DNA from: Tsukamurella sp. M9C
Lineage (GTDB): Bacteria; Actinomycetota; Actinomycetes; Mycobacteriales; Mycobacteriaceae
Assembly: GCF_020169415.1 (NCBI RefSeq)
Contig: NZ_JAIULG010000035.1
Location: forward strand, 1 to 48,843
Direction: 5' to 3'
Length of the DNA: 48,843 nucleotides
The stretch's first letter is position 1. The number at the start of each line of letters is the position of its first letter. A model generated the notes under the pieces. The model had not been told where the DNA came from. It saw only the letters and a program-made list of their open reading frames with translations, and did no database searches. The translations under genes were made by a program, and so were the position numbers. This document shows positions 1 through 48,843 of the stretch, piece after piece.

Positions 1-136
1 CGGCGTGCTCACCATGGCTGAAATTCAGGCGCGCAACGTCCATGCCCTCCTCGACGAGAGCAAGAACCTTCTCATCGGTTCCGACAGCGGGGCCCAGGGT
101 GCAGACGATCTTGGTTCGACGAGTCACGGCGTCCAC
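1..136 (-). CDS. pyk: pyruvate kinase, N-terminal fragment
   Basis: Only the first 45 codons lie in the window; the gene runs off the left edge. Read on the minus strand the product begins [16 protein letters not shown] and continues through a [13 protein letters not shown] stretch, which is the conserved start of pyruvate kinase (RTKIVxTLGP and the RxNFSHG substrate/K+ site). The enzyme converts phosphoenolpyruvate and ADP to pyruvate and ATP. The GTG start at 136 follows the lgt stop codon by one base, and its Shine-Dalgarno AAGGAGG (143-149) lies inside the last lgt codons, so translation is probably coupled to lgt. Confidence 0.9.
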
Positions 137-137
137 G

Positions 138-1163
138 TTAGTCCTCCTTATTCCGCTCTGTGGAGTCTCCCGCTAACCCGCCGGTATCCATCTGGCGAAC
201 ATCAGCCTCCGCCTCGGCCTCCTCGTCGGCCTTTCCGAGGGCGACGGGCGCGTCGTCCTTCGCCGGTCCGTCCTGCTCGGGGCCGGTTTCCGACGGTGCC
301 GTCGCCGGGTCGTCGACGAACACCGACTCCTCGCGCCCCTTCGGGGCGAGGAGGAAGTAGGCGATGGCGCCGGCGAAGACGAGCGCCGCGGTGAAGACAT
401 TGATCCGGACGCCGAAGATCAGGGTGGCGTGGTCGTCGCGCATCAGCTCGATGAAGAACCGGCCGAGGCAGTAGCCCGCGACGTACAGCGCGAAGAGGCG
501 GCCGTGGCCGATGCGGAAGCGGCGGTCGACGATCACGAGGAAGGCCGCGACCAGCAGGTTCCAGATGAGCTCGTAGAGGAACGTGGGCTGCACGACCGCG
601 AGGACGACGCCGGTGCTGTGCCCGTCGAGCACGTCGGGGCCGCGCTGGCCCACGTCGTTGGCGCGCTCGTAGATCTCCAGGCCCCAGGGCAGCGTGGTGG
701 GGCCGCCGTAGAGCTCCTGGTTGAACCAGTTGCCGAGCCGGCCGATGGCCTGGGCCACGATGATCGCGGGTGCGATCGCGTCTGCGAACGGGCCGAGCTT
801 GATGCCCATCTGCCGGCAGCCGATGGCGGCGCCGACGCCGCCGAGGGCGACCGCGCCCCAGATGCCGAGGCCGCCGTCCCAGATGCGGAAGACGGCGCCG
901 AGGCCGCGGCCGTTCGGGCCGAAGTAGGTGCTGAAGTCGGTCAGCACGTGGTAGAGCCGGCCGCCGATGAGGCCGAACGGGACGGCCCAGACCGCCACGT
1001 CGAGGACCTGGCCGGGCTTGCCGCCGCGGGCCACCCAGCGGCGGTCGCCCCACCAGCAGGCGACGACGATGCCGATGATGATGCACAGCGCGTAGGCGCG
1101 GATCGGGACGGGCCCGAGGTGCCAGACGCCCTGCGGAGGACTCGGGATGCTCGCGAGGATCAC
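138..1163 (-). CDS. lgt: prolipoprotein diacylglyceryl transferase
   Basis: Membrane enzyme that transfers diacylglycerol from phosphatidylglycerol to the lipobox cysteine of prelipoproteins. The family signature [10 protein letters not shown] is at about residues 141-150, preceded by hydrophobic segments and a GGRLYH motif with the conserved His near residue 72. Residues from about 275 to 341 form an acidic, probably disordered cytoplasmic tail, which is common in actinobacterial Lgt. I place the start at GTG 1163 rather than GTG 1172, because TAGGGT (1171-1176) sits exactly 7 nt upstream as a leaderless -10 box and would overlap the longer start. The next gene downstream is pyk. The lipoprotein at 13525 is a likely substrate. 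Confidence 0.93.
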
Positions 1164-1170
1164 GCCCGTC

Positions 1171-1176
1171 ACCCTA
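1171..1176 (-). promoter_or_regulatory. probable -10 box of lgt (leaderless)
   Basis: On the minus strand TAGGGT, a TANNNT hexamer, lies 7 nt before the GTG at 1163, placing the predicted transcription start on or next to the start codon. It lies in the short gap after the glycosyltransferase stop (1197), so lgt-pyk can be transcribed separately from the upstream gene. Inferred from spacing only. Confidence 0.5.
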
Positions 1177-1196
1177 CTGACCGCCCGCGCGGGCCG

Positions 1197-2720
1197 TCAC
1201 TGCGAGCGCAGCCGCTCCCACAGCTCGGGCCAGGCGACGGTCCGTCCGGTGTAGAGCTGCACCACCGGATCCCCCGTCTCGCCGGGGGCCGGCACGGCCC
1301 GACGGTGCGCGAAGGCCCCGTCGAGCACGGGCGACGGGTCGCCGATCCAGAGCACCGCGCGGGCGTCCTCGGGCGGGCTGCCGAAGTAGTAATACGCCCG
1401 GTGCCCGCTGTACGCGCGGGGAAGACCCTCGTCGCGGCCGAAGAAGTCGACGGCCGCGGCGAAGGGGTAGCTCTCGGCCACGATGACGGTGCCGTCGCGC
1501 TCCGCGGGCGGCAGCGTCCGGTACGCGGCGACGACGGTGTCGGACAGGCCGCGGAGCATCGTGTCCCCCTCGACGAGCATCGTCGCGGGCGCTCGCAGCG
1601 GGGGCGTGCCGATCCGCTCCGCGACTGCCGGCGACCACACCGGCGACGCCGCGATCCAGCTGGCGGTGGAGCCGAGGAGCGCGAGGACCGCGATGGCGCG
1701 GAGCACGCCGCCGGCCCGGCGCCCACGCCGTGCCAGCCATCGCTCGGCGACGACGGCGCCCGCGGCCATCGGCAGCGCGTACACCGAGGCCAGGTAGTAC
1801 GAACGGCCGTGCGTCAGCACGATCGCGACCACGACCAACACCAGGGCGACGCCGAGGAAGCGGTACGGGCGCAGGTCGCGCGAGCGCAGCAGCGCGACGA
1901 CGCCGGCGAGCAGCAGCGGCAGCCCGATGAGCAGGCCCGCGCCGAACAAACCGACGAGCGCGAACCCGGCGCCGCCCGGCCACTCCGCCCGCACGACGGC
2001 CCCCATCCGGGTGTACGCCCAATCGTGCCCGGCCTGCCACCACAGCGTCGGGGCGATCGCGACCACCGCGAGGGCGCCGCCCGCCCAGAGCGCGGGCCGG
2101 GTGAGCAGCCGACGGGGCCCGCAGGCGAGGGCGGCGAGCGCCACCGCGATCCACAGCGCGGGCACGAGGAACTTGGTGAGCAGGGAGAGCGCCGTGACGG
2201 CGCCCGCGAGGAGCAGGAGGCGGTCGTCGCGGGTGCGCACCCAGCGGACCAGCAGGTACAGGAGGAGCGTCCACCACAGCGGGTCGAGCGAGTAGGTCGC
2301 GAGCCAGTGTCCGACGGAGCTGACCAGCGACATCGCGACCGCCGCCGCGGCGAAGGCCTGCGCGCCCGCGCGGCCGCCGAGCTCGCGGGCGAGGAGCCCG
2401 GCGAGCAGGGTGATCGCCACGACCGCGAGCGTCGCGGGCAGGCGCAGCACGACGAGGTTCCCGTGCGCGAGGTGATCGAGGCCGGCGGCGAGGAGGGGCA
2501 CGAGCGGCGGCTGGTCGAAGTACCCGGCGGCGGGATGGTCGCGCCCGGCGACGACGAAGTAGGCCTCGTCGAAGAAGTAGCCGTAGTTGCGGCTGCCGAG
2601 CAGCATGACGGCGAGCACGACGGCGCCCACGAGGGCGAGCGGCGGCCGCGCGATCGGCGGGAGCGCGCCGCGCGATCCGGCGGTCGGAGCGGTGTCGGTG
2701 GTGATGACCTGCGATGTCAT
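1197..2720 (-). CDS. GT39/ArnT-like integral membrane glycosyltransferase
   Basis: A 507-residue polytopic membrane protein. The first membrane segment (about residues 28-46) is followed by an extracytoplasmic loop with FDEAYF (50-55) and YFDQPPL (67-73). This acidic loop motif and the GxFDQPPL-like sequence are typical of the GT-C fold dolichyl/polyprenyl-phosphate mannosyltransferase-like (PMT_2, GT39/ArnT) family. Such enzymes use polyprenyl-phosphate-linked sugars to glycosylate cell-wall polymers or proteins outside the membrane. About ten further hydrophobic segments and a C-terminal soluble domain follow. The start at ATG 2720 has an AAGG-type ribosome site just ahead; an open frame extends upstream but overlaps the promoter of the divergent kinase gene. 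The acceptor cannot be told from sequence. Confidence 0.8.
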   Translation of the reverse strand: MTSQVITTDTAPTAGSRGALPPIARPPLALVGAVVLAVMLLGSRNYGYFFDEAYFVVAGRDHPAAGYFDQPPLVPLLAAGLDHLAHGNLVVLRLPATLAVVAITLLAGLLARELGGRAGAQAFAAAAVAMSLVSSVGHWLATYSLDPLWWTLLLYLLVRWVRTRDDRLLLLAGAVTALSLLTKFLVPALWIAVALAALACGPRRLLTRPALWAGGALAVVAIAPTLWWQAGHDWAYTRMGAVVRAEWPGGAGFALVGLFGAGLLIGLPLLLAGVVALLRSRDLRPYRFLGVALVLVVVAIVLTHGRSYYLASVYALPMAAGAVVAERWLARRGRRAGGVLRAIAVLALLGSTASWIAASPVWSPAVAERIGTPPLRAPATMLVEGDTMLRGLSDTVVAAYRTLPPAERDGTVIVAESYPFAAAVDFFGRDEGLPRAYSGHRAYYYFGSPPEDARAVLWIGDPSPVLDGAFAHRRAVPAPGETGDPVVQLYTGRTVAWPELWERLRSQ

Positions 2721-2816
2721 GCCTTCGACCGTCGCCGATCGGGCGCGACGCCGGTAGCGCCGTTCGGCGGCCCGTCGACCGACGAAAGGAGGTACCGGCC
2801 CCGTCGGGCCCCTCCC

Positions 2817-2822
2817 TACGAT
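2817..2822 (+). promoter_or_regulatory. probable -10 box of the two-component operon (leaderless)
   Basis: TACGAT followed by 6 nt and then ATG 2829. The spacing matches leaderless promoters of Mycobacteriales, where transcription starts at the first base of the start codon. Confidence 0.5.
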
Positions 2823-2828
2823 GGCTGC

Positions 2829-3926
2829 ATGCCCCTCGCACCCGACGTCCGCACGCGAACCGCCCACGCGGCGCTGCTCGTGGTGTCGGCGGCGGGCACC
2901 GTCGCGCTGGTGATGGCGCTGTTCCCCGCGCTGCGGGGCGCCGGCCTGTGGCTGGGCGCGGCGGCGATGCTCGCGGCGTCCGCGGCGGTCGGGCTACTGC
3001 GCCCCGTGCTCGCGGCGCCCGTCGTCGCAGCCGCCTGCTGCTACCTGGTGCTCGGGCCCTGGGCCGAGGCGACGGCGTCCGGCGCAGCGATCTGGGTCGC
3101 GGTGGCGGCCTCGCTCGTCTCCTCGGCGGCGGCGCAGACGGCCCGGAGCCGCCGCGAGGCGGTGATCGCCTTCGCCCCGTTCGTGGTCTTCGCGGCCGCG
3201 GTGGCGGCGTCCTCGCACTCCGTGTGGGGCGCGCTCGGCTCGCTGGCCCCGGTGTTCGGCGGCACGACCTTCGGGCTGGGGCTGCGGCTGCGCGACGCCC
3301 AGCGGGAGCGGCGGGCCCTCGCCGCGCGGCAGGCCCGCGCCGACGAGCGGCTCGCGCTGGCGGCCCAGCTGCACGACCTCGCGACGGCGCGGCTGACCCG
3401 GATCGTGCTCGCGGCGCGCGCGACGGGGCAGCCGGGGATCGAGGAGGACGCGCAGGCCGCGCTCGCCGACCTGCGCCGGGTGGTGGTCGGGCTGCAGACC
3501 GCCGACGCCCCGCCCGCCCCGCTGGCGGTCGGCGGGCTCGTCGCCCCGGCCGATCTCGACGGCACCATCACGGACGCGGTGGACCGGGCCCGGGACACGG
3601 GCCAGCGCGTCGACCTGAGCGGGAACGTCGCCGCGCCGCTCCCCCGCGCGAGCGCCGACTGCCTGGCCCGCGTCCTCGAGGAGGGCCTGGCGAACGCGCG
3701 CAAGCACGCGGCCGGCGCCCCGGTCGACGTCGAGGTCACGGACCGCGGTGTCCGCGTGCACAATCCGTCGGCCGCCCCCGATCCCGCGCTCGCCGCGACC
3801 GGGAGCGGAACGGGACTGCGGGGCCTCGCGGCCCGCACCGCGCTCGTCGGCGGCACACTCCGGCACGGCCCCTCGCCCGACGGCGGCTGGACCCTGCAGG
3901 CCGATTTCCCGGCGGCCGCCCGATGA
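2829..3926 (+). CDS. NarL/DesK-type sensor histidine kinase
   Basis: 365 residues. Residues 1 to about 155 form four to five membrane segments with no recognisable extracytoplasmic sensor domain. A short coiled linker (about 156-178) follows, then a HisKA_3 dimerisation segment with the phospho-accepting His at about 182 (QLHDLATARLT). The ATPase domain has an N-box-like LEEGLANARKHA (Asn near 289) and a G-box GSGTGLRGL (325-333). The D-box is degenerate (VRVHNPSA), a variant common in actinobacterial kinases of this class. The start at ATG 2829 has no ribosome site at a useful distance and is probably leaderless. The stop overlaps the response regulator start (ATGA), so the pair is co-translated. 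The signal sensed is unknown, possibly membrane state since most of the sensor is in the bilayer (inference). Confidence 0.87.
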   Translation: MPLAPDVRTRTAHAALLVVSAAGTVALVMALFPALRGAGLWLGAAAMLAASAAVGLLRPVLAAPVVAAACCYLVLGPWAEATASGAAIWVAVAASLVSSAAAQTARSRREAVIAFAPFVVFAAAVAASSHSVWGALGSLAPVFGGTTFGLGLRLRDAQRERRALAARQARADERLALAAQLHDLATARLTRIVLAARATGQPGIEEDAQAALADLRRVVVGLQTADAPPAPLAVGGLVAPADLDGTITDAVDRARDTGQRVDLSGNVAAPLPRASADCLARVLEEGLANARKHAAGAPVDVEVTDRGVRVHNPSAAPDPALAATGSGTGLRGLAARTALVGGTLRHGPSPDGGWTLQADFPAAAR

Positions 3927-4552
3927 CGACGGTGCGCGTCCTGGTGGCCGACGACGACCCGCTCGTACGGGAGTACCTGCGCTCGACGCTGTCGGCGGAG
4001 CCGGACCTCGACGTGGTCGCGACCGCGGCCGACGGGGCCGCCGCGGTCGAGGCGGGCATCGCCCACGCGCCGCAGGTCGCGCTGCTCGACGTGCGGATGC
4101 CCGGCGTCGACGGGATCGTCGCGACCCGGGCGCTGCGGGACCTCGATCCGCCGATCGCGGTCGTGCTCATCACCACCCTCGACACCGACGCGGTGCTGGT
4201 CGACGGTCTGGCCGCGGGCGCGGCGGGCTTCGTGGTGAAGACCGCCGAGCCGGCGCTGCTGGCGTCGGCGGTGCGCACCGCGGCGGCGGGCGGCTCGCTG
4301 CTCTCCCCCGACGCCCTGGCGCGCCTCGTGCGCCTCGCCGGCGACCGGCCGCGCCGCGACCCGCGCATCGACGCGCTCGGCGAGCGGGACCGCGACGTGC
4401 TGCGCGAGCTGGCGACGGGCGCGTCGAACGCGGAGATCGCGGCGCGCCTGTTCCTCGCCGAGTCCACGGTGAAGGGCTACGTCTCCGCGCTGATGACGCG
4501 CCTGGACTGCGCGAACCGGACGCAGCTCGCGCTGCTCGGGGCGGCGCTGTGA
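3923..4552 (+). CDS. NarL/LuxR-family response regulator
   Basis: 209 residues. The receiver domain (1 to about 120) has the acidic pocket ADDD near residues 9-12, phospho-acceptor Asp 56 in LLDVRMPG, the switch Thr in LITTLD and the conserved Lys in FVVKTAEP. The C-terminal LuxR-type helix-turn-helix (about 148-209) contains ERDRDVLRELATGASNAEIA and STVKGYVSALMTRL. It is the partner of the kinase just upstream. Both boundaries are 4-nt overlaps (ATGA with the kinase, GTGA with the lycopene cyclase gene), so the regulator and the enzyme belong to one transcript. Targets are unknown; autoregulation and control of membrane carotenoid genes would fit the context (inference). Confidence 0.92.
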   Translation: MTTVRVLVADDDPLVREYLRSTLSAEPDLDVVATAADGAAAVEAGIAHAPQVALLDVRMPGVDGIVATRALRDLDPPIAVVLITTLDTDAVLVDGLAAGAAGFVVKTAEPALLASAVRTAAAGGSLLSPDALARLVRLAGDRPRRDPRIDALGERDRDVLRELATGASNAEIAARLFLAESTVKGYVSALMTRLDCANRTQLALLGAAL

Positions 4553-5628
4553 GCGCGCCCGACCTGGTGGTGCTGGGCCTCGGGCCGGCGGGGCGCGCGG
4601 TCGCGCACCGCGCCGCGGCGGCGGGCCTCCGAGTGCGAGCCTTCGATCCCGCGCCGGACGCGCGCTGGCGGCGCACCTTCGGGCTGTGGGCCGACGAGCT
4701 GCCGGCGTGGCTCCCCGCCGACGTGGTCGCGGCGGTGTCGTCGCCGCAGGTGATCGCGCGGACCCGGCGCGACCTGCGGCGCGAGTACGCGATGCTCGAC
4801 GTGGACGCGCTGCAGGGCGCGCTGCCGCTGGACGGGGTGGACGTCCGCGCCGAGCGCGCGGGCCGCGACGGGCACGGCGCGGCGTTCGTGATCGACGCGC
4901 GGGGGCCGGCACCGTCGACCTCCGCGGACGTGCCCCGGCAGACCGCGGCCGGGGTGCTCGTCCCGGCGGGCGCGCACGAGGAGCTGTGGATGGACTGGCG
5001 GCCGGCGCCCGGCGTGCCGGACGACGCACCGGCGTCGTTCCTCTACGCGGTCCGGGTCTCGCCCGATGCGGTGCTGCTGGAGGAGACCTGCCTCGCGGGC
5101 GCGCCGGCGATCACCGTCGACGGGCTGGAGGAACGGCTGCGGGCGCGGCTGGCGGCCCGCGGCGTCGCGGCGGGCGAGCTGCACGAGCGGGTGGACTTCC
5201 CGCTGCTGCACGCCGGGCCACGGCGCGGGCGCGGCTGGTGCGGGGCGGGCGTGCGCGGGACGACGCTGCACCCCGCGACGGGGTACTCGGTGGCGGGCTC
5301 GCTCGCCTTCGCCGATGACGCGGTCGCCGCGGTGCGGGACGGGAGGAACCCGGTGACCGCGGACGCGGTGGCGGCGCACCGCCTGCGGGCGGCCGCGCTG
5401 CGCGCGCTGCTGGGGATGTCCCCGGCGGAGCAGCGCGACTTCTTCGAGGTCTTCTTCGGGCTCCCGGACCCGCGGGTGCGGGCGTTCCTCTCGCCGCGCT
5501 CCCCGGCGACGACGAACGCCGCAGCGATGGCTGCGGCGTTCGCGGCGGCGCCGTGGGGGCTGCGCCGGCGCCTGGCGCGGGGGGTTGCTCCTGTGGTTAC
5601 TCCGCGGGCTTCTCGCCGGCGGCGTTGA
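4549..5628 (+). CDS. lycopene cyclase family protein (CrtY/CrtL type)
   Basis: 359 residues from a GTG start that overlaps the regulator stop. The N-terminus is a Rossmann nucleotide-binding fold (LVVLGLGPAGRAVAHRAA, glycine motif at 10-15), followed by TFGLWADELPAWLP, which matches the conserved W-DE region of lycopene beta/epsilon cyclases. Near residue 241 the motif LHPATGYSVAGSLAFA corresponds to the family HPATGYxxARSL signature. These enzymes close the ends of lycopene to form cyclic carotenoids, using reduced FAD as a non-redox cofactor. No other crt gene is nearby, so the pathway must be completed elsewhere. The last 32 nt overlap the 3' end of trxA on the other strand, giving an Arg-rich tail. 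A related non-carotenoid FAD enzyme is the main alternative. Confidence 0.8.
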   Translation: MSAPDLVVLGLGPAGRAVAHRAAAAGLRVRAFDPAPDARWRRTFGLWADELPAWLPADVVAAVSSPQVIARTRRDLRREYAMLDVDALQGALPLDGVDVRAERAGRDGHGAAFVIDARGPAPSTSADVPRQTAAGVLVPAGAHEELWMDWRPAPGVPDDAPASFLYAVRVSPDAVLLEETCLAGAPAITVDGLEERLRARLAARGVAAGELHERVDFPLLHAGPRRGRGWCGAGVRGTTLHPATGYSVAGSLAFADDAVAAVRDGRNPVTADAVAAHRLRAAALRALLGMSPAEQRDFFEVFFGLPDPRVRAFLSPRSPATTNAAAMAAAFAAAPWGLRRRLARGVAPVVTPRASRRRR

Positions 5629-5965
5629 CCTCGGCCTGCTCGATGTCGAGCGCCTTGGCCTGGCCGATCAGGTCCTCGAGCGCGGCGGGCGGGAGCGCGC
5701 CGGCCTCGTTGTAGACGAGGTTGCCCTTCTTGAAGACCATGAGGGTGGGGATCGACCGGATGTTCGCGGCGGCCGCCAGGCTCTGCTCGGCCTCGGTGTC
5801 CACCTTCGCGAAAACCACATCGGGATGGGTCTCCGATGCCTTCTCAAAGGTCGGCGCGAACGCGCGGCAGGGCCCGCACCAGGAGGCCCAGAAGTCGACC
5901 AGCACGATATCGTTGCCGGTCACGGTCTGATCGAACTTGTCTGCGGTCAATTCAACTGTCGCCAT
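5597..5965 (-). CDS. trxA: thioredoxin
   Basis: 122-residue thioredoxin with the active site WASWCGPCRAF (Cys 30 and Cys 33), a cis-Pro in SIPTLMVF and the normal single-domain length, plus a short Ala/Glu-rich tail. It reduces cytoplasmic disulfides with thioredoxin reductase, which is not in this window. I use ATG 5965 because GGAGGG lies 3-8 nt ahead of it; the longer reading frame up to 6010 adds a Gly-rich stretch unlike thioredoxins. It converges on, and overlaps by 32 nt, the lycopene cyclase-family gene. Confidence 0.95.
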   Translation of the reverse strand: MATVELTADKFDQTVTGNDIVLVDFWASWCGPCRAFAPTFEKASETHPDVVFAKVDTEAEQSLAAAANIRSIPTLMVFKKGNLVYNEAGALPPAALEDLIGQAKALDIEQAEVNAAGEKPAE

Positions 5966-6061
5966 ACCCCCTCCAACGATTTTGCCGACTCCATGATTCC
6001 CATTCGCCAAAATGTCGGATGGGATCGCTATTGTCTACTCGGGCGCGCACCCGCGCGCCGC

Positions 6062-6078
6062 ATGTACACCGAGTACAT
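6062..6078. promoter_or_regulatory. inverted repeat upstream of the lectin gene
   Basis: ATGTAC-ACCGA-GTACAT, a perfect 6-bp inverted repeat with a 5-nt centre, lies 18 nt before the lectin ATG and just ahead of its ribosome site AAGGGGA (6084-6090). It could be an operator or a short 5'-leader hairpin. No matching regulator is evident nearby. Confidence 0.35.
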
Positions 6079-6095
6079 CTACTAAGGGGATACAC

Positions 6096-6659
6096 ATGAC
6101 CGACGTGCTTCGCGCAGGAAACCAGCTCGGCCTCGGGGAGACCCTGGACTCCGCCAACGGCGGCTACACGCTGACCCTGCAGAGCGATGGCAACCTCGTG
6201 CTCACCGAGGGCACCGGCACCGTGGTGTGGGCCAGCGCGACCGACGGCAAGGGCGTCGAGCGGGCCAACTTCCAGACCGACGGCAACTTCGTGCTGTACA
6301 ACGGCGCCGGTGAGGGCGTCTGGTCGACCAACACCGAGGGCTCGGGCGCCGACCGCATCGTCCTGCAGGACGACCGCAACCTCGTCGTCTACGCCGGCGA
6401 CGCCGACAAGTGGGCCTCCAACACCGCCACCGACCAGCCCGCCCCGGCTCGTCAGGCCGCCCCGGAGCCCGAGCCCGTCGCCGCCGAGGCGCCGGCCGCT
6501 CCCGCGCCGCGCACCCACACCGTCGCCTCCGGCGACACCCTGTGGGCCATCGCCGAGCAGTACCTGGGCGACGGCAACCGCTACACCGAGATCGCGCAGC
6601 TCAACGGCATCGCGAACCCGGACCTGATCAACGTGGGCCAGGTCATCACCATCCCCTGA
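6096..6659 (+). CDS. bulb-type (B-) lectin and LysM domain protein
   Basis: 187 residues. Residues 1-110 are a bulb-type lectin domain with three copies of the mannose-binding motif QxDxNxVxY: Q29-S-D-G-N-L-V (last Tyr replaced by Thr), Q60-T-D-G-N-F-V-L-Y and Q91-D-D-R-N-L-V-V-Y. A Pro/Ala/Glu-rich linker (112-138) joins this to a C-terminal LysM domain (about 140-187, THTVASGDTLWAIAEQY ... NVGQVITIP) that binds peptidoglycan-type glycans. The same two-domain layout is known for a mycobacterial mannose-binding lectin (from memory). There is no signal peptide, so export would need a non-classical route or the protein is cytoplasmic. ATG 6096 has a clear ribosome site. A strong terminator follows 24 nt after the stop. 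Confidence 0.9.
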   Translation: MTDVLRAGNQLGLGETLDSANGGYTLTLQSDGNLVLTEGTGTVVWASATDGKGVERANFQTDGNFVLYNGAGEGVWSTNTEGSGADRIVLQDDRNLVVYAGDADKWASNTATDQPAPARQAAPEPEPVAAEAPAAPAPRTHTVASGDTLWAIAEQYLGDGNRYTEIAQLNGIANPDLINVGQVITIP

Positions 6660-6683
6660 TCGCCGAAGATCACGCTCTGAATC

Positions 6684-6728
6684 ACGAAACCGGCCTGCAC
6701 TCGCCCAGCGAGTGCAGGCCGGTTTCGT
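6684..6728. terminator. bidirectional intrinsic terminator-like hairpin
   Basis: A perfect 20-bp stem with a CCCAG loop; the left arm is 6684-6703 and the right arm 6709-6728, starting ACGAAACCGGCC on the left and ending GGCCGGTTTCGT on the right. It lies between the lectin stop (6659, plus) and the small minus-strand gene stop (6753), so it can end transcription from both sides. There is no long T tract, which is usual in high-GC actinobacteria. Confidence 0.85.
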
Positions 6729-6752
6729 CGTGTCGGGGCCGCGCGGCCGAGG

Positions 6753-6884
6753 TCAGCGGTGGCGGGGATGGCAGCCGAGGGACGCGGAGACGACGGCGAG
6801 CGGCGTGCTCGCCAGGCGGAGGTTGTGGCGCTCCTCCGGCGTCATCGTCCAACGGGCGTGCAGACGACGGGCGAATGCGTACAT
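6753..6884 (-). CDS. probable 43-residue small protein, function unknown
   Basis: Minus-strand reading frame starting MYAFARRLHARWTMTPEERH and ending CHPRHR: basic, with no membrane segment and no family I recognise. Support comes from context. AAGGA lies 8 nt before ATG 6884, a promoter-like pair (TTGCCC, 18 nt, GATACT) lies at 6928-6957, nearly all codons end in G or C as in real genes here, and the stop lies just before the bidirectional hairpin shared with the lectin gene. An RNA-only role for this transcript cannot be excluded. Confidence 0.5.
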   Translation of the reverse strand: MYAFARRLHARWTMTPEERHNLRLASTPLAVVSASLGCHPRHR

Positions 6885-6927
6885 GGTGCGGTTCCTTCTC
6901 GGCGGATCGGTCAAACGTGATCCATCG

Positions 6928-6957
6928 AGTATCGAACCGAACCACCGAGCGGGGCAA
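6928..6957 (-). promoter_or_regulatory. candidate promoter of the 43-aa gene
   Basis: Minus strand: -35-like TTGCCC (6952-6957), an 18-nt spacer and -10-like GATACT (6928-6933), leaving a leader of about 35-40 nt before ATG 6884. Otherwise the 113 nt between this gene and the acyl-CoA dehydrogenase stop show nothing distinctive. Confidence 0.35.
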
Positions 6958-6997
6958 CGCTTGTCGCGTTAAGACCGCGTATCGGTCACGCTAACCG

Positions 6998-8221
6998 TCA
7001 TTCGCCGCGCAACAGCCCCTTCGCCACGTGCGTCACCTGGATCTCGTTGCTGCCGGCGTAGATCATCAGCGACTTCGCGTCGCGCGCGAGCTGCTCCACC
7101 CGGTACTCCGCCATGTAGCCGTTGCCGCCGAAGAGCTGCACGGCCTCCATCGCCACCTCGGTCGCGGCGCGCGAGCTGTACAGCTTCATGGCCGAGGCCT
7201 GCGCCAGCGTCGGCGGCTTACCGGCGCGCGAGGCCTCGATGGCGGTGAACAGCATGTTCTGCACGTTGATCCGCGCGATCTCCATCTCCGCCAGCTTGAG
7301 TTGGATGAGCTGGAACTTCCCGATCTCCTGGCCCCACAGGGTGCGCGAGCGCGCGTAGTCGATCGACAGGCGCTGCGCCTCGTTGATGATGCCCAGGCTC
7401 AGCGCCGCGATGCCGATGCGCTCGGCGGTGAAGCCCGCCTTCGCGGACGCCCCGCCGCCGCCCGGCGTCTCCTCCGTCTCGCCGAGCAGCCGGTCGGAGC
7501 CGAGGCGCACGTCGTCGAAGAACAGCTCGCCGGTGGGCGAGCTCATCATGCCCATCTTCTTGAAGGCCTTGCCCTGCGTGAGCCCCTCCATGCCCGTGTC
7601 CAGCACGAACGTGAGTACCTTGCGGTCGCGGATCGGCGTGCCGTCGCCCTCGTCGAGCTTCGCGAAGACGACGATGGTGTCGGCGTGCGGGCCGTTGGTG
7701 ATGAAGGTCTTCTGTCCCTTGAGGATGTACCCGCCGGAGCCGTCGCGGCGCACCGTCGTCTTCATGCCGCCGAGGGCGTCGGAGCCGCTGTCGGGCTCGG
7801 TGATCGCCCACGCGCCGACCTTCTCCATCGTGACCAACTCGGGCAGCCAGCGCTTCTTCTGCGCGAGCGTGCCGCGGGACTTGATGGTGGACACCGTCAG
7901 CCCCATGGAGACGCCCATCGAGCCGATGAGGCCGAGGCTGACGCCCGCCATCTCGACGTTGAGGATGAGGAACATCGACGAGCTGAGCGTGCTGGAGCCG
8001 CCGGCCTTGGGCTTCTCCCCCGCCTCCTCGGCGGCCAGCTCGGCCTCGAGGTTCTCGCGGTTGACCTGGTCGATGCCGAAGGTCTGGAGCATCTTGCGGG
8101 TGATGTCGTACGGCGGCAGCGCGCCGGTCTCCAGCTCGTCGACGTGCGGGCGCACCTCCTTGTCGATGAACGCCCGCAGGGCGTCCCGCACCATCAGGTC
8201 TTCGTCGGACCACTCGAACAC
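6998..8221 (-). CDS. acyl-CoA dehydrogenase (FadE family)
   Basis: 407 residues with the full FAD-dependent acyl-CoA dehydrogenase fold: AWAITEPDSGSDALGG (FAD/substrate contact), TRK-type helices, SRTLWGQEIGKFQLIQLKLAEM, and QLFGGNGYMAEYRVEQLARDAK near the C-terminus. The usual catalytic Glu in YEGT is replaced (IYAGSNEI), but an acidic residue in FTAERIGIAALSLG sits where isovaleryl-CoA dehydrogenase carries its base, so the enzyme is probably active on a branched or unusual acyl-CoA. I chose GTG 8221 because GGAGG (8226-8230) lies 4 nt ahead of it; ATG 8233 has no ribosome site and lies 3 nt from the operator. The KstR-like operator at 8237-8250 suggests steroid- or fatty-acid-responsive control. 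Confidence 0.88.
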   Translation of the reverse strand: MFEWSDEDLMVRDALRAFIDKEVRPHVDELETGALPPYDITRKMLQTFGIDQVNRENLEAELAAEEAGEKPKAGGSSTLSSSMFLILNVEMAGVSLGLIGSMGVSMGLTVSTIKSRGTLAQKKRWLPELVTMEKVGAWAITEPDSGSDALGGMKTTVRRDGSGGYILKGQKTFITNGPHADTIVVFAKLDEGDGTPIRDRKVLTFVLDTGMEGLTQGKAFKKMGMMSSPTGELFFDDVRLGSDRLLGETEETPGGGGASAKAGFTAERIGIAALSLGIINEAQRLSIDYARSRTLWGQEIGKFQLIQLKLAEMEIARINVQNMLFTAIEASRAGKPPTLAQASAMKLYSSRAATEVAMEAVQLFGGNGYMAEYRVEQLARDAKSLMIYAGSNEIQVTHVAKGLLRGE

Positions 8222-8236
8222 CGCAACCTCCATCAA

Positions 8237-8250
8237 TAGAACGTGTTCTA
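8237..8250. promoter_or_regulatory. KstR-like operator TAGAAC-GT-GTTCTA
   Basis: A perfect 6-bp inverted repeat with a 2-nt centre, 15 nt upstream of the chosen acyl-CoA dehydrogenase start. It matches the consensus recalled for KstR, the TetR-type repressor of cholesterol catabolism in mycobacteria and rhodococci (TNNAACNNGTTNNA, commonly TAGAACNNGTTCTA). No kstR gene lies in the window. The match is by eye; which protein binds here is inference. Confidence 0.7.
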
Positions 8251-8312
8251 CATGTTGGGGTCCATCCTCGCACCTCGCGCCGCCCGACGGTGCGCGACCC
8301 CCCGGGAAGGCC

Positions 8313-8343
8313 TTGACCTCAACCATCGTCGAGGAAATACCGT
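8313..8343 (+). promoter_or_regulatory. candidate promoter of the MarR gene
   Basis: TTGACC (8313-8318), 19 nt, TACCGT (8338-8343), then 6 nt to ATG 8350, again compatible with a leaderless message. Confidence 0.45.
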
Positions 8344-8349
8344 CGGGGC

Positions 8350-8799
8350 ATGGAGAGCTACACGGACGCCCGCATCCTCACGCAGCCGATCGGGTACTGG
8401 GCCGGCACGGCGAGCCGCGCGGTGGTGACCCGTATCCGCGCGACGTTGGAGGGCCACGGGCTGACGCAGCCGCAGTGGTGGGCCCTCAACTACATCGCGG
8501 TCCGCCCCGACGGTGTGCCGCTCGACGAGGTGGTCGAGTTCCACCGCGGCTTCGTCGACACCGGCGATGCGCTGCGCCCCGACGTGGCGTGCCTGGTCGC
8601 GACGGGGCTGCTCGACGAGGCGGACGGCGCGCTCACCGTCAGCCCGGCCGGCGAGCGGCGGCGCGCGGAGACCTGGCCCGACGTCCACGCCACCCTCGCC
8701 GCGATCCGTGAGGGCGTCACCGACGAGGAGTTCATCACCACGATCCGCACCCTGCAGCGGATGATCGACAACGTCGGCGCGACCGCCTGGCACGCCTGA
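8350..8799 (+). CDS. MarR-like transcriptional regulator
   Basis: 149 residues with the size and helix pattern of a small MarR-type winged-helix regulator: an N-terminal dimerisation helix (YWAGTASRAVVTRIRATLEGHGLTQ), a helix-turn-helix region around TQPQWWALNYIAV and VPLDEVVEFHRGF, and a wing (LVATGLLDEADGALTVSPAGERRRAE). It stands between two minus-strand fatty-acid genes and ends 1 nt from the fadD stop, so it is convergent with fadD and divergent from the acyl-CoA dehydrogenase gene. It may regulate either; the ligand is unknown. Confidence 0.72.
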   Translation: MESYTDARILTQPIGYWAGTASRAVVTRIRATLEGHGLTQPQWWALNYIAVRPDGVPLDEVVEFHRGFVDTGDALRPDVACLVATGLLDEADGALTVSPAGERRRAETWPDVHATLAAIREGVTDEEFITTIRTLQRMIDNVGATAWHA

Positions 8800-8800
8800 G

Positions 8801-10330
8801 TCAGTTCACCTTGCGCTCCAACGCGTCCCAGAACGGGGCGCGGAGCACGAACTTCTGGATCTTGCCGGTGGCGGTCCGCGGGAGGGACTCGACGAAGTCG
8901 ATCCGCTTGGGACACTTGTAGCCGGCGAGGTGCTCGCGGGTGTGGGCGATGAGTTCCTCCGCGGTCACCCCGTCGGCCACGACGATCGCCGTGACCAGTT
9001 CGCCCCACTTCTCGTCGGGGATGCCGATCACCGCGACCTCGCGCACCGCGGGGTGCAGGGCCAGCGCGTCCTCGACCTCGATCGACGTGACGTTCTCGCC
9101 ACCGGAGATGATCACGTCCTTCTTCCGGTCGGCGATGGTGAGGTAGCCGCCCTCGAAGGTCCCCCGATCGCCGGTGTGGAACCAGTCGTCCTCGAGCGCC
9201 GCAGCGGTCTCGACGGGCTTGTTCCAGTACGCCGTGAGCGCGTGATTGGTCCGGGTGAGGATCTCGCCGTCCTCGTCGATCCGCAGCTCCACGCCGAGGG
9301 CGGGTGCGCCGGCGCGACCGAGCCGGCGGGCAACCTCCATCGGGTCGTCGCCCGCCCACTCGGCGCGCTCGCGGTTCACCGTGATCAGCGGCGACGTCTC
9401 CGTGAGGCCGTAGATCTGGATGAACTCCCAGCCCAGCTCGAAGCGCACCCGGTGGATCACGCGCGTGGGCGGCGGCGCGCCCGCGCAGATCACGCGGACG
9501 GTGCCGGCGCCCGGGATGGGGCCGTCCCACTCGGCGGCGGCGTCCAGCGCCGCGGTCACCACGGCGGGCGCGGCGCACATGATCGTCACGCCCTGGTCGC
9601 GGACCCGGCGGAGGATCTCGGCACCGTCGACCTTGCGGAGGACGACGTGCTTGATCCCGACCCCCGTGGCGGCGAAGGGCATGCCCCAGCCGTTGGCGTG
9701 GAACATCGGCAGGGTGTGCAGCAGCACGTCGTTGTCCGTGAGGGCGACGTGCAGCCCGAAGACCGTGGCGTTGAGCCACAGGTTGCGGTGCGTGAGCTGC
9801 ACGCCCTTGGGCCGGGCGGTGGTGCCGGAGGTGTAATTGATGGTGGCGGTGGCGGTCTCGTCGCCCGCCCACGGCTTCGGCTCCGACGGGGCGCCCGCCG
9901 GGCCGAAGATCCGCTCGTCGTCCCGGCCGAGGACGAAGACGTGCTTCGCGGTCACGGTCTCGGCGAGGTGCTCGACCTCGGGGTCGAGCAGCAGCACGTC
10001 GGCGCCCGAGTCCTCGACGATGTACTCGACCTCCGCGGGCGCGAGCCGGAAGTTGACCGGGACGAGGATCCGGCCCCACCCGGAGACGCCGAAGAACGAG
10101 GTCAGCAGCCGCGCGGCGTTCTGGGAGACGATCGCGACGCGGCCGCCCACGGGGATACCCAGCTCATCGAGGCGCGCAGCCTGCCCGCGGGCCAGGGCCG
10201 CCATCTCGGCGTAGGTCTTCTCGCCCCACGACGGTGCCGGCTGATCCGGCTCGTCGACCATGCCGATGCGGTCGGGATAGACGATCTCGGCCCGGTTCAG
10301 GAAGTCGCGTACACCCAGATTGACGAACAT
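8801..10330 (-). CDS. fatty acyl-CoA ligase (FadD-like, AMP-forming)
   Basis: 509 residues of the ANL superfamily. Visible motifs are the phosphate loop YTSGTTARPKGVQLTHRN (A3), IYGLTETSP (A5), DDWFHTGDRGTFEGGYLTIADRKKDVIISGGENVTSIEVE (A7-A8) and PRTATGKIQKFVLR with the catalytic C-terminal Lys (A10). The enzyme activates a carboxylic acid to acyl-AMP and then acyl-CoA; medium or long fatty acids are likely, but chain length cannot be read here. ATG 10330 is 6 nt after TAGCCT on the minus strand, so it is probably leaderless and independent of the upstream aldo/keto reductase gene. The acyl-CoA dehydrogenase downstream would take the next beta-oxidation step. Confidence 0.9.
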   Translation of the reverse strand: MFVNLGVRDFLNRAEIVYPDRIGMVDEPDQPAPSWGEKTYAEMAALARGQAARLDELGIPVGGRVAIVSQNAARLLTSFFGVSGWGRILVPVNFRLAPAEVEYIVEDSGADVLLLDPEVEHLAETVTAKHVFVLGRDDERIFGPAGAPSEPKPWAGDETATATINYTSGTTARPKGVQLTHRNLWLNATVFGLHVALTDNDVLLHTLPMFHANGWGMPFAATGVGIKHVVLRKVDGAEILRRVRDQGVTIMCAAPAVVTAALDAAAEWDGPIPGAGTVRVICAGAPPPTRVIHRVRFELGWEFIQIYGLTETSPLITVNRERAEWAGDDPMEVARRLGRAGAPALGVELRIDEDGEILTRTNHALTAYWNKPVETAAALEDDWFHTGDRGTFEGGYLTIADRKKDVIISGGENVTSIEVEDALALHPAVREVAVIGIPDEKWGELVTAIVVADGVTAEELIAHTREHLAGYKCPKRIDFVESLPRTATGKIQKFVLRAPFWDALERKVN

Positions 10331-10336
10331 GCCGTC

Positions 10337-10342
10337 AGGCTA
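10337..10342 (-). promoter_or_regulatory. probable -10 box of fadD (leaderless)
   Basis: Minus-strand TAGCCT followed by 6 nt and then ATG 10330. A loose 6-bp inverted repeat (10331-10336 with 10354-10359) spans the same 35-nt gap. Confidence 0.45.
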
Positions 10343-10365
10343 CGTGCGGGCCCGACGGCGAGGGG

Positions 10366-11331
10366 TCAGAACGCGAAGGTGGTGTAGCCGGTGGGGCGGG
10401 CGGCGACGATCTCGTCGATCGCGGCGAGATCCTCGATCGTCGGTTCCCACTCGGAGGCCGCGACGTTCGCGGCGATCTGCTCGGCGCGGCTGACGCCGGA
10501 GATCACGGATCCGACGGCGGGCTGCGCCGCGAGGCCGCCGATCGCGACGTCGAGCAGCGAGACGCCGCGGTCGTCCGCGAACGCCTGGAGGCCCTCGATG
10601 ATGTCGAAGTCGGCGCCCTCGAGCCGGTGCGTCTCCTGGGCGAGACGCGTTCCCGCGGGGGCGGCCTGGTCGCGCTTGTACTTGCCGGTGAGCAGGCCGT
10701 AGGCCAGGGGGAAGTAGGGCAGCAGGCTCATGCCCAGGCTGTCGAGCGCGGGCACGAGCTCCGTCTCGGCGCTGCGGTTGTAGAGCGAGTACTCGTTCTG
10801 GGCGGTGATGAAGTGGGGCGTCCCCAGGGTCTCGGCCAGCCAGTCGGCGCCCACGACCTCCCAGGCCGTGAAGTTCGAGCAGCCGATGTAGCGGACCTTG
10901 CCGGACGCCACCAGGCCGGAGAGCGTCTCGAGGGTCTCCTCGAGCGGCGTGACCCGGTCGGGCGTGTGCAGCTGGTAGAGGTCGATGTAGTCGGTGCCGA
11001 GGCGCCGCAGGCTGCCCTCGACCGCCTTGTGGATGTAGTTGCGGCTCGCGCGGACGCCGTGGTCCTCGCCGTAGAGGCCCTGGGTGTCCATGCCGAACTT
11101 GGTCGCGACGACCACCTGGTCGCGGCGCGATCCGAGGGCCCGCCCGAGCAGTTCCTCGCTGGCGCCGGAGCCGTAGCTGTCGGCGGTGTCGAACAGCGTG
11201 ATGCCGGCGTCGATGGCCGCGCTCACCACCTCGTCGGTGGCGCGCTGGTCGATGCGGCGGCCGAAGGCGTTGCAGCCCACGCCGAGCGTCGAGACGATGA
11301 GGCCGCTGGTTCCGAGGGGTCGATAGCGCAC
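10366..11331 (-). CDS. aldo/keto reductase
   Basis: 321 residues of the AKR superfamily (YghZ/Kv-beta-like group). Motifs in order: FDTADSYGSGASEELLG (catalytic Asp and Tyr), VVVATKFGM (catalytic Lys), DYIDLYQLHTPD (catalytic His) and SVISGVSRAEQIAANVAA (NADPH phosphate site). It reduces a carbonyl compound with NADPH; the substrate is unknown. The GTG at 11331 is chosen because TACCGT lies 7 nt upstream, the leaderless spacing. It is divergent from the MarR-GNAT gene across a 36-bp palindrome, so that regulator is its probable repressor. Confidence 0.9.
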   Translation of the reverse strand: MRYRPLGTSGLIVSTLGVGCNAFGRRIDQRATDEVVSAAIDAGITLFDTADSYGSGASEELLGRALGSRRDQVVVATKFGMDTQGLYGEDHGVRASRNYIHKAVEGSLRRLGTDYIDLYQLHTPDRVTPLEETLETLSGLVASGKVRYIGCSNFTAWEVVGADWLAETLGTPHFITAQNEYSLYNRSAETELVPALDSLGMSLLPYFPLAYGLLTGKYKRDQAAPAGTRLAQETHRLEGADFDIIEGLQAFADDRGVSLLDVAIGGLAAQPAVGSVISGVSRAEQIAANVAASEWEPTIEDLAAIDEIVAARPTGYTTFAF

Positions 11332-11338
11332 GCCGACC

Positions 11339-11344
11339 ACGGTA
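11339..11344 (-). promoter_or_regulatory. probable -10 box of the aldo/keto reductase (leaderless)
   Basis: Minus-strand TACCGT followed by 7 nt and then GTG 11331. The 36-bp palindrome starts 27 nt further upstream, at the edge of the expected -35 region. Confidence 0.45.
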
Positions 11345-11371
11345 CGCAGTTCCGGCCGGGCCGTTGCCGCC

Positions 11372-11407
11372 CCGTCATATCTCTGACTAGAGTCAGAGAT
11401 ATGACGG
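11372..11407. promoter_or_regulatory. 36-bp palindromic operator between divergent genes
   Basis: Two perfect 17-bp arms, CCGTCATATCTCTGACT (11372-11388) and its reverse complement (11391-11407), separated by AG. The right arm contains the ATG of the MarR-GNAT gene and the centre overlaps its -10 box, so a bound dimer would block transcription directly. As RNA from the plus strand only half the palindrome would be transcribed, so a DNA operator is more likely than a hairpin. Confidence 0.75.
11388..11393 (+). promoter_or_regulatory. probable -10 box of the MarR-GNAT gene (leaderless)
   Basis: TAGAGT, 7 nt before ATG 11401, at the centre of the palindromic operator. There is no ribosome site upstream of the ATG. 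Confidence 0.55.
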
Positions 11408-12285
11408 AGGACCTGGCGCAGGTACGACGGTTCAACCGGGCGGTCACGCAGCGGCTCGGCGTGCTGCAGGACCAGTACCTCGCGCGGGACCGCCCGCTGG
11501 GGCAGGCACGGCTCCTCTGGGAGATCGGCCGTGCCGACGGCGGCGTCGACATCCGGGACCTGCGCACCCGCCTCGACCTCGACTCCGGCTACCTCAGCCG
11601 TCTCCTGCGCGCGCTCGAGTCGGACGGGCTGGTCACCGTCGGGCAGGACGACGGTGACGGCCGCGTCCGGACCGCGCGGGTCACCCCCGCGGGCGCGGCG
11701 GAGTACGCCGAGCTCGAGTCCCGATCCGAGGACGCCGCGCACGCGCTGCTCGATCCGCTCTCGGCCGGCCAGCGGGGGCGGCTCGTCGCGGCGATGGCCG
11801 AGGTGGAGCGGCTGCTGGTCGCCTCGCTGGTGCGGGTCGACGAGGCCGACGCGATGTCGGCGGCGGCGCGATTCGCGGCCCGGGCGTACTACGCCGAGCT
11901 CGGCGAGCGGCTGCAGGACGGCTTCGATCCGGGCGTCGGCGGCGCGGTCCGGGACGCGGCGATCACGCCGCCCGCGGGTCTGCTGCTGGTGGCGACGCTG
12001 CGCGAGGAGACCGTCGGCTGCGGGGCCCTCGCCTTCCAGGACGGCGGCTTCGCCGAGGTCAAGCGCGTGTGGGCGGCACCGTCGGTGCGCGGCCTCGGAC
12101 TCGGCCGGCGGATCATGGCCGACCTGGAGGACCGGGCCCGCGAGGCCGGCGTGCGGACCGTGCGGCTGGACACCAACGGCAACCTCACCGAGGCGATCGC
12201 GCTGTACCTCAAGCTCGGATACCGCGAGGTCGAGCGGTACAACGACAACCCGTACGCGCACCACTGGTTCGCCAAGGACCTGTGA
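11401..12285 (+). CDS. MarR-GNAT fusion: regulator with acetyltransferase domain
   Basis: 294 residues. Residues 1 to about 145 are a MarR-type winged helix (LGQARLLWEIGRADGGVDIRDLRTRLDLDSGYLSRLLRALESDGLV, then a wing with DDGDGRVRTARVT). Residues about 150-294 are a GNAT N-acetyltransferase domain with the acetyl-CoA loop VRGLGLGRRIMADLE and the C-terminal LYLKLGYREVERYNDNPYAHHWFAK. This two-domain family is known in actinobacteria and other bacteria; the acetylated substrate is usually unknown. The gene starts inside a 36-bp palindrome shared with the divergent aldo/keto reductase, so autorepression plus control of the reductase is likely (inference). Confidence 0.88.
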   Translation: MTEDLAQVRRFNRAVTQRLGVLQDQYLARDRPLGQARLLWEIGRADGGVDIRDLRTRLDLDSGYLSRLLRALESDGLVTVGQDDGDGRVRTARVTPAGAAEYAELESRSEDAAHALLDPLSAGQRGRLVAAMAEVERLLVASLVRVDEADAMSAAARFAARAYYAELGERLQDGFDPGVGGAVRDAAITPPAGLLLVATLREETVGCGALAFQDGGFAEVKRVWAAPSVRGLGLGRRIMADLEDRAREAGVRTVRLDTNGNLTEAIALYLKLGYREVERYNDNPYAHHWFAKDL

Positions 12286-12518
12286 ACCGCGCTCGCAGAC
12301 CCGCGACGGGCCGGGCACGAAACCAGTCGATCAGCGAGATTCAAATCCGCGAGGCTCCCGCGCGGGTCGCGCATTAGCCACCCGCGAGGACGAAACAGCA
12401 GGTGAGGAGGCCCGCGCGCGCGACCCGACCGGCGGAATGCGACGCCCGCCCCGGTCCTTCGCCGGGGCACACACCTGAGGACGGCCGACACGGCCCGACC
12501 TGTTCCTATCGTTGCCGC
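12286..12518. other. 233-nt intergenic region ahead of the GntR operon
   Basis: No convincing gene. It contains a hairpin with perfect 7-bp arms GCCCCGG / CCGGGGC (12448-12454 and 12462-12468, loop TCCTTCG), which may end the MarR-GNAT transcript. A second inverted repeat, CGCGGGT / ACCCGCG (12361-12367 and 12380-12386), also lies here. The GntR promoter is at the right end: TATCGT at 12507-12512, 6 nt before ATG 12519. An 11-base T-loop-like stretch near 12338 lacks any tRNA stem. Confidence 0.5.
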
Positions 12519-13244
12519 ATGCCAGCGACCGAACGACCGATCCGCGCCGATTCCGCGCGCATCGTCGCCGACGTCCTGCGCCAGGCGATCCACGACGGCA
12601 CCTACCGCGGGACCCTGCCCGGCGAGGACGACCTCGGCGACCAGTTCTCCGTCTCCCGGGGCACCGTGCGCGAGGCCCTGGCGATCCTGCGCTCCGAGGG
12701 CTGGATCCGGCGGGGCCCCCGGGTGGGCACCGAGGTGATCGCCCGCACCGTCGACCACGGGCTCGACAGCCTGCGCGGGCTCCGCGAGACCCTCTCGCTG
12801 CACGGCGAGATCCGCAACCGGGTGCGCGCGGCGACGCGGCTGGTCCCGCCACCGATCGTGGCGGAGAAGCTGGGGATCCCCGCGGGCGACGAGGCGGTGT
12901 ACCTCGAGCGGCTGCGGTTCCTCAACGACGAGCCCGTGAGCCTCGACCTGACGTACCTCGTCGCCGACATCGGCGACCTGCTGCTGGAACAGGACCTGGA
13001 GAACGAGGACGTCTTCCCCCTGATCGAAGCGGTCACGGGCCGTCGCCTGGGCACCAGCGACTACTGCCTGACCGCCGCGGCGGCCGATCCGCACACCGCC
13101 GCGAACCTCGAGATCGCCACCGGCTCGCCGCTCCTGCTCTACGAGCGCCTCACCCACCTCGAGGGCGGACGCCCCGTCGACCTCGAGTACATCCGCATCC
13201 GATCCGACCGGATCACCCTGCGCGGCACCCTGCATCGCGACTGA
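12519..13244 (+). CDS. GntR/HutC-family transcriptional regulator
   Basis: 241 residues: an N-terminal GntR winged helix (about 8-75, with LPGEDDLGDQFSVSRGTVREALAILRSEGWIRRGPRVGTEV) and a C-terminal UTRA effector domain (about 90-240, with DEAVYLERLRFLNDEPVSLDLTYL and LLLYERLTHLEGGRPVDLEYIRIRSDR). It is the first gene of the operon that continues with ferredoxin, ABC transporter and flavoprotein, 26 nt upstream of the ferredoxin. It probably represses its own operon until a small ligand, likely the imported compound or a metabolite of it, binds UTRA. ATG 12519 is 6 nt after TATCGT, so it is probably leaderless. Confidence 0.88.
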   Translation: MPATERPIRADSARIVADVLRQAIHDGTYRGTLPGEDDLGDQFSVSRGTVREALAILRSEGWIRRGPRVGTEVIARTVDHGLDSLRGLRETLSLHGEIRNRVRAATRLVPPPIVAEKLGIPAGDEAVYLERLRFLNDEPVSLDLTYLVADIGDLLLEQDLENEDVFPLIEAVTGRRLGTSDYCLTAAAADPHTAANLEIATGSPLLLYERLTHLEGGRPVDLEYIRIRSDRITLRGTLHRD

Positions 13245-13270
13245 CCGCACCGACACGGAGGAACACACCC

Positions 13271-13498
13271 ATGGCACAGGTCGAACAGCGCGTCGACGTC
13301 CCCGTCACCATCGACGCCTCCCTCTGCATCGAGGGCTGCAACATCTGCATCGAGGCCTGCCCCCTCGACTCGCTGGCCCTCGACCCGAGCACCAACCGCG
13401 CCCACATGTACGTCGACGAGTGCTGGTACTGCGGGCCCTGCGCCGCGCGCTGCCCGACGGGCGCCGTCACCGTCAACATGCCCTACCTCCTGCGATAG
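13271..13498 (+). CDS. small 2x[4Fe-4S] ferredoxin (AprB/AsfB-like)
   Basis: 75 residues with two cluster-binding sets, CIEGCNICIEACPLDSL and CWYCGPCAARCPTGAVTVNMP. The first is slightly spaced out (CxxGCxxCxxACP) and the second is CxxCxxCxxxCP. The W-Y-C context and the C-terminal hydrophobic patch resemble AprB, the electron-transfer subunit of APS reductase, and AsfB of arylsulfonate metabolism. GGAGG lies 8 nt before ATG 13271. It is encoded with the flavoprotein at 16468, so it most likely shuttles electrons to or from that enzyme (inference). Confidence 0.88.
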   Translation: MAQVEQRVDVPVTIDASLCIEGCNICIEACPLDSLALDPSTNRAHMYVDECWYCGPCAARCPTGAVTVNMPYLLR

Positions 13499-13524
13499 CC
13501 CGTCCCAGCCCGGAGAACCCAGCC

Positions 13525-14865
13525 ATGACATCCACCCTGCGCGCGATCGCCGTCGTCGCCGCCACCGCCGCCCTCGCGTCCTGCTCCCTCGAGCCCGCGG
13601 CCGACGAGTCCACCCAGACCCTCGTGGTGGGCTATCAGTCCAAGACCATCAACACCGTGACCGCGGGAACCCTGCTGCGCGCCAAGGGCTTCCTCGAGAA
13701 GCGCCTCGCCGGGATCGGGAAGTTCCGCGTCGACTGGCAGGACTTCGACACCGGCGCCCCGATCACGAGCGGCATGCTCGCCGGCAAGATCCAGATCGGC
13801 TCCATGGGCGACTACCCGCTGCTGATCAACGGATCCCGCGCGCAGTCGAGCCCTGACACCGAGACCGCGATGCTCTCGGTGACCGGGTCGAGCGCGCGGG
13901 GCGCCCTCAACTCGGTGGTGGTCTCCCCCGGCTCGCCGCTGCGCTCGCTCGCGGACCTGCGGGGCAAGCAGGTCTCCGCGTCGGTCGGCTCCGCCGGGCA
14001 CGGCACCCTCGTCGCCGCGCTGAGCCGCGCGGGCATCGCCGTCGGCGATGTCACCGTCGTGAACCAGCAGCCGCAGGTCGGGGCGAGCGCGCTCGAATCC
14101 GGCCAGGTCCAGGCGCTGGCGCAGTTCGTCGCCTGGCCCGGACTCCTCGTTCGCCAGGGTAGGGCCCGCCTCCTCTACGACGGCGGCGAGCTGAACACGC
14201 CCACGCTGCACGGGGTCGTCGCCAACAAGAAGTACGCGGCGTCGCACCCGGACGTGGTGCGCGCCTTCCTCGAGGCGCAGCTCGACGCCACCGACTTCCA
14301 GCGGGAGCACCCCCTGCAGGCCGCGCAGGACGTCGCGCAGGCCAGCGGCCTCCCGGCCGAGGTCGTCTACCAGTACAACGGCCCGGGCGGCACCGACCCC
14401 AACCCGACGCTCGCCGCCCCACTCCTCGGAGCGCTCAAGGGCGACATCGGGTACCTGCAGTCGATCGGCCAGTTCGGCACACCGCTCGACGTCGACCGGT
14501 TCGTCGACCCGAAGCCCCTGGCCGACGCGCAGGTGGCGCGCGGCGGATTCCAGTACGACGCGGGCACTCCCGCGCCGAAGCCCACCGCGGAGATCTGGTT
14601 CGACGGCGCCGACGCCACCGAGACGGTCCCCGACGCGACGGCGCTGATCCGCTCGCTCGCCACGACCGACCGGAAGGTCCGCGCCGCGTACGTCTCCGAC
14701 GCGCTGACCGGAACCCGCTGGTACGCCGACCAATCACTGTGGCTGCGCGACGGCGCGACGCTCGTGCCCTTCGCCGGCCCCGACGCCCGTGACCGCTACC
14801 GCGCGGAGCACCCCGGCGCAGTCCCCGTCGAGTACCGCGCCCTCCTCGAGGAGGCCCGACGGTGA
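13525..14865 (+). CDS. lipoprotein solute-binding protein of a SsuA/NrtA-type ABC transporter, with C-terminal extension
   Basis: 446 residues. The signal peptide ends in a lipobox LASC with the modified Cys at 20, so the protein is membrane-anchored, consistent with lgt in this window. Residues about 32-340 show the NMT1/SsuA-like fold of nitrate/sulfonate/taurine binding proteins (TLVVGYQSKTINTVTAG, MLAGKIQIGSMGDYPLL, LADLRGKQVSASVGSAGHG). Residues about 345-446 are an extra domain whose pattern (AEIWFDG, VRAAYVSDALTGTRWYADQSLWLRDG, FAGPDARDRYRAEHPG) recalls the NosL-like fold. Family members usually end near residue 330-350, so this is an unusual addition. GGAGAA precedes ATG 13525; the stop overlaps the permease start by 4 nt. 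Confidence 0.83.
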   Translation: MTSTLRAIAVVAATAALASCSLEPAADESTQTLVVGYQSKTINTVTAGTLLRAKGFLEKRLAGIGKFRVDWQDFDTGAPITSGMLAGKIQIGSMGDYPLLINGSRAQSSPDTETAMLSVTGSSARGALNSVVVSPGSPLRSLADLRGKQVSASVGSAGHGTLVAALSRAGIAVGDVTVVNQQPQVGASALESGQVQALAQFVAWPGLLVRQGRARLLYDGGELNTPTLHGVVANKKYAASHPDVVRAFLEAQLDATDFQREHPLQAAQDVAQASGLPAEVVYQYNGPGGTDPNPTLAAPLLGALKGDIGYLQSIGQFGTPLDVDRFVDPKPLADAQVARGGFQYDAGTPAPKPTAEIWFDGADATETVPDATALIRSLATTDRKVRAAYVSDALTGTRWYADQSLWLRDGATLVPFAGPDARDRYRAEHPGAVPVEYRALLEEARR

Positions 14866-15701
14866 CCGCCCTCGACTCGCTCCCCGCCGCGGCGCTCCGG
14901 CGACCGGCCGCCGCTCCCGCCCGCCGCGCCGTGCTCCCGGCGTGGCCGGTGCGGGTGGCCGTCGTCGCCGCGGCGATCGGCGTCTGGCAGCTGCTCACCA
15001 CGCAGCACGTCGCGCTCGGCTGGATCCGGTTCGACACGCTCCCGTCGGCGAGCGCCGTCGCCGAGCGGTTCGCGCAGTCGGTCCGCACCGGCGAGTACTG
15101 GCTGGACCTCGCGCAGTCCCTGATCCGGATCGGCACCGGCTTCGCGGTCGCCGCGGCGCTCGGGATCGCCGCGGGCGTCGCGCTCGGCCGTTCCCGCGCC
15201 GCCGAGCTGACCTTCGGCACTCTCATCGAGCTCGTCCGGCCCATCCCCGCGATCGCGCTGGTCCCGGTGATGATCCTGCTGCTCCCGTCGTCCGAGGCGG
15301 GCATGGTCGCGATCACCGCGACGGCCGCGTTCTTCCCCATCGCGGTGAGCGTGCGGCACGCCGTCCGCGCCCTCCCGACCGTGTGGGAGGACTCCGTGCG
15401 CACCCAGGGCGGCGGCGACCTCGCCGTGCTGTGGCGCGTCGTGCTCCCCGGATCGCTGCCCGGCGTCTTCTCCGGGCTGTCGGTGGGCGTCGGCGTCGCG
15501 TGGATCTGCCTCGTCTCCGCCGAGATGATCTCCGGGCGCCTCGGAGTCGGCTACCGCACGTGGCAGTCGTACACGCTCGTCGACTACCCCGCGGTCTTCG
15601 TCGGCATGCTGACGATCGGCGTGCTCGGCTTCCTCACCTCCGCCGTCATCGAGCTGGCCGGCCGCCGGGTCACCCGCTGGCTGCCGCGGGGCGACCGATG
15701 A
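14862..15701 (+). CDS. ABC transporter permease (SsuC/TauC-like)
   Basis: 279 residues with about six membrane segments and the binding-protein-dependent permease signature (EAA loop region) around EDSVRTQGGGDLAVLWRVVLPGSLPGVFSGLSVGVGVAW. SsuC, TauC and NrtB share this layout. It would form the channel with the ATPase at 15698 and receive substrate from the lipoprotein at 13525. The GTG start overlaps the upstream stop (GTGA) and the stop overlaps the ATPase ATG (ATGA). Confidence 0.9.
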   Translation: MTALDSLPAAALRRPAAAPARRAVLPAWPVRVAVVAAAIGVWQLLTTQHVALGWIRFDTLPSASAVAERFAQSVRTGEYWLDLAQSLIRIGTGFAVAAALGIAAGVALGRSRAAELTFGTLIELVRPIPAIALVPVMILLLPSSEAGMVAITATAAFFPIAVSVRHAVRALPTVWEDSVRTQGGGDLAVLWRVVLPGSLPGVFSGLSVGVGVAWICLVSAEMISGRLGVGYRTWQSYTLVDYPAVFVGMLTIGVLGFLTSAVIELAGRRVTRWLPRGDR

Positions 15702-16450
15702 GCGCCCCGGCGGTCAGCCCGCCCGCGCAGCGCGACGGGCTGCGACTCAAACTCGACACCGTCGACCTCGGCTACCGCGGCGCGACCGCCGTGCGCGCGC
15801 TCGACCTCACCGTCGAGCCCGGCGAACGCCTGGTTCTGACGGGCCCGTCGGGCTGCGGCAAGTCGACCGTGCTGCGCGCGCTCGCCGGGCTGCTCCGCAC
15901 CGACGCCGGTGTCGTCCTCGCCGACGGTGCCCCCGTGACCGGCCCGGATCGCGACCGCGCCATGGTCTTCCAGGAGGACGCCCTCCTGCCCTGGCGCACT
16001 GTCGAGAACAACGTGCGGCTCGCGCTCGCGCTGCGGGGCGTGGCCCGGCACCGTCGCGCCGACGAGGCCCGGCGGTGGCTCGCCGAGGTCGGGCTGACCG
16101 CCTACGCGAAGCACCTGCCCCGCGAGCTGTCCGGCGGCATGCGGCAGCGGGTCCAGCTCGCCCGCGGCCTCGCGGGTGCGCCCCGCGCCGTACTCATGGA
16201 CGAGCCCTTCGGCGCGCTCGACGCGCAGACCCGCGGCGACATGCAGCGGCTGCTGCTGCGCACGCTCGACGCCCACCCCGCCACCGTAGTCTTCGTCACC
16301 CACGACGTGGACGAGGCGATCTTGCTCGGCGACCGCATCGTCGTCCTCGGCCGCCGCGGCGAACCCGTCCGCGCGTCCTTCGACGTGCGCCGCGCACCGT
16401 CGGCCTCCGCCCTGCGCGCGGGCGTCGTCGACGCCCTCACCGACCGCTGA
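15698..16450 (+). CDS. ABC transporter ATP-binding protein (SsuB/TauB-like)
   Basis: 250 residues with Walker A GPSGCGKST, the Q-loop in MVFQEDALLPWRTVENNV, signature LSGGMRQRVQLARGLAGAPRAVLMDEPFGALD (signature plus Walker B and D-loop) and the switch His in FVTHDVDEA. The LLPW-T-xxNV context is typical of the nitrate/sulfonate/taurine importer ATPases. It powers the importer encoded just upstream. The flavoprotein gene begins 17 nt after its stop. Confidence 0.93.
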   Translation: MSAPAVSPPAQRDGLRLKLDTVDLGYRGATAVRALDLTVEPGERLVLTGPSGCGKSTVLRALAGLLRTDAGVVLADGAPVTGPDRDRAMVFQEDALLPWRTVENNVRLALALRGVARHRRADEARRWLAEVGLTAYAKHLPRELSGGMRQRVQLARGLAGAPRAVLMDEPFGALDAQTRGDMQRLLLRTLDAHPATVVFVTHDVDEAILLGDRIVVLGRRGEPVRASFDVRRAPSASALRAGVVDALTDR

Positions 16451-16467
16451 CCAGCATCAGGAGTTCC

Positions 16468-19149
16468 ATGGACATCCCCGAGATCGCCGACCGCACCCGC
16501 CTGGACTGCGACGTGCTCGTGATCGGCGGCGGGACCGCCGGCACGATGGCGGCGCTCACCGCGGCCGAGGCCGGCGCCGACGTGCTGCTGCTCGACAAGT
16601 CGCACGTGCGGCACTCCGGCGCGCTGGCGATGGGCATGGACGGCGTGAACAACGCCGTCATCCCCGGCAAGGCCGCGCCCGAGGACTACGTCGCCGAGAT
16701 CACCCGCGCCAACGACGGCATCGTCAACCAGAGCACCGTCTACCAGACGGCGACCCGTGGTTTCGCGATGATCCAGCGCCTCGAGCGGTACGGCGTGAAG
16801 TTCGAGAAGGACGAGTACGGCGAGTACGCCGTGCGTCGCGTGCACCGGTCCGGCTCGTACGTGCTGCCGATGCCCGAGGGCAAGGACGTGAAGAAGGCGC
16901 TGTACCGGGTGCTGCGGCAGAAGAAGATGCGCGAGCGCATCCGGATCGAGAACCGCGTGATGCCGGTGCGGGTGCTGACCACCGGCAGCGGGTCCGATCG
17001 GCGGGCCGTGGGCGCGGTCGCCTTCAACACGCGGACGGGCGAATTCGTCGAGATCCGTGCCGGCGCGGTCGTGCTGGCGACGGGGCCGTGCGGCCGGCTG
17101 GGCCTGCCCGCGTCGGGGTATCTCTACGGCACCTACGAGAACCCGGCGAACGCCGGCGACGGTTACGCGATGGCCTATCACGCGGGCGCCGAGCTCAGCG
17201 GCATCGAGTGCTTCCAGATCAATCCGCTGATCAAGGACTACAACGGGCCCGCGTGCGCCTACGTGGCGAACCCGTTCGGCGGCTACCAGGTGAACGCCCG
17301 GGGCGAGCGCTTCGTGGATTCGGATTACTGGTCCGGCCAGATGATCGCCGAGGTGAAGTCCGAGATCGATTCCGCCCGTGGGCCGATCTACCTCAAGGTC
17401 TCGCATCTGCCGGAGGAGACGCTCGGCGAGCTGGAGTCGATCCTGCACACCACCGAGCGACCGACGCGTGGCACCTTCCACGCGAACCGCGGCCACGACT
17501 ACCGCACGCACGACATCGAGATGCACGTCTCCGAGATCGGGCTGTGCGGTGGGCATTCCGCATCCGGGGTGTGGGTCGACGAGAACGCCCGCACCACCGT
17601 GCCCGGCCTGTACGCGGCGGGCGACCTGGCGTGCGTGCCGCACAACTACATGATCGGCGCCTTCGTCTTCGGCGAGCTTGCCGGGGCTGACGCGGTGCGG
17701 CACGCGCGCACGACGACACCCGTGGCGGACGGCCTGGAGTCGCAGGTCGCCGCCGCGCACGAGCTGATCTACGGCCCGGCGCGCAGGCCCGACGGTCCGC
17801 CGCAGCCCCAGGTCGAGTACAAGCTGCGCCGCTTCGTCAACGACTACATCGCGCCGCCGAAGACCGCACCGAAGCTGACCATCGCGATCGAGACCTTCGA
17901 GCGGATGCGCGGCGAGGTGGACGGCCTCGGGGCGCGGACGCCGCACGAGCTGATGCGCTGCGTGGAGGTCTCGTTCATCCGCGACTGCGCGGAGATGGCG
18001 GCGAAGGCGTCGCTGGCGCGCACCGAATCCCGGTGGGGGCTCTACCACGACCGCCCGGATCTGCCGGAGCGCGACGACGAGCGGTGGGGCCGGCACCTGA
18101 ACCTGAGGTTGGGCGCCGACGGCGAGATGGAGTTCCTGACCCGGCCCGTGGCGCCGTACCTGGTGGCCGTCGACGAGTTCGACCACATCCCGGGGTCGTC
18201 GGCCACCGTCGAGGTGCTGGGGCCGCTGGCGGTGGCGCCGATCGGCGCGATCCCCGCTGCGGCCGAACGGCCGGCATCGGTGCCCGCGGTATCGCCACGG
18301 CTGCGCGAGCTGCTCGTGCTGGACGGCCCCTCCGTCGCGGAACTCTCTCCGTTCCTGTCCGATCCGGACACGACGGTGCGGCGCAGCGCGGTGTCCTTCC
18401 TCGTCGAGGGCGCGCCCGACGGCTTCCTCGCTCCCCTCGTCGCTGCGCTCGGCGACGCGGACGCCGCGGTCCGGCGCGCGGCCGCCGCGGGTCTGATCGA
18501 GCTGGTGGAGGTGCTGCCGTCCGCGGACGGGCTCGCCGAGTTCCTCGGCTCGGCGGACGCCGTGGTGCGGGCGGCCGTCGGCAACCTCCTGCGCTCGCTC
18601 AAGGCCGGGACGGTGGAGCAGTTCGCCGCCCTGCTCGGCGACGGCGACCATCGCGTACGCGTGGTGGGCGTGAGCGGGCTGGTCTCCCACGACGATTGGG
18701 CCGCGCTGGCGCCCGCGACCGACGACGCCAACCGGGAGGTGCGGATCGCCGTGGCCGCGGGCCTGGCGACCGTGGGCCGCGGCGGTGTCGATGCGGTGCG
18801 CGGCCTCGCCGGTGACCACGACCCGCTGGTCCGAGCCGCGGCTTTCGAGGCCCTGGGCGTGCTCGGCGATGCCACTGACCTCGACCTGCTCGGTGCCGGC
18901 CTCGCCGATCGGGCGTGGCAGGTGCGGCAGGGGGCGGCGCGGGGCGCCGTCGCGCTGGGGCCCGACGGTGCCGTCGCCGCACTCGAGTCCGCCCTCGGCG
19001 ACCCGCACCTGGACGTGCGCAAGGCGGCCGTCGTGACGCTCCGAACGTGGCCGGAGGTGCCGGCGGTCGCCGCCGCACTCACCGCCGCGCTGGAGGACTC
19101 CGACGCCGACGTCCGCGCGCACGCGCGGCTGGCACTCGCGGCAGTGTGA
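16468..19149 (+). CDS. AprA/AsfA-like FAD flavoprotein fused to HEAT repeats
   Basis: 893 residues. Residues 1 to about 560 are a fumarate reductase/SdhA/AprA-superfamily flavoprotein: Rossmann motif VLVIGGGTAGTMAA (17-30), FAD contacts in LLDKSHVRHSGALAMGMDG, VVLATGPCGRLGLPASG, and the C-terminal FAD motif VPGLYAAGDLACVPHNYMIGAFVFGELAG. A SdhA-like helical region follows (KLRRFVNDYIAPPK ... RWGLYHDRPDLPERDD). From about residue 610 to the end there are roughly nine PBS-lyase-type HEAT repeats (for example DPDTTVRRSAVSFLVEG, DADAAVRRAAAAGLIEL, DPHLDVRKAAVVTLRTW). With the ferredoxin and SsuABC-like importer this resembles asfAB, the arylsulfonate reductase pair of Pseudomonas. A role in reductive release of sulfur from a sulfonate is an inference; the HEAT array may dock the ferredoxin. 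Confidence 0.82.
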   Translation: MDIPEIADRTRLDCDVLVIGGGTAGTMAALTAAEAGADVLLLDKSHVRHSGALAMGMDGVNNAVIPGKAAPEDYVAEITRANDGIVNQSTVYQTATRGFAMIQRLERYGVKFEKDEYGEYAVRRVHRSGSYVLPMPEGKDVKKALYRVLRQKKMRERIRIENRVMPVRVLTTGSGSDRRAVGAVAFNTRTGEFVEIRAGAVVLATGPCGRLGLPASGYLYGTYENPANAGDGYAMAYHAGAELSGIECFQINPLIKDYNGPACAYVANPFGGYQVNARGERFVDSDYWSGQMIAEVKSEIDSARGPIYLKVSHLPEETLGELESILHTTERPTRGTFHANRGHDYRTHDIEMHVSEIGLCGGHSASGVWVDENARTTVPGLYAAGDLACVPHNYMIGAFVFGELAGADAVRHARTTTPVADGLESQVAAAHELIYGPARRPDGPPQPQVEYKLRRFVNDYIAPPKTAPKLTIAIETFERMRGEVDGLGARTPHELMRCVEVSFIRDCAEMAAKASLARTESRWGLYHDRPDLPERDDERWGRHLNLRLGADGEMEFLTRPVAPYLVAVDEFDHIPGSSATVEVLGPLAVAPIGAIPAAAERPASVPAVSPRLRELLVLDGPSVAELSPFLSDPDTTVRRSAVSFLVEGAPDGFLAPLVAALGDADAAVRRAAAAGLIELVEVLPSADGLAEFLGSADAVVRAAVGNLLRSLKAGTVEQFAALLGDGDHRVRVVGVSGLVSHDDWAALAPATDDANREVRIAVAAGLATVGRGGVDAVRGLAGDHDPLVRAAAFEALGVLGDATDLDLLGAGLADRAWQVRQGAARGAVALGPDGAVAALESALGDPHLDVRKAAVVTLRTWPEVPAVAAALTAALEDSDADVRAHARLALAAV

Positions 19150-19156
19150 CGCGCGC

Positions 19157-19747
19157 TCAGCCCGCAGAGGGGTGCGCGGTCACCGGCAGGCCGATCTCCA
19201 GCATGCGAACGATCGACGGCGGGGTGAGCAGGCGCAACTCCCCCGGCGGTGCGGCCGGGGTGTAGCCCTCGAAGCTCCAGCGCAGCCAGGCGTCGTGCCA
19301 CCGGAGGTATGCGTGCGTGCCGTCGGTGACCACGGCACCGTCGGGCGGCGTCGCGGTGACGGGCTCGTTCCCGGCCCGGCGCTCGGCGCGCAGCGCCCGG
19401 TCCATCGCCTTCGGCGTGTTCTCGACGTCGGGGTTCGCGAGGGCCCAGAGCCGCTTGAACTCGCGGTAGTCGGCGTTGCGGCACTCGCCGCACGGGCGGT
19501 GGCCGGCGGCGTAGGCGGTGGCCTCGTCGAAGAGGAAGAGCTGTGTGTACTTGCGGGGCTCGGGTTCCCGCGGCGAGCGGTAGCGGCCGTTGAAGTCGAG
19601 CCGGCACGCGATCCACATGGCGTTCGCGTGCTCACGGACGACGGTGCCGGTCTCGTCGTGCAGGATCCCGCGGTTGCCCAGGAAAGCACCGCGGGCCGGA
19701 TCGGCGACGATCCGGCCCCACGGGTCGATCCTGTTGCGCAGCGGCAT
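19157..19747 (-). CDS. conserved hypothetical protein with an Ada-like GHRPCGEC motif
   Basis: 196 residues, no membrane segment, no full family recognised. The stretch FLFDEATAYAAGHRPCGECRNADYREFKRLW resembles the second half of the zinc-binding Ada methyl-acceptor fold (AxxAGxRPCxxC), and an earlier Cys occurs in WIACRLDF, so a small metal site is possible. The N-terminal part (IDPWGRIVADPARGAFLGNRGILHD) and C-terminal part (HAYLRWHDAWLRWSFEGYTP) have no motif I can name. The gene starts 12 nt after sufT on the same strand and could be the last member of the suf transcript; it converges on the flavoprotein gene with a 7-nt gap. Confidence 0.7.
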   Translation of the reverse strand: MPLRNRIDPWGRIVADPARGAFLGNRGILHDETGTVVREHANAMWIACRLDFNGRYRSPREPEPRKYTQLFLFDEATAYAAGHRPCGECRNADYREFKRLWALANPDVENTPKAMDRALRAERRAGNEPVTATPPDGAVVTDGTHAYLRWHDAWLRWSFEGYTPAAPPGELRLLTPPSIVRMLEIGLPVTAHPSAG

Positions 19748-19759
19748 CGCCGGCGGTCT

Positions 19760-20146
19760 CTAGACGGTGAAGCCCAGGGCGCGCAGCTGCTCGCGGCCGT
19801 CGTCGGTGATCTTGTCCGGGCCCCACGGCGGCATCCAGACCCAGTTGATCTTGGCGTCGGTGGCGAGGCCGGACGAGACCAGCGCGGCGCGGGTCTGGTC
19901 CTCGATGACGTCGGTCAGCGGGCACGCCGCCGAGGTCAGGGTCATGTCGATGGTGACCGCGGCGTCGTCGTCGACCCGCAGGTCGTAGACGAGGCCCAGG
20001 TCGACCACGTTGATGCCCAGCTCGGGGTCGACCACGTCACGCATGGCCTCCTCGACGTCGAACAGGGTGGGCAGGTTCAGCGGGTTGTCGCCGGCCTGCG
20101 CCGGGTCGGCCGCGGTGCCGGCGGCCTCAGCAGTGTTCTCGCTCAT
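19760..20146 (-). CDS. sufT: SufT-type metal-sulfur cluster assembly factor
   Basis: 128 residues of the MIP18/DUF59 family: DVEEAMRDVVDPELGINVVDLGLVYDLRVD, then MTLTSAACPLTDVIEDQTRAAL with the conserved reactive Cys, then VWMPPWGPDKITDDGREQLRALGF. It helps mature Fe-S proteins downstream of the SUF scaffold. Last suf gene: its ATG overlaps the sufU stop (ATGA), and GAGGAG lies ahead of the ATG. An acidic, Ala-rich N-terminal 25 residues precede the domain. Confidence 0.93.
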   Translation of the reverse strand: MSENTAEAAGTAADPAQAGDNPLNLPTLFDVEEAMRDVVDPELGINVVDLGLVYDLRVDDDAAVTIDMTLTSAACPLTDVIEDQTRAALVSSGLATDAKINWVWMPPWGPDKITDDGREQLRALGFTV

Positions 20147-20600
20147 GCCGTCTTCTCCTCCGAGTCGATGATCTGGGACAGCGCGTCCTTGAACGCCATC
20201 CAGCCGAGCAGTGCGCACTTGACGCGCGCGGGGTACTTCGCGACGCCGGCGAAGGCGATGCCGTCACCGATGAGGTCCTCGTCGCCCTCGACCTGGCCCC
20301 GGGACTGCAGCATCTCCGTGTAGGACTGCAGCATCTTCAGAGCGTCGCCGACGGGCTCGCCGATCACCTGGTCGGTGAGGACCGAGGTGGAGGCCTGCGA
20401 GATCGAGCAGCCCTGGCCGTCGTAGGAGACGTCGACGACGGTCTCGTGGTCGTCGGACAGGTGCACCCGCAGGGTCACCTCGTCGCCGCAGGTGGGGTTG
20501 ACGTGGTGGACCTCGGCCTCGAAGGGCTCGCGCAGCCCGCGGCCGTGCGGGTGCTTGTAGTGGTCCAGGATCACGTCCTGGTACATCTGCTCCATGCGCA

Positions 20601-20601
<1 letters not shown>
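20143..20601 (-). CDS. sufU: SufU sulfur-transfer protein of Fe-S assembly
   Basis: 152 residues, IscU-like fold, with the three conserved Cys in NPTCGDEVTLRV, GQGCSISQAS and VKCALLGWMAF plus the Asp next to the first Cys. In Gram-positive bacteria SufU is a zinc-dependent acceptor that takes persulfide sulfur from SufS. ATG 20601 overlaps the sufS stop by one base (TGATG); a second in-frame ATG two codons later is possible. Confidence 0.95.
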
Positions 20602-22639
<2,038 letters not shown>

Positions 22640-22657
22640 AATGATTCCCTATCAGTC

Positions 22658-23833
22658 TTAGACGCCGGCGGTGGCGAGTTCGTTCTCGATGGCTGCGGAG
22701 AGCCGCTCACGCAGCTCGGGGACGGAGATCCGGTCGATCAGCTCCTGGAAGAAGCCGCGCACGACCAGGCGGCGGGCCTCGTCCTCGGGGATGCCGCGCG
22801 AGCGCAGGTAGAACAGCTGCTCGTCGTCGAACCGGCCGGTGGCGCTGGCGTGGCCCGCGCCCTCGATCTCGCCGGTCTCGATCTCCAGGTTCGGCACCGA
22901 GTCGGCGCGGGCACCGTCGGTGAGGACCAGGTTGCGGTTGAGCTCGAAGGTGTCGGTGCCCTCGGCCTCGGCGCGGATCAGCACGTCGCCGACCCACACG
23001 GTGTGCGCGTCGGGCCGCTTCGAGGACGGATCGCCCTGCAGCGCGCCCTTGTAGACCACGTTCGACTTGCAGTTCGGCACCGAGTGGTCGACCAGCAGGC
23101 GCTGCTCGAGGTGCTGCCCGTCGTCGGCGAAGTAGAGGCCGAACAGCTCGGCGTTGCCGCCGGGGGCGTCGAACTGCACTCGCGGAGTCATGCGGACGAG
23201 CTCGCCGCCGAGCTGCACCGCGAAGTGCCGGACGTGGGCGTCGCGGCCCACGCGCACGTGGTGCTGGGTGACCCACACGGCGTCGTCGGCGAAGTCCTGC
23301 GCGTCGATGATCTGCAGCGCCGCACCGTCGCCGAGGATGATCTCGATGTTCTCGGCGACCGTGCCCGAACCGGTGTGATCGAGCACGACCACGGCGCGGG
23401 CGTGCCGCTCGAGCCGCACCTGGACGTGGGTGAAGGCCGTCTTGCCCTCGCCCGGTCCGGCGATCCGCACGAAGACGGGCTCCGCGACCTCGGCCTCCTT
23501 GGCGACGGTCAGCACGAAGGCCTCCGTCATGGAGGTGAAGGCCTGCGCCGCGACGCGGTCGAAGGGCGTGCCGCCCTGGCCGAGGCGCTCGTCGCCCTTG
23601 GCGACGGTCTCGAAGGTCACGCCCTCGGGCGTGGCGTCGACGGTGGCGGTCACGGCCCCGTCGGCCTGGGCGGAACCGTCGTGCAGCCCCTTGAGGCGGC
23701 GCAGCGGCGTGAACCGCCAGGCCTCGTCGCGGTGGCTGGGGATCTCGAAGGCGGCCGCGTCGAAGGACGTGAACAGCTCGCCCTTGTTGGCGACGGGGTG
23801 GGCCTCGACGGCCTCGTTGAGAGTGTTGCTCAC
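22658..23833 (-). CDS. sufD: SufD scaffold protein of Fe-S assembly
   Basis: 391 residues. The C-terminal half is a beta-helix with the conserved HSVPNCKSNVVYKG, GHASATGRFDDEQLFYLRSRGI and EARRLVVRGFFQELIDRI stretches of the SufBD family; the N-terminus has EAWRFTPLRRLKG. GTG 23833 shares one base with the sufB stop (TAGTG). Works as the SufB/SufC partner. Confidence 0.95.
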   Translation of the reverse strand: MSNTLNEAVEAHPVANKGELFTSFDAAAFEIPSHRDEAWRFTPLRRLKGLHDGSAQADGAVTATVDATPEGVTFETVAKGDERLGQGGTPFDRVAAQAFTSMTEAFVLTVAKEAEVAEPVFVRIAGPGEGKTAFTHVQVRLERHARAVVVLDHTGSGTVAENIEIILGDGAALQIIDAQDFADDAVWVTQHHVRVGRDAHVRHFAVQLGGELVRMTPRVQFDAPGGNAELFGLYFADDGQHLEQRLLVDHSVPNCKSNVVYKGALQGDPSSKRPDAHTVWVGDVLIRAEAEGTDTFELNRNLVLTDGARADSVPNLEIETGEIEGAGHASATGRFDDEQLFYLRSRGIPEDEARRLVVRGFFQELIDRISVPELRERLSAAIENELATAGV

Positions 23834-25263
23834 TAGCCCACGGACCCTTCCATCTGCAGTTCGATCAGGCGGTTCAGCTCGAGCGCGTACTCCATCGGCA
23901 GCTCCTTGGCGATGGGCTCGACGAAGCCGCGCACCACCATGGCCATGGCCTCGTCCTCGGTGAGGCCGCGGCTCATCAGGTAGAAGAGCTGGTCGTCGGA
24001 GACCTTCGAGACGGTGGCCTCGTGGCCCATCGTCACGTCGTCCTCGCGGATGTCGACGTACGGGTAGGTGTCCGAGCGGGAGATCGTGTCGACCAGCAGC
24101 GCGTCGCACTTCACGGTGGACTTGCTGCCGTGCGCGCCCTTGTTGATCTGGATCAGGCCGCGGTAGCTCGCCCGGCCGCCGCCGCGGGCGACCGACTTGC
24201 TGACGATGTTGCTCGACGTGTTCGGCGCGAAGTGCACCATCTTGGAGCCGGTGTCCTGGTGCTGGCCCTCGCCGGCGAAGGCCACGGAGAGCACCTCACC
24301 CTTGGCGTGCTCGCCCATCATCCACACGGCCGGGTACTTCATGGTGACCTTGGAGCCGATGTTGCCGTCGATCCACTCCATGGTGGCGCCGGCCTCGGCC
24401 TTGGCCCGCTTGGTGACCAGGTTGTAGACGTTGTTCGACCAGTTCTGGATGGTCGTGTAGCGGCAGCGGCCGCCCTTCTTGACGATGATCTCGACGACCG
24501 CGGAGTGCAGCGAGTCCGACTTGTAGATCGGCGCGGTGCAGCCCTCGACGTAGTGCACGTAGGCGTCCTCGTCGACGATGATCAGGGTGCGCTCGAACTG
24601 GCCCATGTTCTCGGTGTTGATCCGGAAGTAGGCCTGCAGCGGGATGTCCACGTGGACGCCCTTGGGCACGTAGATGAACGAGCCGCCCGACCACACGGCC
24701 GTGTTCAGCGCGGAGAACTTGTTGTCGCCCGCGGGGATCACCGAGCCGAAGTACTCCTCGAAGAGCTCCGGGTGCTCGCGCAGACCGGTGTCGGTGTCCA
24801 TGAAGATGACACCCTTCTCCTCCAGGTCGGCGCGGATCGAGTGGTAGACGACCTCGGACTCGTACTGGGCGGCGACGCCGGCGACCAGGCGCTGCTTCTC
24901 CGCCTCGGGGATGCCGAGCTTGTCGTAGGTGTTCTTGATGTCCTCGGGCAGGTCCTCCCAGGACTCGGCCTGCTTCTCCGAGGAGCGCACGAAGTACTTG
25001 ATGTTGTCGAAGTCGATGCCGTCGAGGTCACTGCCCCAGGAGGGCATCGGCTTCTTCTCGAAGATGCTCAGGGCCTTGAGGCGCTGGTTCAGCATCCACT
25101 CCGACTCGTTCTTCTTGCCGGAGATGTCGGCGACCACGGCCTCGGAGAGGCCGCGCTGCGCCGAGGCGCCGGCGGCGTCGGAATCGTGCCAGCCGTAGCC
25201 GTAGGTGCCCAGGGAGGCGATGGTCTCCTCCTGGGACAGCGGGCCGTTCTCGACCGTTGTCAT
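23833..25263 (-). CDS. sufB: SufB scaffold protein of Fe-S assembly
   Basis: 476 residues, the normal intein-free length; M. tuberculosis SufB carries an intein, and none is present here. Conserved blocks include [39 protein letters not shown] with the Fe-S related Cys, [19 protein letters not shown], and [22 protein letters not shown] near the C-terminus. It carries the nascent cluster in SufBC2D. ATG 25263 overlaps the sufR stop (ATGA). Confidence 0.97.
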
Positions 25264-25961
25264 CGAAGCTCCTTAGCGGGTTGCTCGCGGACCACGCGCT
25301 CAAGGGGCACGTGGGTGGTGCATGCGCGGTCACCATTGGCGATGGTGGCCAAACGCTGTACATGAGTTCCCAACGCCTGTTCGATCGCCGAAATTTCGGC
25401 CTCGCACAGTTCGGGGAACTCGGATGCGACCTCCGACACCGGGCAGTGGTGTTGGCAGATCTGGACGCCGTTGCCCACTTCTCGGGCATCGGCGGAGAAT
25501 CCGGCGTCCGAGAGGGCCGCCGCGATCCTACGGGCACCGTCCACCGGGTCCGCGGACTCGGTGGGGCTGATGGTGCCGATGGCCTGCTCGGCCCGGCGCC
25601 GCGCGAAGGTGCGCACCGCCTCCTCGCCGCCGACCTCGCGCAGAGCGCGGAGGGCGTCGACCGCCAGGGCGTCGTAGCCCTGGCCGAGGCGACGCCGCCC
25701 GGAGGGCGTGAGCAGGAACTCCTTCGCCGGACGTCCCCGCCCCCGGCCGCCCAGGCCCGACGGTGGCGCGACCGTCACGTCGCCCGCCTCGAGCAGATTG
25801 TCGAGGTGGCGGCGCACGGCGGTGGTCGTGATCCCCAGGGCCTCGCCGATATCGGCCGCGGTGGCCTGGCCCCGGTTCATGAGCAGCCCGACCACGGCGT
25901 CACGGGTATCCCCGTCACGCTGGGCCGATGAGGCGTGCGCCTCGTGCTGCTCGTATTTCAC
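25260..25961 (-). CDS. sufR: SufR, Fe-S cluster-sensing repressor of suf
   Basis: 233 residues. The N-terminal winged helix (about 17-80) contains [37 protein letters not shown]. The C-terminal half has the cluster-binding cysteines in [24 protein letters not shown]. In mycobacteria and cyanobacteria SufR represses suf when clusters are sufficient. I place the start at GTG 25961 (MKYEQHEAH); the longer frame reaches into the promoter. A weak inverted repeat ACAA-N5-TTGT overlaps this start and could be its own operator. First gene of sufRBDCSUT. Confidence 0.92.
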
Positions 25962-25997
25962 AACACGATTGTTTCCTAATTCGCCCAGCACTTCCAG

Positions 25998-26016
25998 CAA
26001 GGTCAGGCTAAGCTCA
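25998..26016. promoter_or_regulatory. IdeR/DtxR iron-box-like sequence ahead of sufR
   Basis: CAAGGTCAGGCTAAGCTCA matches 14 of 19 positions of the iron-box consensus TTAGGTTAGGCTAACCTAA, including the central AGGCTAA. It lies 37 nt upstream of the sufR start and touches the stop codon of the preceding gene. Iron-dependent control of suf by DtxR is described in corynebacteria (from memory); binding here is inference. Confidence 0.5.
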
Positions 26017-27063
26017 GCCCTCGCCGACCGACCGGCCGTCGGGCGTCAGCCGCCTCCCGAGGTGCTTCGTTGTGCGCAGCACCAGCGACCGGTCGACGAT
26101 CGCGACCTCCGCGTCCGACTGCTCGATCACCGCCTCCACCCGCGCCACGTCGTCGAGCCCCGGCAGCCACATCGCCAGCACGATGTTGCACGTCCCGATC
26201 GACGTGGCGAGCAGCCGCACGTCCCGCAGCGTCCCGAGGCGGCGCAGCACGCGGTCGGTGGACCGCGCCGGGGCCCGCAGGAAGAACCAGGCGTAGACCG
26301 GCCGCTCCGAATACCGTCGGGCCACCTCGGTACGGACCACGACGCCGTCCGCTGCCAGGACCGTGTTCAGAGCGGCCCGCGCCCGGTCCACGCCGATGCC
26401 GGCTCGCTCCGCGAGATCGGCGGCGCGGATCCGCCCGTCGGCGGCGAGCGCCGACAGCACACCGTCGAACTCCGCCCCCGACAGGCCCGCCCGCTGCCGT
26501 CCGTGCGACCGCGGTACCGCCTCGAGCGCGGCGAGTTCCTCGTCGGAGAGGGTGCGCAGCCGCCACGACCGGGCGTCGGAGGCGATCGTGGTGCAGACGT
26601 GGGTCCGCGAGCTCATCACCCCGCGCACGGCGCCGAGCCGGTCGAGCAGGTACTCGCCGAGGCGGTCGTCGCCCTCGACGGCGACGGTGATCACCAGGTC
26701 GCGGCCGCCCGCGGTGACGTCGATAGTGATCGCCTCGGCGTCCCCCGCCACCTCGGCGGCCACCTCGAGGGTCCGCCCGGGCTCGCACGAGAGCTCGACC
26801 AGCGCGAGCACGGTGCGCCGCGAGAACCGATAGGCCGTGACCCACGCGTAGCCGCCGTCGCGCAGGCGCGCCCACCGCCGCGCCGCGGTCACCGGGTCGC
26901 AGCCCAGAACGGCGCCGATCCGCGACCACGGAGCGCGCGGCACCACCTGCAGCGCGTGGATCAGCCGCAGGTCGTCGGTGTTCAGACCGTCCCGCCCCGC
27001 GGACGTGTCCTGGATCACTCCGCCGTCCGGAATCGGACCTCGGTCGGATGAAACTGCGTTCAT
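26014..27063 (-). CDS. Lrp/AsnC-type regulator with two tandem modules
   Basis: 349 residues, about twice the length of a standard Lrp protein. Module 1 has a helix-turn-helix (LNTDDLRLIHALQVVPRAPWSRIGAVLGCDPVTAARRWARL) and an effector-like domain. Module 2 repeats this with a second helix-turn-helix (LSGAEFDGVLSALAADGRIRAADLAERAGIGVDRARAAL) and a second RAM-like domain ending VAIVDRSLVLRTTKHLGRRL. The start could be ATG 27063 or ATG 27090; I prefer the shorter. It is divergent from the DUF3100/M20 pair, with a 97-nt shared region, so it probably regulates that pair in response to a small molecule such as an amino-acid derivative (inference). Confidence 0.82.
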   Translation of the reverse strand: MNAVSSDRGPIPDGGVIQDTSAGRDGLNTDDLRLIHALQVVPRAPWSRIGAVLGCDPVTAARRWARLRDGGYAWVTAYRFSRRTVLALVELSCEPGRTLEVAAEVAGDAEAITIDVTAGGRDLVITVAVEGDDRLGEYLLDRLGAVRGVMSSRTHVCTTIASDARSWRLRTLSDEELAALEAVPRSHGRQRAGLSGAEFDGVLSALAADGRIRAADLAERAGIGVDRARAALNTVLAADGVVVRTEVARRYSERPVYAWFFLRAPARSTDRVLRRLGTLRDVRLLATSIGTCNIVLAMWLPGLDDVARVEAVIEQSDAEVAIVDRSLVLRTTKHLGRRLTPDGRSVGEG

Positions 27064-27105
27064 GAACGAATTCTCGCCGCTTTCCTGCATCAGTGCGGTC
27101 GAACC

Positions 27106-27120
27106 ATCCGAAAGCCGGAT
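27106..27120. promoter_or_regulatory. inverted repeat between the Lrp-type and DUF3100 genes
   Basis: ATCCG-AAAGC-CGGAT, a perfect 5-bp inverted repeat in the 97-nt divergent region (27064-27160). It is a plausible but unproven operator for the adjacent Lrp-type regulator. Confidence 0.3.
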
Positions 27121-27160
27121 CATTCTTCACACCCAGCCCACCGCCCGAAAGACCTCACCC

Positions 27161-28504
27161 ATGGCACAGCCGATCACCACGGCCCGCTCCGACCACCGCA
27201 CCGGGTTCACCGCGCGCGACCTGTGGCTCCCCGCACTCGCGGCACTCGTCATCACCGCGGTCTTCCAGTTCATCGGACCGTGGACCATCAGCCTCGGATT
27301 CGCGAAGATGACCGTCTACCCGATGGTCTGGGGCCTGATCGCGGGCGCGATCGTCTCCGCGCAGCGGCTCGTCCCCTTCACCCCGCGCATGTGGAAGGTG
27401 GCCGACCGCCTCATGGCGACCGCCGTCGCCATGCTGGTCACCCTGCTGGGCTTCACCATCGGGCCGAACCTGCCGACGCTGGCCAAGGCCGGACCTGCCC
27501 TGCTGCTGCAGGAGGTCGGCCACCTCTTCGGCACCATCGCCCTGGCGCTGCCGATCGCGGTGTTGCTGCGCATGGGCCGCGCGACGGTCGGCGCGACGTT
27601 CGCCATCGACCGCGAGGCGAGCTTCGCGATCGTCGGCGGGAAGTACGGCACGGACTCCGAGGAGTACCGGGGCGTGATGTCGATGTACGTCTTCGGCACC
27701 ATGTTCGGCGCCATCGTCGTCGCGCTCGCGGCGTCCACCGTGACCTCGCTGAACATCTTCGACCCGCAAGCGCTCGCGATGGGCGTCGGCGTCGGTTCCA
27801 CCTCGATGATGGCGGCCGGCCTGGCCGCGATCACCTCCGCGCACCCGGAGATGGCCGATCAGGTCAAGGCGCTCGCCACCACGTCGAACATGATCACGAT
27901 GATCCTGGGCACCTACGTCGGAGTGTGGATCGCGCTCCCGCTCGCCGACAAGGTGTACCGCTTCCTGACCCGCAAGCGCCCCGAGCACGCCGCGAAGGTG
28001 ACCGCCGAGGTGGTCGCGGCCCGGGAAGCCGGAGCGCCCATCCAGGCGGAATCCACCGACGTCGCCGTGAACGTCCCGCTCAAGGTCGCGATGCCGATCG
28101 TCCTGGTGCTCGGCGTCGTCACCGCCACCATCGCCGCGAAGCGGTTCGACCCGTGGATCCTCCTCGGCTACGCCCTGGTCGCCGTGGTGACCCTCGCGGC
28201 GATCGGCCTCGGCCGGGCCGTACGGGACCGGATTCCGATGATCATCTGGGCCAGCGTCATCGGCACCGCCCTCTCGAGCCCGTGGTCCCCCGTGCAGGCG
28301 TCCATCGTCAAGGCCGGCGCGTCGATCAACTTCCTCTCGCTCTGCTGCGTCGTGCTGACGTGCGGCGGCCTTGCCATGGCCCAGAACCTGCCCGCCCTGC
28401 GCCGCATCGGCTGGCGGATCGTCCCCGTCGGGATCGTCGCCATCATCGCCTCGTTCCTCCTCGCCACCGTCATCGCCGAGTTCGCCCTCGGCCTGTGGCA
28501 CTGA
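27161..28504 (+). CDS. DUF3100-family integral membrane protein
   Basis: 447 residues with about ten to twelve membrane segments, starting FTARDLWLPALAALVITAVFQFIG, with glycine-rich motifs ALAMGVGVGSTSMMAAGLAAITSAHP and TTSNMITMILGTYVGVWIALPL inside. It matches my recollection of DUF3100, a permease-like family with no settled function that commonly sits beside M20 amidohydrolases. The two genes are 29 nt apart. A transporter for the amidohydrolase substrate or product is the natural guess (inference). ATG 27161 lies 97 nt from the divergent regulator. Confidence 0.75.
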   Translation: MAQPITTARSDHRTGFTARDLWLPALAALVITAVFQFIGPWTISLGFAKMTVYPMVWGLIAGAIVSAQRLVPFTPRMWKVADRLMATAVAMLVTLLGFTIGPNLPTLAKAGPALLLQEVGHLFGTIALALPIAVLLRMGRATVGATFAIDREASFAIVGGKYGTDSEEYRGVMSMYVFGTMFGAIVVALAASTVTSLNIFDPQALAMGVGVGSTSMMAAGLAAITSAHPEMADQVKALATTSNMITMILGTYVGVWIALPLADKVYRFLTRKRPEHAAKVTAEVVAAREAGAPIQAESTDVAVNVPLKVAMPIVLVLGVVTATIAAKRFDPWILLGYALVAVVTLAAIGLGRAVRDRIPMIIWASVIGTALSSPWSPVQASIVKAGASINFLSLCCVVLTCGGLAMAQNLPALRRIGWRIVPVGIVAIIASFLLATVIAEFALGLWH

Positions 28505-28533
28505 CCTCCGACCGCACACCGAAGGAGAACCCC

Positions 28534-29766
28534 ATGACCGTCACCGCCGGAACCGACCTGCACGCCGCCGTCGCGGCCGCCGTCGCCGAGGACGCAGCCA
28601 CCCTCATCGTCCTGTCGCACGACCTGCACGAGCACCCCGAGCTCGCCTTCGAGGAGCAACACGCCGCCGAAGTCCTCGCCGACCTCTTCGAATCCCGCGG
28701 CTTCGCCGTCGAGCGGGGCGCGTACGGCCTGGACACGTCCTTCACCGCGACCACCGGCACCGGGGACCTGCACGCCGTCCTCTGCGCCGAGTACGACGCG
28801 CTCCCCGGCCTCGGCCACGCGTGCGGCCACAACGTCATCGCCGGGATCACCACGGGCGCGGCCCTCGCCCTCGCGCCGCTCGTCGACGAGCTCGGCCTCA
28901 CCCTCACCGTGCTCGGCACGCCCGCCGAGGAGCACGGAGGAGGCAAGGTCGAGCTGCTCCGGGCCGGCGCCTTCGAATCGGCCGTGCTGTCGGCGATGGT
29001 GCACCCCATCAACGGCGACGCGGCCGCGGAGGTCTCCGCCGCGGACGTCACCATGCAGTCCGTCGACCGGTTCGACGTCGTCTTCCGCGGCCGGTCCGCG
29101 CACGCCGCGGCGGCTCCGGACCAGGCGATCAACGCCGAATCGGCGGCGGCCCTGGCCCAGGTCGCGATCGGCCTGCTCCGCCAGCACGTCCCCGACGGCA
29201 TGCGCCTGTCGGTGGTGGGCAACGCCGCCGGCCGGGTCACCAACATCGTGCCCGCCGAGGCGCGCCTGTCGGCCGAGGTCCGGTCGGCGGACCTGGAGCA
29301 GATGCTCGCGATCAAGCAGCGGATGCTGGCCTGCTTCGAGGGCGCCGCCATCGCGACCGGCTGCACCTGGGAGCAGCACCGCGCCGAGCCGCGGTACCTC
29401 TCGATCACCCCCGACGCCGCCCTGGCGGCCGCCTGGGACGCGAACCTGACGCGCTCCGGGCGCGACGTCGCGCGACATCCCGCGGACGGCGGCGGGGGCT
29501 CCACCGACATGGGCAACGTCAGCCGCGTGGTGCCCAGCATCCACCCGGTGATCTCCATCGCCGACGCGGGCGGGCCGCCGCACACGATCGAGTTCGCCGC
29601 GGCGGCGCGCACCCCGCAGGCCGACGCCGCGGTGCTCGACGGAGCCACGATCCTGGCCGGCACCCTCGTCGACGTCGCGCGCGACCCGGAGGTGCGCGCC
29701 GACCTGCTCCGGCGCTTCGCCGCGCGGCCCGAAGGCGCGACGACGATCGACCAGAACATCGACTGA
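28534..29766 (+). CDS. M20 family amidohydrolase (AbgB/peptidase M20D type)
   Basis: 410 residues with metal ligands in LHEHPELAFEE, CAEYDALPGLGHACGHNVIAG and GTPAEEHGGGK, and a dimerisation domain with VDRFDVVFRGRSAHAAAAPDQAINA. The CGHN and EEHGGGK motifs are those of aminobenzoyl-glutamate hydrolase-like and N-acyl amino-acid hydrolase enzymes, cytoplasmic and zinc- or manganese-dependent. GAAGGAG lies ahead of ATG 28534. It forms a two-gene unit with the DUF3100 protein and is followed by a hairpin. Confidence 0.9.
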   Translation: MTVTAGTDLHAAVAAAVAEDAATLIVLSHDLHEHPELAFEEQHAAEVLADLFESRGFAVERGAYGLDTSFTATTGTGDLHAVLCAEYDALPGLGHACGHNVIAGITTGAALALAPLVDELGLTLTVLGTPAEEHGGGKVELLRAGAFESAVLSAMVHPINGDAAAEVSAADVTMQSVDRFDVVFRGRSAHAAAAPDQAINAESAAALAQVAIGLLRQHVPDGMRLSVVGNAAGRVTNIVPAEARLSAEVRSADLEQMLAIKQRMLACFEGAAIATGCTWEQHRAEPRYLSITPDAALAAAWDANLTRSGRDVARHPADGGGGSTDMGNVSRVVPSIHPVISIADAGGPPHTIEFAAAARTPQADAAVLDGATILAGTLVDVARDPEVRADLLRRFAARPEGATTIDQNID

Positions 29767-29775
29767 CGCGGCGCA

Positions 29776-29794
29776 CCGGGCCGCGCGGGCCCGG
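29776..29794. terminator. hairpin between the M20 gene and mptB
   Basis: CCGGGCC-GCGCG-GGCCCGG: a perfect 7-bp GC stem with a 5-nt loop starting 9 nt after the amidohydrolase stop and ending 8 nt before the mptB -10 box. No T tract follows. It probably separates the two transcription units. Confidence 0.55.
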
Positions 29795-29802
29795 GCACCG
29801 TC

Positions 29803-29808
29803 TACTCT
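29803..29808 (+). promoter_or_regulatory. probable -10 box of mptB (leaderless)
   Basis: TACTCT followed by 7 nt and then GTG 29816. Confidence 0.55.
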
Positions 29809-29815
29809 TGCGGAC

Positions 29816-31612
29816 GTGCGCGCTACCCCCTCTCTCCCGGCTCCCGTGCGCACGTTCGCGGACTACCTCGGCCTGACCAAGCCCGGTGGGGCACCGTCGG
29901 GCATCGCGGCGAGCGGCCCCGGCGGCACGGTGAACCGCCTGCACACCGACGAGCAGCAGTACCCGGACCTCAACGCCCAGGAGAAGCGGACGGTCCGCAC
30001 GATCGCGACCTTCGGCGGCGTCGGCGCCGTGCTCATCGCCTTCGGCGCGCTGGGCGTGGGCGCGTTCCCGGTGGTGCAGAACCCCATCGCCGGGCGCCGG
30101 CTCATCGGTCTCATGTTCCGCATGCAGTCGACGGCTTTGACGGTGACGATGGTCGGCACCGCGATGCTGATGATCGCGTGGGTGCTGCTTCGCAGGTACA
30201 CGATCGGCTACCTCAACCCGAACGCGCACGCCGAGCCCGCTCCGCCGCGCCGGCTCACCCGCCGCGGCTTCGACCGGATCCTCGCGCTGTGGGTACTGCC
30301 GTTCCTGTTCGCGCCCCCGATGTTCAGCAAGGACGTCTACTCCTATCTGGCGCAGTCGGAGATCACCGCGCGCGGGCTGGACCCGTACAAGATCGGCCCC
30401 GCCGCGGCGCTGGGCATCGACCACGTCTTCACCCGCTCGGTGCCGAACATCTGGCGCGACACCCCGGCCCCGTACGGGCCGCTGTTCCTCTACCTCGGTC
30501 GCGGCATCACGTGGCTGACCGGCGAGAACGTGGTCGCCGGGGTGGTGCTGCACCGCGTGCTGGCCCTGGCCGGCGTGGCGATGATCGTGTGGGCGCTCCC
30601 CCGGCTGGCGCGCCGCTGCGGCGTGAACGAGGTGGCCGCGCTGTGGCTCGGCGCCGCGAATCCGCTGGTCATCTTCCATCTCATCGCGGGCATCCACAAC
30701 GAGGCGCTCATGCTCGGCATGATGCTCGTCGGCATGGAGTGGGCGCTGCGCGCGATCGACTCCGGACTCCCGTTCCTGAACGGCTTCAGCCCCACCCGAG
30801 CGGGCGGCCTGCTCACGGCGGGCGCGGCGATGATCGCCCTGTCCGGGCTGATCAAGATCACGTCCGTGCTCGCGCTCGGCTTCATCGGCATGGCCCTCGC
30901 GCGACGCCTCGGCGGCAGCTTCCCCAACATCGGCGGCCGGCTGCGCGACTGGCGCACCGCCCTGGCGGAGTGGAGACCGAACGCCGGCCGCACCCTCGTC
31001 GCGCTCGCGACGTCCGCGGGCTTCCTGGTGGTCGTGCTGGTCGTCGTGGTGGTCGTGGTCTGCCAGGCGACGGGCCTCGGCTACGGCTGGCTCGACGCCG
31101 GCACCCTCGGCACGGCCAACAAGGTCCGCTCCTGGCTCTCCATCCCGACGGTGCTGGGCCTCGGGACCGGGCAGGTCGGGGTGCTCCTGGGCCTCGGCGA
31201 CCACACCACGGCGATCCTCGCCATCACCCGGCCGATCGCCGCCGCGCTCGCCGCCGTGATCGTGCTGCGCATGCTCATCGCCACCCTGTCGGGCCGCATC
31301 CACCCCGTCGGCTCGCTCGGCATCTCGATGGCGGCGCTGGTCCTGCTCTTCCCCGTCGTGCAGCCCTGGTACCTGCTGTGGGCGATCGTGCCGCTCGCCG
31401 CGTGGGCCACCGCGCCCGGCTTCCGCCTGGCCGCCGTGATCGTCTCCAGCGTGATCTCGGTGATGCTCATGCCCAACGGCGGCGAGATCGAGCCCTACGT
31501 GATCGCCAAGGCGGGCATGTCGACGGTCGTCATCGTCGCGCTGGCCGTCTACCTGGCGTTCGAGCTGCCCCGCCACCGCGAACGGCGCCGCCGGCGCAGC
31601 CGGGTAGTCTGA
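29816..31612 (+). CDS. mptB: alpha-(1->6)-mannopyranosyltransferase, MptB-like
   Basis: 598-residue GT-C membrane protein with about 13 hydrophobic segments. After the first segments, the catalytic-type loop FAPPMFSKDVYSYLAQSEITARGLDPYKIGPAAA carries the acidic residue expected of polyprenyl-phosphomannose-dependent enzymes. MptB primes the alpha-1,6-mannan core of lipomannan-type glycolipids in Corynebacteriales. In M. tuberculosis the orthologue Rv1459c is adjacent to sufR and followed by the same ABC genes, so synteny supports the call. The GTG start has a leaderless promoter 7 nt ahead. Confidence 0.9.
   Translation: MRATPSLPAPVRTFADYLGLTKPGGAPSGIAASGPGGTVNRLHTDEQQYPDLNAQEKRTVRTIATFGGVGAVLIAFGALGVGAFPVVQNPIAGRRLIGLMFRMQSTALTVTMVGTAMLMIAWVLLRRYTIGYLNPNAHAEPAPPRRLTRRGFDRILALWVLPFLFAPPMFSKDVYSYLAQSEITARGLDPYKIGPAAALGIDHVFTRSVPNIWRDTPAPYGPLFLYLGRGITWLTGENVVAGVVLHRVLALAGVAMIVWALPRLARRCGVNEVAALWLGAANPLVIFHLIAGIHNEALMLGMMLVGMEWALRAIDSGLPFLNGFSPTRAGGLLTAGAAMIALSGLIKITSVLALGFIGMALARRLGGSFPNIGGRLRDWRTALAEWRPNAGRTLVALATSAGFLVVVLVVVVVVVCQATGLGYGWLDAGTLGTANKVRSWLSIPTVLGLGTGQVGVLLGLGDHTTAILAITRPIAAALAAVIVLRMLIATLSGRIHPVGSLGISMAALVLLFPVVQPWYLLWAIVPLAAWATAPGFRLAAVIVSSVISVMLMPNGGEIEPYVIAKAGMSTVVIVALAVYLAFELPRHRERRRRRSRVV
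31605..31610 (+). promoter_or_regulatory. candidate internal -10 box of the ABC ATPase gene
   Basis: TAGTCT overlaps the mptB stop codon and lies 8 nt before GTG 31619, so the exporter may be expressed separately from mptB as well as by read-through. Confidence 0.35.
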
Positions 31613-31618
31613 CTTCCC

Positions 31619-32551
31619 GTGCCCGCACTGTCCGCGACCTCCGTCACCAAGCGATTCGGCGACGTCGTCGCCGTCGACGGACTCGACCTCGCCGTGGAGC
31701 GCGGCAGCGTCCTCGCCCTGCTCGGGCCCAACGGCGCCGGCAAGACCACCACCGTCGAGATGTGCGAGGGCTTCGGCTCCCCCGACTCCGGCAGCATCGA
31801 GGTCCTCGGCCTCGACCCGGTGGCCGACGCCGCGCGCCTCAAGCCCCGGATCGGCGTCATGCTGCAGGGCGGCGGCGCCTACCCCGGCGCGAAGACCGGC
31901 GAGATGCTGCGGCTCGTGGCCGCCTACGCCGCCAATCCCCTCGATCCCGACTGGCTGCTCTCCACGCTCGGCCTGACCGACGTGGTGAACGTCAGCTACC
32001 GCCGGCTCTCCGGCGGCCAGCAGCAGCGGCTGTCCCTCGCGTGCGCGCTCGTCGGACGCCCCGAGCTGGTCTTCCTCGACGAGCCCACCGCCGGCCTCGA
32101 CGCGCAGGCGCGGCTGCTCGTGTGGGACCTCGTCTCCGCGCTGCGGCGCGACGGCGTCACCGTCCTGCTCACGACGCACCTGCTCGACGAGGCGGAGGCC
32201 CTCGCCGACCGGGTCGTCATCATGGACCGCGGCCGCGCGGTGGCCGACGGTACGCCCGAGGAGCTCACGCGCCACGGCGCCGAGCACGAGCTGCGGGTGA
32301 CGGCACCGTCGGGCCTGGACCCCGCGGCCCTGGCCGGCCGGCTGGGCACGGGCTTCACCGCGACGGTGGACAGCACCGACGCGCACGGCTCCGTCTACGT
32401 GGTGCGCGGCGCCGAGGTGACCCCCGCGGTGATCGCCGACGCGGCGGCGCACTTCGCGGCGCAGGGCGCCCTGCTGACGGACCTGCGGGTGGGCACGCGG
32501 ACCCTGCAGGACGTCTTCCTCGATCTCACCGGCCGCGACCTGAGGGGATGA
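31619..32551 (+). CDS. ABC transporter ATP-binding protein (ABC-2 exporter type)
   Basis: 310 residues: Walker A GPNGAGKTTTVEMCEGF, signature RLSGGQQQRLSLACALVGRP, Walker B LVFLDEPTAGLD and switch His LLTTHLLDEAEALAD, followed by a C-terminal extension of the DrrA-like exporter type. It pairs with the permease that starts 1 nt after its stop. The counterpart of Rv1458c by position. The substrate is unknown; proximity to mptB suggests a cell-envelope molecule (inference). Confidence 0.9.
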   Translation: MPALSATSVTKRFGDVVAVDGLDLAVERGSVLALLGPNGAGKTTTVEMCEGFGSPDSGSIEVLGLDPVADAARLKPRIGVMLQGGGAYPGAKTGEMLRLVAAYAANPLDPDWLLSTLGLTDVVNVSYRRLSGGQQQRLSLACALVGRPELVFLDEPTAGLDAQARLLVWDLVSALRRDGVTVLLTTHLLDEAEALADRVVIMDRGRAVADGTPEELTRHGAEHELRVTAPSGLDPAALAGRLGTGFTATVDSTDAHGSVYVVRGAEVTPAVIADAAAHFAAQGALLTDLRVGTRTLQDVFLDLTGRDLRG

Positions 32552-32552
32552 C

Positions 32553-33338
32553 GTGACCCGAACCGAGCCCCGATTCGCCCCCGGCACCTTCCTGCCGAAC
32601 CCCGAGGCGGCGCGCCCCACGGCGATGCTCGCCGCGCAGACGCGCATGGAGCTCACGCTCCTGCTGCGCAACGGCGAGCAGCTGCTGCTCACCATGTTCA
32701 TCCCGATCGCGCTGCTCGTCGGCTTCGCCGTGCTGCCCATCGGCGGCGACGCCACCCGCATCGACTCCCTCGTCCCGGCCGTGATGGCCGTGGCGGTGAT
32801 GTCGACCGCGTTCACCGGCCAGGCCATCGCCGTGGGCTTCGACCGGCGCTACGGCGCGCTCAAGCGGCTCGGCGCGACGCCGCTGCCGCGGTGGGGCGTC
32901 ATCGGTGGCAAGACGCTCGCCGTGGTGATCGTGGTGATCCTGCAGGCCGTGATCCTGGGCGGGATCGGCCTCGCGCTGGGCTGGCGCCCGGAGCCCGTCG
33001 GGCTGCTGCTGTGGGTGCCGATCCTCGCGCTGGGCGTCTTCGCCTTCGCCTCGCTGGGCCTGCTGCTGGGCGGCACGCTCAAGGCCGAGGTCGTGCTCGC
33101 GCTGGCGAACCTGCTGTGGTTCGTCATGGGCGCGATCGCCTCGCTCGTCGTCGTGCGCGAGCACGTCCCGGACGCCGTGCTGCTCCTCGCCCGACTGTCC
33201 CCGTCGGGCGCGCTGACCGAGGCGCTGACCCGCGCGGCGACGCTCGGCGCCGTCGACTGGTTCGGCCTGGCGGTGCTCGCCGCGTGGGGCGTCGTCGGCT
33301 CCGCTCTGGCCGTCCGCCTGTTCCGCTTCACCGGTTAA
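32553..33338 (+). CDS. ABC-2 type transporter permease
   Basis: 261 residues with about six membrane segments and a cytoplasmic N-terminus; contains FDRRYGALKRLGATPLPRWGVIGGKTLAVVIVVILQAVILGGIG and LLLARLSPSGALTEALTRA, patterns of ABC-2 (DrrB-like) exporters. Partner of the ATPase immediately upstream and counterpart of Rv1457c by position. GTG start at 32553 with GAGGGGA close ahead. Confidence 0.87.
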   Translation: MTRTEPRFAPGTFLPNPEAARPTAMLAAQTRMELTLLLRNGEQLLLTMFIPIALLVGFAVLPIGGDATRIDSLVPAVMAVAVMSTAFTGQAIAVGFDRRYGALKRLGATPLPRWGVIGGKTLAVVIVVILQAVILGGIGLALGWRPEPVGLLLWVPILALGVFAFASLGLLLGGTLKAEVVLALANLLWFVMGAIASLVVVREHVPDAVLLLARLSPSGALTEALTRAATLGAVDWFGLAVLAAWGVVGSALAVRLFRFTG

Positions 33339-33373
33339 CCACTACAGGTCGTAGTAGCCGCGCGGCACCCACG

Positions 33374-33379
33374 TACGAT
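33374..33379 (+). promoter_or_regulatory. probable -10 box of ctaA (leaderless)
   Basis: TACGAT followed by 7 nt and then GTG 33387. The upstream in-frame ATG (33378) lies inside this hexamer, which argues against its use as the start. Confidence 0.5.
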
Positions 33380-33386
33380 GATCGGC

Positions 33387-34358
33387 GTGTACCAGCTCTT
33401 CCTGCGCCTCGTCGACCGCCTGCCGCTCCCCAGCGTGAAGGCGCAGCAGCGGATCGCGCTCGCCGCTCTGCTCGCCCAGGCGCTGATCGCCGTCACCGGA
33501 TCGGTGGTGCGCGTGACCGGCTCCGGGCTGGGCTGCCCCACCTGGCCCAAGTGCTTCGACGATTCCCTGCTGCCGATCCCGCAGGACGAGGTCCCGTGGT
33601 GGCACCAGGCCATCGAGTTCGGCAACCGGCAGATCGCGGTGTGGATCGTGGTCACCACGTCGATCGCGATCGTGCTGGCCGTGACGAGGGCCCGGCGGCG
33701 CCGCGAGATCCTGGTCTACGCGTGGATCCTGCCCTTCTCGACGTTCGCCCAGGGCATCCTCGGCGGCGTCACCGTGCTCACCGGCCTGCGCTGGTGGGTC
33801 GTGGGTGCCCACATGCTGGTCTCCTGCGCGATGGTCTGGATCGCCGCGACGCTGTACGCCAAGGTCGGCGAACCCGATGACGGCGTCGAGATCGAGGCGG
33901 CACCCGCCGGCGCCCGGCGGCTGGTCGCCGTCTCCGCGGTGGTCATGTCCTTCGTGCTCGCGGCGGGCGTCGTGGTCACGGCCGCCGGCCCGCACGCGGG
34001 CGACCGCACCAATCCGAAGGCCATCGACCGCCTCGACGTGTCGATCCCGCTCCTGTCGCTGACCCACGGCCTGCTGGTGGCGGCGTACGTCGCGATCCTG
34101 ATCTGGGCGGCCGTACTCGTCGTGCGCGGGCCGTCGAGCGAGGCCGTCCGGCGACGCCTGAAGATCGTCTTCGCGGTGGTCGCGGCGCAGTCGCTCATCG
34201 GCGTGGTCCAGTACTTCACCGGCGTCCCCGCGCTGCTGGTGGTGCTGCACGTGGCGGGCGCGATGTCGGTGATCACCGAGACCGCGATCCTCTACCGGCT
34301 GATGCGGGCGCGGGTGCTGCGCGCCTCCGACGGCACGCCCGATAAGCTGGCGGCATGA
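33387..34358 (+). CDS. ctaA: heme A synthase
   Basis: 323 residues, eight membrane segments in two four-helix halves. Conserved heme-ligand and loop features: VTGSVVRVTGSGLGCPTWPKCF with the Cys pair region, HQAIEFGNR, VVGAHMLVSC, LTHGLLVAAYVA and LVVLHVAGAMSV, providing the four His positions. Oxidises heme O to heme A for cytochrome aa3 oxidase; CtaB, which makes heme O, is encoded at 38919. Corresponds to Rv1456c. The start at GTG 33387 follows the promoter spacing. Confidence 0.93.
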   Translation: MYQLFLRLVDRLPLPSVKAQQRIALAALLAQALIAVTGSVVRVTGSGLGCPTWPKCFDDSLLPIPQDEVPWWHQAIEFGNRQIAVWIVVTTSIAIVLAVTRARRRREILVYAWILPFSTFAQGILGGVTVLTGLRWWVVGAHMLVSCAMVWIAATLYAKVGEPDDGVEIEAAPAGARRLVAVSAVVMSFVLAAGVVVTAAGPHAGDRTNPKAIDRLDVSIPLLSLTHGLLVAAYVAILIWAAVLVVRGPSSEAVRRRLKIVFAVVAAQSLIGVVQYFTGVPALLVVLHVAGAMSVITETAILYRLMRARVLRASDGTPDKLAA

Positions 34359-34648
34359 CTGAGCAGGCCCCCGGCAACGTCGTCTCCCGCCTGAAGCGCT
34401 TCGCCGCCCAGCACGACGGGGCGACCGCCGTGCTGCAGAACATGGGCGAGGAGGGCGTGCGCATCACGCTCGTCGGCGGGGACGGGATCATGGGCGACCA
34501 GATCGTCGCGAACCCGGCGCAGGCGAAGGACGCGGCCGAGAAGGCCGGCCTCGACACCTCCGACTGGGACCGCGAGCTGGTCAGCAAGGCCACCACGGAG
34601 CCCGGCCACCACGAGCGGATGGCCGGCTACCGGGCTTCGTCCCGCTAG
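34355..34648 (+). CDS. conserved small hypothetical protein
   Basis: 97 residues beginning MTEQAPGNVVSRLKRFAAQHDG; soluble, mixed alpha/beta, no Cys, no membrane segment, no family recognised. It starts inside the ctaA stop (ATGA), so it is translationally coupled to heme A synthase, and the sequence NMGEEGVRITLVGGDGIMGDQIVANPAQAKDAAEKAGL looks like a genuine folded protein. A role linked to heme or cytochrome oxidase biogenesis is only positional inference. Confidence 0.75.
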   Translation: MTEQAPGNVVSRLKRFAAQHDGATAVLQNMGEEGVRITLVGGDGIMGDQIVANPAQAKDAAEKAGLDTSDWDRELVSKATTEPGHHERMAGYRASSR

Positions 34649-34678
34649 CACCCGCGCGATCCGGCCGCCGAGCGCGAC

Positions 34679-35248
34679 TCAGGCGCGCTCGTACTGCGCC
34701 AGGATCACGCCGATGTCGAACGCGCGGTGCGAGACGAGCTTCCACTGCTGCGGCGCGAAGCCGCCCGCGAACAACGGGATGCCGTCGCCCGCGGTCACCG
34801 GGTAGATCTTCAGCGCCAGCCTGTCGACCTCGGGAGCGAGAGTCGCGGCCAGCTTTCCGCCGCCGCACAGCCAGATGTCGCCGCCGTCCTCCTGCTTGAG
34901 CGCCCGCATGTGTGCGACGGGGTCCTCGGCGACCACCTCGACCTCCGGGAAGTCCGCGGCGTCCAGCGACCGCGAGTAGACGATCGTGCGCAGGTGCGCG
35001 TACGGGTCGTTCACGCCCATGTCGGTGCCCAGCGCGTACGTCGCGCGCCCCATCACCACGGTGTCCCACTTGGTGAGCGGCGGCGTGATGCCCAGCGCCT
35101 CGTGCAGGCCCGTCGGCAGCCCGTCGCCCCACTCCTCGTTCATCTGCCGCGAGTACTCCTCGTCGACGGGGTAGAAGTCGTACTGGCCCTCGGGGCCGGC
35201 GATCCGGCCGTCGAGCGAGACGGCGACGTAGTACACGAGTGAACGCAA
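34679..35248 (-). CDS. RibD C-terminal/DHFR-fold dihydrofolate reductase-like protein
   Basis: 189 residues: VYYVAVSLDGRIAGPEGQYDFYP at the N-terminus, WDTVVMGRATYALG, and DIWLCGGGKLAATLAPEVDRLALKIYPVTAGDGIPLF, the NADPH-binding glycine motif of the RibD_C family. Catalyses some NADPH-dependent reduction; the substrate is unknown. The start is probably TTG 35248, since GAGGAG lies 7 nt ahead of it; the next candidate, GTG four codons later, is too far from that ribosome site, and longer frames run into the promoter of the divergent gene. It converges on the 97-aa gene. Confidence 0.83.
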   Translation of the reverse strand: MRSLVYYVAVSLDGRIAGPEGQYDFYPVDEEYSRQMNEEWGDGLPTGLHEALGITPPLTKWDTVVMGRATYALGTDMGVNDPYAHLRTIVYSRSLDAADFPEVEVVAEDPVAHMRALKQEDGGDIWLCGGGKLAATLAPEVDRLALKIYPVTAGDGIPLFAGGFAPQQWKLVSHRAFDIGVILAQYERA

Positions 35249-35336
35249 GCGAGGACTCCTCGATCGACGGGATGAGCGCGGGCCGGATTCTGCAGCCCCG
35301 TCGACCCTGCCACACCGCGTGCGGTAGAGATGAGTC

Positions 35337-36302
35337 ATGCGCGCGATCACGGTGACAGAACACGGCGGCCCGGAAGTCCTGACCTACGGCGAGGTTCCGG
35401 ACCCGGTGCCCGGACCGGGCCAGGTGCTGGTCCGCACGAGCGCCATCGGCGTCAACTTCATCGACACCTACTTCCGCGAGGGCATGTACCCCACCGCGCT
35501 GCCGTACGTCCCGGGCAGCGAGGGCTCCGGCACCGTCGTCGCGCTCGGCGAGGGCGTCACGAACCGCGCGGTGGGCGACGTGGTCGCGTGGTGCGACGGG
35601 CCCGGCTCCTACGCGGAGCTCGTGACGGTGCCGGCGGAGCGCACCGTCGCGGTGCCCGACGGGGTGGCGCCCGAGGTCGCGGCGTCGGTCCTGCTGCAGG
35701 GCATGACGGCCCACTACCTGGCCCACGACTCGCACCCCGTGCAGGCGGGCGACACCGTGCTGGTGCACGCCGGCGCGGGCGGCACCGGCCTGCTCGTGAC
35801 CCAGATGGCGACGGCGCTGGGCGCCCGCGTGATCACGACGGTGTCGACCGACGAGAAGGAGCGCCTCTCGCGCGAGGCGGGCGCCTGGCAGGTGCTGCGC
35901 TACGACGAGGACGTCGCCGCCCGGGTGCGCGAGCTGACGGACGGCGCGGGCGTCGCCGCGGTGTACGACGGCGTGGGCAAGGACACCTTCGAGGCCTCGC
36001 TTCTCGCCACGCGACACAAAGGCATCGTCGTGCTGTTCGGCGCCGCGTCGGGCCCCGTGCCGCCCTTCGACCTGCAGCGCCTCAACCCGCTGGGTTCGCT
36101 GTTCGTGCAGCGCCCCACCCTGGCGCACCACGTCGCGACGCCGGAGGACTTCGCCCGGCGCAGCGGCGCGGTGCTCGACGGCCTGCGCGACGGCTCGCTG
36201 CGGTTCACCGTCGGCGCGACGTACCCGCTGGCGGAGGCCGGACGCGCCCACACGGACCTGCAGGCGCGCCGGACCACGGGCTCGGTGGCGCTACTCCCCT
36301 GA
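35337..36302 (+). CDS. qor: zinc-free quinone oxidoreductase (MDR superfamily)
   Basis: 321 residues: GroES-like N-terminal domain ([42 protein letters not shown]) and NADPH Rossmann domain ([30 protein letters not shown]). The structural zinc ligands of alcohol dehydrogenases are absent, as in QOR/zeta-crystallin. Reduces quinones by one electron with NADPH. Counterpart of Rv1454c by sequence type and position. Its end overlaps the OYE-type gene on the other strand by 12 nt. Confidence 0.9.
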
Positions 36303-37595
36303 CAGCGCGGCAGCGGTGAGCGCGGCACCGTCGGCCGGACGCGCGGCGAGCCAGCGGCGGTACCGCCCGAGGGCCCGTCGCACGACGGCGAGGTCGCGGA
36401 CCAGCGCGAGCGCGGGCAGGACGCCGGGGCGCGGGTCCTTCCCGGCGGCCATGCGCCGCAGCTGGTGGCGGACCTGCGCCATCGAGGCCATGGACGCGAG
36501 GGGCTTGTTCTTCCACGTCACGGGCCGCAGGGCGCCGACGGTGCCGTCGCCCGCGCGCCACCGGGCGGGCAGGTCCGGGGTCACGGACAGCGCGGTCCCG
36601 ATGCCCACGACGGCGACGTTCTCCGCGAGGACGGCCTCGGCGGTCTCGCGACGCGTGATGCCCCCGGTGAGCATGAGCGGGATCTCGCTGGTGACCGCGA
36701 GGTCGGCGGCGAGCTCGAGGAAGTAGGCCTCGCGCGCGACGCTGCGGGCGTCGCCGGGGCGGCCGTCGGCCGCGGGGCCGGTCGCGCGGCCGGTCATGGC
36801 GGGGCTCTCGTAGCTGCCGCCCGAGATCTCCACGAGGTCGACGCCGAGCGGCGCGAGCATGGCGATCACAGCCTGCGCGTCGGTGGCGTCGAAGCCGCCG
36901 CGCTGGAAGTCGGCGGAGTTGAGCTTCACGGCGACGGCGAAGCCCGGCGAGACCTCGGCCCGGATCGCCCGGACGACGTCGAGCAGGAGGCGGGCGCGGT
37001 TCTCGAGCGAGCCACCCCACTCATCGGTGCGGGTGTTGACCAGCGGCGAGAGGAACTGGGAGAGCAGGTAGCCGTGCGCGGCGTGCACCTCGACCCCGTC
37101 GAATCCGGCCTCTTCCGCGCGACGGGCGGTCGTGGCGAAGCGGGCGACGGTGGCGCGGATCTGCGCCTCGGTCATCGCGGTCGGCGTGGCGAACCGGCTC
37201 GAGAGGGCGCTGCCGAGGTCGACGGACTTCGCGGACGGCCCCCAGACGACGCCGGGCATGTCCTTCTGGATCTGCCGGCCCGGGTGGCTGATCTGCATCC
37301 AGATGCTCGCCCCGTTCTCCGTGGCGGCCGCGGCCCAGGCCCGGAACGGCGCGAGCGGCGAGCGCGCGTCGAGGACGATCGCGCCGGGCCCGGTGAGCGC
37401 CTCGGCGTGGACCATGACGTTGCCGGTGATGAGCAGGCCGGTGCCGCCGGCGCCCCAGCGGCGGTACAGCTCGACGGTGCGCCCGTCGGGCGCCTGCTCC
37501 GCGCCCGCGAGGCCCTCCTCCATCGCGGCCTTCGCGATGCGGTTGGGCAGGACGGCGCCGGAGCGGAGCGTGAGCGGGGAGAACAGGTCGGACAT
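36291..37595 (-). CDS. NADH:flavin oxidoreductase, old yellow enzyme family
   Basis: 434 residues, TIM-barrel FMN enzyme: [70 protein letters not shown] and [15 protein letters not shown] are the classic FMN and substrate-site blocks. There is no C-terminal Fe-S/FAD module, so it is the short OYE type, with a C-terminal helical extension. Probably reduces activated alkenes or quinone-like compounds. AAAGG lies 7 nt before ATG 37595. The TetR operators at 37614-37678 lie directly upstream, so the divergent TetR protein is its likely repressor. Confidence 0.9.
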
Positions 37596-37613
37596 CGGGC
37601 GCCTTTCGCGACG

Positions 37614-37678
37614 GTGTAAGCATCGCTCACATCGTGTGAGCGGTGCTTACACTAGATCCACATGTAAGCGGTGTCAAC
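37614..37678. promoter_or_regulatory. three TetR-type operator copies
   Basis: Three related 15-mers: GTAAGCATCGCTCAC (37616-37630), GTGAGCGGTGCTTAC (37636-37650) and GTAAGCGGTGTCAAC (37664-37678). Their centres are 20 and 28 nt apart. The first two also form an 18-bp inverted repeat with one mismatch (37614-37631 and 37635-37652). They lie between the OYE gene and tetR; the third overlaps the expected tetR -35 region. Confidence 0.75.
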
Positions 37679-37685
37679 ACTGGGG

Positions 37686-37691
37686 TAGATT
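37686..37691 (+). promoter_or_regulatory. probable -10 box of tetR (leaderless)
   Basis: TAGATT followed by 7 nt and then ATG 37699. Confidence 0.5.
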
Positions 37692-37698
37692 GATCAGC

Positions 37699-38277
37699 AT
37701 GAGCACCACCTACCACCACGGCGACCTGCCCGGCGCGCTCGTCGGCGCCGCCGTCGAGATCCTCGACGAGGAGGGCGGCGCCACCGACCTGTCGCTGCGC
37801 GCCGTCGCCCGCCGGGCGGGGGTCTCGACCGCCGCGCCCTACCGCCACTTCCCCGACCGCGGCGCCCTGATCTCGGCCGTCGCGGCCGTCGGATACCGCG
37901 AGCTCGCGGCCGCCCTGACCGCCGCGTCGCCGGCACCGTCGGGCCCGGACGACCTGGCCGACATCGCGATCGCCTACGTCGACTTCGCGCTGCAGCGCAC
38001 CGGCCTCTTCCGCGCGATGTTCGCCGAGCCCTGCGGCACGGACCCGGACCGCGTCGAGGCGGTGGACCTGATCAAGGCGTACCTGACGGGGCTGATCGGG
38101 CAGACCCTGCAGGGCGCCGCGTCGGATTCCGAGGACACCGCGACGGCGGTCTGGGCCCTCGTACACGGGCTGGCGTTCCTGCACCTGGACGGCAAACTCG
38201 ACGCCTCGTCGCCGGAGGAGGTGCACCGGCGCGTCCGCGCGACGGTGACCGCCGCCCTCGGGATCGCGCAGGCCTGA
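37699..38277 (+). CDS. TetR-family transcriptional repressor
   Basis: 192 residues. The N-terminal helix-turn-helix (about 8-55) has LVGAAVEILDEEGGATDLSLRAVARRAGVSTAAPYRHFPDRGALISAVA, typical TetR, with an all-helical C-terminal TetR_C-like ligand domain (YVDFALQRTGLFRAMFAEP, VWALVHGLAFLHLDGKLD). Divergent from the OYE-type oxidoreductase across the three operator copies, the usual arrangement for a repressor that controls its neighbour and itself. The inducer is unknown. Confidence 0.92.
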   Translation: MSTTYHHGDLPGALVGAAVEILDEEGGATDLSLRAVARRAGVSTAAPYRHFPDRGALISAVAAVGYRELAAALTAASPAPSGPDDLADIAIAYVDFALQRTGLFRAMFAEPCGTDPDRVEAVDLIKAYLTGLIGQTLQGAASDSEDTATAVWALVHGLAFLHLDGKLDASSPEEVHRRVRATVTAALGIAQA

Positions 38278-38289
38278 TCGCCGGGCGGC

Positions 38290-38919
38290 TCAGCGGGAGG
38301 CGAACTCCGCCAGGCCCGGGCCGCTCAGCTCGGCGAGGTAGTCGTCGCGCCCGGTGAGCGCCATGACCAGCGCGACGGTGGGCCCGGCGACCTCCGGGCC
38401 GTCACCGACGGCGAAGGCGCCGTCGGTCGCGCGCAGCCGCAGGCCGCGGGCCCGGGTCGCCGACGGCAGCATCAGGTCCGAGCCGGCGTAGAACGCCGCG
38501 ACGCGCTCGAGCACGCCCGCCGGGTATTCGCGCACGATGCCGAGCGGGCGACGGATGTCCTCGCCGTGCACCACGATCTCCCCGAGCATCGCGGCGACGG
38601 GGATCGGCGCCTTCGTCCGGCTGGTGCACACGCCGCGGAACTGCCGCAGCGTGTCCGCGGGGGCGTCGCCCAGCCGTTTGGCGAGCCGCTGCGCGACGTT
38701 GGCGTCGAAGTCGAAGCGGTTGCGCAGGACGCCCGCGAACCAGACGACGGGATTGTCGGACGCCCCGGCGGTGAGGTGGGCCAGGACCTCGCGGACCGTC
38801 AGACCCGCGCAGAGCGACGGGGTGCCCCACCGCTCGTCCGTCAGGGCGCCGAGATCCTCGGCCAGCGCGGCGCGTTCGGCGAAGATCAGCGTCCAGAGGT
38901 CGCGGTCGGAGGCGGCCAT
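38290..38919 (-). CDS. DinB-fold maleylpyruvate isomerase family protein
   Basis: 209 residues: LWTLIFAERAALAEDLGALTDERWGTPSLCAGLTVREVLAHLTAGA is the N-terminal motif of the mycothiol-dependent maleylpyruvate isomerase/TIGR03083 group (W-x-x-P-S-L-C-x-G-W/L-T-V-R-x-V-x-A-H), and GEIVVHGEDIRRPLG supplies the second metal-binding His set. These are DinB-like metal proteins, many probably mycothiol-dependent transferases. The ATG overlaps the ctaB stop by one base (TGATG), so it is co-translated with heme O synthase; no functional link is known. Confidence 0.82.
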   Translation of the reverse strand: MAASDRDLWTLIFAERAALAEDLGALTDERWGTPSLCAGLTVREVLAHLTAGASDNPVVWFAGVLRNRFDFDANVAQRLAKRLGDAPADTLRQFRGVCTSRTKAPIPVAAMLGEIVVHGEDIRRPLGIVREYPAGVLERVAAFYAGSDLMLPSATRARGLRLRATDGAFAVGDGPEVAGPTVALVMALTGRDDYLAELSGPGLAEFASR

Positions 38920-39899
38920 CAGTGACCGAGCAGCTGCCAGACGGTGCTGTAGTTGAGGATCGAGTCCACCGAGAGCGCGCAGAACAGCACCGCGAGGTAG
39001 TTGTTGGACTGCAGGAAGACCTTGAGCGGCTTGATCTCCTGGCCCGCCTTGGTCTGCGAGTACAGCTTGTGGACCGCGTAGAGGAACCAGGCCCCGCACA
39101 GCGCCGCGGCGATCGCGTAGACCAGGCCGGCGGCGGGGATCAGCACCAGCGTCGTGATGACGGTGGCCCACGTGTACCAGACCATCTGCCGCGCGACGAC
39201 GGTCTCCGGCGCGACGACGGGCAGCATCGGGACGCCGGCGGCCTTGTAGTCCTCCTTGTAGCGCATCGCGAGCGCCCAGGTGTGCGGCGGCGTCCAGAAG
39301 AAGATCACCAGGAACAGAACGATCGCCGGCCACTCGATGGTGCCGGTCGCGGCAGCCCAGCCGACGAGCGTGGGCATGCAGCCCGCGGCCCCGCCCCAGA
39401 CCACGTTCTGGGAGGTGCGCCGCTTGAGCAGCATCGTGTACACGAACAGGTAGAACGCGATCGTGACCAGCACCAGCACCGCGGACAGCAGGTTCGCCAT
39501 CTGCCACAGCCACACGAACGAGGCCGCGGCCAGGACGAGGCCGAAGATCAGCGCGTGCCGGACGGGCACCGCGTGCCGCGCGAGCGGGCGCCGCTCGGTG
39601 CGCTTCATCTTCTGATCGATGTCGGCGTCCGCGACCATGTTGAGCGTGTTCGCCGACGCGGCGCCGAGCCAGCCGCCGAACAGCGTCGACAGGATGAGCG
39701 GAAGGTTCACGTGGCCGCGGTCGGCCAGCAGCATCACGGGGATGGTGGCGACGAGCAGCAGCTCGATCACCTTCGGCTTGGTCAGCGCGATGTACGCGAG
39801 CACCGTCTGCCCGACGCGGCCGGCGAAGGACGCGGGGACCGGCGCGGCCGCCGAGCGAGCGTCTGGGGTGTTCGTCCCGTGCCCGCCCTTGAAAACCAT
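38919..39899 (-). CDS. ctaB: protoheme IX farnesyltransferase (heme O synthase)
   Basis: 326 residues, UbiA-type membrane prenyltransferase. Both Asp-rich motifs are visible: [24 protein letters not shown] and the second-loop [25 protein letters not shown], with eight to nine membrane segments. Attaches farnesyl to heme B to make heme O, which CtaA (33387) converts to heme A. The start at ATG 39899 gives a 33-residue lead before [16 protein letters not shown], similar to mycobacterial CtaB; an Arg-rich upstream extension is open but unlikely to be coding. Divergent from the tkt operon. Confidence 0.94.
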
Positions 39900-40206
39900 C
39901 TGTGCCGCACTCTCTTCTGCCGTGTCCGGACGCGACCGGACGTGACGTTTCTTCCGCGGCCGGGGCTGACCGACCGCGGGCGGTGGGGCAGCTGCCCCGC
40001 CGCGGGCCCGCGACCGGCGCCGACCCCATCTACTACGAGCCATGGTAGTCCTCCGACTCCCCGGCGCCGAATCGGGATCGCCGCCGCGAACCGTGGCGGT
40101 GGCCACCCGTCGCCCTACCCGGTAGTTTCCGCAGACCGTGCGTCGCCGCCGAGTAGGGTTCACACTTGAGCACGCACGCCCCCACGACCAGGAGAGTCCG
40201 CCAGCC
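39900..40206. other. 307-nt divergent region between ctaB and tkt
   Basis: No gene. It contains GTCCGG-N6-CCGGAC (39924-39941), a 24-nt near-palindrome centred on GGGGCAGCTGCCCC (39980-40003, one central wobble pair), and ACTAC-N8-GTAGT near 40035. The tkt promoter is at the right end. These inverted repeats could be operators for co-ordinated control of heme O synthesis and the pentose phosphate pathway, or leader hairpins of ctaB. Confidence 0.5.
40154..40159 (+). promoter_or_regulatory. probable -10 box of the tkt operon
   Basis: TAGGGT. Transcription would start near 40166, giving tkt a leader of about 41 nt with AGGAGAG (40190-40196) as ribosome site. Confidence 0.5.
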
Positions 40207-42306
40207 GTGACCAGCACCGCCGAGATCCACACCCTCACCACTCCGCATCACCCCGCCGACTGGACCGATCTCGACACGCGCGCGGTGGATACCGCCCGGG
40301 TGCTGGCGGCCGACGCGGTGCAGAAGGTCGGCAACGGCCACCCCGGCACCGCGATGAGCCTCGCTCCCCTGGCCTACACGTTGTTCCAGAAGCTCATGGT
40401 CCACGACCCGTCGGACACCCACTGGATCGGCCGCGACCGGTTCGTGCTGTCCTGCGGCCACTCGAGCCTCACGCTCTACACCCAGCTGTACCTGGGCGGC
40501 TTCGGCCTGGAGCTGGGCGACCTCGAGGCGCTGCGCACCGAGGGCTCGCTGACCCCCGGCCACCCCGAGTACCGGCACACCAAGGGCGTCGAGATCACCA
40601 CCGGCCCGCTGGGCCAGGGCCTCGCGTCCGCGGTGGGCATGGCGATGGCCTCGCGCTACGAGCGCGGGCTGTTCGACCCGGAGGCCGCGCCGGGGCAGAG
40701 CCCGTTCGACCACTTCATCTACGTCATCGCCTCCGACGGCGACATCGAGGAGGGCGTCACCTCCGAGGCGTCCTCGCTCGCCGGCACCCAGCAACTGGGC
40801 AACCTCGTCCTCTTCTACGACGACAACAAGATCTCCATCGAGCACAACACCGACATCGCGCTCTCCGAGGACGTGGCGAAGCGGTACGAGGCCTACGGCT
40901 GGCACGTGCAGTACGTCGAGGGCGGCGAGAACGTCACGGCGATCGAGGAGGCCACCGCGGCCGCCAAGGCCGTCACCGACAAGCCGTCGATCATCATCGT
41001 GCGCACCGTCATCGGCTTCCCCGCCCCGAACAAGATGAACACGGGCGGCGTGCACGGCTCGGCGCTCGGCGGCGACGAGGTGGCCGCGGTCAAGGAGATC
41101 CTGGGCTTCGACCCGGCGAAGAGCTTCGACGTGGCCCCCGAGGTCATCGCGCACTCGCGCGAGCTGATCAAGCGCGGCCAGGCCGAGCACGAGGCGTGGA
41201 ACGTGCGCTTCGACGCCTGGGCCGCCGCCAACCCGGAGCGCAAGGCGCTGCTCGACCGGCTCGAGGCCGGAACCCTGCCCGCGGGCTGGGACGCCGAGCT
41301 GCCGACCTGGTCGGTCGACGACAAGGCCATCGCGACCCGCGCCGCGTCCGGCGCCTTCCTCGCGGCCGCCGGCCAGACCCTGCCCGAGCTGTGGGGCGGC
41401 TCCGCCGACCTCGCGGGCTCGAACAACACCACGATCAAGGGCGCCGACTCCTTCGGTCCCCCGTCGATCTCGACCGAGGACTGGAACGCGCAGCCCTACG
41501 GCCGCACGCTGCACTTCGGCATCCGCGAGCACGCGATGGGCTCGATCCTCAACGGCATCGTGCTGCACGGGAAGACCCGTCCCTACGCCGGCACCTTCCT
41601 GCAGTTCGCGGACTACATGCGCCCCGCCGTCCGCCTCGCGGCCCTCATGGACATCGATCCGATCTACGTGTGGACGCACGACTCGGTCGGCCTCGGCGAG
41701 GACGGCCCCACGCACCAGCCGGTCGAGCACCTCGCCGCGCTGCGCGCCATCCCGGGCCTGAACGTGGTCCGCCCCGCCGACGCGAACGAGACCGTCGCGG
41801 CGTGGAAGGCCACCCTCGAGCGCACCGGCGGCAACGGCCCCACGGGCCTGATCCTCACCCGCCAGGGCGTGCCGATCCTGCCCGGCACGTCCGCCGAGGG
41901 CGTCGCGCGGGGCGGTTACGTCCTCAAGGAGGCCGACGGTGCCGCCCCCGACGTGATCATCATCGGGACCGGGTCCGAGGTGCAGCTGGCCCTGCAGGCC
42001 GCCGACCTGCTCGCGGCGAAGGGCATCAAGGCGCGCGTCGTCTCCATGCCGTCGGTCGAGTGGTTCCACGCCCAGGACCAGGCGTACCAGGACAGCGTCC
42101 TGCCGCCGTCGGTCAAGGCGCGCGTCGCCGTCGAGGCCGGCATCGCCCAGTCCTGGTGGCGCATCGTCGGCGGCTTCGGCGAGGTCGTCTCGCTCGAGCA
42201 CTTCGGCGAGTCCGCCTCCGACAAGGTCCTGTTCGCTAAGTACGGATTCACCGGCGAGAACGTGGCCCAGAAGGCCGAGCAGTCCCTCGCCAACCTGAAG
42301 GGATAA
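40207..42306 (+). CDS. tkt: transketolase
   Basis: 699 residues. Thiamine diphosphate motif [19 protein letters not shown]...NLVLFYDDN (GDG...N), N-terminal [33 protein letters not shown] and the C-terminal pyrimidine-domain [16 protein letters not shown] (catalytic Glu) and [21 protein letters not shown]. Transfers two-carbon ketol units in the non-oxidative pentose phosphate pathway. GTG 40207 is preferred because AGGAGAG precedes it; the homologous N-terminus starts close to this point. First gene of tkt-tal-zwf-opcA-pgl. Confidence 0.97.
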
Positions 42307-42313
42307 CCACACC

Positions 42314-43420
42314 ATGGCTCAGAACCCGAATCTCGCCGCCCTGTACGAGGCCGGCGTCTCCGTCTGGCTCGACGACCTCTCGCGCGGCCTGATCCAGTCC
42401 GGCAAGCTCGCGGAGCTCCCGGAGACGGACTCCGTCACCGGCGTCACCACGAACCCGGCGATCTTCCAGGCGGCGCTGTCCAAGGGCACCGAGTACGCGG
42501 CGCAGGTCGCCGAGCTCGCCGCCCGCGGCGCCGGGGTGGACGAGACGATCCGCACCGTCACCACCGACGACGTGCGCGCGGCGTGCGACGTGCTCGCCCC
42601 CGTCTTCGAGAAGACCGGCGGCGTCGACGGCCGGGTCTCGATCGAGGTCGACCCGCGCCTCGCGCACGACACCGAGGGCACCGTCGCCCAGGCGATCGAG
42701 CTGCACAAGATCGTCGACCGGCCGAACGTGCTCATCAAGATCCCCGCGACGCTCGCCGGCCTGCCCGCGATCGCCCGCGTGATCGCCGAGGGCATCTCGG
42801 TGAACGTGACGCTGATCTTCTCGGTGGAGCGCCACCGCCAGGTCATGGACGCCTACCTCGACGGCATCGAGGCGGCGGCCGCGGCCGGCCGGAACGTGGC
42901 CGACATCTACTCGGTCGCCTCGTTCTTCGTCTCCCGCGTGGACACCGAGATCGACAAGCGGCTCGACGCGATCGGCACCGACGCGGCGCTCGCGCTGCGC
43001 GGCAAGGCCGGCCTCGCCAACGCGCGCCTGGCCTACGCCGCGTACGAGGAGATCTTCGGCGCGGCCCGGTTCGCCGCGATCGAGGGCGCGAACGTGCAGC
43101 GCCCGCTGTGGGCGTCGACGGGCGTGAAGAACCCGGCGTACAAGGACACCCTGTACGTCGCGGAGCTGATCGCCCCGAACACCGTCAACACCATGCCCGG
43201 CGCCACGATGGCGGCCTTCGCCGACCACGGCACGGTCACCGACGGCACGATCATCGGCCGCGCGGAGGAGTCGGCGCAGGTCTTCTCCGACCTGCAGGGC
43301 GCGGGCGTCGACCTGTCGGCCGTCTTCGAGCTCCTCGAGACCGAGGGCGTGGAGAAGTTCGAGCAGGCCTGGCAGCAGCTGCTCGACGCGACCGCCGAGC
43401 AGCTCAAGACCGGGGCCTAA
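42314..43420 (+). CDS. tal: transaldolase
   Basis: 368 residues, the normal length of the actinobacterial (TalB-type 2) family. Schiff-base Lys in [19 protein letters not shown]-terminal [13 protein letters not shown] and [10 protein letters not shown], and [18 protein letters not shown]. Transfers a three-carbon dihydroxyacetone unit. It starts 7 nt after tkt. Confidence 0.97.
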
Positions 43421-43485
43421 CACCCGGTGACCTGGACCAAGCGCGCTGCCGCGACCTCGGATCGAAACCGGACGGGTGGGGCCCG

Positions 43486-45006
43486 ATGATGCCCGGCAAT
43501 CCCCTGAGGGACCCGAAGGACCGTCGCCTGCCGAGGATCGCGGGGCCCTCGTCCCTGGTGATCTTCGGCGTCACCGGCGACCTGTCGCGGCGCAAGCTGA
43601 TGCCCGCCGTATACGACCTCGCGAACCGCGGGCTGCTCCCGCCCGGCTTCTCGCTGGTGGGCTTCGGCCGCCGCCCGTGGACCGACGAGGACTTCGCGGC
43701 GACGGTCCGGGAGGCAGCGAAGGCCCACTCGCGCACCGAGTTCCGCGACGACGTCTGGGAGCGCCTGGCCGAGGGCATCCGGTTCGTCCAGGGCGCCTTC
43801 GACGACGACGACTCGTTCGACCGACTCTCGGCGGCGCTGGCCGACCTGGACGCCGAACGGGGCACGGGCGGCAACACCGCCTTCTACCTCTCCATCCCCC
43901 CGGACGCCTTCCCCACGGTGTGCGAGCAGCTCAAGCGCTCGGGCCTGGCGGACCAGTCCGAGGGCTGGCGGCGCGTGGTGATCGAGAAGCCCTTCGGGCA
44001 CGACCTCGAGTCCGCGCAGAAGCTCAACGCCGTGGTCAACGACGTCTTCGCCGAACAGTCGGTCTTCCGGATCGATCACTACCTCGGAAAGGAGACGGTG
44101 CAGAACATCCTGGCTCTGCGCTTCGCGAACCAGCTGTTCGAGCCGACATGGAACAGCCACTACGTGGACAGCGTCCAGATCACCATGGCCGAGGACATCG
44201 GCCTCGGCGGCCGCGCCGGCTACTACGACGGCATCGGCGCCGCCCGCGACGTGATCCAGAACCACCTCCTGCAGCTGATGGCGCTCATCGCGATGGAGGA
44301 GCCCACCAGCTTCCACCCGGCGGAGCTGCAGGCCGAGAAGATCAAGGTGCTCTCGGCCACCTCCCCCGTGGAGCCGCTCGCGGAGACCTCCGCGCGCGGC
44401 CAGTACGGCCCGGGCTGGCAGGGCAGCGAGAAGGTCGTGGGCCTGCTCCAGGAGGAGGGCTTCAGCGAGACCTCCACCACGGAGACCTACGCCGCGATCA
44501 CCGTCGAGATCGCCTCCCGGCGGTGGGCGGGCGTGCCCTTCTACCTGCGCACCGGCAAGCGACTGGGGCGCCGCGTCACGGAGATCGCGCTGATGTTCAA
44601 GCGCGCGCCGCACCTGCCCTTCGACGACACCATGACCGAGGAGCTGGGCCAGAACGCGCTCGTCATCCGCGTGCAGCCCGACGAGGGCGTGACCCTCCGG
44701 TTCGGTTCCAAGGTGCCGGGCAGTTCCATGGAGGTCCGCGACGTCAACATGGACTTCAGCTACGGCGAGGCCTTCACGGTGAGCTCCCCCGAGGCCTACG
44801 AGCGGCTGATCCTCGACGTGCTGCTCGGCGAGCCCTCGCTGTTCCCGGTGAACGCCGAGGTCGAGCTGTCGTGGAAGATCCTCGACCCGGTGCTCGCGCT
44901 GTGGGCCGAGGGCGGCCGGCCCGAGGAGTACGAGTCCGGGACGTGGGGCCCGGCGTCGGCCGACGCGATGCTCGACCGGACCGGAAGGACGTGGCGGCGC
45001 CCATGA
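43486..45006 (+). CDS. zwf: glucose-6-phosphate 1-dehydrogenase
   Basis: 506 residues. NADP-binding VIFGVTGDLSRRKLMPAVYDLANRG and the active-site signature FRIDHYLGKETVQNI with catalytic His, plus VIEKPFGHDLESA. Converts glucose 6-phosphate to 6-phosphogluconolactone and makes NADPH. Starts at paired ATGs (43486 or 43489), 65 nt after tal; no earlier in-frame start exists. Very like mycobacterial Zwf2. It overlaps opcA by 4 nt. Confidence 0.97.
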   Translation: MMPGNPLRDPKDRRLPRIAGPSSLVIFGVTGDLSRRKLMPAVYDLANRGLLPPGFSLVGFGRRPWTDEDFAATVREAAKAHSRTEFRDDVWERLAEGIRFVQGAFDDDDSFDRLSAALADLDAERGTGGNTAFYLSIPPDAFPTVCEQLKRSGLADQSEGWRRVVIEKPFGHDLESAQKLNAVVNDVFAEQSVFRIDHYLGKETVQNILALRFANQLFEPTWNSHYVDSVQITMAEDIGLGGRAGYYDGIGAARDVIQNHLLQLMALIAMEEPTSFHPAELQAEKIKVLSATSPVEPLAETSARGQYGPGWQGSEKVVGLLQEEGFSETSTTETYAAITVEIASRRWAGVPFYLRTGKRLGRRVTEIALMFKRAPHLPFDDTMTEELGQNALVIRVQPDEGVTLRFGSKVPGSSMEVRDVNMDFSYGEAFTVSSPEAYERLILDVLLGEPSLFPVNAEVELSWKILDPVLALWAEGGRPEEYESGTWGPASADAMLDRTGRTWRRP

Positions 45007-45917
45007 TTCTCGATCTGCCGGACACCTCCACCCAGGACGTCTCGAAGAAGCTCGTGCGCCTGCGCGAATCGGGCGGCGCGGTCACCCTGGGCCGCGTGCT
45101 CACGCTCATCATCTCCGCCGAGGAGGGCGAGCCCACCGAGAGCGCCATCGAGGCCACCAACGCCGCATCGCGCGAGCATCCGTGCCGCGTGATCGTCGTG
45201 GCCCGCGGTCCGCGCGCGGAGCGGACCCGGCTCGACGCGCAGATCCGCGTCGGCGGCGACGCCGGCGCGTCGGAGGTCGTGGTGCTGCGCCTGTTCGGCG
45301 AGCTGGCCGACCACGGCGCCTCGGTCATCGTGCCCTTCCTACTCCCGGACACGCCCGTCGTCGCCTGGTGGCCCGGCGCCGCGCCCGCGGTGCCCTCCGC
45401 CGACAAGGTGGGCGCGCTCGCGACCCGCCGCATCACCGATGCCACCGCGTCCGACGATTCCGTCGCCGTGCTCGCGCGGCGCCGCGACGGCTTCGCGCCG
45501 GGCGATTCGGACCTCGCGTGGTCGCGGATCACCCCGTGGCGTGCGCTCCTGGCATCGGCGTTGGACCAGCCGCCGTTCGAGCCGATCACGTCCGCGGTGG
45601 TGACGGGACCGTCGAACAGCCCCGGCATCGACCTGCTCGCGGGCTGGCTGCGGGCGCAGCTCGGCGTGCCCGTGCGGCGCCGGGCCGGCAGCTTCGAAGT
45701 GCAGCTCGACCGCGCGAGCGGGCCGCTGCGCCTGGAGTTCGACCAGAACTCCACCGCCGTCCTCGTACGGCCGGGCCAGCCCGACGGACGCGTCGCGATC
45801 CGCCGACGCGACGTGGCGGACTGCCTCGCGGAGGAACTGCGCCGCCTCGACGACGACGACATCTACTACACGGCGTTGGGCGGCGTGTCCGACGTGGATC
45901 GATCGGAGATGCCCTGA
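45003..45917 (+). CDS. opcA: OpcA, glucose-6-phosphate dehydrogenase assembly protein
   Basis: 304 residues. MILDLPDTSTQDVSKKLVRLRESGGAVTLGRVLTLII, HPCRVIVVARGP, FLLPDTPVVAWWPGAAP and the C-terminal RDVADCLAEELRRLDDDDIYYTAL are the conserved OpcA blocks. It is required for assembly or activity of glucose-6-phosphate dehydrogenase and can act as a redox relay in cyanobacteria (family knowledge). Starts inside the zwf stop (ATGA) and ends on the pgl start (TGATG). Confidence 0.96.
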   Translation: MILDLPDTSTQDVSKKLVRLRESGGAVTLGRVLTLIISAEEGEPTESAIEATNAASREHPCRVIVVARGPRAERTRLDAQIRVGGDAGASEVVVLRLFGELADHGASVIVPFLLPDTPVVAWWPGAAPAVPSADKVGALATRRITDATASDDSVAVLARRRDGFAPGDSDLAWSRITPWRALLASALDQPPFEPITSAVVTGPSNSPGIDLLAGWLRAQLGVPVRRRAGSFEVQLDRASGPLRLEFDQNSTAVLVRPGQPDGRVAIRRRDVADCLAEELRRLDDDDIYYTALGGVSDVDRSEMP

Positions 45918-46675
45918 TGACCGAGCCCACCGTCCGCACGTTCGACGATGCCGACGCTCTCGTCGCGGCCGCCGCCGACGACCTGGTTGCGGTGATCGAG
46001 CAGGCGCAGGCCGAGCGGGGCTTCGCCTCGATCGTGCTGACCGGCGGCACCAACGGCAACGCGCTGTCGGCGGCGCTGCGGGAGCGGGTGATCGACTGGT
46101 CGCGGATCGACGTCTTCTTCGGCGACGAGCGCTTCGTCGCGGGCGACGACCCCGACCGCAACGTGCTGCAGGCCGAGGACACGCTCCTCGCGCACGTGCC
46201 GATCCCCGACGCGAACGTCTACCGCTTCCCTGCATCGGACGAGTTCAGCGGCGACGGCGAGCTCGCCGCCCGCGTCTACGCGAAGCGCCTGGCCGACAAC
46301 GCCGCCGCCCGCGGCAACGCCGTCACGGCGGGTGAGGGCACCGTGCCCCGCTTCGACGTGCACCTGCTCGGCATGGGCGGCGAGGGCCACATCAACTCGC
46401 TCTTCCCCGACACCGACGCGGTCCGCGAGACGGACGCCGTCGTGGTGTCGGTGCGCGACTCCCCCAAGCCGCCGCCGCGGCGCCTCACGCTGACGCTGCC
46501 GGCGGTCGCCGCCGCGCGCCGCGTGTGGCTGCTCGTCTCGGGCGCCGAGAAAGCCGAGGCCGTGGCCGCCGGGGTCGGCGGGGCGTCGCCCGAGGACTGG
46601 CCCTGCGCCGGCGCACACGGCTCCGAGGAGACCGTCTGGTACCTCGACGGTGCCGCCGCGTCCCGGCTCGGCTAG
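45917..46675 (+). CDS. pgl: 6-phosphogluconolactonase
   Basis: 252 residues. IVLTGGTNGNALSAAL, IDVFFGDERFVAGDDPDRN (the conserved D-E-R), FDVHLLGMGGEGHINSLFPDT and RRVWLLVSGAEKAEAV. Hydrolyses the product of zwf. Last gene of the operon; its stop overlaps the convergent VOC gene by 4 nt. Confidence 0.96.
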   Translation: MTEPTVRTFDDADALVAAAADDLVAVIEQAQAERGFASIVLTGGTNGNALSAALRERVIDWSRIDVFFGDERFVAGDDPDRNVLQAEDTLLAHVPIPDANVYRFPASDEFSGDGELAARVYAKRLADNAAARGNAVTAGEGTVPRFDVHLLGMGGEGHINSLFPDTDAVRETDAVVVSVRDSPKPPPRRLTLTLPAVAAARRVWLLVSGAEKAEAVAAGVGGASPEDWPCAGAHGSEETVWYLDGAAASRLG

Positions 46676-47364
46676 GACTGCTCCAGCACGATCGTCGGCA
46701 CGCCCAGTGCGGGGTCCTTGACCGTCGCGACTCGTGTACCCGGCTTCGCGCCGCGCCGCACGTCGCTCACGGTGACCCCCTGCTCGGTCAGGCGGGCGTG
46801 CGTCGCATCAGCGTCGACGGTGCGCCAGGCGAGTCCCCACAGCGCGTCCGGGCCGGCGGGGTCGACGCCCTCTCCCTCCTGCAGGACCACCTCGACGAGC
46901 AGGTCGCCGCGGCGGAGGAACAGCTGGTGCACGCCCCACGACTGCACCCGGTCCAGGCGCAGGTCGAAGTCGAGCCGGCCGCACAGGGTGGCGATGATGC
47001 GGTCGCGGTTCGGCGAGGTGAGCACGACGTGGTCGACGCCGGTGATCTCCGCGCCGGGCGCGGCGCCGGGCACCGTCGGGCCGGCGTAACCGAGGGCGAG
47101 TCCGTCTGCGGGTCCGGCGAATCCGGTGCCGACATCCGTCAGGGGCAGTCCTCGTCGTTCGGCGAGCTTCGCGGCCATGGCGGCGTCGTCCGCCGCGACG
47201 AGGAGCCCCGAGGCGCCCGCCCACGACGGTGCGCCGACAGCGACGTCGATGGCGCCCGCGGTGTGGATCTCGGCCGGATCGGCGCCGAGGAGCCGCGCGT
47301 GGGCTGCCCGCGCCTCGGCCGGGACGTCGAGGATGACCAGGTCACGTGCAGCTGCGGAAGTCAC
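46672..47364 (-). CDS. VOC (glyoxalase/dioxygenase superfamily) protein
   Basis: 230 residues with two VOC-type beta-alpha-beta halves; the clearest is the second, GVDHVVLTSPNRDRIIATLCGRLDFDLRLD through LFLRRGDLLVEVVLQEGEG and WRTVDADATHARLTEQGV. The His in VDHVVL and Glu in VEVVL are plausible metal ligands. The reaction cannot be assigned. GTG 47364 is chosen because AGGA lies 7 nt ahead; ATG 47382 lacks a ribosome site. It follows the ESX-associated trio on the same strand by 23 nt. Confidence 0.82.
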   Translation of the reverse strand: MTSAAARDLVILDVPAEARAAHARLLGADPAEIHTAGAIDVAVGAPSWAGASGLLVAADDAAMAAKLAERRGLPLTDVGTGFAGPADGLALGYAGPTVPGAAPGAEITGVDHVVLTSPNRDRIIATLCGRLDFDLRLDRVQSWGVHQLFLRRGDLLVEVVLQEGEGVDPAGPDALWGLAWRTVDADATHARLTEQGVTVSDVRRGAKPGTRVATVKDPALGVPTIVLEQS

Positions 47365-47387
47365 CCCGTCATCCTGCCGCATGGGAT

Positions 47388-48329
47388 TCACGCGGGCTGC
47401 GTGCCGGTCCAGGTGGTCCACCCGTCACCCATGGCCTTGATCCCGCTGGTGCCCGCCGACACGGCGACCTCACCGACCGAGGAGATCGGGCTGTTTCCCG
47501 CGAGAAGGAACGCTGTCTGGACGACTACACCGTCGTCGACGGCGCGCGTCGTCGCCGCGGCAACGTTGTCGATGCCGGTGCTCGTGCGGCGCAGCGCCCG
47601 CGCGGCCGTGCCGAGGGCGGCGAACTTGTCCGCGAGCCCCTCGAGCTTGGTGGTGAGCTTCCGAAGCACTCCGGCGAAGCGCTGGGCCAACGCTGCTCCG
47701 CGCAGCAGGATCGTGTTCGTTGCCGCGACCACGGAGGCACCGCCCGTGGGAATCGATGTCGCCGTGGCGGCCGCGTAGCTCGCCGCGGCCCACACGGCGA
47801 GGGATGCGAGCTCGTCGCGGATGAAGTTGCGAACCTCGACGACGAGGGCTCCCGCGATGCTCAAGCCGGTCGCGGTGGATCTCGCCGCGGTGCCGAGGGC
47901 TTCGCTGTGCTCGGCGAGAGCGGTCGTGGCCGTGCGATACGCATCAGCATCGACGCCCGACCACCCGGACGACGTGGCGGACGAGGCCGTCCGCACGGCG
48001 TCGGCCACAGCCGCGAGAGGAGTGGCGACCTTCTCGGTCCAGATTTCGCTCAGGTCCTCGATCTTGTCCGGATTTCCGGACACGGCGTCCAGAGAGGACT
48101 TCAGCGCCGGGATCGCCTCGATGACCCAGCCCACGCCGGAGGCGAAGAAGGTGCCGATCGGATCCTGCACCGCGCTGCTCACTTCGGAGCCGATGCTCAC
48201 GACCGCGGCGAGCAGCCCCATCGCGCTCTGATCCTCGACCACGGCCTCCGCGGCGTCGACCACGGCTTCGGCGAGCGGTACACCGGCGACGGCGTCGCCG
48301 ACGGTGCCGATCACGCCGTCGCCGCTCAT
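47388..48329 (-). CDS. WXG100-like, putative type VII secretion substrate
   Basis: 313 residues, Ala/Thr/Ser-rich and largely helical, no signal peptide. The central segment VRTASSATSSGWSGVDADAYRTATTALAEHSEALGTAARSTATGLS has a WSG turn between two helices, the WXG100 pattern. A hydrophobic helical stretch (ELASLAVWAAASYAAATATSIPTGG) and a coiled region follow. No toxin or enzyme domain is visible at the C-terminus. Overlaps the EspC-like gene by 4 nt. Probably exported or partnered by an ESX system encoded elsewhere; the role is unknown. Confidence 0.65.
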   Translation of the reverse strand: MSGDGVIGTVGDAVAGVPLAEAVVDAAEAVVEDQSAMGLLAAVVSIGSEVSSAVQDPIGTFFASGVGWVIEAIPALKSSLDAVSGNPDKIEDLSEIWTEKVATPLAAVADAVRTASSATSSGWSGVDADAYRTATTALAEHSEALGTAARSTATGLSIAGALVVEVRNFIRDELASLAVWAAASYAAATATSIPTGGASVVAATNTILLRGAALAQRFAGVLRKLTTKLEGLADKFAALGTAARALRRTSTGIDNVAAATTRAVDDGVVVQTAFLLAGNSPISSVGEVAVSAGTSGIKAMGDGWTTWTGTQPA

Positions 48330-48634
48330 CTTCGCCCGGTTTCCGTCAACGCGGTGGCGCCGCCCTGATCCGTCTCCTGGTTCACCGTGATGTTCCGCCG
48401 GAACTCGGTACGGTGCGTCTCGAGTTCGCCGCTATGCGTGGAGACCGATTCCGTGAGGTCGTCGAGAGCGGAGTTCACCCGGGTGGCCAGCCACCCGAAG
48501 AGGGCGCCGTAGTCACCGTCGCCCACACGGTTCGACGACGACGTCGTCCCGGCCGTACTCACGGTCGTCGCGATCGTCGTGAGCGCCTGCTCATGAGCGA
48601 CAGCGGTGGCCGGCGTGATCACACAGTCCGTCAC
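48326..48634 (-). CDS. EspC-like ESX secretion-associated small protein
   Basis: 102 residues, helix-turn-helix hairpin rich in Thr and Ala: TDCVITPATAVAHEQALTTIATTVSTAG, then GDYGALFGWLATRVNSALDDLTESVSTHSGELETHRTEFRRN. Size, composition and position resemble the T7SS EspC/PF10824 family encoded beside WXG-type partners. GTG 48634 overlaps the YbaB-like stop, with GGGGGAGG as ribosome site. Confidence 0.65.
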   Translation of the reverse strand: MTDCVITPATAVAHEQALTTIATTVSTAGTTSSSNRVGDGDYGALFGWLATRVNSALDDLTESVSTHSGELETHRTEFRRNITVNQETDQGGATALTETGRR

Positions 48635-48843
48635 CGGTCCACCTCCCCCGTGTACTGATCCCAGAAGTCGAGCCCCGGATAGAACTCGGTGGCGATCGAG
48701 TGGACCTCCCTGGCCGCTGCCTTCTCGGCCAGGGAGGCCGCCGTCATGATCTCCGCGCTCAGAGCCTCCCCCGAGTACTCCATCGCGCGTCCCGCGATCA
48801 CCACCCCCGTGAGTCGTCCCCCCATCCCGACGGTGACCCGCAC
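48631..48843 (-). CDS. YbaB/EbfC-family protein, C-terminal part (cut by window end)
   Basis: At least 70 residues; the 5' end lies beyond 48843. The sequence VTVGMGGRLTGVVIAGRAMEYSGEALSAEIMTAASLAEKAAAREV follows the YbaB/EbfC fold (a glycine-turn strand pair and then a long helix). In Mycobacteriales, ESX-associated small loci often begin with such a protein ahead of EspC-like and WXG-like genes, which fits here (recollection). Its function in these loci is not established. The stop overlaps the next gene (GTGA). Confidence 0.62.
   Translation of the reverse strand: MRVTVGMGGRLTGVVIAGRAMEYSGEALSAEIMTAASLAEKAAAREVHSIATEFYPGLDFWDQYTGEVDR

Follow-up and report, generated by a model that had tools for sequence, protein, structure and literature searches.

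A conserved six-gene operon in the Tsukamurella-like genome of a soil actinobacterium combines an SsuABC-like importer with a small ferredoxin and a flavoprotein resembling the APS and PAPS reductases. In the reading favored here, which is built on sequence comparison and given slightly less than even odds (a probability of roughly 0.47), the operon would be controlled by its substrate, take up an organosulfur compound (a sulfonate-type anion being the likeliest) and release sulfite from it by means of an AprAB-like reductase. The window is the entire 48,843-nt stretch of DNA analyzed, and reading-frame and family checks place all six genes on its plus strand between positions 12519 and 19149 (Table 1). 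Intergenic gaps of 26, 26, and 17 nt and two 4-nt overlaps agree with the first-pass annotation of this DNA, which had described six same-strand genes with 4-nt overlaps or gaps of at most 26 nt.

Table 1. Genes and putative control elements of the operon (window coordinates)
Feature	Positions	Strand	Basis
Palindrome-like element, consensus TTcggATCagCGTGATtcnAA, putative operator	12325..12346		Motif search, 63 upstream regions
Second conserved box, consensus GGTGGCGCAAT, at a near-fixed distance from the palindrome	12358..12379		Same motif search
Possible -10 hexamer TATCGT, 6 nt upstream of the GntR start	12507..12512	+	Read by eye; inference
GntR/UTRA transcriptional regulator, 241 aa	12519..13244	+	Family matches UTRA and GntR
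Ferredoxin, 75 aa, two [4Fe-4S] motifs, AprB-type CW motif	13271..13498	+	Family matches, motif check
Lipoprotein-like SsuA/TauA-type substrate-binding protein, 446 aa	13525..14865	+	SsuA_fam match, profile comparisons
SsuC-type permease	14862..15701	+	BPD_transp_1
SsuB/TauB-type ATPase	15698..16450	+	ABC_tran
AprA/PAPS-reductase-like FAD flavoprotein (~residues 1-570) with HEAT-repeat domain (~590-893)	16468..19149	+	Families, tree, alignment

The order GntR, ferredoxin, SsuABC-like importer, flavoprotein is complete in 77 of the 80 relatives examined (three of the 77 with extra genes or an insertion), so that the grouping is not a matter of chance; of the exceptions, L071 and L080 stop at a contig end and L039 is without the transporter. 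Regulator, ferredoxin, and flavoprotein occur without the importer in two relatives. Carriers include Nocardia, Rhodococcus, Mycolicibacterium, Nonomuraea, and other actinobacteria, and beyond these rhizobia, Paraburkholderia and its relatives, Acinetobacter, and some cyanobacteria. Rhodococcus koreensis DSM 44498 (L056) is one of the Rhodococcus carriers.

Upstream of the operon, the palindrome and the second box recur with a spacing of 31-34 nt in 76 of 79 upstream regions, 63 of which had also served to learn the motif, and in none of 1580 shuffled sequences. An Rfam scan of the window's upstream region gave no match up to an E value of 10, and at the gathering score the sole match in the upstream regions of six relatives was one 5S rRNA; the conserved stretch therefore more likely represents DNA operators. 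The position of the TATCGT hexamer suggests that the GntR transcript may be leaderless. A search of 27 genomes with the composite of palindrome and box returned 34 matches, and none with the reversed control pattern. Among the 30 matches with loci, 9 precede the operon and 21 lie elsewhere, 18 of the latter overlapping a reading frame predicted by a crude gene picker and three being intergenic (L185, L186, and L191). The genomes G194, G471, and G479 have one intergenic match in common.

The importer is composed of a binding protein, permease, and ATPase like those of the SsuABC and TauABC systems, the best models being SsuA_fam, SsuC, and TauB, each with a score under its curated cut-off (144.6 bits against 163.5 for the SsuA_fam match of the binding protein). 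It differs from those systems in that SsuD and TauD are both absent from the operon and in that its binding protein has an extra C-terminal domain. From profile comparison, this C-terminal third is homologous to a NosL-like domain of the proteobacterial and cyanobacterial relatives, the actinobacterial and non-actinobacterial sets matching over their full length. Pfam NosL itself is listed in 9 of 10 non-actinobacterial binding proteins at E ≤ 0.1, with L152 alone above the gathering score (29.2 bits, cut-off 24) and the other eight under it; among 29 actinobacterial proteins it is listed in three at E ≤ 1, that of the window not being one of them.

The two [4Fe-4S] motifs together with the CW motif bear out the earlier description of the ferredoxin as an AprB-type two-cluster protein; the CW motif is present in all 17 reference sequences and in all 90 of the 92 actinobacterial loci searched in which the ferredoxin was found. 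The flavoprotein joins FAD_binding_2 and Succ_DH_flav_C domains to HEAT repeats and matches PRK13800 over residues 1-891 with 1569 bits (cut-off 1196), making it a full-length member of that family. Its best match of solved structure is the alpha subunit of PAPS reductase (8a8o, 194 bits), followed by APS reductase at 107 bits. In a rebuilt tree, the first version having contained two very long branches, 17 clade rows join five APS/PAPS-type rows apart from the succinate dehydrogenases and from a candidate AsfA, with a support of 90/81, which is under the 95/80 star threshold; branches in the flavoprotein trees are long, and a stretch of one APS reductase row is unread. Asn74, Lys267, and Asp268 (Archaeoglobus numbers) are common to the clade and the APS/PAPS reductases, as is a Gly-His pair (residues 362-363 of the window's flavoprotein) in the stretch that is unread in the Archaeoglobus row. 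The structural match, the motifs, and the tree thus uphold the first-pass assignment of an AprA-type flavoprotein, and branching inside the fumarate reductases, on which that assignment was to be judged, is not seen in this long-branched tree.

Comparison with the enzyme of Methanothermococcus (8a8o), as described in the available part of its report (PMC10322725), places these features in context. That enzyme also pairs an FAD alpha subunit of the fumarate reductase superfamily with a two-[4Fe-4S] ferredoxin, and the Asn, Lys, Asp, and His positions are shared with it, as is, by index count, a ferredoxin tryptophan: Trp52 aligns with Trp42 of the beta subunit, a proposed electron carrier (PMC10322725), or with the next residue. 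The operon flavoprotein differs in the replacement of the nucleotide-holding Arg and Trp and in its HEAT tail, and the pair sits with an SsuABC importer rather than with sulfate-activation genes. The HEAT-repeat tail (~residues 590-893) does not appear in the first-pass description. In all 17 proteobacterial and cyanobacterial neighborhoods fetched, its counterpart is a separate nearby gene, and the actinobacterial protein therefore looks like a fusion; one relative with a separate HEAT gene was scanned (L117) and passes PRK08275. The architecture had been thought undescribed, which holds insofar as no functional study of a PRK13800-type flavoprotein was found in the open-access literature; as sequence families, PRK13800 and PRK08275 exist in NCBIfam under uninformative names.

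The kinship of the flavoprotein leaves two conventional identities to be weighed. That it is a subunit of succinate dehydrogenase or fumarate reductase, as the name of PRK13800 and its Succ_DH_flav_C domain would have it, is highly improbable: it is separate in the tree from the host's own SdhA-like protein, neither grouping with SdhA nor SDH-type substrate motifs emerged from tree and alignment, it shows, in the tree alignment, no counterpart of the HGANRLG-type stretch present in the SDH rows, and the operon includes neither a cytochrome b nor an SdhB partner. With tree, motifs, and ferredoxin partner placing it beside the APS/PAPS reductases, the name "fumarate reductase/succinate dehydrogenase" looks wrong. 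An assimilatory APS or PAPS reductase would account for the fold, the ferredoxin partner, and the Asn/His motifs, and distant relatives (L167-L169) retain the APS residues, L168 passing the AprA model PRK06854 and adjoining, by eye, sulfite reductase, TusA-like, and ATP-sulfurylase genes. Against this, Arg265 is replaced by Leu and Trp234 by Tyr in all 17 clade members aligned, whereas all five APS/PAPS-type rows have the original residues, which are taken here to be those that hold APS (A. fulgidus numbering). The flavoprotein also falls well under the PRK06854 cut-off (268.9 of 557 bits), an SsuABC importer would serve such an enzyme no purpose, and PAPS_reduct-family (cysH/cysD-type) genes lie beside NIR_SIR-family genes (PF01077) on another contig of the host. 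The replaced residues and the separate sulfate-assimilation genes make an APS reductase very unlikely. The sulfite reductase model TIGR02042, probably the wrong one for these hosts, matched in 0 of 101 genomes at E ≤ 1e-60.

Two further explanations concern the substrate and the use of the electrons. Both the importer and the flavoprotein belong to broad superfamilies, and SsuA-type importers also carry other anions, so the enzyme may act on a C=C or C-N bond of a compound without useful sulfur, in a nitrogen- or carbon-source pathway. Asparaginase- and deacylase-like genes inserted in copy L043 and amidases near the Nostoc and Methylocystis copies would suit a nitrogen compound, and the Crp/Fnr regulators adjoining 7 of the 17 non-actinobacterial copies, in rhizobia and Methylobacterium, give no pointer to sulfur. 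This is fairly unlikely in view of the nearest solved relatives, which act on sulfur, and of the neighboring genes. In raw counts, 4 of the 17 non-actinobacterial neighborhoods include TauE/SafE and 2 of them a YeiH-type putative sulfate exporter; a TSUP-family transporter lies ~7 kb away in one further neighborhood, and in 12 neither TauE/SafE nor a TSUP or sulfate exporter is annotated. SsuD-like genes above 380 bits lie in 3 of the 92 actinobacterial loci, a set in which at least three regions are duplicated, and in none of the other 89 within the stretch examined per locus. In one of the three, the flavoprotein is followed by a ROK regulator and by SsuD-like and SfnB-like genes, both under curated cut-offs. 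FdxA and a ferredoxin-NADP reductase adjoin one copy. Exporters and SsuD- and SfnB-like neighbors beside some copies favor the organosulfur role proposed earlier and, together with the importer family, support it at the level of context only. The gene set goes unmentioned in the available parts of five sulfur-limitation papers (PMC7661421, PMC8557817, PMC13352529, PMC2491639, and PMC12581299), whose strains may or may not be carriers.

It is also fairly unlikely that flavoprotein and ferredoxin merely feed electrons, in the manner of AsfAB, to an oxygenase elsewhere such as SsuD, with O2 breaking the C-S bond. The AsfAB systems of Pseudomonas and Cupriavidus share with the operon a flavoprotein, a small ferredoxin, and a sulfonate-type (SsuA/ats) importer (available parts of PMC4267179 and PMC2864759), and the review among these sources describes AsfA/AsfB as an electron-transfer pair supplying oxygenation, under a LysR regulator rather than GntR (PMC4267179). 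The Cupriavidus candidate was located by interpolation between six tauD positions rather than by label: calibrated gene numbers put Rmet_4334 at ~923 kb, which fits L211, where a flavoprotein and a ferredoxin are paired at 928 kb, and L116 (895 kb) and L133 (793 kb; TcuA) were dropped as off this position. An SsuA-type importer adjoins L211 in an arrangement like that of the operon, but this position-inferred AsfA shares only 28% identity with the flavoprotein over 239 residues, its best models are TfrA/SdhA/NadB, and its ferredoxin is, by eye, without the CW motif; the earlier likening to AsfA is thus sustained in layout and not in close kinship. SsuD-family matches (E ≤ 1e-60, with 0 of 101 genomes above the curated cut-off) are found in 19 of 21 operon carriers and 46 of 80 non-carriers (Fisher p 0.005) and, outside the genus, in 11 of 13 and 38 of 72 (p 0.04), relatedness being ignored in both tests; two, under the cut-off, lie outside the operon in the window's genome. 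These genes, and the review's link between AsfA and oxygenation (PMC4267179), defeat the argument that the lack of an oxygenase in the operon implies reductive release. On the other side, part of the AprA-type active-site residues is kept, which is unexpected in a pure electron carrier, and SsuD matches at 1e-60 are absent from two carriers, G016 and G034. SsuD, moreover, takes free reduced FMN and not ferredoxin.

In the preferred reading, uptake and sulfite release, the SsuA-like lipoprotein with SsuB and SsuC would import the organosulfur compound, and the GntR/UTRA protein would probably repress the operon until that compound or a derivative is present. Inside the cell, ferredoxin and flavoprotein would form an AprAB-like pair in which FAD receives electrons by way of the two clusters, the HEAT domain perhaps serving as its scaffold or assembly platform. 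Reduced FAD would then attack the substrate sulfur to give sulfite, the presumed product in the presumed direction, for conversion to sulfide by the host sulfite reductase. Reductive C-S cleavage by N5 attack is chemically harder than the reaction with APS, which has a good leaving group. The broader proposition, a widespread and unrecognised AprA-derived class of reductases releasing sulfite from imported organosulfur compounds without O2, its HEAT scaffold fused in actinobacteria and a protein of its own in other phyla, is tentative and on balance doubtful.

Among the organic sulfur sources of soil, sulfonates have been described as dominant (PMC4267179). If the proposed role is correct, the operon would encode an O2-free reductive enzyme for sulfonates, adding to the FMNH2 monooxygenases and 2-oxoglutarate dioxygenases another means by which bacteria obtain sulfonate sulfur, and explaining a widespread gene set now labelled succinate dehydrogenase. 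An AprAB-type enzyme has apparently shifted to a new substrate, its pocket changes being mapped here, and the altered pocket residues and the conserved upstream element offer direct handles for testing.

The first-pass description of six plus-strand genes at 12519..19149 of the window is borne out. Two neighbouring pairs overlap by 4 nt, the other intervals measure 26, 26 and 17 nt, and the host genome has 4.73 Mb. Among the matches listed, the nearest named relatives are four Tsukamurella, with flavoproteins 79-94% identical. SUF iron-sulfur assembly genes, recognized by eye from translations, lie just 3' of the operon on the minus strand (19760-24109); this closeness may be accidental, as the downstream neighbours differ in a Tsukamurella tyrosinosolvens record (L122).

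Genes of the operon and the domains or motifs assigned to them
Gene	Position	Strand	Features
Regulator		+	GntR and UTRA domains
Ferredoxin		+	75 residues, two [4Fe-4S] motifs
Binding protein		+	SsuA-type
Permease		+	SsuC-type
ATPase		+	SsuB/TauB-type
Flavoprotein	16468-19149	+	FAD_binding_2, Succ_DH_flav_C, HEAT repeats

The operon is real and widely shared. In a sample of 80 of 554 relatives, all six genes occur in the same order in 77, including three complete operons with extra genes or an insertion (L043, L045, L060); a contig end cuts the operon in L071 and L080, and L039 has regulator, ferredoxin and flavoprotein without the importer, a form also present in genome G027 (L019, L162). The cut-off of PRK13800, an NCBIfam model of such flavoproteins, is passed in 21 of 101 genomes in the family search (8 of 16 within the genus), and that of PRK08275 in 12 of 396 genomes sampled from the phylum. 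The flavoprotein gene of G014, counted besides those 21, is fragmented; decayed copies appear as several separate matches each at G014:C1:2534609-2537265 and G023:C1:763727-764981. In Antrihabitans YC2-6 (L043, 2131-6914), a second SsuABC-like set lies between ferredoxin and binding protein, together with asparaginase-like and ArgE/DapE-type deacylase genes. CAJCHX010000375.1 (L039/L175), labelled Acidobacteriaceae, encodes a 78% identical flavoprotein and equals in length a contig of G006, of the window's genus; it is probably a mislabelled assembly. An open-access literature search found no study of the operon, which as far as such searches go is functionally unstudied.

At 194 bits, the flavoprotein's best match among solved structures is 8a8o, the alpha subunit of a PAPS reductase; APS reductase comes next. 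Two trees were built, the second leaving out the longest branches. In keeping with the first-pass label of an AprA-type flavoprotein, the clade formed by the window protein and 16 further members joins the APS/PAPS group (90/81, unstarred), apart from succinate dehydrogenases, in a midpoint-rooted tree with long branches. The residues compared include those taken to hold APS in the A. fulgidus APS reductase, of which Gln145 is named as such in PMC10322725. In an alignment of the 17 clade members with five APS/PAPS-type proteins and succinate dehydrogenases, Asn74, Lys267 and Asp268 are retained in the clade, and Trp234 is replaced by Tyr (window 223), Arg265 by Leu (window 254), Tyr95 by Glu and Gln145 by Val in 17 of 17. 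The Trp and Arg are both retained in L167-L169, three more distantly related proteins from the phylum. The predicted pocket of the clade thus differs consistently from the APS-reductase types.

One of these three proteins, L168 (G427:C96), passes the AprA model PRK06854. By eye, it lies, like the AprA-like protein of L169 (G103:C90), beside sulfite reductase and TusA-like genes in a deep genome of the actinobacterial phylum, with ATP sulfurylase and an SsuABC-like importer additionally at L168. Both clusters are apparently assimilatory and resemble a methanogen's PAPS reductase type. L170 (6804-8762) encodes another flavoprotein of the AprA/SDH superfamily, only 28% identical and accompanied by a TetR-like gene and a small ferredoxin of its own; it represents a further, unassigned branch. 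The operon's ferredoxin has a CW motif. All 17 reference sequences share it, as do the ferredoxins of all 90 actinobacterial loci, out of 92 searched, in which one was found. By index count, Trp52 of the window ferredoxin lines up with Trp42 of the PAPS reductase beta subunit or with the residue after it; a role for Trp42 is proposed in PMC10322725.

The first-pass likeness to AsfA is seen in layout; in sequence, the candidate AsfA is distant. C. metallidurans AsfA/AsfB are named as Rmet_4334/5 in PMC2864759, and matching six TauD positions to its six tauD numbers places Rmet_4334 at ~923 kb. L211, a candidate identified by position, is a pair of flavoprotein and ferredoxin genes at 928 kb that adjoins an SsuA-type importer, as in the window; its flavoprotein shares 28% identity over 239 residues (62.8 bits) with the window's. 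The window flavoprotein matches the L168 APS reductase at 31% over 587 residues (215 bits).

Comparable cassettes occur in other phyla. A tblastn search matched 51 plasmid records at E<=1e-60, of which 18, picked as annotated and varied, were examined: one Tsukamurella and 17 from proteobacteria or cyanobacteria. In all 17 neighbourhoods the flavoprotein gene is found with a small ferredoxin gene and a free-standing HEAT-repeat gene, the latter annotated as two genes in L121. A full binding protein-permease-ATPase set is present in 14, a DUF971 (GBBH-like) gene in 10 and an Mrp/NBP35 gene in 3. Cassette-side regulators are GntR or UTRA (6), Crp/Fnr (7) and LysR (2), with none seen in 2. TauE/SafE genes are present in four neighbourhoods, two of which also have a YeiH-type putative sulfate exporter; L118 has a transporter of TSUP, the wider family of TauE, ~7 kb off. 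The domain check covered ten representative partners. The fused tail of the window flavoprotein (about residues 590-893) matches the separate HEAT proteins at E<1e-3 in 16 of 16 compared (best, 31% over 270 residues), but because HEAT repeats generally resemble one another, it is chiefly the shared neighbourhood that argues for a fusion. The cassette of an Acidithiobacillus caldus plasmid has on its 3' side genes for a FAD-dependent protein of 1153 residues and for FdxA (L156, 10574-14035), possibly as electron supply. Two records labelled Acinetobacter phage (CAKLQF020000010.1, CAKLQH020000018.1) contain the flavoprotein gene, likely on bacterial DNA included in them.

The first two thirds of the window binding protein match taurine- and sulfonate-binding proteins, and its last third is homologous to what is listed as a NosL domain in non-actinobacterial relatives. 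NosL is listed at E<=0.1 in 9 of 10 non-actinobacterial binding proteins, one of which exceeds the curated score; of 29 actinobacterial ones, 3 list it at E<=1, the window's not among them. In a profile alignment the two sets align over 460 columns. The start of NosL is copper-binding; as the matches begin at model positions 20-26, this portion is probably missing.

Upstream, a palindrome and a GGTGGCGCAAT box lie 31-34 nt apart in 76 of 79 regions, against none of 1580 shuffles. Since 63 of these regions also served to learn the motif, the count is to some extent circular, which affects the fixed spacing less. The palindrome alone is unspecific, scoring 13-18 bits at unrelated places in other loci, and no palindrome/box exceeded threshold in four large-genome actinobacterial loci, probably Streptomyces (L163-L166). 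Three related genomes have a near-identical box of the GGCGCAAT type at a further site (G194:C37:12472, G471:C62:65314, G479:C94:2544); the G479 copy (L185) is intergenic. A ROK regulator is matched in 19 of 92 loci, Nocardia providing 13 of the best 14 of the 19; the NCBIfam matches are only to NagC/Mlc-type models, all under cut-offs. The Corynebacterium sulfonate regulator SsuR, also a ROK protein, may be kin.

SsuD exceeds 380 bits in 3 of the 92 actinobacterial loci (L044, L060, L177), which include at least three duplicates; estimating from genome size, we would expect well under one. Weaker SsuD-family matches occur in ten further loci. In L177, ROK regulator, SsuD-like and SfnB-like genes lie 3' of the flavoprotein, the latter two under their cut-offs, and a second SsuABC-like set is found in L044 and L060. 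Relatives of TauE, YeiH, Mrp and DUF971, as seen in other phyla, were detected at E<=1e-20 in none of the 92.

The host genome contains four PAPS_reduct-family matches, two of which adjoin NIR_SIR-family matches on contig C14, so that sulfate assimilation probably has no need of the operon. The first-pass argument that an operon without an oxygenase would act reductively fails, since two SsuD-family matches lie outside it, at 422 and 268 bits against a curated cut-off of 518 that neither reaches, and the oxygenase-free operon thus does not show a reductive route. Context and kinship together suggest a sulfur-related role, and kinship suggests reductive chemistry. The operon would most likely import a sulfonate-type compound, from which an AprAB-like reductase would release sulfur.
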